Shown here one piece after another: positions 1 to 40,241 of a DNA stretch of 40,241 nucleotides (positions within the stretch are counted from its first letter, which is position 1; each line of letters starts with the position of its first letter). The position numbers were made by a program, and so were the translations under genes. Under the pieces are notes generated by a model. That model was not told the DNA's origin. It worked only from the letters and a program-made list of their open reading frames with translations, and ran no database searches. Origin of the DNA: Gracilaria domingensis (taxonomy: Eukaryota; Rhodophyta; Florideophyceae; Gracilariales; Gracilariaceae); NCBI GenBank assembly GCA_022539475.1, contig VCMS01000459.1:19588-59828 (forward strand), given 5' to 3'.

Positions 1-448
1 AGACAGAACCAAGCAAGAGCTGTACTTGAACTCAGTCACGTACACGAAACAAGGTCCTGGAGGCGATTTGGCTACAGCTGTCGAAACCCGTTGACACTCC
101 CTATGGAGTGCGGTGTGGACTTTTCTGTTGACGAGGAAGTGCTCAGCATGTACGTATGTCATGGCGATTGGCTGCCTCATGTATCAATGTCTGTGGGAAC
201 TCGTCTGGACATCTCATATGCTGTGGCTAAGCCCCTTTGGCCGCCAAGGGTTATGTTTTTTTTTTGAGAGCCGGGAAAACACTCACTGGAAAGGCGGTCA
301 AGCGTGTTCTTCGCCTTCCTCAATGTGCACTAGCCCACGTTCGGGTTGACGTTTATGGCTCCAGCACCGATTTGCACACTGCAGGACGGCTATGGTGGAC
401 TCTGACTGGGGCTGGCTGATGTTGCCAACCGCAAGTCCACTAGTGGAT
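1..448 (+). pseudogene. Copia-A reverse transcriptase/RNase H fragment, left half of split copy A0
   Basis: This is the end of the reverse transcriptase and the start of the RNase H of a Ty1/Copia polyprotein. It matches the better preserved segment at 23,799-23,928 base for base apart from several one-base indels in the first 130 bases. Recognisable stretches, in changing frames, are the family's LYL..S.YT, the TP.ECGVDFSVDE region, RLDISYAVAK, HWKAVKRVLR and finally NRKSTSG, the classic start of Copia RNase H. The reading is cut after codons for TSTSG by the Ty3 element that begins at 449, and resumes at 12,208. The clustered indels mean it cannot encode protein as written; decay and uncorrected sequencing indels are both possible. 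Its 5' part lies outside the window. Confidence 0.85.
444..448. repeat. Target-site duplication of the Ty3 element, left copy
   Basis: TGGAT directly before the LTR's TG; the same five bases follow the 3' LTR at 12203-12207. Removing the element and one copy restores the Copia reading TSG-YLF, which confirms a clean integrase-type insertion. Confidence 0.95.
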
Positions 449-1018
449 TGTAGTATAGCTCGGCCAGATCAACGGGGGCTCTACAAGACCAAGTGGTGAC
501 GTCACGGGCTCCCGGGCACGTGTGTCTACTGTACCACGTGGGACGCGCAAGCGCAGGCTTGGACAGGACTAATTAGTCTATTCTCGATAATTTAGAATTA
601 ATAATTACTAGGTAGTGTAGATATGTGGCCGGGGTGGTGCACCACAAATGCACCTTCCGGTGGCCCACGTGGCACTAGGCCCGTGAGAGCCGGAGGGGCG
701 CTCGGGTGTACTAAACCCCGAGACGCCAACCTCCCACACCAATGGTAAAGTCAAGCACCAACTAGGCTGATTTGACACCAGTTCGGTTCTACAGTCACCA
801 ATTGGTAAGTCTAGTAGTCCTCTAATAGTTTTGCTGACCTCGAGGGTTATACGTGCCTGCCGCACACCAGTGCAGGCGTATTTACCACTTGGTCACCGTG
901 CACTATAGGCAACGGTGGGTGCTGCCGACCTATTAGGTGTCACGCGTTTCACTCCTCCGCCGGGTCGAGCCCACGCGGGGCTCCCCACTAGCAGCTCGCA
1001 CCGATCGGCTATACCACA
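449..1018 (+). repeat. 5' LTR of the Ty3 element
   Basis: 570 bp, starting TGTAGTATAG and ending CTATACCACA (TG...CA). It carries a CRE-type palindrome TGACGTCA, an AT-rich patch around 570-610 that could hold the core promoter (no clean TATA box seen), and three perfect ACCANNTGGT sites at 488, 797 and 884. Relative to the 3' LTR it has one base fewer in the site at 738 (ACCAATGGT), one base fewer in a C run near 716, and two substitutions. Confidence 0.95.
497..504. promoter_or_regulatory. CRE-like palindrome TGACGTCA in the 5' LTR
   Basis: A perfect consensus for bZIP (ATF/CREB-type) proteins. It shares its first T with the ACCAAGTGGT site at 488-497, making a composite of two palindromes. 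It is repeated in the 3' LTR at 11679-11686. Binding is inferred only. Confidence 0.5.
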
Positions 1019-1023
1019 TATTT

Positions 1024-1036
1024 TGGTCTCCCGACC
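1024..1036 (+). other. Putative primer-binding site of the Ty3 element
   Basis: TGGTCTCCCGACC begins five bases after the LTR end. TGG matches the complement of a tRNA CCA end, and the rest predicts a tRNA ending GGTCGGGAGACCA. It is not the initiator-Met sequence; I cannot name the tRNA without the host's tRNA set. Confidence 0.5.
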
Positions 1037-1151
1037 TAGAAATCTGTGGATAACCAAGTGGTTTTGGGAAGGGAGGATTTGGAAGTCACGAGATACCCGA
1101 GTGGTTTGGTTCCCGTTGCCGAAGCAATTGGCTCCGACGCCAGTTACCTAA

Positions 1152-3450
1152 ATGGAGAAACGGGGCGCGCGCTACCCAAATAGGGCGCCGAGCGCTCCAC
1201 CAAGTGGTCACCCCATACGGGGTTCAGTGTCCTATCCGGTGTTGGATAACCCGGAGGACCTGATTCGAAGGAACGCCCACCGAGGGGGAAGAAGGTAGAC
1301 CGAGAGGCTGGGGGGCCCTCGACCATTCCCCGGGCTGACCAAGTGGACGAAGGAGCAGGCTCCGCAAGGGCGGAGCCCGCTCCTGTAACAACCCCAGTGG
1401 TAGACCAAATGGAGGTGCCAGTCGGACCGCGACTGGACTTGGACGAGGTCACCCGAGTGGTAGTTGATCGAGCCTCCCAGGAGGTCCTCGAACAAGGTAC
1501 CTGTGGTGGTGTTCAGTACTTCGAAAACGAGGTGCGAGACACATCGACGCGATTGGTTATGCTTGGCTCTGCAGCAGCAGGGGGCTTAAGCTTCAACCGA
1601 GATGGTGGCCCAGGGGCCGCGCTCACTTGAAGGCAAGCTCCCCGCCTAGCAGTAGAACGCCACCAAACCACTTGTATTTCTCCACCCTAACCTTCCTAAC
1701 AACCGACTGGTGAAGGATTTATCGACCGTATGGGACAAGGGGCAGAGCCCCAGGGATGGAGGGCCCGAGGTACGTTTAGCTCCCCCAACCTAACTGGTGT
1801 AGCTCCGTCGGACCAATGGTGAGACCCTGATGGAGATTCGTCGAGCTGCAGGAGACGGAGCGTCGACCGGTAAACCAATGGTAAAGAAAGAAGAAAACCA
1901 AAAAGGGGAAAGAGAAAGAGTCGCGGTCGGACTCGGACTCTTCGTCCTCAGACAGCCGATTCGGATTTCGTGCAGGAGACGACGACCGGTAGCAGGTTCA
2001 CGACGCAAGCGGAAGGACTCTCGCAAGAAGACAGGAAAGAATCCCCGCAAGGGTAAGCACGGAAAAATGGGTAGAGATCGATTCGTCCTCAACTCCGACG
2101 AGGAGACTGACTATAGAGGTGCTCTTACGTCTCCGCTCATGATTTATTCACACACAGCTGTGTATATGTATATATGTGTAGAGAACAAGACACAGGCCTG
2201 AAGTCTACCAAAGAGGTAGCTCACAGAAGATACAACGAAAGCATCATAGGAAGCTTCGTTTCCAAACCTGGTGAAACTCGCTTTAGCGGGGATGACGCCT
2301 ATTGCGATCATTGATTTCCTTCAAAGGTTCAAGATCGCTTGTGATCAGAATGGGTTTTCAGAGGCAGCAGCCATGTGGCTGTTTCAATTCTACCTAACTG
2401 GTCAGGCTGGAGCGTTGTTCCACAGCCGCCTCCAAGGAAACACCATGGCGGTGGACGAAGACCAAACGGAAATGTTGACAACATACCCACAGGTGGTTAA
2501 CTTCCTACTGGAAACCTACGCGACCGATGAGGTAATCCAGGAGGCGTACGCAGAGGTGCTTGCGTATCGCCAGCGCGCGGACAAACCGAATTGGAATTCG
2601 CTCGCTCCTTATGGGCATTAGTCTCCCGCTGTGGAAGCGTCTTTACTACCAAAAGGTTGAAATCGATGTACGCCGACAACGTGGCGAAGTCTATCCGATC
2701 ACAGGTTCGTAACTACCTAGCTACCAACCGCACGGTCGATTATAACGCACTAGCCCGCCATGCACAGGGACTAGGCGACACCGTTCGGTCAGGGGCCAGG
2801 AAAGACTCCGCACCACTCGGCAAACCATCGAAGGAGAAAGGAAAGACCAGGCGGTCAGTGTTTGACGTAGAGGAAGAGGAGACCACTACGGAGGAGGCGT
2901 CCACACAATACGCCTCCCAGGGTCACCCAGTCCACTTGGTGCATGCGCAACCGACAACTCGATCGCACGGTAATACCTCTTGGTCCAGCTCGCTATCCAG
3001 CGAGCCACCCTCAAGACATACCTCAGCTCCACCATCACAGGTATCCGTACCGGTCAGCCCGGTCCTAGCCGTACCATTCAAGCAATATGGTGAACAAGGA
3101 CCATCCCCGCAGCAACGGAGTGCAGTACCTACTGGAGGCCGTCCCCCATCGCGCGCGTCGTCGCTCGCAATGAAGACCCCACAACCGGCAATCTCCTCTG
3201 TTGGTTCTGTTTGTCGCCCCACCACTTGGCAACAGCGTGCCCAAGTGTGGCTCCGCAGAACAGGAACGCTCTCCTGACTGCTCGCCAGCAGAACCACCAG
3301 GATATATTTGGGCCCCCGGCACGGAGCGCAGGCACGGGACACGCAAATGCGCGACCCAATGCAGCCACACCTCATCAGGTACACCTTGTCACGGAGCAGG
3401 ACCAAACGGATCCCGCCCCGCAGGCGGAAAACGCCGAACAGTTGGGATAG
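1152..3450 (+). pseudogene. gag: Ty3 gag, several frameshifts
   Basis: Gag-type coding sequence scattered over three frames. It starts at a plausible ATG (1152), runs to a stop near 1296, continues in another frame (about 1330-1630) with an acidic D/E/V-rich stretch, then a K/E-rich and S/D-rich segment near 1885-1980 and an R/K-rich one near 2005-2095. A capsid-like part follows at about 2255-2800, with DFLQRFKIACDQ and MWLFQFYLTGQA, where the frame changes near 2300 and near 2600. The end carries a CCHC zinc knuckle (C-X2-C-X4-H-X4-C) at 3199-3240, in a third frame that stops at 3450 and overlaps pol. At least five frame changes are needed, so this copy cannot make Gag as written. The final gag-to-pol step is a -1 shift, as is common in Ty3 elements. 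Several one-base changes could be sequencing indels. Confidence 0.8.
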
Positions 3451-6400
3451 AGGCCTTCCCCAACTGTCCGAAGACGGAAGGCCTTCCAGAACCAAGTGGT
3501 GCAAGTATGGACAATTACCCATTGGTTACAGGGGAGGAGAGCTTCATGGACGGCACCGAACCGATATGCTTTCTCAAGCATAGTAACTATAAGGTAAACG
3601 TCACCCTCGGGTTTACTTCTAACCACTTGGTACCATGCGTCACTGTCCTGGACACCGGGGCAGGACCTAATCTGGTGAATGCCAAACTATTAACTAACAG
3701 ACAACTTAATAAGCTTCAGCCATGTACATTAACTAACCCACTGGTTGACGCCAACAACAGACCACTAACCGTCATGGGAGCGCTTACCATAATGGTATTG
3801 ATTGACACCATGAGGGTCCGAGTTCGCTTCATAGTCGTGAACCAACTGGCAACAGACTGTATCCTCGGCACAACTTTTATAGACCAGTATGTCAGGGCAA
3901 TTTTTCCACGTTCTAAGACAGTTCTGTTCCATAATGGCCCCCGGATCGCCATTATTGGTAACCACAAGGGTGCCTCTACGAAAGAGAACCGCACTCAACA
4001 CCAACCGGTCCCGGAAAACACACTCTCCAACAAGGTGCGATTGGCAAAGGCGGTAACAATACCGCCTATGAACCACTTGGTAGTGAAGGTCACATGCCAA
4101 CAACCTGGCCTGTTATCCATTCAGAACCATTCACGGTTGGCCGAACGACACATGACCTTAATGGCGAATGGTATAGTCGACAACATACCGACAAAACCGT
4201 TTCAGGTCTACCTCAGTAACTTCAGCAACCGCCCGGTCAAGTTGCCAAAACACACCGTAATTGTTCTTGCCTTACCGGCTCCCCGTACGATCTTTACGAT
4301 TACACCACAATGGTCCCACGAGGTCGTGGATGCTAAGGAAGGGGGGGGCAGTGTCAATTCGTTGAATTCGTCGCGAACAGACTATATGGTGCAGCGACTA
4401 GCTGAGCGAGAAGACCAGAAACTGGAGCTCGACCCAGTGACCAATTGGAAGACGGAGGTGAATATAGGACTTGAAGGGGAAGAGCTCAGAGCTCGGATCC
4501 TTGGACTCCTGGAGCCATTCAGTACCATGTGGTCGGGTAAGCTGGGAGCCATTAAGGCCACCCAGCACAGGAGTGACCTCAAACCGGACTCCCGTCCCAT
4601 CCACCAACAGCCATACCGCGCGGGACATAAGACCCGTGAGGTAGAGCTGGAGGAGGTAGAGCGGATGCTCCGCGAGGGGGTTATAGAACCGGCAAACTCG
4701 GAATGGGCTAGCCCTGTAGTGCTAGTCCAAAAACGAGGAGAGACCCGTATGAGGTTCTGTATTGACTACAGAAAACTTAATGCCGTAACGGTAAGGGACT
4801 CGTACCCCATCCCGAGGATGGATGAATGCATCGACTCCCTAGGAGATGCGAACATCTTTACCACACTGGACGCCAACTGCGGGTATTGGCAGATCGAAAT
4901 ACCAGAGGGTGACCGTGATAAGACTGCGTTTACATGCCACGCAGGCCTGTATCGCTTCTTACGCATGCCGTTTGGTTTAAGAAACGCCCCCGCTACCTTC
5001 CAAAGGGCGTTAGACATTATACTGTCTAAAGTGAAGTGGACAACCGCATTGATATACATAGATGACGTAGTCATCTACTCGAGGTCCATAGAGGAGCACT
5101 TCTCGCACGTCCAAGTGGTACTGCAGTTGCTACAAGAGGCAGGCGTGACCCTCAAACTACGAAAGTGTATGTTCTTCAACCAAGAGGTAGAGTACCTAGG
5201 GCATACAATAAGCCCCGGGAAACTCGAAGTGACCAAACGGAATATCCGAGCGGTACAGGAAGCGAAGCTCCCTACGTCGCAGACGGACATACGATCCTTT
5301 ATAGGTCTATGCAACGTCTACCGGCGGTTCATCAAGGGTTTTGCAAAGATAGCCGCACCCCTGAACCGGAGGTTGCAGAAGGGGCAGCCCACACACTTTG
5401 ACCACCTGGAAGAGGACGAGGTAGAGGCGTTCTATACATTGAAAGCAGCGCTTCTCTCCCCACCGGTACTGGCATTGCCCAAAACGGGACTCCCGTATAC
5501 ACTGGACACGGATGCGTCGGACGCCCAAATAGGTTGCTGCCTAATGCAGGAACAGGAGGACGGCAAGCTCGCACCAATTGGGTATTGGAGTAGAGCTCTT
5601 AACCAAGCGGAGCAGAACTACACCGTAACGGAGAAGGAATGCCTAGCGGTTGTTTGGAGCATGCTCATGCTACGTCCCTACCTATATGGTGTGCGCTTCA
5701 CGCTCCGAACGGATCACGACTCCTTGAGGTGGATATTAGGCTTGGCGGACGCATCGGGTCGTCTGGCCCGATGGCGTCTGAGACTCTCGGAGTTTGAGTA
5801 CGATGTGCAGTACCGCCCCGGGGTCAAGCACCGAGTGGCGGATGCATTTTCCCGGTTGAATACCGAAGGATTGGACATTGACCCAGTGGACGACGACATC
5901 CCATGCTTTACTATAGAACCAGCTAACCACGAGGTCAATGAAGTTCTGAAGGGATACTGGCATGATGAAAGTACGTACCAAGTGGTAGTGGAGACCCTCC
6001 TTCCTGTGGAGGAAGGGGAACACGCTCCAATCACCCGTGAGGAATTCTTACGCGAACAATCGACCGATAGGTTGTGCAAAACGCTCGCTGACGTACTTGG
6101 AAGGAAGGATTCTCATTTCGACGTCGACCACAATGGGTACCTCATCAGACGCTCACCTTTAGACGGAGCTCTCCAGAAGGTCGTACCTGAGTCATTAAGA
6201 CAAAGGGTGTTATATCTGTCACACAATCCACGGCTTTCGGGACACCCTGGAGCCACGCGGTTGTACTATACCCTTCGGAGGCAATTCTACTGGCCGCATA
6301 TGGCTAACGATGTATATACCTATGTGGCGCAATGCAATTCGTGCATTAAGACCCGAGGTGGTGTGGCGAAGCACAGGAAGTACCTAAAGCTATTCCCGGC

Positions 6401-7751
6401 GGCGGGGCCCCTGGAATTCGTAGCAATCGACATACTGGGGCCCCTGCCCAAGACCTCAGAGGGTTATCGCTTTGTAGTAGTCATAACCGACAGGTTCACA
6501 AAGCTCACCAGAGCCATACCTCTGAAGAACCAAACGGCAACGACACTAGCGACAGCCTTCCTGGAGAATTGGGTCTACCCGTACGGTGCTCCCATGTACC
6601 TACTGACCGATAACGGTTCGAACCTAGCTTCTAAGTTCTTCGAGGCGGTTTGTACAATGCTAGGGGTCAAGCACTACTTTACCACGGCCTATCATCCTCA
6701 AACAAACGGCCAAGTGGAACGCTTCAATAAGACCCTAGTGGCACGCCTACGGCACTATGTCGAAGAGCACCAAACCACATGGTCGGAGTATGTCCAACCA
6801 TTGACATATGCGTACAACCTCCAGGTCCACAGGGTCACTCAAACAACCCCATTCGACCTGGTACTTTCGCGAACACCACATGGTATTATCGTCCAGCCCG
6901 GACCTGACCGCTCGGAAGCGGCCGGGACACTCACACCGGCGAAGGTCAAGAGAGACATACTCCAGAAGTTACGCGCCGCTTTGGCTGCTGCCAAAGTTAA
7001 GATGACAGCAGCCCAAGAACGATATAAAGCGGACTATGACCGAACGGTGAGCAAAGTGACCAAAGTGGTAGCAGGAGACATGGTCTTCCTTGACGTGCCA
7101 CCAAAAGGTAAGCGACTAACCCCAGCGGAGATGGAAGAGGACATCCGCCTTGAGGAGGATATCAATTCTAAACTACTACCCAAGTCCACGGGACCATACA
7201 AGGTGATTCGCTCCGACGAGCATACCGCTACGGTCATAATGGAAGGTTTGGAGAACACGGTCTCCATCGACAGGATTGTCAAGGCCGCACAACCGACGAC
7301 AGCGAATGCACAACCAATATGTGAGCCAACGCAGCAGGAAGCGGAGAGGGAGCAAACGTCTCCCATACCCCCTCCTATGATGAGTCAGCCGAGCGGTCAA
7401 CCTTCCACCAGAGCCGTAACGGCTGACCCCACGACCCAAGCGGCACAGGAGATCGAGCCTCGGCAAGACCAACGGGTCACACCACCCACGGGGAGCCACG
7501 CACCCCATGACCAAATGGAAGAGTCACACCCTCAAGTAGACACTCAGGAGTGCGCTATTGACACCATTGTAGGTCACGAACACACCACAAAGGGTATGCG
7601 CTACCGGGTGAGATGGTATGGATGGTCGCCCGAGCACGACTCTATGGAACCACCTGGTCATATCCCTAACAACTTCATCATCCGATACTGGCGCAAACAA
7701 GGGCGAACGCCCCCACCAACTGGTATTGCTTCGCGTGGTACGCGTCGCTAA
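3201..7751 (+). CDS. pol: Ty3/Gypsy Pol: protease, reverse transcriptase, RNase H, integrase, chromodomain
   Basis: An uninterrupted frame of 1516 codons. 3201 is only where the open frame starts; the first in-frame ATG is at 3507, and expression probably uses a -1 shift from gag, whose last frame overlaps it to 3450. Numbering from 3201, the aspartic protease has DTGAG with D151. Reverse transcriptase has the catalytic YIDD (D621, D622). RNase H starts at LDTDASDAQIG (D769, D771). Integrase has an N-terminal HHCC zinc finger (first H1008) and the triad D1077, D1137, E1173 with the canonical 35-residue D-E spacing. A chromodomain occupies about 1450-1501 and ends in the typical NFIIRYWRK helix. 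It keeps the VRW tryptophan but has C and M where the first and third cage aromatics usually sit, like group II chromodomains of chromoviruses. The product copies element RNA to cDNA and integrates it. All motifs seen are intact. Confidence 0.95.
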   Translation: MVLFVAPPLGNSVPKCGSAEQERSPDCSPAEPPGYIWAPGTERRHGTRKCATQCSHTSSGTPCHGAGPNGSRPAGGKRRTVGIEAFPNCPKTEGLPEPSGASMDNYPLVTGEESFMDGTEPICFLKHSNYKVNVTLGFTSNHLVPCVTVLDTGAGPNLVNAKLLTNRQLNKLQPCTLTNPLVDANNRPLTVMGALTIMVLIDTMRVRVRFIVVNQLATDCILGTTFIDQYVRAIFPRSKTVLFHNGPRIAIIGNHKGASTKENRTQHQPVPENTLSNKVRLAKAVTIPPMNHLVVKVTCQQPGLLSIQNHSRLAERHMTLMANGIVDNIPTKPFQVYLSNFSNRPVKLPKHTVIVLALPAPRTIFTITPQWSHEVVDAKEGGGSVNSLNSSRTDYMVQRLAEREDQKLELDPVTNWKTEVNIGLEGEELRARILGLLEPFSTMWSGKLGAIKATQHRSDLKPDSRPIHQQPYRAGHKTREVELEEVERMLREGVIEPANSEWASPVVLVQKRGETRMRFCIDYRKLNAVTVRDSYPIPRMDECIDSLGDANIFTTLDANCGYWQIEIPEGDRDKTAFTCHAGLYRFLRMPFGLRNAPATFQRALDIILSKVKWTTALIYIDDVVIYSRSIEEHFSHVQVVLQLLQEAGVTLKLRKCMFFNQEVEYLGHTISPGKLEVTKRNIRAVQEAKLPTSQTDIRSFIGLCNVYRRFIKGFAKIAAPLNRRLQKGQPTHFDHLEEDEVEAFYTLKAALLSPPVLALPKTGLPYTLDTDASDAQIGCCLMQEQEDGKLAPIGYWSRALNQAEQNYTVTEKECLAVVWSMLMLRPYLYGVRFTLRTDHDSLRWILGLADASGRLARWRLRLSEFEYDVQYRPGVKHRVADAFSRLNTEGLDIDPVDDDIPCFTIEPANHEVNEVLKGYWHDESTYQVVVETLLPVEEGEHAPITREEFLREQSTDRLCKTLADVLGRKDSHFDVDHNGYLIRRSPLDGALQKVVPESLRQRVLYLSHNPRLSGHPGATRLYYTLRRQFYWPHMANDVYTYVAQCNSCIKTRGGVAKHRKYLKLFPAAGPLEFVAIDILGPLPKTSEGYRFVVVITDRFTKLTRAIPLKNQTATTLATAFLENWVYPYGAPMYLLTDNGSNLASKFFEAVCTMLGVKHYFTTAYHPQTNGQVERFNKTLVARLRHYVEEHQTTWSEYVQPLTYAYNLQVHRVTQTTPFDLVLSRTPHGIIVQPGPDRSEAAGTLTPAKVKRDILQKLRAALAAAKVKMTAAQERYKADYDRTVSKVTKVVAGDMVFLDVPPKGKRLTPAEMEEDIRLEEDINSKLLPKSTGPYKVIRSDEHTATVIMEGLENTVSIDRIVKAAQPTTANAQPICEPTQQEAEREQTSPIPPPMMSQPSGQPSTRAVTADPTTQAAQEIEPRQDQRVTPPTGSHAPHDQMEESHPQVDTQECAIDTIVGHEHTTKGMRYRVRWYGWSPEHDSMEPPGHIPNNFIIRYWRKQGRTPPPTGIASRGTRR

Positions 7752-7766
7752 GGAAAGGGGGGGGGG
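7751..7766 (+). other. Purine tract with G10 just after pol
   Basis: AGGAAAGGGGGGGGGG directly follows the pol stop. It resembles a polypurine tract, but the one adjoining the 3' LTR is at 11619-11628. It could be a second plus-strand primer or the relic of an ancestral 3' end before the antisense gene region was gained. Confidence 0.4.
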
Positions 7767-7861
7767 TTTATCGAAGCCGTTGAACGCCACGCTACACGAA
7801 AAGCTAACTAACTAACCTAACAGGAAAACAAAAGAAGATCAGAGAACACAGTGCAAGACAC

Positions 7862-7867
7862 TTTATT
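7862..7867 (-). terminator. AATAAA polyadenylation signal for the antisense gene
   Basis: TTTATT on the + strand, AATAAA on the - strand, ends about 40 bases beyond the stop of the antisense reading frame (7906). The position is typical for a eukaryotic poly(A) signal and supports antisense transcription of this region. Confidence 0.55.
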
Positions 7868-7905
7868 AGTCGAGAAGAATCCACGAGAGGGAACCACGAG
7901 GTGAC

Positions 7906-9516
7906 TTAGGAGGCCTTGGAGGACCCACGGCCACGTCCGCGTCCACGACTGGTTCCACGACCGCGACCACGTCCACGGGAGGTCCCGCGAGATGAAGCGG
8001 AACCTCCACGACCAGAGGACACCGACATAGGTCCGGCGGAGCTTCCGCCCCCGCCGCTAGCCGCGCTCGGTGGCGCACCACCACTTGGTAAGGGAGCAGA
8101 AGTACCAGCAGGTCCCGCAGGGGTACCGCTGCTGACTACCGGCATGGTATTCGCAGGACCAGTGGGTGGATGGAAGGAAGGCGGTAAGCTAGACGGAGGG
8201 ATGCCACCAGAGGTCGGAGGAGCAAGACCACTAGACGGCCCTGCACCGGGGGTCAGACCAGTAGGCGGCCTAGGAGCACCGGACGTCGGCGGAAGCGGAG
8301 CCGAACGGAAACCAGTTGAGAAACCACTTGGTGCTCCTGTCCCAGTACTTGCTGGAAGAAGAGGAACGTTGTGAGGACCAAGGTGAGTATGGAAAGGTGC
8401 CGCAGGATCACCACCAGGAGGTCCACCAGGGAGTTGATACGTACCAAGGCCACCAAAGCCTACCATTGGGGTCGCAGGTTGCTGTGACGCAGGAGCGTAC
8501 GGGTTGAAACTTTCCACAGGGGGTCGATGTAACGGCGCGTGGCCTTCCACAAGGTTGCTCAACTGACCAACATAGGCTGTCACCTCACGGTAGAGATTGC
8601 GCTGGAAGTAGTCGCGGAAATGTCGCAGCTCAGAAGTGCGCCGCTCGTGGTGAGCAACCACGGGGAGCAAGTTGGTAAGAGTATCCACAGCGGTGAGGAT
8701 GTCATTGGGACCAGGACGGTTGAAGTGCACCATCGAGGCGTGGTTGAGACCAGCCAGAGCGCTCCGTATCGCGCCACTATCACCACCAGGGGGCACCGGA
8801 TTCACCGGAAGCGACTGGAAACCAACCCGAAGAGGCCCCTGGGCAGCCCGTCCGGGAGGGTGAGCAACCGCCTGAGGGTTCGCCGGACCACTTGGAACAG
8901 GCGCAGCCACGCTGGTCGGAGGAGTAGCCTGTACAGGTGCCGACGGAGGCAATGCGGGGGACTCATAGTTCTCGGCAGCCACCATCACGGTATCGTCATT
9001 ACCAAATGGGTCTTCGCCAGCCATGTGCTGCTGTTGGAGAGGCACGATGCTATGAACCTCCGGGTCGTAGACATCCCAACCCTGTTCAGGCCCCCAATTG
9101 TGGTTACTTACCGCAGTGAGGTAGCCATCCAACTGCTGCGCAGTATATTTGGTGCCCTCCACGATGTTGGAGAGCCCCATGGCACGAATGTCGCCGACCA
9201 CATCGTTGGGAATATTGAAGATACGACCAACTGGTTGAGTTCCGCTGATCCCGACAGACTTGTCAGGGCAGCGCGTGTCCCAAGTCACACCTTCCACGGA
9301 AGCCTGAAGGGCGAGGATAGCCACCATGACGGCCCACTCGCTGCGCGCGACCGACCAAACGGCATATGCGTTGTTCCTCTCGAGGGAGATGCTACTACCA
9401 AAGTACGCAAGGACCGGCGGGATCGGCACTTCCAGCCACTGACATACTTCATAGTGGTCCCACCAGAGGGTCGATTGACATACCATGTCCGGCGGTTGTG
9501 GTCGCTCTGCGACCAA
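7906..9516 (-). CDS. Antisense ORF, C-terminal part: Pro-rich, RG-rich protein of unknown function
   Basis: 536 codons on the strand opposite to pol, between pol and the 3' LTR. Its first ~40 codons overlap the end of the upstream antisense frame (9285-10682), and the two probably form one gene of about 925 codons broken by a missing base near 9440-9490, or joined by a -1 shift. The N-terminal third looks globular (for example YEVCQWLEVPIPPVLAYFG). A middle part has a helical-looking stretch (HFRDYFQRNLYREVTAYVGQ). The C-terminal 200 residues are rich in P, G, S and A and end in repeated RGRGRG units, a typical RNA- or DNA-binding tail. I recognise no family. Extra antisense ORFs in this position are known in some plant LTR elements (Grande). 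A nucleic-acid-binding role is inference. Confidence 0.65.
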   Translation of the reverse strand: MVAERPQPPDMVCQSTLWWDHYEVCQWLEVPIPPVLAYFGSSISLERNNAYAVWSVARSEWAVMVAILALQASVEGVTWDTRCPDKSVGISGTQPVGRIFNIPNDVVGDIRAMGLSNIVEGTKYTAQQLDGYLTAVSNHNWGPEQGWDVYDPEVHSIVPLQQQHMAGEDPFGNDDTVMVAAENYESPALPPSAPVQATPPTSVAAPVPSGPANPQAVAHPPGRAAQGPLRVGFQSLPVNPVPPGGDSGAIRSALAGLNHASMVHFNRPGPNDILTAVDTLTNLLPVVAHHERRTSELRHFRDYFQRNLYREVTAYVGQLSNLVEGHAPLHRPPVESFNPYAPASQQPATPMVGFGGLGTYQLPGGPPGGDPAAPFHTHLGPHNVPLLPASTGTGAPSGFSTGFRSAPLPPTSGAPRPPTGLTPGAGPSSGLAPPTSGGIPPSSLPPSFHPPTGPANTMPVVSSGTPAGPAGTSAPLPSGGAPPSAASGGGGSSAGPMSVSSGRGGSASSRGTSRGRGRGRGTSRGRGRGRGSSKAS

Positions 9517-10682
9517 TACTCAACGTTGTGGAACAGGAACATGGTCCGCGTACGGTTGTTACGGTGACGAACACGGCTCTCAGCCATCGCATCGGTCGCC
9601 CACCTCCCACGGTCAGTCCAATAATTGGTATCTAAAGGGCGCTCAAACGCGACGTACTCCAGATCGACCTCGATGTGCGTAGCAGGTTCGTCCAAGCGGT
9701 GAAGGATATCTACCAAACGGCGGAAGTAGTGGACCTCCCCATCGCAGCGGATGAAGGGGAGATCCGATGGTACGGCCACGGGGATGTAGTATAGGAACTT
9801 CGTGTGTCGCTGCCGCGCATGGAAACACTGTTGTCGACCGAACCGGCTCTGTTTCTCGCCCTTGCGTGGTGGAGGAGGTGCCATAGGCACCGCCTCCAAC
9901 CGGCGACAATCCCAACGGGCAATTGCGGTATACTGCGTGAGACCCATGTGGCGGAACCGCAAGGGACAGAGTGAGGAACTGATGTGGAAAGGCCAGTTCC
10001 CCAGAGCGACCAATTCGGCGGAGATATCGGCAAAGCGTGCACCATAGTGGGCATGCGGCTGCTCGTGCGTCCTATAAAGGTCATGAGGATTCAGCTGTTG
10101 AGCCTCCACCGTACCGGCCACCGCAAGAGGGTTAACGTTGCTCGGACCCGCGGCGGCTGCGTAGGGATCATACCCAGCGCGACCGTAAGGGTCTTGACGA
10201 GAACGCGTACTCGACCGCGTGTTAGGCTTGAAGATGCCACCTCCGCGGCCGCGCGCTACCCCAGGGGTCTTGCCAGACATCCTCGACCGGGAGGCAACAG
10301 TTTCGCGAACCGAACGGTTGACCTCCGCCGAGGGGGAGACTTCAGAAGCCGAATATCCCTTTATAGGGTCGAAGTGCGGCTCCTCCAATACCAAGTGGTT
10401 GGCCTCCACGGGAGCCTCGGCGCCCGATGGAAAGGACACAGGTGTACCGGTCTGGGACGGCAGACAGGGCTGCGAAGAGTCAACCACGTGGTAATTCGAT
10501 TGAAACGGCGCCGTCTCACCCCCGGGGTCCACCACAACGGGAAGGGCGCGCGCGATGCCCTCCTCGGCACCGTCTTCACGGCGTTCGAACGTCATCGACC
10601 ACCCCGTTGGGGAAGCGGGTTGATCACCCATGAGGTATAAAAGGCGCGAGTTGGAGCGAGAGCGTGCCACGGAGGATACCAA
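9285..10682 (-). CDS. Antisense ORF, N-terminal part: unknown protein
   Basis: 465 codons; the authentic product probably uses codons down to about 9460 and then continues in the frame of the 7906-9516 ORF. The start is uncertain: the open frame begins at 10682, and the first downstream ATG (MGDQPASP) is at 10628. The N-terminal ~130 residues look disordered. A basic G/R-rich stretch (GVARGRGGGIFKPNTRSS) and a Y/A/P-rich linker follow. The rest looks like a folded domain with many W, Y, F and R residues (NWPFHISS, VHYFRRLVDILHRLDEP, TMFLFHNVEYW). No transmembrane segment, zinc finger or protease motif is visible. It resembles no family I know; a capsid-like or DNA/RNA-binding role would be a guess. 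The + strand reading of the same DNA is shorter and broken up. Confidence 0.6.
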   Translation of the reverse strand: MVSSVARSRSNSRLLYLMGDQPASPTGWSMTFERREDGAEEGIARALPVVVDPGGETAPFQSNYHVVDSSQPCLPSQTGTPVSFPSGAEAPVEANHLVLEEPHFDPIKGYSASEVSPSAEVNRSVRETVASRSRMSGKTPGVARGRGGGIFKPNTRSSTRSRQDPYGRAGYDPYAAAAGPSNVNPLAVAGTVEAQQLNPHDLYRTHEQPHAHYGARFADISAELVALGNWPFHISSSLCPLRFRHMGLTQYTAIARWDCRRLEAVPMAPPPPRKGEKQSRFGRQQCFHARQRHTKFLYYIPVAVPSDLPFIRCDGEVHYFRRLVDILHRLDEPATHIEVDLEYVAFERPLDTNYWTDRGRWATDAMAESRVRHRNNRTRTMFLFHNVEYWSQSDHNRRTWYVNRPSGGTTMKYVSGWKCRSRRSLRTLVVASPSRGTTHMPFGRSRAASGPSWWLSSPFRLPWKV

Positions 10683-11618
10683 CCGAGAGGGGGAACACCA
10701 CCAATTGGATGACTAGATGAAACCTGAGGGGTCACAGAGAACGGGCACGCCGCTCGAGCGAGCTGAAACACCGTGAAAATGACCAGGGTGGTGCGCCGGC
10801 TGGACGGGTTCCGTGAACCAGGGAGGGTACAACCACCCCAGAGGGAACCTAAGGGACGGAAGGAGACCGCGAGGAACCAGGTGGAGGGGCGCTGAACGCC
10901 ACGCAGTCGGGTAAACCCCTCGGCTGGACCTGAATCAAGCCTGAACACCCCGATGAGGCAGACCACTAGGTAGAAGCGGCGTCAGCACCGGTACGGTCAC
11001 GAAGTCTGAAGAGCCACGGGCAGGAGTCTCCTCACCCTCGACGCGGCCGCCCAAGGCAACGACACCCCAGTGGCGCCCTCACTCAAGCGGAGAGACAGTA
11101 CGTGTCGGAACCAACGAGGTATCACCTCAGTACGGCACAAGACCAAGTGGCCAACAGAGAATAGGAGCGACACCACGAGAGGGCGGTGTGCCGATCGGTT
11201 GACAACTGCGAACCCCACCGAAGGGAGGCTCGAAACCAACTGGTAAGCCGGGACTAACCCGCCCAGGGGGAGGACGGACAGGGGAAGATAAAGTGACGGA
11301 CTCCTTCGGGAGGGACCAAAGAGGCGAAGACAACCACGTGGTACCAGGCGCGCGACAAGATCAACCTGAATGGTCGCGGTTCGCGGTTTCGCGTTCCAAT
11401 ACCACGAGGGACGGAAGGTACGATCGCACCTACCACAGGGGGGTACGGCGGCGTGGGTAATGGCGCTGCAGTGCATGTGGCGAACCGCGCCGTGCACCGC
11501 GCCATCTTCGCGTCATCGCGAGACGCGCCGTGCGCCAGGCGATGCGCGCCGACGACCGTTTGGTGAAAAGGCGGCAAACGCCGTGGGACCTTCGCAGCCA
11601 CGGGGCGTGCCTGTCGGT
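10683..11618. other. GC-rich non-coding 3' region, upstream of the antisense gene
   Basis: Between the antisense ORF start and the polypurine tract. A 166-codon - strand frame (10997-11497) exists but looks like a chance GC-rich frame with no recognisable features. Two perfect ACCANNTGGT sites (11235, 11333) and four one-mismatch sites (10699, 10876, 10962, 11142) lie here, where the antisense promoter would be expected. I see no clear TATA box in - orientation. 11,490-11,560 is very rich in CGCG and short inverted repeats. Confidence 0.5.
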
Positions 11619-11628
11619 AGGAGGGGGG
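11619..11628 (+). other. Polypurine tract of the Ty3 element
   Basis: AGGAGGGGGG, two bases before the TG of the 3' LTR; plus-strand cDNA primer. Confidence 0.85.
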
Positions 11629-11630
11629 TC

Positions 11631-12202
11631 TGTAGTATAGCTCGGCCAGATCAACGGGGGCTCTACAAGACCAAGTGGTGACGTCACGGGCTCCCGGGCA
11701 CGTGTGTCTACTGTACCACGTGGGACGCGCAAGCGCAGGCTTGGACAGGACTAATTAGTCTATTCTCGATAATTTAGAATTAATAATTACTAGGTAGTGT
11801 AGATATGTGGCCGGGGTGGTGCACCACAAATGCACCTCCCGGTGGCCCACGTGGCACTAGGCCCGTGAAAGCCGGAGGGGCGCTCGGGTGTACTAAACCC
11901 CCGAGACGCCAACCTCCCACACCAAATGGTAAAGTCAAGCACCAACTAGGCTGATTTGACACCAGTTCGGTTCTACAGTCACCAATTGGTAAGTCTAGTA
12001 GTCCTCTAATAGTTTTGCTGACCTCGAGGGTTATACGTGCCTGCCGCACACCAGTGCAGGCGTATTTACCACTTGGTCACCGTGCACTATAGGCAACGGT
12101 GGGTGCTGCCGACCTATTAGGTGTCACGCGTTTCACTCCTCCGCCGGGTCGAGCCCACGCGGGGCTCCCCACTAGCAGCTCGCACCGATCGGCTATACCA
12201 CA
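11631..12202 (+). repeat. 3' LTR of the Ty3 element
   Basis: 572 bp, TG...CA, about 99% identical to the 5' LTR. It has four perfect ACCANNTGGT sites (11670, 11921, 11981, 12068); the one at 11921 is the full 10-mer where the 5' LTR has a 9-mer. The CRE palindrome is at 11679-11686. Confidence 0.95.
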
Positions 12203-12207
12203 TGGAT
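12203..12207. repeat. Target-site duplication of the Ty3 element, right copy
   Basis: TGGAT, identical to 444-448. Confidence 0.95.
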
Positions 12208-12650
12208 ACTTGTTCATGATGTGCGGTGGTGCTGTGTCGTGGTCGTCTCGTCAACAGGAGGTAGTTGCTCTGTCGAGTGCGGATGCTGAGTACGTGAGCT
12301 TGTGCTCTGGCACCAAGGAGGCGATCTGGCTTAGGCGACTTTGGAACGGCATTGGCAGTGTGATTGGCATGGAAGCAGAAGGGTCTGTAAAGCTGCTGGT
12401 TGAACCAACTCCCATGTATGTTGACAACCAGGGCAGCATTGACCTTGCTCGAAATGAAGTGGTGAACAGGAGAACCAAAGACATTGAGATTCGGTTCCAC
12501 TTCACTCGAGAAGCTCTGCAGGCCAAGTCGATTGTACTGTTCTACTGCCCGACGGATTCCATGGTTGCCGACATGCTGAATAAGCCACTTGCGCGAGTGA
12601 AGCACGAGAGGTTCCGCGAAGCCTGTGGAGTGATCCACATAGAAGTTTGA
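12208..12650 (+). CDS. Copia-A RNase H, C-terminal part of A0 (right half)
   Basis: The Copia RNase H resumes in frame after the Ty3 insertion and ends at TGA 12648-12650. It has the family landmarks in order: VSWSSRQQEVVALSSADAEY, DNQGSIDLA with the catalytic aspartate, KDIEIRFHFTRE and ADMLNKPL. About 147 codons are intact, in contrast to the indel-ridden left half at 1-448. RNase H degrades element RNA during cDNA synthesis. It cannot be expressed, being severed from its start by 11.8 kb of Ty3 sequence. It supplies the only complete C-terminus of family A in the window. Confidence 0.92.
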
Positions 12651-12660
12651 AGTCAGTGAC

Positions 12661-12670
12661 AGAGGGGGGG
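12661..12670 (+). other. Polypurine tract of Copia A0
   Basis: AGAGGGGGGG directly before the TG of the A0 3' LTR. Confidence 0.85.
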
Positions 12671-13448
12671 TGTCGAATGTTGACCCTGTGCTGTCACTGA
12701 AAACCAAAAGTGCTGGAGAGCATGGGCTGTTTTGGAGGGTGTCGTTGGAAAAGCGCATATGCGCCTCTGCGCAAACTCAACGTGAAACGGGCTTCTGATT
12801 GGCTACTGCAAGTGGTCATATGCATTGTGGTTCGTACAAGTGTTGTGGCGCTAATGGGTTGTTTCCGGGATACACGTGTGTAGCTAGTACACTGGGCATA
12901 CTGTACATGATGCACAGAGTACGCACGTATGTACGTGGACATGTAGGACAGCTTGGTGTAACTTGGGCACTATGGTGAAGAGTTGATGCGGTGTCAAGAG
13001 GATTACAGTGTGGTGTGGTTGGTGACGTAGGACTTGGAGTGAGTTTGTGGTGAAGTGTTGTTGGTGAGCTTGTACGTAACTTTTATGTTGTGGTGTATGG
13101 ATTACAGTGTGTTGGCACTATGTGAATCTGTGCATGGTCATGGTTATGTGTAGGCACGTAACTTGTTGTGCACTGTTGTGCACTGTTGTGCTTTGTTGTT
13201 GTAAGCTTCCATGATAGTGTGGGAGTGTTACCATGTTATGTTAGGAGATGATTGGTAGTATTGAGTGTCTCTAGCTAGTGGTTTAGGTATTGCTTGGAGT
13301 TGGAGGTTTGCGATGGTTGCGCAAAGTAGTTCTATATAAGCGCTGACTCGAGCACCTCCAAGTAAATTCCGAGCCAAAGCTGGCGAACTTCCTTTCATTC
13401 CCCACATCCTTTCTCTCAACCTTCCCTTTCCAGCTATAACCTCCATCA
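12671..13448 (+). repeat. 3' LTR of Copia A0
   Basis: 778 bp, from TGTCGAATGTTGACCC (other copies start TGTTGGATG) to CTCCATCA. It contains the palindrome GCGCATATGCGC at 12753-12764, an inverted CCAAT box (GATTGGCT), tandem TGTTGTGCAC units near 13160-13190 and a TATA box TATATAAG at 13333-13340. It ends exactly where other family-A LTRs meet their primer-binding site. Confidence 0.9.
13333..13340 (+). promoter_or_regulatory. TATA box of the Copia-A LTR (A0)
   Basis: TATATAAG, conserved in all family-A LTRs here (16841-16848 and 18501-18508 on the - strand, 35201-35208 and 36017-36024 on the + strand), always about 110 bp before the LTR end. It sets the U3/R boundary. Confidence 0.75.
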
Positions 13449-13556
13449 CAGGATGTAGGCGTAGCCTTTGTTTTCACTGGGGCGTCGGAACACACAGGGT
13501 GCGCTTGGCAGCTCTTCAAAATCAATGTCTGCAAGATCGCGTGTTATCAGAGTTAT
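13449..13556 (-). pseudogene. Fragment of a third Copia reverse transcriptase (family C)
   Basis: About 36 codons read on the - strand: a stretch ending DFEELPSAPCVFRR, then PSENKGYAYIL, which is the stretch just before the YVDD catalytic box of Copia reverse transcriptases. It differs from the family-A sequence at 23,588 (ECVYTGIILGFLVIIALYVDD), so it belongs to another family. It is cut by the A0 LTR on one side (13448) and by a deletion junction with A3 on the other. Confidence 0.7.
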
Positions 13557-13557
13557 A

Positions 13558-15003
13558 ATCAGAGTGTACCAGGTCCAGTACGTGTTCAGCTCGTTCCCCC
13601 CCTTGCTTGGGAGTCGGAGCACGGGTTGCTTTGCCCACTACACATGAGCCACACACATCCACCTTCTGAGCCACATCCACATTCAGACCTGACACAACGC
13701 CATTTCGAGCCATCTGCTTGATGCCTTCCACATTCACATGAGCCATTCGAGCATGCCAAAGAGACAAGTCTGACACAAGCGCACTGTCCGTGTCCGTGAG
13801 CTGTTCTGCAGCAGTGCAAAGGTAGTACAGGTCTTTGACGCGTCGCCCGACGGCAACCACTTTTGACCCCTTGTACACACATACCTTTTCTCTGTCAAAC
13901 ACTACCGTGCAGCCCAGATCACAAATCTGTGACACAGACAACAAGTGGTACCGTAAGTTGGGCACGTGTACCACCTGCTTTAGCTTGCATTTACGCTTGG
14001 ACCCTTCAACTGTCAGATCGAGCTTCACACTTCCGTGACCAACAGACTGCAACTTGGAATCATTGCCGATGCTCACACCCGACGACACCTTTATCTCGTA
14101 CGTTTGGAACATTGAGTCATCATAAGTCATGTGCGCAGTAGCTCCAGAGTCAACAATCCAGTCACTGTTAGTGGCCTTGTCGGCACCATTTGCAATGAGG
14201 CATACAAAGTCAGAATCGCTGCCGCCCGTACCTTGCTCATCGTTGAGCGCGGTATGTACACTTGGGTGAGCAGCATCGATCTGATCCTTGTTAGCCCCAT
14301 CACGTTGCTTCTTGAAACAGTTCTTCTGGATATGACCCTTTATGCCACAATAGTAACACACAACTGACTTCAATGACTTCCTACGAAACTGGCGTCCCAC
14401 GAGTGCTGCATCACCACCAGATTCCTCCTTGGCACGATCACTCATACGTTGCTCCTCTTGTAACTGACGGCCCTTCACAAACTCCATGGTGAGTTGGCGA
14501 TCTCCGATCGTGGTGTCAATTGCAACAATGAGGTGCTCAAAACGTTCCGGAAGTCCACATAGAGCGGCCATGGCAATGTCCTCTTCTTCAACGTTGACCT
14601 CCATACTCTTGAGGTCGGAGGCCAAGTGCCGAACACGATTGATGAATTGCAACATCTTCTCGTCCTCGCGCATCTTGACAGAGTAGAAGGCACGTCTGGC
14701 GTTGATTCGGTTCAGAAGAGTCTTGCGTTGGAACACATTGCAGATGACCTTCCATGCGTCAGCAGCAGTGTCAATGTCACGAATGTGATCCAAGTGCTCG
14801 TCGGCAAGCGTGAGTCCAATGATCGCTCTAGCCATTTCGCCTCGGATTTGCCATTTCGCCAGTTCCTCTTCATCGGTGGGTGCAGAAGTGGTGAGATGGT
14901 TCTTGAGGTCTTTCAGTGCAAGTACGTACTGAATCTTTTGCTTCCAGGTGTGGAAGTTATGCTCACCCAACTTCTCGATCTTGAGCCCACTGAACGAATC
15001 CAT
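13558..15003 (-). pseudogene. Copia-A Gag-Pol, copy A3, truncated in integrase
   Basis: One open - strand frame of about 480 codons from ATG at 15003, starting MDSFSGLKIEKLGE. It has the Gag domain of the UBN2/retrotran_gag type, a CCHC zinc knuckle (CYYCGIKGHIQKNC), the protease motif DSGATAH, and the Gag-pre-integrase region with LWHARMAHVNVEG and CGSC. It ends at VHSD, the first catalytic aspartate of integrase, where the sequence jumps into the family-C scrap. Integrase core, reverse transcriptase and RNase H are deleted. The reading frame is otherwise clean and very close to A1 (37373), so the truncation is recent. It is preceded by its leader and LTR up to 17509. Confidence 0.92.
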
Positions 15004-15054
15004 GTTGTAAGAAGGGAACAGGGGAGGAAATCAAATACGGCGGTGGCGGGTAGA

Positions 15055-15183
15055 CAGCAACGGCAAACAACGACAGCAAACAACAGCAGTAAACAACAGC
15101 AGCAAATAACAGCAGCAAACAACAGCAGCAAACAACCACAACTGCAAACAACAACAACGGCAAACCACAACAACAACAACAAC
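15055..15183. repeat. CAA/CAG microsatellite in the A3 leader
   Basis: Imperfect CAA, CAG and CAAA units; in element orientation a U-rich TTG tract just before the start codon. The A1 leader has the same tract at 37226-37300. Confidence 0.85.
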
Positions 15184-15198
15184 AAAAACTTCAATAGT

Positions 15199-15646
15199 TA
15201 TGCATTAGCTGAGAATGTGCGAATACAGGCTGTTCTGGGCCGGTTTTGCTTTATGTGCGATTCTAGGCTAGTAAGAAGGGTTTTGGAGCGAATGTGCGAT
15301 TCTGAGCTGCGCGAGGGGGTTTGTTGCGCCAGATGGAAATTGTTGATTTTTTAGAGCTATTTATGGATCATGGAGTTGGCATTGGATTTGGCGCGGTTTG
15401 ATTTAGTTGTTTTGAATTCGTATTATGATTTGCTCGCGCTTTCGTTGTCAAGGTGTACACTTTGACAGCGTGTGCTGTTATGTCGCATGCAATGACGGCG
15501 GCAGTGCGCGGTTGGTACTAGTAGGTTGCGATTGTCCCCGATCATTAAACTCGGTCGAAGGTGGCCTACCCCCTTTACTTATTCTACTCTTCTTGTTTGT
15601 GTCCTTGTCACTTCCCTTCGTCTAACCTGCGCGCCTTGCGTTAAAC
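15199..15646 (+). mobile_element. Copia-B LTR fragment inserted in the A3 leader
   Basis: Matches the last ~450 bp of family-B LTRs (compare 24,203-24,655), beginning TATGCATTAGCTGAG and ending GCGTTA, exactly the base where the family-B LTR meets its primer-binding site. It is closest to B3 (shared GCGCGCCTTGCGTTA). The 14 bases AAAACTTCAATAGT, inside a longer CAA-rich repeat, occur on both sides (15185-15198 and 15657-15670). The A1 leader has only one copy, so this is an insertion with a long duplication. Confidence 0.8.
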
Positions 15647-15656
15647 AACAAAAACC

Positions 15657-16719
15657 AAAACTTCAATAGTCGGGACCACTGGCAGGAACTAAATTACCAG
15701 TACCCTAGGGGATCGAACCCCTGACCCCCGGAGACCCTCCGGGTAAGAAACGACTTCTGCAGTCTACCTCCTCCTGCGTTCCAGGAGAAGGCGCGTTGCT
15801 TTCTACGAGGTGTCCAAAGGATGGTTAATGACCAAAGATATGTCTTCACCACTTAACCCAATCTGGCCTCTTGCAAGAACTTGCGCGACCTCGAAACTGC
15901 AGCTACTATGACAAACCAAGGTACGCTCCTAACGAGCAGACAATAATGCCCACACGCGGCCTGATCCTGAAAAGGAGGTCAGCCTTCGGTACGTCGCCTC
16001 CCCGCTCAACCGAGGTTGCACGGATCAAAAGCTCGTTTCGGTTTGCCTTCACCACAGATCAAGAACCCGACACAAAGTCAGGTCAACAACAACAAAGGTC
16101 AGCCACCCAAGTCCAACAGTGCGTCACGGCACCCCGTCCACTTCAGCACTCGCGGTACTACCAGGTCTTCCGACCGACACCGTTATCCGCCGCGGAGGAC
16201 CGGTGGGAGCCCGCTAGACAGCACGTCCGCTTTGGTTCAAGCCGCCAGACTAACGTCCCCGATTGCTCGGATCAACCGCTTGTCGCTGGACCTCAGATGA
16301 CAATCCGAAACGCTGAGCACACACAGTGCACAGACTTCAACAACTGCTGAGCACACACGCAGTGCACAGACTTCAACAACAAATGGTCCTCAAGCTCTCG
16401 GATTAGAACCCGCAAGACGACGCGGGGATCCCAACAATAACGACAGAGGGAGAGAAAACGAAACGGATAGCGATCGACAACACGGGCAACAACGAGCGCC
16501 CAAACAAAATAACGATACAGAATCAACGTCGAACCACTACCACCGCAACGCCCTCAGAGAGGAACGCAAGACCGAAAGGAGAAGATCAACACCACCAACA
16601 ACACGGTCAACACACCCGACGCAACGACGAAGAGAACGAGAAAGGAAAACAGCGAAGCGGGTGAACGGCGGTGAGGGAGAGCGGCTTTAGACGAACGATA
16701 ACGGCAGAGGTCAGCGGGG
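15657..16719 (-). other. Leader (5' untranslated region) of Copia A3
   Basis: About 1 kb between the primer-binding site (16733) and the coding region (15003), in - orientation, homologous to the A1 leader 36144-37372. It holds no convincing gene. The part nearest the gene (about 15672-15890) is the structured module described separately; the B-LTR fragment interrupts it at 15199-15646. Confidence 0.75.
15672..15890 (-). ncRNA. Structured leader module, family A (A3 copy)
   Basis: In element orientation three hairpins follow each other: CTCCTG-GAACG-CAGGAG (15777-15793), CCCGGA-GGGTC-TCCGGG (15727-15743) and AGGGG-TTCGAT-CCCCT (15707-15722). They are preceded by a stretch read as GACATATCTTTGGTCATTAA. 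The family-B leaders have the same order with compensating stem changes. It is probably an RNA structure used in packaging, dimerisation or translation; the function is unknown. Confidence 0.55.
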
Positions 16720-16733
16720 CTGGGCCCATAACC
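16720..16733 (-). other. Primer-binding site of A3 (half initiator tRNA-Met)
   Basis: GGTTATGGGCCCAG on the - strand, directly after the LTR. It is complementary to the anticodon stem and loop of initiator tRNA-Met (CTGGGCCCATAACC), as in Drosophila copia and yeast Ty5, which prime from a half tRNA. Confidence 0.85.
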
Positions 16734-17509
16734 TAATGGAGGATATAGCTGGAAAGGGAAGGTTGAGAGAAAGGATGGGGGAATGAAAGGAAGTTCGCCA
16801 GCTCTGGCTGGGAATTTACTTGGAGGTGCTCGAGTTACCGCTTATATAGAACTACTTTGCGCAACCATCGCAAACCTCCAACTCCAAGCAATACCTAAAC
16901 CACTAGCTAGAGACACTCAATACTACCAATCATCTCCTAACATAACATGGTAACACTCCCACACTATCATGGCAGCTTACAACAACAAAGCACAACAGTG
17001 CACAACAGTGCACAACAACTTACGTCCCTACACATAACGATGACCATGCACAGATTCAAATAGTGCCAACACACTGTAATACCTACACGACACCATAACA
17101 GTTACGTACAAGCTCACCAACAACACTTCACCACAAACTCACTCCAAGTCCTACGTCACCAACAACACCACACTGTAATCCTTTTGACACCGCATCAACT
17201 CTTCACCATATTGCCCAAGTTACACCAAGCTGTCCTACATGTCCACGTACATACGTGTGTACCCTGTGCATCATGTACAGTATGCCCAGTGTACTAGCTA
17301 CACACGTGTACCCCGGAAACAACCCATTAGCGCCACAACACTTGTACCAACCACAATGCATATGACCATTTGCAGTAGCCAATCAGAAGCCCGTTTCACG
17401 TTGAGTTTTCGCAGAGGCGCATATGCGCTTTTCCAACGGCACCGTCCAAAACAGCCCATGCTCTCCAGCACTTTTGGTATTCAGTGACAGCACAGGTCAA
17501 CATCCAACA
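16734..17509 (-). repeat. 5' LTR of Copia A3
   Basis: 776 bp, starting (on the - strand) TGTTGGATGTTGACC at 17509 and ending CCATTA at 16734. U3 palindrome GCGCATATGCGC at 17417-17428, TATA box at 16841-16848. It is inserted in the leader of A' (flank CCTGATACTGCAG). Confidence 0.9.
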
Positions 17510-18376
17510 CCTGATACTGCAGCTACTATGACAAACCGAGGTACGCTTCCAGCAAGCAAACAATCAAGTTCACAAGCGGCCTGATCCTGAAAAGGAGGTC
17601 AGCCTACGATACGTCGCCTCCCCGCACCACCGCAGCAGTACGGATCAAAAGCTCGTTTCAGTTTGTCTTCCCAACAGATCAAGAACCCAACACACAGTCA
17701 GGTCACACACAACAAAGGTGAACCACCCCTGTTCGAAGCAGTACGTCACGGCACCCAGTCAACTTCAGCACTCGCGGTACTACCAGGTCTTTCGACCCAC
17801 ACCGTTATCTGCCCCGAAGGACCGGTGGGAGCCCGCTCGACAGCGCGTCCGAATTGGTTCAAGCCGCCAGACTAACGTCCCCGATTGCTCGGATCAACCG
17901 CTCGTCGCCACCGAAACTCAAGTGATCACCACAAATGCCGAGCACACACGCAGTGCCCGGACTTCAACGAAAAAACGAATGCTGAGCACAACACACAAGT
18001 GCACAGACTTCAACGACAACGGTACTCAACCCCTCGGATCACAACCCGCAAACGCGACACAAGGATTCCAACAACGAAAACAGAGGCGAGAAACCAACAA
18101 GAGCGGATAGCGATCGACGAAAACGAGAATGAACAAGAAACAAAACCGAATCACGAAAGTAGAACAACATCGAACCACTACCACCACAAGGCCCTCAAGG
18201 AGGAACGCAAACCAAAAGGGAAATACAACACCACCAAACCGGTCAACGACAAGAAACACGAAGGCAAGCAAACATCAAAACATCAACAACGGCGCTGAAC
18301 AACACGGTCGGCGGTGAGGGAGAGCGGCGGAAAGGGAAACCTCATGACGAACGACAAACGGCAGAGGTCAGCGGGG
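17510..18376 (-). other. Leader of Copia A', interrupted by A3
   Basis: Homologous in - orientation to the first two thirds of the A3 and A1 leaders, ending at the point (GTCATAGTAGCTGCAG) where A3 inserted. The hairpin module and the coding region of A' are not found on the other side. No gene seen. Confidence 0.75.
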
Positions 18377-18390
18377 CTGGGCCCATAACC
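18377..18390 (-). other. Primer-binding site of Copia A'
   Basis: GGTTATGGGCCCAG on the - strand, the same half initiator tRNA-Met site as the other copies. Confidence 0.85.
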
Positions 18391-19842
18391 TGTTAGAGGT
18401 TATAGCTGGGATCAGAAAGTTGACATGAGGAAGTATGGGGGGATGCAAGGGAAGTTCGCCAGCTCTGGCTCAGATTTACTTGGAGGTGCTTGAGTCACAA
18501 CTTATATAGCACTTCTTCTCTACTCTATCATGCGACTCCAACTCTGACCAACATGCAACTCACTAACCAGAGACACTCAATACTACCAATCATCTACAGA
18601 CATAACATGGTAACAGTGCCAAACTGCTTACAACAGCAGTGCACAACAACACACAACAGTGTACAACAGTGCACAACAATTCCGTACACTACTGCACAGC
18701 AGTGCACAACAATGCACAACAATGCACACCAATGTAGTAGCCATACACGTCCCTGAAAGTGTACCGACACATTTCGACAGCACACCACAAGCACCACACA
18801 TCAATGCAGTCAACAATATGACAGCAGACCATAGCAACGCGACCATGCATACACACAATGCAACACCTCACCATTATGACCAGACATGCTTACGGAACAT
18901 CACACCACACTTCACGTGTTACTTGCACGCTGTAATCCGTACACGACACCCGTAATGTGTACGTGCCAGGTATCCAAGTCCCACATCATCAACAAGTACC
19001 TGTAAACCAGATGACGTCAGTCACTCAGCTGCAACATGTTCCATTCATCCATACACACACATTTGCATGTAGCACAACTCAAACATGGTGTAAACTTCAC
19101 AACACTGACAGTGCTGCAACCTGTACCATGTGTTCACATACATAGCCTTGCAACCTGTACTCCATGACCACTGTACAACCTGTCATCGTTGTACCTTGTT
19201 GTCATCCCAGCTGAACGACAGCATTCCAATGTAGCCGTAAACGTTCACCCCATACTTAGTATACCACACAGCAACATAGTATACCAAACAAAACAACATC
19301 AATCTCGCTTTCACATAGTAAGGTACCATTCTAGACTTCACACATCCCAGCTGCTTGATGTCAGTGACAGCATGACTTCCAACAGCACAGATTCACATAG
19401 TGCCAACACACTGTAATCCCTACACACCATAACAGTTACGTACAAGCTCACCAACAACACTTCACCACAAACTCACTCCAAGTCCTACGTCACCAACAAC
19501 ACCACACTGTAATCCTTTTGACACCGCATCAACTCTTCACCATAGTGCCCAAGTTACACCAAGCTGTCCTACATGTCCACGTACATACGTGTGTACCCTG
19601 TGCATCATGTACAGTATGCCCAGTGTACTAGCTACACACGTGTACCCCGGAAACAACCCATTAGCGCCACAACACTTGTACCAACCACAATGCATATGAC
19701 CATTTGCAGTAGCCAATCAGAAGCCCGTTTCACGTTGAGTTTTCGCAGAGGCGCATATGCGCTTTTCCAACGGCACGTCCAAAACAGCCCATGCTCTCCA
19801 GCACTTTTGGTTTTCAGTGACAGCACAGGTCAACATCCAACA
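18391..19842 (-). repeat. Long variant 5' LTR of Copia A'
   Basis: 1452 bp, nearly twice the usual family-A LTR, from TGTTGGATG at 19842 to CTCTAACA at 18391. The outer parts match the ordinary LTR: U3 palindrome at 19751-19762, TATA box at 18501-18508. The middle, about 18,640-19,385, carries extra sequence with many CAACA/GTGCACAACA units and other CA-rich DNA. It is inserted in B3, cutting that gene at 19843. Confidence 0.85.
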
Positions 19843-22082
19843 CTCAAGAGTCTCCAAGTACACCCCCTCAAGTGCACGAGACTCGAACTTGGTTCCACCA
19901 GTCATCTTTAGGACGAATGCGGAACAACCGGACACGCGAGTGTGCTTCAACGTTGGTTTGTTTCTAGTCAACAACAAGAACGGCGTATTCCCAGTTGTAG
20001 AGTGGGGTACACGGTTACGCACATATAGAACATGTTTGAGTGCGAACGGCCACAAGCACTCTGGTATATTTGCTTGAATGAGCAAAGCTCGAGCAGCTTC
20101 TTCCATGGTACGGTTGATGCGCTCGGCAATGGCGTTATGTTCCGGAGTGTATGGGGCAGAGAAAGATGTATCGTCGAAGGAGTTCTCCGGATTCTCCTGC
20201 AGAGATATGTACTCCTTTGCATCATCAGAGTGTACCTTCTTCACCACAGCTCCTCCAAGCTGCTTGAGGTTGTGCGCCACTGCTTCATACACATCATTGA
20301 TCTCACTGCGGTGTTTCATGAACCCTACCATGACATAACGCGAGTGATCATCCACAAATGCTGATGCGTACTTGAATCGGTCAGGGAAGGACAGGGTGAG
20401 TGGACCTATTATGTCGGAGTGCACAGTGTCACCAACCTCGGATTCACGCCTAAATACTCCAGGAAATGGAAGCTTGTTTGCTTTCCCGAGACGACAGGGG
20501 TGACATACCTCCTTCATGTCTGTGAGCTGTAGCACACCACTTGCATGCTTGTGCACCATTTGAAGGTCTCTCGGGTTGATGTGCGCCAGTCGGCGGTGCC
20601 ATAGTTGAGTCAACTCCGGTAATGATGCTTCAACACGCACTGCAGCTCAGCTTCACCAGCGAGTAATGCGTGCTCCGCGCCGAAATGCATGACCGGTTCG
20701 GGCAAAGTATACAGGCCAGAACGTTTATCGCGCTGTCCGCACCCGACCACCAAGCCATTTCATGAATCAGGCGAACTTCACGTGCACGGAACCGAGACTC
20801 AATAGACTTGTCGGCAAGGCTTCCAACAGAAACTAGGTTGTACTCCATGTCAGGCACGAGTAGTGCGTCAGTCAACCTTAGATTCATATTTTCAAAAGGC
20901 AGAGTAACATCTCCACACTTCGTCGCAGACACAGTACTCTTGTCCGCCAACCGTATGTGTCGCTCCTCCACATCGTGCAATGAGCTTGGAACGAAGGCAG
21001 CTGCAGAGTGGAAGTAATGAGAAGTTGCTCCACTGTCTGCATCAGTGTCCATTTCCCGTTGTGCAGGTCGCAGGACTGTTGCCTTTTCAAATGACATGCC
21101 TGCAATCTCTATCTTGGAGGACTTACCAGCCGACTTTGCTGACGCTTTAGATCCTCCGGACTTGTCCTTCGCCTTCAAAGCCAACTTGTCGAGTATGCTC
21201 TGAGGCAGATGGTTGTCAGGATTGTCCGGGTTTAAAAAGCAACGGTCTTTGGTATGTCCATCTCCACCACAGAAGTCACAGTGATACCCGCTGCCGCTGG
21301 CTGCTGCAAGTGCATGTGTGCCAGAAACATCATCCGAATCATTACCATCTCGATGATGTGTGATAGAGGAGGTACCATGAGACTTATTGGAACCTCTTCC
21401 CTTTCCTTTCTTGCGGTTGCGACTGCGACCAGTAGTCATATGACGTGCATTATATTCATCGATGAGGGTGGTAGCAACATAGTCCCACGTCAACTCAGAG
21501 ATCTCCTTGGTACGTAATGCGGCAGCCGTGGACTCCAGTGAGCTCTGTGGATCAATAGAAGCCAACAACATGGGAGCTTTGTGATATTCGGGAATGGCAG
21601 CATCCTTGCCCATACGATCCACCCGCGAGAACAGAGCCGTGAATTGGTCGACGTATTCGGACATGTTCTGCCCATTATATGTCATACGGAATAGTCGGGT
21701 CTGAACGGAAATCCTAGAAACCGGTGCGATTCGAAGCATAGCGTGCATCCAGCAACTTGAGCATCTTCGCCGGATCGTCATCCACGTCCATAACCACACG
21801 TAAAGGAGCATCACCAAGTGCACAGATGATGATTCTACAAGCCTTTTCGCGTCTGGATAGCGTGCGAATGGCATCAACAGATGATCCCTGACCATCAGTA
21901 CCGGTCTTATCAGTTGAAATAGACTGCTCAGCATCAGTGTTAACCACATTCCACACACCTTTGATGCGACAGGCGGCACGAAGTCGGTGCCTCCAGAGTG
22001 CGTAATCCTCACCACGCTTGCCATGGAAGCGATGAATCTTCACACCAGAGTTGGTATCCGTTTCCTTTTCGGAGTCAGACAT
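19843..22082 (-). pseudogene. Copia-B Gag-Pol, copy B3, frameshifted and truncated
   Basis: Starts MSDSEKETDTNSG at ATG 22082. The UBN2-type Gag runs to about 21,720, where an extra base shifts the frame. The zinc knuckle CDFCGGDGHTKDRC, the protease DADSGATSHY and the following part are in the second frame. A missing base near 20,757 shifts again, and the pre-integrase LWHRRLAHINPRDL and the integrase (HSDIIGP, VHSDDAKEY, YTPEHNAIAERINR) are in a third. The sequence breaks off at GVYLETLE where LTR A' is inserted. It is clearly more diverged from B1 and B2 than those are from each other, so it is an older copy. Not functional. Confidence 0.92.
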
Positions 22083-22772
22083 GACGAAAGACCTGGTGGA
22101 GGACAGCCAGAATCAGAAAAACAGGTAGCAACCAAGCCAAGAAAGGTAGAAAAACAGCTTGGAAGTGAATAACAAAGATCAAAAACACAAACAAAGAAGC
22201 GGAAAGAGGGAATCAACGCTTCAGTTACACAAGAGGGTAAAGACTGGAGTGGAGTATTCTCAACACTCAACAGCGAGGGCGCCAGCGGAGACCGTGTAAC
22301 CAGGTCTACAACGCTCGTCGGGACGCGTCCCGTACGCGATCACAGGCGGAGTTCGGGTACTCGACGCCTGGAGTATACTCACGGGTGAGACAAAACTCAA
22401 CCCGGAAAGAAAAAGCAGAAGAAGAAGAAGCAGCGGGTCCACTGGCAGGATCTAATACCCGGGTACCCTAGAGGTCCGAACCTCTGGTCACTGGTTACTC
22501 TCTCCAGGTGAGGCACGAATTCTTCTTGACCTACCCTGCTCTGCGTACTTCAGAGCGAGGGCTTTACAATCCGTACGAGACGTCCCAGGGAGGTTAGTAG
22601 CCAAAGATATGCGTTCACCAGTTAGCCCCTGCTAGTCGCCTGCGGGAAATCAGCGCGGTCCTTCTGCTCGCTCGCTCGCTCGCAACGCGTACCTGTCGCA
22701 AGAAAACAAAACTTCGTAGAATCCAAAAGAGAAATCAGTAGAAGAGCGTGACGTCTGCGAAGAGTAGACGCT
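22083..22772 (-). other. Leader of Copia B3 with structured module
   Basis: 690 bp without a convincing gene, homologous to the B1 leader 24670-25364. It contains the three-hairpin module at about 22,440-22,650 and a short GCGA/CGCT tandem repeat at 22,671-22,684. Confidence 0.75.
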
Positions 22773-22786
22773 CTGGGCCCATAACC
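22773..22786 (-). other. Primer-binding site of Copia B3
   Basis: GGTTATGGGCCCAG on the - strand, half initiator tRNA-Met type, adjoining the LTR end. Confidence 0.85.
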
Positions 22787-23514
22787 TAACGCAAGGCGCG
22801 CAGGTTAGACGAAGGAAAGTGAGAAAAATGTGAACAAGATCGGTAAAACAAACAAAGGGAGTAGGCCACCTTCGACCGAATTTAGTGATTGGGGACGATC
22901 GCAACCTACTAGTACTAACCGCGCACCGCCGCCGTCGCTGCATGCGACATAACAGCACACGCTGTCAAAGTGTACACCTCGACAACGAAAGCGCGCGCAA
23001 ATCACAATACGAATTCAAAACAACTAAATCAAACCGCGCCAAATCCAATGCCAACTTCATGATCCATAAATAGCTCTAAAAAATTAACAATTTCCATCTG
23101 GCGCAACAAACCCCTCGCGCAGCTCAGAATCGCACATTCGCTCCAAAACCCTTCGTACTAGCCTATAATCGCACATAAAGCAAAACCGGCCCAGAACAGC
23201 CTGTATTCGCACATTCTCAGCTACTGCATAACTGCCCAGCACTAGCACACTTCAGCCAATCACAGCGCACCACTTGTCGCATCCGCCACTCCTGGCCCAT
23301 ACAGCCAGGCACACTTGGCTATACTACGTTGCATACACGCATTTGCAGTAGCCAATCATATTGCAGTATCACGTTGGGTTTTTGGAGAGGCGCATATGCG
23401 CTTTTCGCGCGAGGGTGCCCAAAAGTGCCCATGCTCCCCTGCAACTTTGTGTTCCAGGTAATTGCAGACACATTGAAGGACTGCCAGGCACTCGACCCTA
23501 TCCAAACATCAACA
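22787..23514 (-). repeat. 5' LTR of Copia B3
   Basis: 728 bp, starting TGTTGATGTTTGG at 23514 and ending GCGTTA at 22787. U3 palindrome GCGCATATGCGC at 23390-23401 and CCAAT box beside it. It is inserted in a family-A reverse transcriptase. Confidence 0.9.
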
Positions 23515-23928
23515 GAAAGCAATCTATGGGCTTAGACAAGCACCAAGACAGTGGCACGCCAAGATATACGCCTTCCTTGTTGGTTAAATGCACCTCAAGC
23601 CGAATGACGCAGACGAGTGTGTCTACACCGGGATCATACTGGGGTTCTTGGTTATCATTGCTCTGTATGTAGACGACTTGCTGATTGCGAGTCCGAGCAT
23701 GAAAACCGTGGAACGTGTGAAGGCAGAGCTGTCAAGTCGTTTCCGCATGAAGGACCTCAAAGAAGCTCGCATGGTTCTTGGATTTGAAATCCATCGAGAC
23801 AGAACCAAGCGAGAGCTGTACTTGACTCAGTCAGCGTACACGAACAAGGTCGTGGAGCGATTTGGCATGCAGCTGTCGAAACCCGTTGACACTCCTATGG
23901 AGTGCGGTGTGGACTTGTCTGTTGACGA
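23515..23928 (+). pseudogene. Copia-A reverse transcriptase fragment between two B elements
   Basis: 414 bp on the + strand covering the reverse transcriptase palm: AIYGLRQAPRQWHAKIY, then after a TAA stop MHLKPNDADECVYT, the catalytic box YVDDLLIAS, and on to ECGVDLSVDD. B3 (-) was inserted at its left end and B1 (+) at its right end. The in-frame stop after FLVG shows decay. It supplies the YVDD motif that A1 lacks because the window ends. Confidence 0.92.
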
Positions 23929-24655
23929 TGTTGATGTTTGGATGGTGTCGAGTGCCTGGCAGTCCTTGAATTTGTCTCCAAGTACCTGGAACACAAAGTT
24001 GCAGGGGAGCATGGGCACTTTTGGGCACCCTCGCGCGAAAAGCGCATATGCGCCTCTCCGTAAACCCAACGTGATACTGCAATATGATTGGCTACTGCAA
24101 ATGCGTATATGCAACGTAGTGTGGACAAGTGGACCTGGCTGTATGGGGCAGGAGTGGCGGATGGCACAAGTGGTTCGCTGTGATTGGCTGAAGTGTGCTA
24201 GTGCTGGCCAGTTATGCAGTAGCTGAGAATGTGCGAATACAGGCTGTTCTGGGCGGGTTTTGCTTTATGTGCGATTCTAGGCTAGTACGAAGGATTTTGG
24301 AGCGAATGTGCGATTCTGAGCTGCGCGAGGGGGTTTGTTGTGCCAGATGGAAATGTTGATTTTTTAGAGCGATTTTGGATCATGGAGTTGGCATTGGATT
24401 TGGCGCGGTTTGATTTAGTTGTTTCGAATTCGTATTGTGATTTGCGCGCGCTTTCGTTGTCAAGGTGTACACTTTGACAGCGTGTGCTGTTATGTCTCAT
24501 GCAGCGACGGCGGCGGTGCGCGGTTAGTACTAGTAGGTTGCGATCGTCCCCGTTCACTAAACTCGGTCGAAGGTGGCCTACCCCCTTTGTTTGTCTTACC
24601 TATCTTGTTCACATCTTTTTCCTTTCTACTTGTCTAACCTGCGTTCGTTACGTTA
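23929..24655 (+). repeat. 5' LTR of Copia B1
   Basis: 727 bp, TGTTGATGTTTGG to CGTTACGTTA. U3 palindrome GCGCATATGCGC at 24042-24053. Nearly identical in inverted orientation to 31541-32268. The LTR ends in TA rather than CA. Confidence 0.92.
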
Positions 24656-24669
24656 GGTTATGGGCCCAG
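24656..24669 (+). other. Primer-binding site of Copia B1
   Basis: GGTTATGGGCCCAG, complementary to the anticodon arm of initiator tRNA-Met. Confidence 0.88.
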
Positions 24670-25364
24670 AGCGTCGACTCTTCGCAGACGTCACGCTCTT
24701 CTACTAATTTCTCGTTTGGATTCTACTAAGTTCTGTTTTCTAGCGACAGGTACGCGTTGTGAGCGAGCGAGCGAGCGAGCGAGCAGAAGGACCGCACTGT
24801 TTTCCCGCAAGCGACTAGCAGGGGCTAACTGGTGAACGCATATCTTTGGCTACTAACCTCCCTGGGACGTCTCGTACGGATTGTAAAGCCCCTCGCTCTG
24901 AAGTACGCAGAGCAGGGTAGGTCAAGAAGAATTCGTGCCTCACCTGGAGAGAGTAACCAGGGACCAGACGTTCGGACCTCTAGGGTAACCGGATATTAGG
25001 TCCTGCCAGTGGACCCGCTGCTTCTTCTTTTCTTCTTGTTTCTGGGTTGAGTTCTGTCTCACCCGTGAGTATACTCCAGGCGTCGAGTACCCGAACTCCG
25101 CCTGTGATCGCGTACGGGACGCGTCCCGACGAGCGTTGTAGACCTGGTTACACGGTCTCCGCTGGCGCCCTCGCTGTTGAGTGTTGAGAATACTCCACTA
25201 CAGCCTTTACCCTCTTGTGTAACTGAAGCATTGATTCCCTCTTTCCGCTTCTTTGTTTGTTTCTTTGAGCTTTGCTTTTCACTTCCGAGCTGGTTCTCTA
25301 CTTTTCTTGGCTTGGTTACTACCTGGTTTGCCGATTCCGACTGTGTTCCTCAGGCTCTTTTGTC
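24670..25364 (+). other. Leader of Copia B1
   Basis: 695 bp from primer-binding site to start codon, no convincing gene. It holds a GCGA tandem repeat (about 24,760-24,783) and the structured module (24,800-25,015). Confidence 0.75.
24800..25015 (+). ncRNA. Structured leader module, family B (B1 copy)
   Basis: Hairpins GCTCTG-AAGTACG-CAGAGC (24895-24913), CCTGG-AGAGAGTAA-CCAGG (24943-24961) and AGACG/CCTCT (24966-24981; intact in B2 as AGAGG-TTCGGA-CCTCT). A shared segment, GAACGCATATCTTTGGCTAC, lies upstream. The order and loops match family A (15672-15890, 37010-37200). Copies in - orientation are at about 22440-22650 and 31185-31400. Confidence 0.55.
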
Positions 25365-28148
25365 ATGTCTGACTCCGAAAAGGAAACGGGTACCAACTCT
25401 GGTGTGAAGATTCCTCGCTTCCATGGCAAGCGTGGTGAGGATTACCCACTCTGGAGGCATCGACTTCGTGCCGCCTGTCGCATCAAAGGTGTCTGGAATG
25501 TGGTTAACACAGATACTGAGCAGTCTATTTCAACTGAGACGACCGCTACTGATGGTCAGGGATCCTCTGTTGATGCCATTCGCACGTTATCCAAACGCGA
25601 GAAGGCTTGCGGAATCATCATCTGTGCACTTGGTGATGCTCCTTTACGTGTGGTTATGGACGTGGATGACGATCCGGCAAAGATGATCAAGTTGCTGGAT
25701 GCACGCTATGCTTCGAATCGCACGGTGTCTAGGATTGCTGTTCAGACCCAACTATTCCGTATGACATACAATGGGCAGAACATGTCCGAATACGTTGACC
25801 AATTCACGGCTCTGTTCTCGCAGTTGGATCGTATGGGCAAGGATGCTGCCATCCCCGAATCTCACAAAGCTCCAATGTTGTTGGCTTCTATTGAACCACA
25901 GAGCTCACTGGAGTCCACGGCTGCAGCATTACGTACCAAGGAGATCTCTGAGTTAACGTGGGACTATGTTGCTACCACCCTCATTGATGAATACAATGCA
26001 CGTCACATGACTACTGGTCGCAGTCGCAGCCGAAAGAAAGGAAAGGGAAGAGGTTCCAACAAGTCTCATGGTACCTCCTCTATCACACATCATCGAGATG
26101 GTAATGATTCGGATGATGTTTCTGGCACACATGCACTTGCAGCAGCCAGTGGCAGCGGGTATCACTGTGACTTTTGTGGTCGAGATGGACATACCAAAGA
26201 TCGTTGCTTTGTAAACCCGGACAATCCTGACAACCATCTGCCTCAGAGCATACTCGACAAGTTGGCTTTGAAGGCGAAGGACAAGTCTGGAGGATCTAAA
26301 GCGTCAGCAAAGTCGTCTAGTAAGTCCTCCAAGATAGAGATTGCAGGCATGTCATTTGAGAAAGCGACAGTCCTGCCACCTGCGCAACGAGAAATGGACA
26401 CCTATGCAGACAGTGGAGCAACTTCTCATTACTTCCACTCTGCAGCTGCCTTCGTTCCAAGCTCATTGCACGATGTGGAGGAGCGACACATACGGCTGGC
26501 CGACAAGAGTACTGTGTCTGCGACGAAATGTGGAGATGTTATTCTGCCTTTTGACAATGTGAATCTAAGGTTGACTGATGCCCTACTCGTGCCTGACATG
26601 GAGTACAACCTAGTTTCCGTTGGGAGCCTTGCCGACAAGTCTATTGAGTCTCGGTTCCGTGCACGTGAAGTTCGCTTGATTCATGAAAATGGCTTGGTCA
26701 TCGGGAGCGGTCGCGCGATAAACGTTCTGGCCTGTATACTTTGCCCGAACCTGTCATGCATTTCGGCGCGGACCACGCATTACTCGCTGGTAAAGCCGAT
26801 TTGCAGTGCATGTTGAAGGCATCATTACCGGAGTTGACTCAACTATGGCACCGCCGATTGGCTCATATCAACCCGAGAGACCTTCAAATGGTGCACAAGC
26901 ATGCCAGTGGTGTCCCACAGCTCACAGAAATGAGGGAGGTGTGTCACCCTTGTCGTCTTGGGAAAGCACACAAACTTCCATTTCCTGGAGTTACTCGTGA
27001 ATCCGAGGTTGGTGACACTGTGCACTCCGACATAATAGGTCCACTCACCCTGTCCTTCCCTGACCGATTCAAGTACGCATCAGCATTTGTGGATGATCAC
27101 TCGCGTTATGTCATGGTAGGGTTCATGAAACACCGCAGTGAAATCCATGATGTGTATGATGGAGTGGCGCAGAAGCTCAAGCAGCTTGGAGGAGCTGTGG
27201 TGAAGGAGGTACACTCTGATGATGCAAAGGAGTACAAAGCTTTGCAGGACAATCCGGAGAACTCCTTCGACGATACATCTTTCTCTGCCCCATACACTCC
27301 GGAACATAACGCCATTGCCGAGCGCATCAACCGTACCATGGAAGAAGCTGCTCGAGCTTTGCTCATTCAAGCAAATCTACCAGAGTGCTTGTGGCAGTTC
27401 GCACTCAAACATGTTCTATATGTGCGTAATCGTGTACCCCACTCTACAACTGGGAGTACGCCGTTCTTGTTGTTGACTGGAAACAAACCAACGTTGAAGC
27501 ACACTCGCGTGTTCGGTTGTTCCGCATTCGTCCTGAAGATGACTGGTGGAACCAAGTTCGAGTCTCGTGCACTTGAGGGGGTGTACTTGGAGACTCTTGA
27601 GCATGGTGTCTACGACATTCTTGTTGCTGGCGATGATGGACTGCCGCGCATCATGCGTTCCCGTCATGTCACATTTGACGAAGATTCATTCCCCGGTGCA
27701 GAGTACTTGGAGGAGTACATGGAGGATGAAAGCGCATCTGATACTGACTTCACCGATTCAAAGTCTCACAGCACCGAAGATGTCTCCAGTACAGATCGGA
27801 ATGTACTTGATGAGGTCTCTGTTGATGATATAACTGATGCTGACGATCATTCTCCAGAAGAAAGTGCACCTGATGCAGAAGTCGTTGAAGCTGCACCAAG
27901 TGTCCAGTCAAATGATAGTGACTCTGGTGGTGACGAGAGTGACGATGATGACTCCAGCGACTCAGATGTGGACGATGACACCGATCAGGTCCTACTGTGC
28001 AGCAAGATGAGCCCGTACAGGAGGAGTCACGCTACCCACAGCGCACTCGTCGTGCACCTCGCAGGTGGTTCATGGCTGGTTTCCGCAACCCCAGCTGGAG
28101 TCCAGGTCACCACGAGTGATGAACCAACACTCAAGGAAGCAATGTCCG
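25365..28148 (+). pseudogene. Copia-B Gag-Pol, copy B1, frameshifted, runs into gap
   Basis: ATG at 25365 (MSDSEKETGTNSG). Domains: UBN2-type Gag (residues 1-230), a basic linker with GRSRSRKKGKGRG, the CCHC knuckle CDFCGRDGHTKDRC (from 268), the protease DSGAT (D349), the pre-integrase LWHRRLAHINPRDL, and integrase with HSDIIGP, HSDDAKEY and the glutamate of NAIAERINR. Then comes the RVFGCSAFVLK region and a long acidic S/D/E-rich spacer. A one-base deletion near 26,712 breaks the frame relative to B2, a codon is missing near 26,992, and two mutually compensating shifts appear around 27,990-28,110. The last readable codons (EPTLKEAMS) are the start of reverse transcriptase; the rest is lost in the N gap. 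Confidence 0.93.
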
Positions 28149-28439
28149 NNNNNNNNNNNNNNNNNNNNNNNNNNNNNNNNNNNNNNNNNNNNNNNNNNNN
28201 NNNNNNNNNNNNNNNNNNNNNNNNNNNNNNNNNNNNNNNNNNNNNNNNNNNNNNNNNNNNNNNNNNNNNNNNNNNNNNNNNNNNNNNNNNNNNNNNNNNN
28301 NNNNNNNNNNNNNNNNNNNNNNNNNNNNNNNNNNNNNNNNNNNNNNNNNNNNNNNNNNNNNNNNNNNNNNNNNNNNNNNNNNNNNNNNNNNNNNNNNNNN
28401 NNNNNNNNNNNNNNNNNNNNNNNNNNNNNNNNNNNNNNN
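28149..28439. other. Assembly gap (291 N)
   Basis: A run of N between the two B arms. Two complete B elements would need the reverse transcriptase, RNase H and 3' LTRs of both, several kilobases, so 291 is unlikely to be the true length. Confidence 0.97.
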
Positions 28440-30831
28440 GAAAGTCGGTATCAGATGCGCTTTCATCCTCCATGTACTCCTCCAAGTACTCTGCACCGGA
28501 GAATGAATCTTCGTCAAATGTGACATGACGGGAACGCATGATGCGCGGCAGTCCATCATCGCCAGCAACAAGAATGTCGTAGACACCATGCTCAAGAGTC
28601 TCCAAGTACACCCCATCAAGTGCACGAGACTCGAACTTGGTTCCACCAGTCATCTTCAGGACGAATGCGGAACAACCGAACACGCGAGTGTGCTTCAACG
28701 TTGGTTTGTTTCCAGTCAACAACAAGAACGGCGTACTCCCAGTTGTAGAGTGGGGTACACGGTTACGCACATATAGAACATGTTTGAGTGCGAAATGCCA
28801 CAAGCACTCTGGTAGATTTGCTTGAATGAGCAAAGCTCGAGCAGCTTCTTCCATGGTACGGTTGATGCGCTCGGCAATGGCGTTATGTTCCGGAGTGTAT
28901 GGGGCAGAGAAAGATGTATCGTCGAAGGAGTTCTCCGGATTCTCCTGCAGAGCTATGTACTCCTTTGCATCATCAGAGTGTACCTTCTTCACCACAGCTC
29001 CTCCAAGCTGCTTGAGCTTCTGCGCCACTCCATCATACACATCATTGATTTCACTGCGGTGTTTCATGAACCCTACCATGACATAACGCGAGTGATCATC
29101 CACAAATGCTGATGCGTACTTGAATCGGTCGGGGAAGGACAGGGTGAGTGGAGCTATTATGTCGGAGTGCACAGTGTCACCAACCTCGGATTCACGAGTA
29201 AATACTCCAGGAAATGGAAGTTTGTGTGCTTTCCCAAGACGACAAGGGTGACACACCTCCCTCATTTCTGTGACCTGTGGGACACCACTGGCATGCTTGT
29301 GCACCATTTGAAGGTCTCTCGGGTTGATATGAGCCAATCGGCGGTGCCATAGTTGAGTCAACTCCGGTAATGATGCCTTCAACATGCACTGCAAATCGGC
29401 TTTACCAGCGAGTAATGCGTGCTCCGCGCCGAAATGCATGACAGGTTCGGGCAAAGTATACAGGCCAGAACGTTTATCGCGCTGACCGCTCCCGATGACC
29501 AAGCCATTTTCATGAATCAAGCGAACTTCACGTACACGGAACCGAGACTCAATAGACTTGTCGGCAAGGCTCCCAACGGAAACTAGGTTGTACTCCATGT
29601 CAGGCACGAGTAGGGCATCAGTCAACCTTAGATTCACATTGTCAAAAGGCAGAATAACATCTCCACATTTCGTCGCAGACACAGTACTCTTGTCGGCCAG
29701 CCGTATGTGTCGCTCCTCCACATCGTGCAATGAGCTTGGAACGAAGGCAGCTGCAGAGTGGAAGTAATGAGAAGTTGCTCCACTGTCTGCATAGGTGTCC
29801 ATTTCTCGTTGCGCAGGTGGCAGGACTGTCGCTTTCTCAAATGACATGCCTGCAATCTCTATCTTGGAGGACTTACTAGACGACTTTGCTGACGCTTTAG
29901 ATCCTCCAGACTTGTCCTTCGCCTTCAAAGCCAACTTGTCGAGTATGCTCTGAGGCAGATGGTTGTCAGGATTGTCCGGGTTTACAAAGCAACGATCTTT
30001 GGTATGTCCATCTCGACCACAAAAGTCACAGTGATACCCGCTGCCACTGGCTGCTGCAAGTGCATGTGTGCCAGAAACATCATCCGAATCATTACCATCT
30101 CGATGATGTGTGATAGAGGAGGTACCATGAGACTTGTTGGAACCTCTTCCCTTTCCTTTCTTTCGGCTGCGACTGCGACCAGTAGTCATGTGACGTGCAT
30201 TGTATTCATCAATGAGGGTGGTAGCAACATAGTCCCACGTTAACTCAGAGATCTCCTTGGTACGTAATGCTGCAGCCGTGGACTCCAGTGAGCTCTGCGG
30301 ATCAATAGAAGCCAACAACATTGGAGCTTTGTGAGATTCGGGGATGGCAGCATCCTTGCCCATACGATCCAACTGCGAGAACAGAGCCGTGAATTGGTCA
30401 ACGTATTCGGACATGTTCTGCCCATTGTATGTCATACGGAATAGTTGGGTCTGAACAGCAATCCTAGACACCGTGCGATTCGAAGCATAGCGTGCATCCA
30501 GCAACTTGATCATCTTTGCCGGATCGTCATCCACGTCCATAACCACACGTAAAGGAGCATCACCAAGTGCACAGATGATGATTCCGCAAGCCTTCTCGCG
30601 TTTGGATAACGTGCGAATGGCATCAACAGAGGATCCCTGACCATCAGTAGCGGTCGTCTCAGTTGAAATAGACTGCTCAGTATCTGTGTTAACCACATTC
30701 CAGACACCTTTGATGCGACAGGCGGCACGAAGTCGATGCCTCCAGAGTGCGTAATCCTCACCACGCTTGCCATGGAAGCGAGGAATCTTCACACCGGAGT
30801 TGGTATCCGTTTCCTTTTCGGAGTCAGACAT
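28440..30831 (-). CDS. Copia-B Gag-Pol, copy B2, best family-B reading frame (partial)
   Basis: About 797 codons on the - strand without interruption from ATG 30831 to the gap. In order: UBN2-type Gag with LLDARYASNRTVSRIAVQ, the basic linker, the zinc knuckle CDFCGRDGHTKDRC (~268-281), the protease YADSGATSHY (~349), the pre-integrase LWHRRLAHINPRDL with CHPC, and integrase with catalytic D (~557, HSDIIAP), D (~620, HSDDAKEY) and E (~654, IAERINR). The integrase C-terminal region (GCSAFVLKMTGG, ESRALDGVYLETLE) follows. The frame reaches DESASDTDF and stops at the Ns, before reverse transcriptase. It encodes the capsid and enzymes of a Copia element. It sits inside copy A2. This copy could have been active recently; its 3' half is unseen. 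Confidence 0.93.
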
Positions 30832-31526
30832 GACAAAAGAGCCTGAGGAACACAGTCGGAATCGGCAAACCAGGTAGTAATAAGCCAAGAAAAGTAGAAA
30901 ACCAGCTCGGAAGTGAAAAGCAAAGCTCGAAGAAACAAACAAAGAAGCGGAAAGAGGGAATCAACGCTTCAGTTACACAAGAGGGTAAAGGCTGGAGTGG
31001 AGTATTCTCAACACTCAACAGCGAGGGCGCCAGCGGAGACCGTGTAACCAGGTCTACAACGCTCGTCGGGACGCGTCCCGTACGCGATCACAGGCGGAGT
31101 TCGGGTACTCGACGCCTGGAGTATACTCACGGGTGAGACAGAACTCAACCCGGAAACAACAAGAAGAAGAAGAAGCAGCGGGTCCACTGGCAGGATCTAA
31201 TATCCGGTTACCCTAGAGGTCCGAACCTCTGGTCCCTGGTTACTCTCTCCAGGTGAGGCACGAATTCTTCTTGACCTACCCTGCTCTGCGTACTTCAGAG
31301 CGAGGGGCTTTACAATCCCTACGAGACGTCCCAGGGAGGTTAGTAGCCAAAGATATGCGTTCACCAGTTAGCCCCTGCTAGTCGCTTGCGGGAAAACAGC
31401 GCGGTCCTTCTGCTCGCTCGCTCGCTCGCTCGCTCGCAACGCGTACCTGTCGCAAGAAAACAAAACTTCGTAGAATCCAAACGAGAAATTAGTAGAAGAG
31501 CGTGACGTCTGCGAAGAGTCGACGCT
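30832..31526 (-). other. Leader of Copia B2 with structured module
   Basis: 695 bp, inverted counterpart of 24670-25364, no gene. All three hairpins of the module (about 31,185-31,400) are intact here, including AGAGG/CCTCT at 31214-31229. GCGA repeat at about 31,412-31,437. Confidence 0.75.
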
Positions 31527-31540
31527 CTGGGCCCATAACC
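31527..31540 (-). other. Primer-binding site of Copia B2
   Basis: GGTTATGGGCCCAG on the - strand. Confidence 0.88.
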
Positions 31541-32268
31541 TAACGTAACGAACGCAGGTTAGACAAGTAGAAAGGAAAAAGATGTGAACAAGATAGGTAA
31601 GACAAACAAAGGGGGTAGGCCACCTTCGACCGAGTTTAGTGAACGGGGACGATCGCAACCTACTAGTACTAACCGCGCACCGCCGCCGTCGCTGCATGAG
31701 ACATAACAGCACACGCTGTCAAAGTGTACACCTTGACAACGAAAGCGCGCGCAAATCACAATACGAATTCGAAACAACTAAATCAAACCGCGCCAAATCC
31801 AATGCCAACTCCATGATCCAAAATCGCTCTAAAAAATCAACATTTTCCATCTGGCGCAACAAACCCCCTCGCGCAGCTCAGAATCGCACATTCGCTCCAA
31901 AATCCTTCGTACTAGCCTAGAATCGCACATAAAGCAAAACCCGCCCAGAACAGCCTGTATTCGCACATTCTCAGCTACTGCATAACTGGCCAGCACTAGC
32001 ACACTTCAGCCAATCACAGCGCACCACTTGTGCCATCCGCCACTCCTGCCCCATACAGCCAGGTCCACTTGTCCACACTACGTTGCATATACGCATTTGC
32101 AGTAGCCAATCATATTGCAGTATCACGTTGGGTTTACGGAGAGGCGCATACGCGCTTTTCGCGCGAGGGTGCCCAAAAGTGCCCATGCTCCCCTGCAACT
32201 TTGTGTTCCAGGTACTTGGAGACAAATTCAAGGACTGCCAGGCACTCGACACCATCCAAACATCAACA
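31541..32268 (-). repeat. 5' LTR of Copia B2
   Basis: 728 bp, TGTTGATGTTTGG at 32268 to CGTTA at 31541. It is the one copy where the U3 palindrome is mutated (GCGCATACGCGC, 32144-32155). The flank CAGAA (32269-32273) is the expected target duplication; its partner is hidden by the gap. Confidence 0.92.
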
Positions 32269-34534
32269 CAGAAGGGTCATCTTCAGAATCATCGGTGGAT
32301 GTGTCACAGGTTGACGCTTCAGCAGCTCCCGACTTGTCGACCAAGTCGATATCCGCGTAGTCCTCGTGTTCAGAGTGCTCGTCACTTTCAGTTTCAGAGC
32401 ACTCGTCAAACCTCACATCTCGTGATACAATCACCTTCTTTTCTGGCTGTCCCACAACTTGTATCCGTGGGAGCCTGAAGTGTACCCAATGAAGATGGCT
32501 TCCACTGCACGCTCTTCCAGCTTCTTCAACTTGTGATCAACCACCTTGTACCAGCAACGGCTACCAAACACACGCAGATTGCTCAGATCAGGCTTCTGTC
32601 CATGCCACAGCCCAAACGGAGTCACGTCACTCGGAAGCGCCTTGCAGGTCACTCTGTTGCGCACATACACAGAAACATTCAGAGCCTCAGCCCAAAAGCT
32701 TTTTGGCACATTCTTGTGATGCAACATCGACCTGACCAAGTCCATGAGTGTGCGATTGAACATCTCGACAAGCCCGTTCTGCTGTGGATTGTACGGCACA
32801 GTTCGCTGATGCTCAATACCGTACTGCTCAAGCTTTTCGGAGAACCGATTGGACAAGTACTCACCACCGTTGTCTGTGCGCAAAGCACGCAGCACACTTT
32901 TACGAGCGGTGATGGTTAGCACCTTCCTGCCCATCTGGTTCTCCACAAACCTGAGCCACTTGATGAACATCCGGAACACCTCATCCTTCGTCTTGAGCAT
33001 GTACAGAAAGCAGTAACGGCTGTGGTCATCGATGAATGTGACAAAGTAGTGCGAGCCTCCCAAGGACTTCACGTTCACTGGACCGGAAATGTCAGAGTGT
33101 ACCAGGTCCGGTACGTGTTCAGCTCGTTCCCCTCCTTGCTTGGGAGTCGGAGCACGGGTTGCTTTGCCCACTACACATGAGCCACACACATCCACCTTCT
33201 GAGCCACATCCACATTCAGACCTGACACAACACCGTTTCGAGCCATCTGCTTGATGCCTTCCACATTCACATGAGCCATTCGAGCATGCCAAAGAGACAA
33301 GTCTGACACAAGCGCACTCTCCATGTCCGTGAGCTGTTCTGCAGCAGTGCAAAGGTAGTACAGGTCTTTGACGCGTCGCCCGACGGCAACCACTTTTGAA
33401 CGCTTGTACACACATACCTTTTCTTTGTCAAACACTACCGTGCAGCCCAGATCACAAATCTGTGACACAGAAAACAAGTGGTACCGCAAGTTGGGCACGT
33501 GTACCACCTGTTTCAACTTGCACTTACGCTTGGACCCTTCAACTGTCAGATCGAGCTCCACACTTCCGTCACCAACAGACTGCAACTTGGAATCATTGCC
33601 GATACTCACACCCGACGACACCTTTGTCTCATACGTTTGGAACATTGAGTCATCATACGTCATGTGCGCAGTAGCTCCAGAGTCAACAATCCAGTCACTG
33701 TTAGTGGCCTTGTCGGCACCATTCGCAATGAGGCATACAAAGTCAGAATCGCTGCCGCCCGTACCTTGCTCATCGTGGAGCGCGGTATGTACACTTGGGT
33801 GAGCAGCATCGATCTGATCCTTGTTGGCCCCATCACGTTGCTTCTTGAAACAGTTCTTCTGGATATGACCCTTTATGCCACCATAGTAACACACAACCGA
33901 CTTCAATGACTTCCTACGAAACTGGCGTCCCACGAGTGCAGCATCAACACCGGACTCCTCCTTGGCACGATCACTCATACGTTGCTCTTCTTGCAACAGA
34001 CGGCTCTTCACAAACTCCATAGTGAGTTGCCGATCTCCGATCGTGGTGTCAATTGCAACAATGAGGTGCTCAAAACGTTCCGAAGTCCACATAGAGCGGC
34101 CATGGCAATGTCCTCTTCTTCAACGTTGACGTCCATACTTTGAGGTCGGAGGCCAAGTGCCGAACACGATTGATGAATTGCAACATCTTCTCGTCCTCGC
34201 GCATCTTGAAAGAGTAGAAAGCACGTCTGGCGTTGATTCGGTTCAGAAGAGTCTTGCGTTGGAACACATTGCAGATGGCCTTCCATGCGTCAGCAGCAGT
34301 GTAAATGTCACGAATGTGATCCAAGTGCTCGTCGGCAAGCGTGAGTCCAATGATCGCTCTAGCCCTTTCGTCTCGGATTTGCCATTTTGCCAGTTCCTCT
34401 TCATCGGTGGGTGCAGAAGTGGTGAGATGGATTTTGAGGTCTTTCAGTGCAAGTACGTACTGAATCTTCTGCTTCCATGTGTGGAAGTTATCCTCACCCA
34501 ACTTCTCGATCTTGAGCCCACTGAACGAAACCAT
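32269..34534 (-). pseudogene. Copia-A Gag-Pol, copy A2, frameshifted, cut by B2
   Basis: ATG at 34534 (MVSFSGLKIEKLGED; V replaces D). Gag is interrupted by two one-base losses near 34,080 and 34,137. Zinc knuckle (CYYGGIKGHIQKNC, where the second cysteine is changed to G), protease DSGATAHM, pre-integrase and integrase (HSDISGP, TDNGGEY, NGLVEMFNRT) then follow in one long frame. In the last integrase motif AER is replaced by VEM; the glutamate remains. A two-base loss near 32,443 shifts the frame again before KVIVSRDVRFDE. The sequence ends in the acidic spacer at DDSEDDPS, where the LTR of B2 begins. Not functional. Confidence 0.92.
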
Positions 34535-34537
34535 GTT

Positions 34538-35309
34538 TGTTGGATGTTGACCTGTGCTGTCACTGAAAACCAAAAGTGCTTGAGAGCATATGCTGTTTTG
34601 GAGGGTGCCGTTGGAAAAGCGCATATGCGCCTCTGCGCAAACTCAACGTGAAACGGGCTTCTGATTGGCTACTGCAAATGGTCATATGCATTGTGGTTGG
34701 TACAAGTGTTGTGGCGCTAATGGGTTGTTTCCGGGGTACACGTGTGTAGCTAGTACACTGGGGATACTGTACATGATGCAGAGGGTACACACGTATGTTC
34801 GTGGACATGTAGGACAGTTTGGTGTAACTTGGGCACTATGGTGAAGAGTTGATGCCGTGTCAAGAGGATTACATGTGGTTTGTTGGTGACGTAGGACTTG
34901 GAGTGAGTTTGTGGTGAAGTGTTGTTGGTGAGCTTGTACGTAACTGTTATGGTGGCGTGTAAGATTACAGTGTGTTGGCACTATGTGAATCTGTGCATGG
35001 TCATGGTTATGTGTAGGCACGTAACTTGATGTGCACGGTTGTGCATGTTGTGCGTTGTTGTGCTTTGTTGTTGTAAGCTGTCATGATAGTGTGGAGTGTT
35101 ACCATGTTATGTTAGAAGATGATTGGTAGTATTGAGTGTCTCTAGCTAGTGGTTTGGTATGCTTGGAGTTGGAGTTTGCGATGGTTGCGCAAAGTAGTTC
35201 TATATAAGCGGTGACTCGAGCACCTCCAAGTAAATTCGAGCCAGAGCTGGCGAACTTCCCTTCATTCCCCTATCCTTCTTCAACCTCCCTTCAGCTTCAA
35301 CCTCTATCA
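34538..35309 (+). repeat. LTR of Copia A4
   Basis: 772 bp, TGTTGGATGTTGACC to CTCTATCA, + orientation, abutting the first codons of A2 (-). U3 palindrome 34619-34630, TATA box 35201-35208. It is followed by a primer-binding site and 22 bp of leader, so it is a 5' LTR whose element was split by A1. Confidence 0.9.
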
Positions 35310-35321
35310 GGTATGGCCCAG
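35310..35321 (+). other. Decayed primer-binding site of A4
   Basis: GGTATGGCCCAG, the family primer-binding site with one T and one G lost. Confidence 0.75.
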
Positions 35322-35343
35322 CCCGCTGACCTCTGCCGTTATC

Positions 35344-36129
35344 TGTTGGATGTTGACCCTGTGCTGTCACTGAAAACCAAAAGTGCTGGGGAGCATGGGC
35401 TGTTTTGGAGGGTGCCGTTGGAAAAGCGCATATGCGCCTCTGCGCAAACTCAACGTGAAACGGGCTTCTGATTGGCTACTGCAAATGGTCATATGCATTG
35501 TGGTTTGTACAAGTGTTGTGGCGCTAATGGGTTGTTTCCGGGGTACACGTGTGTAGCTAGTACACTGGGCATACTGTACATGATGCACAGGGTACACACG
35601 TATGTACGTGGACATGTAGGACAGCTTCATGTGACTTTGGCACTATGGTGAAGAGTAGATGCGCTGTCAAGAGGTTTACACTGTGGTATTGTTGGTGACG
35701 TAGGACTTGGAGTGAGTTTGTGGTGACGTGTTAGTTGGTGAGCTTGTACGTAACTGTTATGGTGGCAGGTACGGATTACAGTGTGTTGGCACTATGTGAA
35801 TCTGTGCATGGTCATGGTTATGTGTAGGCACGTAACTTGATGTGCACGGTTGTGCACTGTTGTGCGTTGTTGTGCTTTGTTGTTGTAAGCTGTCATGATA
35901 GTGTGGCAGTGTTACCATGTTATGTTAGAAGATGATTGGTAGTATTGAGTGTCTCTAGCTGGTGGTTTAGGTAATGCTTGGAGTTGGAGTTGTGCGATGG
36001 TGTCGCAAAGTAGTTCTATATAAGCGGTGACTCGAGCGCCTCCAAGTAAATTCCGAGCCAGAGCTGGCGAACTTCCCTTCATTCCCCCATCCTTTCTTCA
36101 ACCTTCCCTTTCAGCTTCAACCTCTATCA
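35344..36129 (+). repeat. 5' LTR of Copia A1
   Basis: 786 bp, TGTTGGATGTTGACCC to CTCTATCA. U3 palindrome 35426-35437, inverted CCAAT box just after it, TGTTGTGCAC units near 35,850, TATA box 36017-36024. It is inserted after CCGTTATC of the A4 leader. Confidence 0.93.
36017..36024 (+). promoter_or_regulatory. TATA box of Copia A1
   Basis: TATATAAG about 105 bp before the LTR end; drives the genomic RNA of the best preserved family-A copy. Confidence 0.75.
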
Positions 36130-36143
36130 GGTTATGGGCCCAG
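36130..36143 (+). other. Primer-binding site of Copia A1
   Basis: GGTTATGGGCCCAG, perfect half initiator tRNA-Met site immediately after the LTR. Confidence 0.9.
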
Positions 36144-37372
36144 CCCCGCTGACCTCTGCCGTTATCGTTCCCTCTCGCCGCTGATTCTTGCCGCTCTCCC
36201 TCACCGCCGTTCATCCGCTTCGCTGTTTTCCCTTTCGTTCCCTTCTCCGTTGCGTCGGGTGTGTTGACCGTATCGTTGGTCGGTGTTGACTTTCTTCTTT
36301 CGGTCGTTCGTTCCTCCCTGAGGGCGTTTTGTTGGTGGTGGTTCGACGTTGACTTTCTATCGTGATTGTGTTTGGGCGCTCGTTGTTGCCCGTGTTGTCG
36401 ATCGCTATCCGCTTCGTTTGGTCTCCCTCTGTTATTATTGTTGGGATCCCCACGTCGTCTTTGTGGGTTCTGATCCGAGAGGTTGAGGACCTTGTGTTGT
36501 TGAAGTCTGTGCACTTGTGTGTTGTGCTCAGCATTCGTTTCTGTTGAAGTCCGTGCACTGCGTGTGTGCTCGGCAGGTGTGGTGATCACTTGAGTTTCGG
36601 TGCGACGAGCGGTTGATCCGAGCAATCGGGGACGTTAGTCTGGCGGCTTGAACCAAAGCATTTGTTCCGTCTTGCGAGTTTCCCACCGGTCCTTAGGGGC
36701 AGATAACGGTGTCGGTCGAAAGACCTGGTATTCTTCGCGGGGGCATTTGTGGACGGGGTGCCGTGACGTACTGCACTGGACAGGAGGTGGTCCACCTTTA
36801 TTGTTGCTGACCTGACTTTGTGTTGGGTTCTTGATCTGTGGCGAAGGCAAACTGAAACGAGCTTTTGATCCGTACTGCTTCGGTGGTGCGGGGAGGCGAC
36901 GTGTCGTAGGCTGACCTCCTTTTTAGGATCAGGCCGCTTGTGAACTTCATTGTTTGCTTGCTAGAAGCGTACCTCGGTTTGTCATAGTACCTGCAGTTTC
37001 AGGGTCGCGCAAGTTCTTGCAAGAGACCAGAGAGGGTTTTACTTGGTGAAGGCATATCTTCGGTCATTAACCATCCTCTGGAAGTCTCGTAGAGAGCGAC
37101 GCACCTTCTCCTAGAACGCAGGAGGAGGTAGACTGCAGAAGTCGTTTCTTACCCGGAGAGTCTCCGGGGGTCAGGGGTCCGACTCCCTAGGGTACCAGGA
37201 ATCTTAGTTCCTTTTGCACCCGACTATTCATCTTTATTGTTGTTGTTGTTTGTTGTTATTGTTGTTTGTTGTTGTTTGTTGTTGTTTGCTGTTGTTGTTT
37301 ACCGCTGTCGTTTGCTATTGCCGCCTGTCTGCCACCGCATTATCTGGTTCGCTGCAGTTCCTCTCTTACATC
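36144..37372 (+). other. Leader of Copia A1
   Basis: 1.23 kb from the primer-binding site to the start codon; no gene supported. It contains a T/C-rich first part, the structured module at about 37,010-37,200 (CCCGGA-GAGTC-TCCGGG hairpin intact at 37150-37170, third hairpin decayed) and a TTG-rich tract at 37,226-37,300 next to the start codon. Confidence 0.75.
37226..37300. repeat. TTG microsatellite before the A1 start codon
   Basis: Imperfect TTG/TTGT repeats, counterpart of the CAA tract at 15055-15183. The repeat makes the frame upstream of the ATG appear open; the frame from 37214 is therefore not a true N-terminus. Confidence 0.85.
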
Positions 37373-40241
37373 ATGGACTCGTTTAGTGGGCTCAAGATCG
37401 AGAAGTTGGGTGAGGATAACTTCCATACTTGGAAGCAGAAGATTCAGTATGTACTTGCACTGAAAGACCTCAAGAACCATCTCACCACTTCTGCACCCAC
37501 GGATGAAGAGGAACTGGTAAAGTGGCAAATCCGCGACGAAAGGGCTAGAGCTATCATTGGACTCACGCTTGCCGACGAGCACTTGGATCACATTCGAGAC
37601 ATCGAGACTGCTGCTGACGCATGGAAGGCCATTTGCAATGTGTTTCAACGTAAGACTCTTCTGAACCGAATCAACGCCAGACGTGCTTTCTACTCTGTCA
37701 AAATGCGCGAGGACGAGAAGATGTTGCAATTCATCAATCGTGTTCGGCACTTGGCCTCCGACCTCAAGAGTATGGACGTCAACGTTGAAGAAGAGGACAT
37801 TGCTATGGCTGCCCTATGTGGACTTCCGGATCGTTTTGAGCACCTCATTGTTGCAATTGACACCACGATCGGAGATCGCGAACTCACCATGGAGTTTGTG
37901 AAGAGCCGTCTATTGCAAGAAGAGCAACGTATGAGTGATCGTGCCAAGGAGGAGTCCGGTGGTGATGCTGCACTCTTGGGACGCCAGTTTCGTAGGAAGT
38001 CATTGAAGTCGGTTGTGTGTTACTATTGTGGCATAAAGGGTCATATCCAGAAGAACTGTTTCAAAAAGCAACGTGATGGGGCTAACAAGGATCAGATCGA
38101 TGCTGCTCACCCAAGTGTACATACCGCGCTCAACGATGAGCAAGGTACGGGCGGCAGCGATTCTGACTTTGTATGCCTCATTGCGAATGGTGCCGACAAG
38201 GCCACTAACAGTGACTGGATTGTTGACTCTGGAGCTACTGCGCACATGACTTATGACGACTCAATGTTCCAAACGTACGAGACAAAGGTGTCGTCGGGTG
38301 TGAGCATCGGCAATGATTCCAAGTTGCAGTCTGTTGGTCACGGAAGTGTGGAGCTCGATCTGACAGTTGAAGGGTCCAAGCGTAAGTGCAAGCTAAGGCA
38401 GGTGGTACACGTGCCCAACTTACGGTACCATTTGTTGTCTGTGTCACAGATTTGTGATCTGGGCTGCACGGTAGTGTTTGACAAAGAAAAGGTATGTGTG
38501 TACAAGGGGTCAAAAGTGGTTGCCGTTGGGCGCCGCGTCAAAGACCTGTACTACCTTTGCACTGCTGCAGATCAGTTCACGGACACGGACAGTGCGCTTG
38601 TGTCAGACTTGTCTCTTTGGCATGCTCGAATGGCTCATGTGAATGTGGAAGGCATCAAGCAGATGGCTCGAAACGGTGTTGTGTCAGGTCTGAATGTGGA
38701 TGTGGCTCAGAAGCTGGATGTGTGTGGCTCTTGTGTAGTGGGCAAAGCAACCCGTGCTCCGACTCCCAAGCAAGGGGGGGAACGAGCTGAACACGTACTG
38801 GACCTGGTACACTCTGATATATCGGGTCCAGTGAACGTGAAGTCCTTGGGAGGCTCGCACTACTTTGTCACATTCATCGATGACCACAGCCGCTACTGCT
38901 TCTTGTACATGCTCAAGACGAAGGATGAGGTGTTCCGGATGTTCATCAAGTGGCTCAGGTTTGTGGAGAACCAGATGGGCAGGAAAGTGTTAACCATCAC
39001 CGCTCGCAAGAGTGTGTTGCGTGCATTACGCACTGACAATGGTGGTGAGTACTTGTCCAATCGGTTCTCCGAAAAGCTTGAGCAGTACGGTATTGAGCAT
39101 CAGCGAACTGTGCCTTATAATCCACAGCAGAACGGGCTTGCCGAGAGGTTCAACCGCACACTCATGGACTTGGTCAGGTCAATGTTGCATCACAAGAATG
39201 TGCCAAAAAGCTTTTGGGCTGAGGCTCTGAATGTTTCTGTGTATGTGCGCAACAGAGTGACCTGCAAAGCGCTTCCGAGTGACGTGACGCCGTTTGAGCT
39301 GTGGCATGGACAGAAGCCTGATCTGAGCAATCTGCGTGTGTTTGGTAGCCATTGCTGGTACAAGGTGGTTGATCACAAGTTGAAGAAGCTGGAAGAGCGT
39401 GCAGTGGAGGCCATCTTCATTGGGTACACTTCAGGCTCCCACGGGTACAAGTTGTGGGACAGCCAGAAGAAGAAGGTGATTGTGTCACGAGATGTGAGGT
39501 TTGACGAGTGCTCTGCAACTGAAAGTGACGAGCACTCTGAAGACGAGGACTATGCGGATATCGACTTGGTCGACAAGTCGGTATCTGCTGAAGCCCCAAC
39601 CTCCGACACATCCGCCGATCATTCTGAAGATGATCCTTCTGCACCAGCTTCTCATGAGAGTACCACGAATGCCAGTACGGATGAAGACACCACACCAGTT
39701 CCACAAGATGAGCCGGAAGTGACAGAGACGCAGCCCCTTCGTAGATCCACACGTCAGAGAAAGACGCCATCCTCGTGGTGGCGTGGTGCCAGTGCTTTCC
39801 TTACAGCCAGTGATGATACTCCTTCGTCGTACGGTGACGCAGTGTCACGTCCTGATTCCGAAGCTTGGAAGAAGGCGATGAAGAGTGAGTACGAGTCATT
39901 GATGGAGCATGACACATGGGATCTAGTGCCAAGGCCAGCAGACAGCAACGTGATTTCGTCCAAGTGGGTGTATGTACAAAGTATGAGGCTTCGTCATCTG
40001 GTGAACCGACAGTGCGTTACAAGGCTCGTGTGGTTGCAAGAGGTTTCCTGCAGATCGAGGGTGTGGACTTCTCAGAGACTTATGCACCTGTGGTGAAGTT
40101 CACATCCATCAGAATGATCCTGTCAGTGACTGCCGTACGAGACTTCCACTTGCACCAGATGGATGTGAAGACTGCCTTTCTGAACGGTGACCTTGACGAG
40201 ACAGTGTACATGGAGCGCCAATGGGATTCCACACAGCGGGA
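37373..40241 (+). CDS. Copia-A Gag-Pol, copy A1 (partial; runs off the window)
   Basis: The best family-A copy. ATG 37373 (MDSFSGLKIEKLGED) opens 907 codons. Gag is of the UBN2 type (1-200), the zinc knuckle is CYYCGIKGHIQKNC (216-229), and the protease is DSGATAHM (D285). The pre-integrase LWHARMAHVNVEG with CGSC follows, then integrase D482, D555 and E591 with the canonical 35-residue spacing. Next come the integrase C-terminal part (RVFGSHCWYKVVDHK), an acidic spacer and the start of reverse transcriptase (SEAWKKAMKSEYESLMEHDTW). A missing base near 39,978 shifts the frame, giving an early stop at 40094-40096. The true sequence continues in the next frame (YKARVVARGF, FSETYAPVV, DVKTAFLNGDLDE) and shifts again near 40,215. 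Two late indels in an otherwise clean frame could be real mutations or assembly errors. Confidence 0.93.

What the first reader, a model, noticed from the sequence alone, without database searches (positions are those of the whole stretch)
488..12077. A 10-bp palindrome, ACCANNTGGT, is scattered through the whole Ty3 element
I count 25 perfect copies in 11.75 kb against about 0.18 expected for eight fixed bases, plus about twenty one-mismatch copies. I saw none in the other 28 kb. Sites occur in LTRs, pol, the antisense gene and non-coding DNA. In pol they fall in all three codon phases and give unrelated peptides (PSG, NHLV, TMW, YQVV), so selection or a mutational process acts on the DNA or RNA, not the protein. 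Each contains an E-box core, and half have AG/CT centres. Such dispersed marking by one word recalls the short motifs in Arabidopsis VANDAL elements bound by the element's own VANC anti-silencing protein. Here it could be a binding site for a host or element protein controlling silencing, insulation, nuclear position or packaging.
Basis: partly seen in the sequence, partly recalled or inferred. Interest (0 to 1): 0.92.

Follow-up and report, generated by a model that had tools for sequence, protein, structure and literature searches.

The report
Family-specific DNA tags throughout retrotransposons
A group of jumping genes in what looks like an alga is written from end to end, even inside its protein code, with a short mirror-image DNA word that differs between its families, as if each family marked its own DNA for a protein that recognises it.

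Summary
ACCANNTGGT occurs 25 times, all in one LTR element (449-12202), none in the other 28 kb; with the LTR counted once, 21 against at most 5 in simulations. The real motif is broader: an everted dyad, ACC-N4-GGT (58 inside, 0 outside) or ACC-N5-GGT (39 and 7). It beats synonymous-codon shuffles in pol (z 9.7). Related Ty3 families in the same genome carry other dyads of the same build: CCG-N3-5-CGG, CCG-N2-CGG, CCT-N2-AGG/CCA-N1-TGG (weaker), CCC-N3-5-GGG. Classes with several loci are single branches in both pol and antisense-protein trees. Five other Ty3 elements and five copia-region stretches show no such dyad. Within a class, fourfold-degenerate bases inside dyads are conserved (78 of 94, 58.9 expected); between classes they are not (36 of 109, 32.1 expected). 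RNA hairpins, codon bias and the E-box reading fail. Best explanation: a class-specific dimeric DNA-binding protein, most likely the product of the conserved antisense gene, coats the element's own DNA, as VANC does in VANDAL elements. Binding was not tested; binder and purpose are inferred.

The parts
449..12202 (+). Ty3 chromovirus LTR element carrying the dispersed dyads
   Evidence: LTR repeats; TG..CA ends and 5-bp target duplication; pol domains with chromodomain
444..448 (.). target-site duplication TGGAT, left copy (right copy 12203-12207)
   Evidence: 5-bp duplications also in the 4 of 10 other copies for which both ends were found
449..1018 (+). 5' LTR; ACCANNTGGT at 488, 797, 884; 12.3 class-A dyads per kb
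1019..1802 (+). leader; ACCANNTGGT at 1053, 1199; about 10 dyads per kb
1803..3173 (+). region with the gag frames (similarity to gag of other families from about 2250), in more than one frame in this copy; no perfect ACCANNTGGT but 7.3 ACC-N4/5-GGT dyads per kb
3174..7751 (+). pol ORF (RT, RNase H, integrase, chromodomain); 33 class-A dyads against 8.1 in synonymous shuffles; ACCANNTGGT at 3491, 3622, 4072, 4524, 5977, 6774, 6875, 7649, 7715
7906..9516 (-). antisense gene, downstream frame; 14 dyads in the ORF against 4.0 in synonymous shuffles
9285..10682 (-). antisense gene, upstream frame; the gene is split in this copy, while one of two other copies read has a single 941-aa frame; 8 dyads in the ORF against 1.9
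10713..11630 (.). region between antisense gene start and 3' LTR; 9.8 dyads per kb; ACCANNTGGT at 11235, 11333
11631..12202 (+). 3' LTR; ACCANNTGGT at 11670, 11921, 11981, 12068; 14 dyads per kb

Best explanation
The word is one form of a dispersed, class-specific recognition site for a dimeric double-stranded-DNA-binding protein. Shown: every sampled family of this Ty3 clade carries, in coding and non-coding DNA, an everted CC-Nk-GG dyad whose neighbour base and spacing are typical of its class; the dyads exceed codon-preserving controls in pol; and they are kept at synonymous positions within a class and lost between classes. Inferred: the binder is encoded by the element, most likely by the conserved antisense gene, whose protein evolves faster than pol and falls into the same classes. 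It would coat the element's own DNA (median gap between sites about 90 bp, mean 121) and mark it as self, most plausibly to oppose host silencing as VANC does in VANDAL elements. Protecting or guiding the cDNA is the second choice.
For: The best inverted triplet pair is a CC..GG dyad in 15 of 15 in-clade loci; half-split replication at ranks 1-3 of 576 for classes A, B, E and most of C; codon-shuffle z of 5.0 to 12.8 in the largest pol ORF of 13 of 14 loci, 4.4 in the other; 0 of 10 control stretches; fourfold conservation within class 78 of 94 against 58.9 (0 of 20,000 shuffles), between classes 36 of 109 against 32.1; classes are single branches in both trees. The dyad is symmetric, occurs only in the CC..GG orientation (GGT-N4-ACC 2 against background 7.9) and is not wobble-tolerant, as for dsDNA. 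The antisense gene is an open frame of 574-827 aa in classes B, C and D and of 941 aa in one class A copy; dN/dS is 0.22 for the one pair far from saturation.
Against: No binding datum. The antisense protein has no recognisable DNA-binding domain and the one structure model, of half the protein, is useless (mean pLDDT 31). In classes C and D the antisense ORF itself carries few dyads (z -0.8 to 3.8). Class D fails half-split replication in most halves. In class E only a broken antisense gene was seen. Some off-diagonal enrichment exists (W pol class B z 5.2 and C 3.4; L035 class B 3.8). Among 29 young copies, dyad columns vary as often as others (6 of 174, 6.5 expected), as expected if inserted copies decay neutrally. 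Two elements with near-equal pol but very different antisense genes share one dyad class (L038, L040), so the link between protein and motif is not proven.
Confidence: 0.5

Rival explanations
1. A family of host transcription or architectural factors binds the dyads, and each element lineage has adapted to a different host factor (insulator, enhancer or nuclear-position role).
For: Everted short half-sites with loose spacing are typical of dimeric transcription factors (recalled). The enrichment could serve any protein that benefits the element.
Against: At least four well-supported dyads (A, B, C, E) and a weaker fifth in one genome, each limited to one element clade, need as many host factors; the motif is not in the five other Ty3 elements or the copia stretches looked at.
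Confidence: 0.25
2. The dyads serve the reverse-transcribed cDNA: an element protein (integrase, Gag or the antisense product) coats the linear dsDNA to protect it, carry it to the nucleus or stop it integrating into itself.
For: Sites run the whole length, densest in the LTRs (12.3 and 14 per kb), and every class has its own type.
Against: No direct evidence; a coating role does not by itself call for specificity to differ between families.
Confidence: 0.15
3. The dyads are RNA hairpins or packaging signals in the genomic transcript.
For: ACC-N4-GGT could close a 3-bp stem.
Against: The equally stable GGT-N4-ACC form occurs 2 times against a background of 7.9; wobble-compatible variants are not favoured (ACT..GGT 2 against 3.5; GCC..GGT 8 against 4.0, like TCC 9 against 3.7 and CCC 11 against 4.4); the preferred inner A..T would leave a 2-nt loop; centres AG and CT are about equally common (7 and 6).
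Confidence: 0.03
4. The dyads are preferred integration targets, so that the element nests in its own copies.
For: Weakly palindromic target sites are usual for integrases (recalled); the window copy sits at the edge of a CC-N6-GG palindrome in a copia element.
Against: None of the 5 insertion sites with both ends (window plus 4 of 10 other copies) holds ACC-N4-GGT or ACC-N5-GGT within 45 bp; n is small.
Confidence: 0.04
5. Codon bias, protein constraint or a sequence-specific mutational process made the word.
For: The element is rich in ACC and GGT triplets (background 7.7 against 3.3 expected from composition).
Against: Synonymous shuffles, all codon phases, presence in LTRs and non-coding DNA, conservation only within a class.
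Confidence: 0.03

Closest known systems
VANDAL21/VANDAL6 elements and their VANC proteins (Arabidopsis; PMC5735166, passages read)
   Same: One short motif at high density in one family, a different motif in a related family; an extra element gene is the candidate reader.
   Different: VANDALs are Mutator-like DNA elements (recalled); their motifs are in one orientation, in tandem repeats of non-coding DNA. Here LTR retrotransposons carry symmetric dyads one by one, also inside codons. VANC binding is shown; here it is not.
Retand Ty3 elements with antisense TRP28 genes (plants; PMC11963269, passages read)
   Same: A gene antisense to gag-pol between pol and the 3' LTR, predicted there to bind DNA.
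   Different: No Pfam family above cut-off, hence no TRP28, in the antisense proteins scanned here; this is a chromodomain element; the passages read describe tandem repeats but no dispersed dyad.
En/Spm TnpA and Ac transposase binding sites (maize; recalled, no call)
   Same: An element protein recognises many short copies of one word in its own element.
   Different: Those sites lie near the ends and serve transposition; these run the whole length of a retrotransposon.
Everted-repeat sites of Zn2Cys6 factors such as Leu3 (recalled, no call)
   Same: Everted CCG..CGG triplets with a short spacer, as in class B.
   Different: No Zn2Cys6 match in this genome, but the control genomes were silent too; other classes use ACC..GGT and CCT..AGG.

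Membership tests
Ty3 chromovirus LTR retrotransposon | RT, RNase H and integrase in Ty3 order with a chromodomain, LTRs with TG..CA, 5-bp duplication | tested here: met
VANDAL/VANC anti-silencing system | Mutator-like DNA transposon | tested here: not met
   LTRs and Ty3 pol
VANDAL/VANC anti-silencing system | short motif at high density limited to one family, different in related families | tested here: met
VANDAL/VANC anti-silencing system | motifs in non-coding tandem repeats in one orientation | tested here: not met
   symmetric sites dispersed in coding and non-coding DNA, median gap 90.5 bp
VANDAL/VANC anti-silencing system | element protein binds the motif and removes DNA methylation | not testable with these tools
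   no binding or methylation data
Retand with TRP28 antisense gene | antisense gene between pol and 3' LTR | tested here: met
Retand with TRP28 antisense gene | TRP28 domain (PF04195) | tested here: not met
   no Pfam family above cut-off in the nine antisense proteins or halves scanned
E-box sites of host bHLH proteins | CANNTG core kept in related elements | tested here: not met
   CCG-N3-5-CGG, CCG-N2-CGG and CCC-N3-5-GGG classes lack it
Zn2Cys6 everted-repeat sites | Zn2Cys6 protein in the genome or element | tested here: inconclusive
   0 matches for PF00172, but the 14 control genomes were silent as well

The most novel reading that the evidence does not exclude
A clade of LTR retrotransposons runs a self-recognition code: each family encodes, antisense to pol, a protein of an undescribed family that reads the family's own everted dyad, and protein and dyad have changed together several times (four label changes on the trees), with the dyads rewritten through the coding sequence by synonymous changes. 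It would be a retroelement counterpart of VANC, evolved independently and working along the whole element.
Probability: 0.4. Interest if true: 0.93.

Novelty: new variant of a known kind. Interest (0 to 1): 0.82.

Why it matters
How a transposon protein can pick out its own copies and yet change targets is an open question raised by VANC (PMC5735166, passages read). Here several classes in one genome give a natural series of recognition words and candidate readers that can be tested pair by pair. It would also show a retrotransposon keeping protein code and DNA-binding code in the same bases.

Tried and rejected
E-box/bHLH sites: dropped, since sister classes use other dyads. RNA hairpins: rejected by orientation and wobble tests. 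Codon or protein constraint: rejected. Integration-target idea: no support in 5 insertion sites. Helical or nucleosome phasing: 10 periods tried; only 10.2 stood out, and the pairs are not independent, so not used. Lower variation of dyads among 29 young copies: not seen by column (6 of 174 against 6.5) or by cell (50 against 52.4), although fourfold cells were 1 of 691 against 14.7; shared ancestry makes the cell counts unreliable. Homologues of the antisense gene: none among the about 8000 best candidates scored in each of two searches of a 5.8-billion-protein database; none in PHROGs; Pfam only below cut-off (best Prominin, E 0.009, in the helical tail of L042); in the PDB only generic helical matches, best E 0.07. 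Relatives in viral contigs: none close. Structure of one antisense half: mean pLDDT 31, not used. Host identity: 11 light-harvesting matches over the cut-off suggest an alga; a red alga is a guess, and Gracilaria domingensis (78 Mb, recalled) was not confirmed.
Full report
Observation. ACCANNTGGT occurs 25 times in the window, at 488 to 12068, and nowhere in the other 28 kb. The element is 449-12202: LTRs 449-1018 and 11631-12202 begin TG and end CA, with the 5-bp duplication TGGAT, and it sits in a copia element. Its pol has RT, RNase H, integrase and a chromodomain. Counting the LTR once leaves 21 sites; 600 simulated sequences (Markov order 1, 2, 3; 200 each) gave means of 0.25, 0.72 and 0.97 and never more than 5, and the word ranks first of all 4+gap+4 words with gap 0-10.

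What the motif really is. A scan of all triplets with their reverse complement at each spacing shows ACC-N4-GGT (53 with one LTR, 3.3 expected from composition), ACC-N5-GGT (36) and ACC-N6-GGT (17). Measured against the same triplets at wider spacings the background is 7.7. With both LTRs, ACC-N4-GGT is 58 inside and 0 outside, ACC-N5-GGT 39 and 7, ACC-N6-GGT 17 and 5. Density of the first two is 5.6 to 14 per kb in every part, highest in the LTRs; the median gap is 90.5 bp, the mean 121. The GG and CC bases are nearly obligatory and the outer T/A is preferred. CC-N4-GG stands at 193 while GG-Nk-CC stays between 43 and 102 at spacings 0-14, 96 at N4; GGT-N4-ACC is 2 against 7.9.

Related families. 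The host genome (77.9 Mb, 680 contigs) holds many copies: an RT search scored 104 of 2625 candidates, from identical to 62 percent. Thirty pol stretches of 4.2 kb, one of them the window's own, and 14 longer stretches of sister and cousin families were fetched. Sisters L035 and L036 carry ACC-N5-GGT and ACC-N4-GGT (54 and 42; 48 and 41). The more distant families do not: L037 and L038 hold 0 ACCANNTGGT in 10 kb each. Their own dyads are CCG-N4/3/5-CGG in L038, L039, L040, L048; CCG-N2-CGG with CGTACG (together CCGTACGG) in L037, L043, L044; CCT-N2-AGG with CCA-N1-TGG in L041, L042, L046 and CCA-N1-TGG in L045; CCC-N3/5/4-GGG in L047. I call these classes A to E. In 15 of 15 loci (window plus 14) the best inverted triplet pair is an everted CC..GG form when measured against wider spacings (L036 against composition only; against composition L037's best is CGTACG). 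Genome-wide, ACCANNTGGT is 4164 against 1620 reversed, ACCNNNNGGT 21944 against 18689, CCGTACGG 1280 against 745.

Controls. Synonymous shuffles (300 per ORF) give, in the largest pol ORF of each locus, class A z 9.7 (W), 8.8 (L035) and 4.4 (L036); class B 12.8, 10.9, 7.7 and 6.6; class C 7.5, 7.1 and 6.7; class D 6.0, 8.3 and 7.7; class E 5.0; L046 had no pol ORF long enough. Off-diagonal pol values at or above 3.0 are W (B 5.2, C 3.4), L035 (B 3.8), L043 (E 3.0, and D 3.7 in a small ORF) and L048 (E 3.3). The classes were defined on the same loci, so I split each locus in halves: the best of 576 dyads in one half ranked 1 to 3 in the other for all class A, B and E loci and for L037 and L044; L043 gave 14 and 6; class D was weak (L041 77 and 337, L042 19 and 2, L045 10 and 95, L046 114 and 51); in 8 controls the best of 16 ranks was 9. 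Ten in-clade 4-kb stretches all exceed their own 20 shuffles, L041 and L045 narrowly; five other Ty3 elements (pol about 33 percent identical) and five stretches of the window's copia region do not. Those control stretches cover pol, so whether these elements have an antisense gene is not settled.

Selection. At fourfold-degenerate positions of conserved codons, bases inside dyads are identical within a class in 78 of 94 cases against 58.9 in base-matched shuffles (0 of 20,000 as high; five comparisons; single P 0.008, 0.0007, 0.04, 0.58, 0.07). Between classes it is 36 of 109 against 32.1 (P 0.22; six comparisons, some sharing a locus). Six further same-class comparisons were left out of the pool because they reuse a locus; all lie above expectation (53 of 53 against 49.5; 35 of 36 against 32.1; 27 of 27 against 26.7; 15 of 17 against 12.2; 10 of 20 against 7.0; 1 of 1 against 0.4). 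Sites are thus kept in a class and lost across classes. Sites also turn over: between W and L035, 7 of 21 alignable pol sites are at the same place though the two ORFs carry 33 and 29. Among 29 young copies dyad columns are not less variable (6 of 174, 6.5 expected), as expected if inserted copies decay neutrally.

The antisense gene. Between pol and the 3' LTR a gene runs the other way. It is split in the window copy and in L071 but is one 941-aa frame in L070. Relatives are open frames of 574 to 827 aa in classes B, C and D; in class E only a broken one was seen. Six of its proteins align over a conserved region of about 380 residues followed by a variable tail. It matches no Pfam family above cut-off, no PHROG, no PDB sequence beyond generic helices (best E 0.07), and nothing among the about 8000 candidates scored in each of two searches of 5.8 billion proteins. 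dN/dS is 0.22 for L043-L044, the one pair far from saturation, so it is a kept protein. Classes A to D are one branch each in the antisense and the pol tree (class A in the antisense tree is two copies of one family; class E is one locus); four label changes suffice for all five classes.

Mechanism. Symmetry, single orientation, lack of wobble tolerance and spread over all regions point to a dimer on double-stranded DNA. Because sites are kept by selection, the binder should help the element. That classes differ within one genome points to an element-encoded binder, and the antisense protein is the best candidate. This last step is inference: no binding was tested. The nearest precedent is VANC of VANDAL elements (PMC5735166, passages read; PMC10398659, passages), and Retand elements show that antisense genes with predicted DNA binding exist (PMC11963269, passages). 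Searches for a printed description of such dispersed dyads in retrotransposons found none (listings only, open-licence papers only).

Noticed in passing
L038 and L040: pol is nearly the same (dS 0.11) but the antisense genes are saturated at synonymous sites, as if the antisense module had been exchanged between families of the same dyad class.
   Followed up: partly
L037, L041, L043, L044: In these class C and D loci the antisense ORF has few dyads (0.9 to 2.0 per kb) while pol has 5.0 to 7.2.
   Followed up: no
window 7906-9516 (-) and L043, L044: The antisense protein ends in an arginine-glycine-rich tail in these copies.
   Followed up: no
window 12099-40096: The rest of the window holds several copia-type gag and pol ORFs; the Ty3 element is inserted in one of them.
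   Followed up: partly
window 444-448 and flank: The window copy lies at the edge of a TCCACTAGTGGA palindrome of the copia target; the other four sites read show no CC-N3-7-GG at the junction itself.
   Followed up: partly
G000:C459:9235-10434: Another copy with 99 percent RT identity lies on the same contig before the window.
   Followed up: no
metagenome proteins P0001-P0120: Pol relatives up to 63 percent identical occur in environmental contigs, mostly 4 to 20 kb long and mostly unnamed (120 of 1528 listed); no context available here.
   Followed up: no
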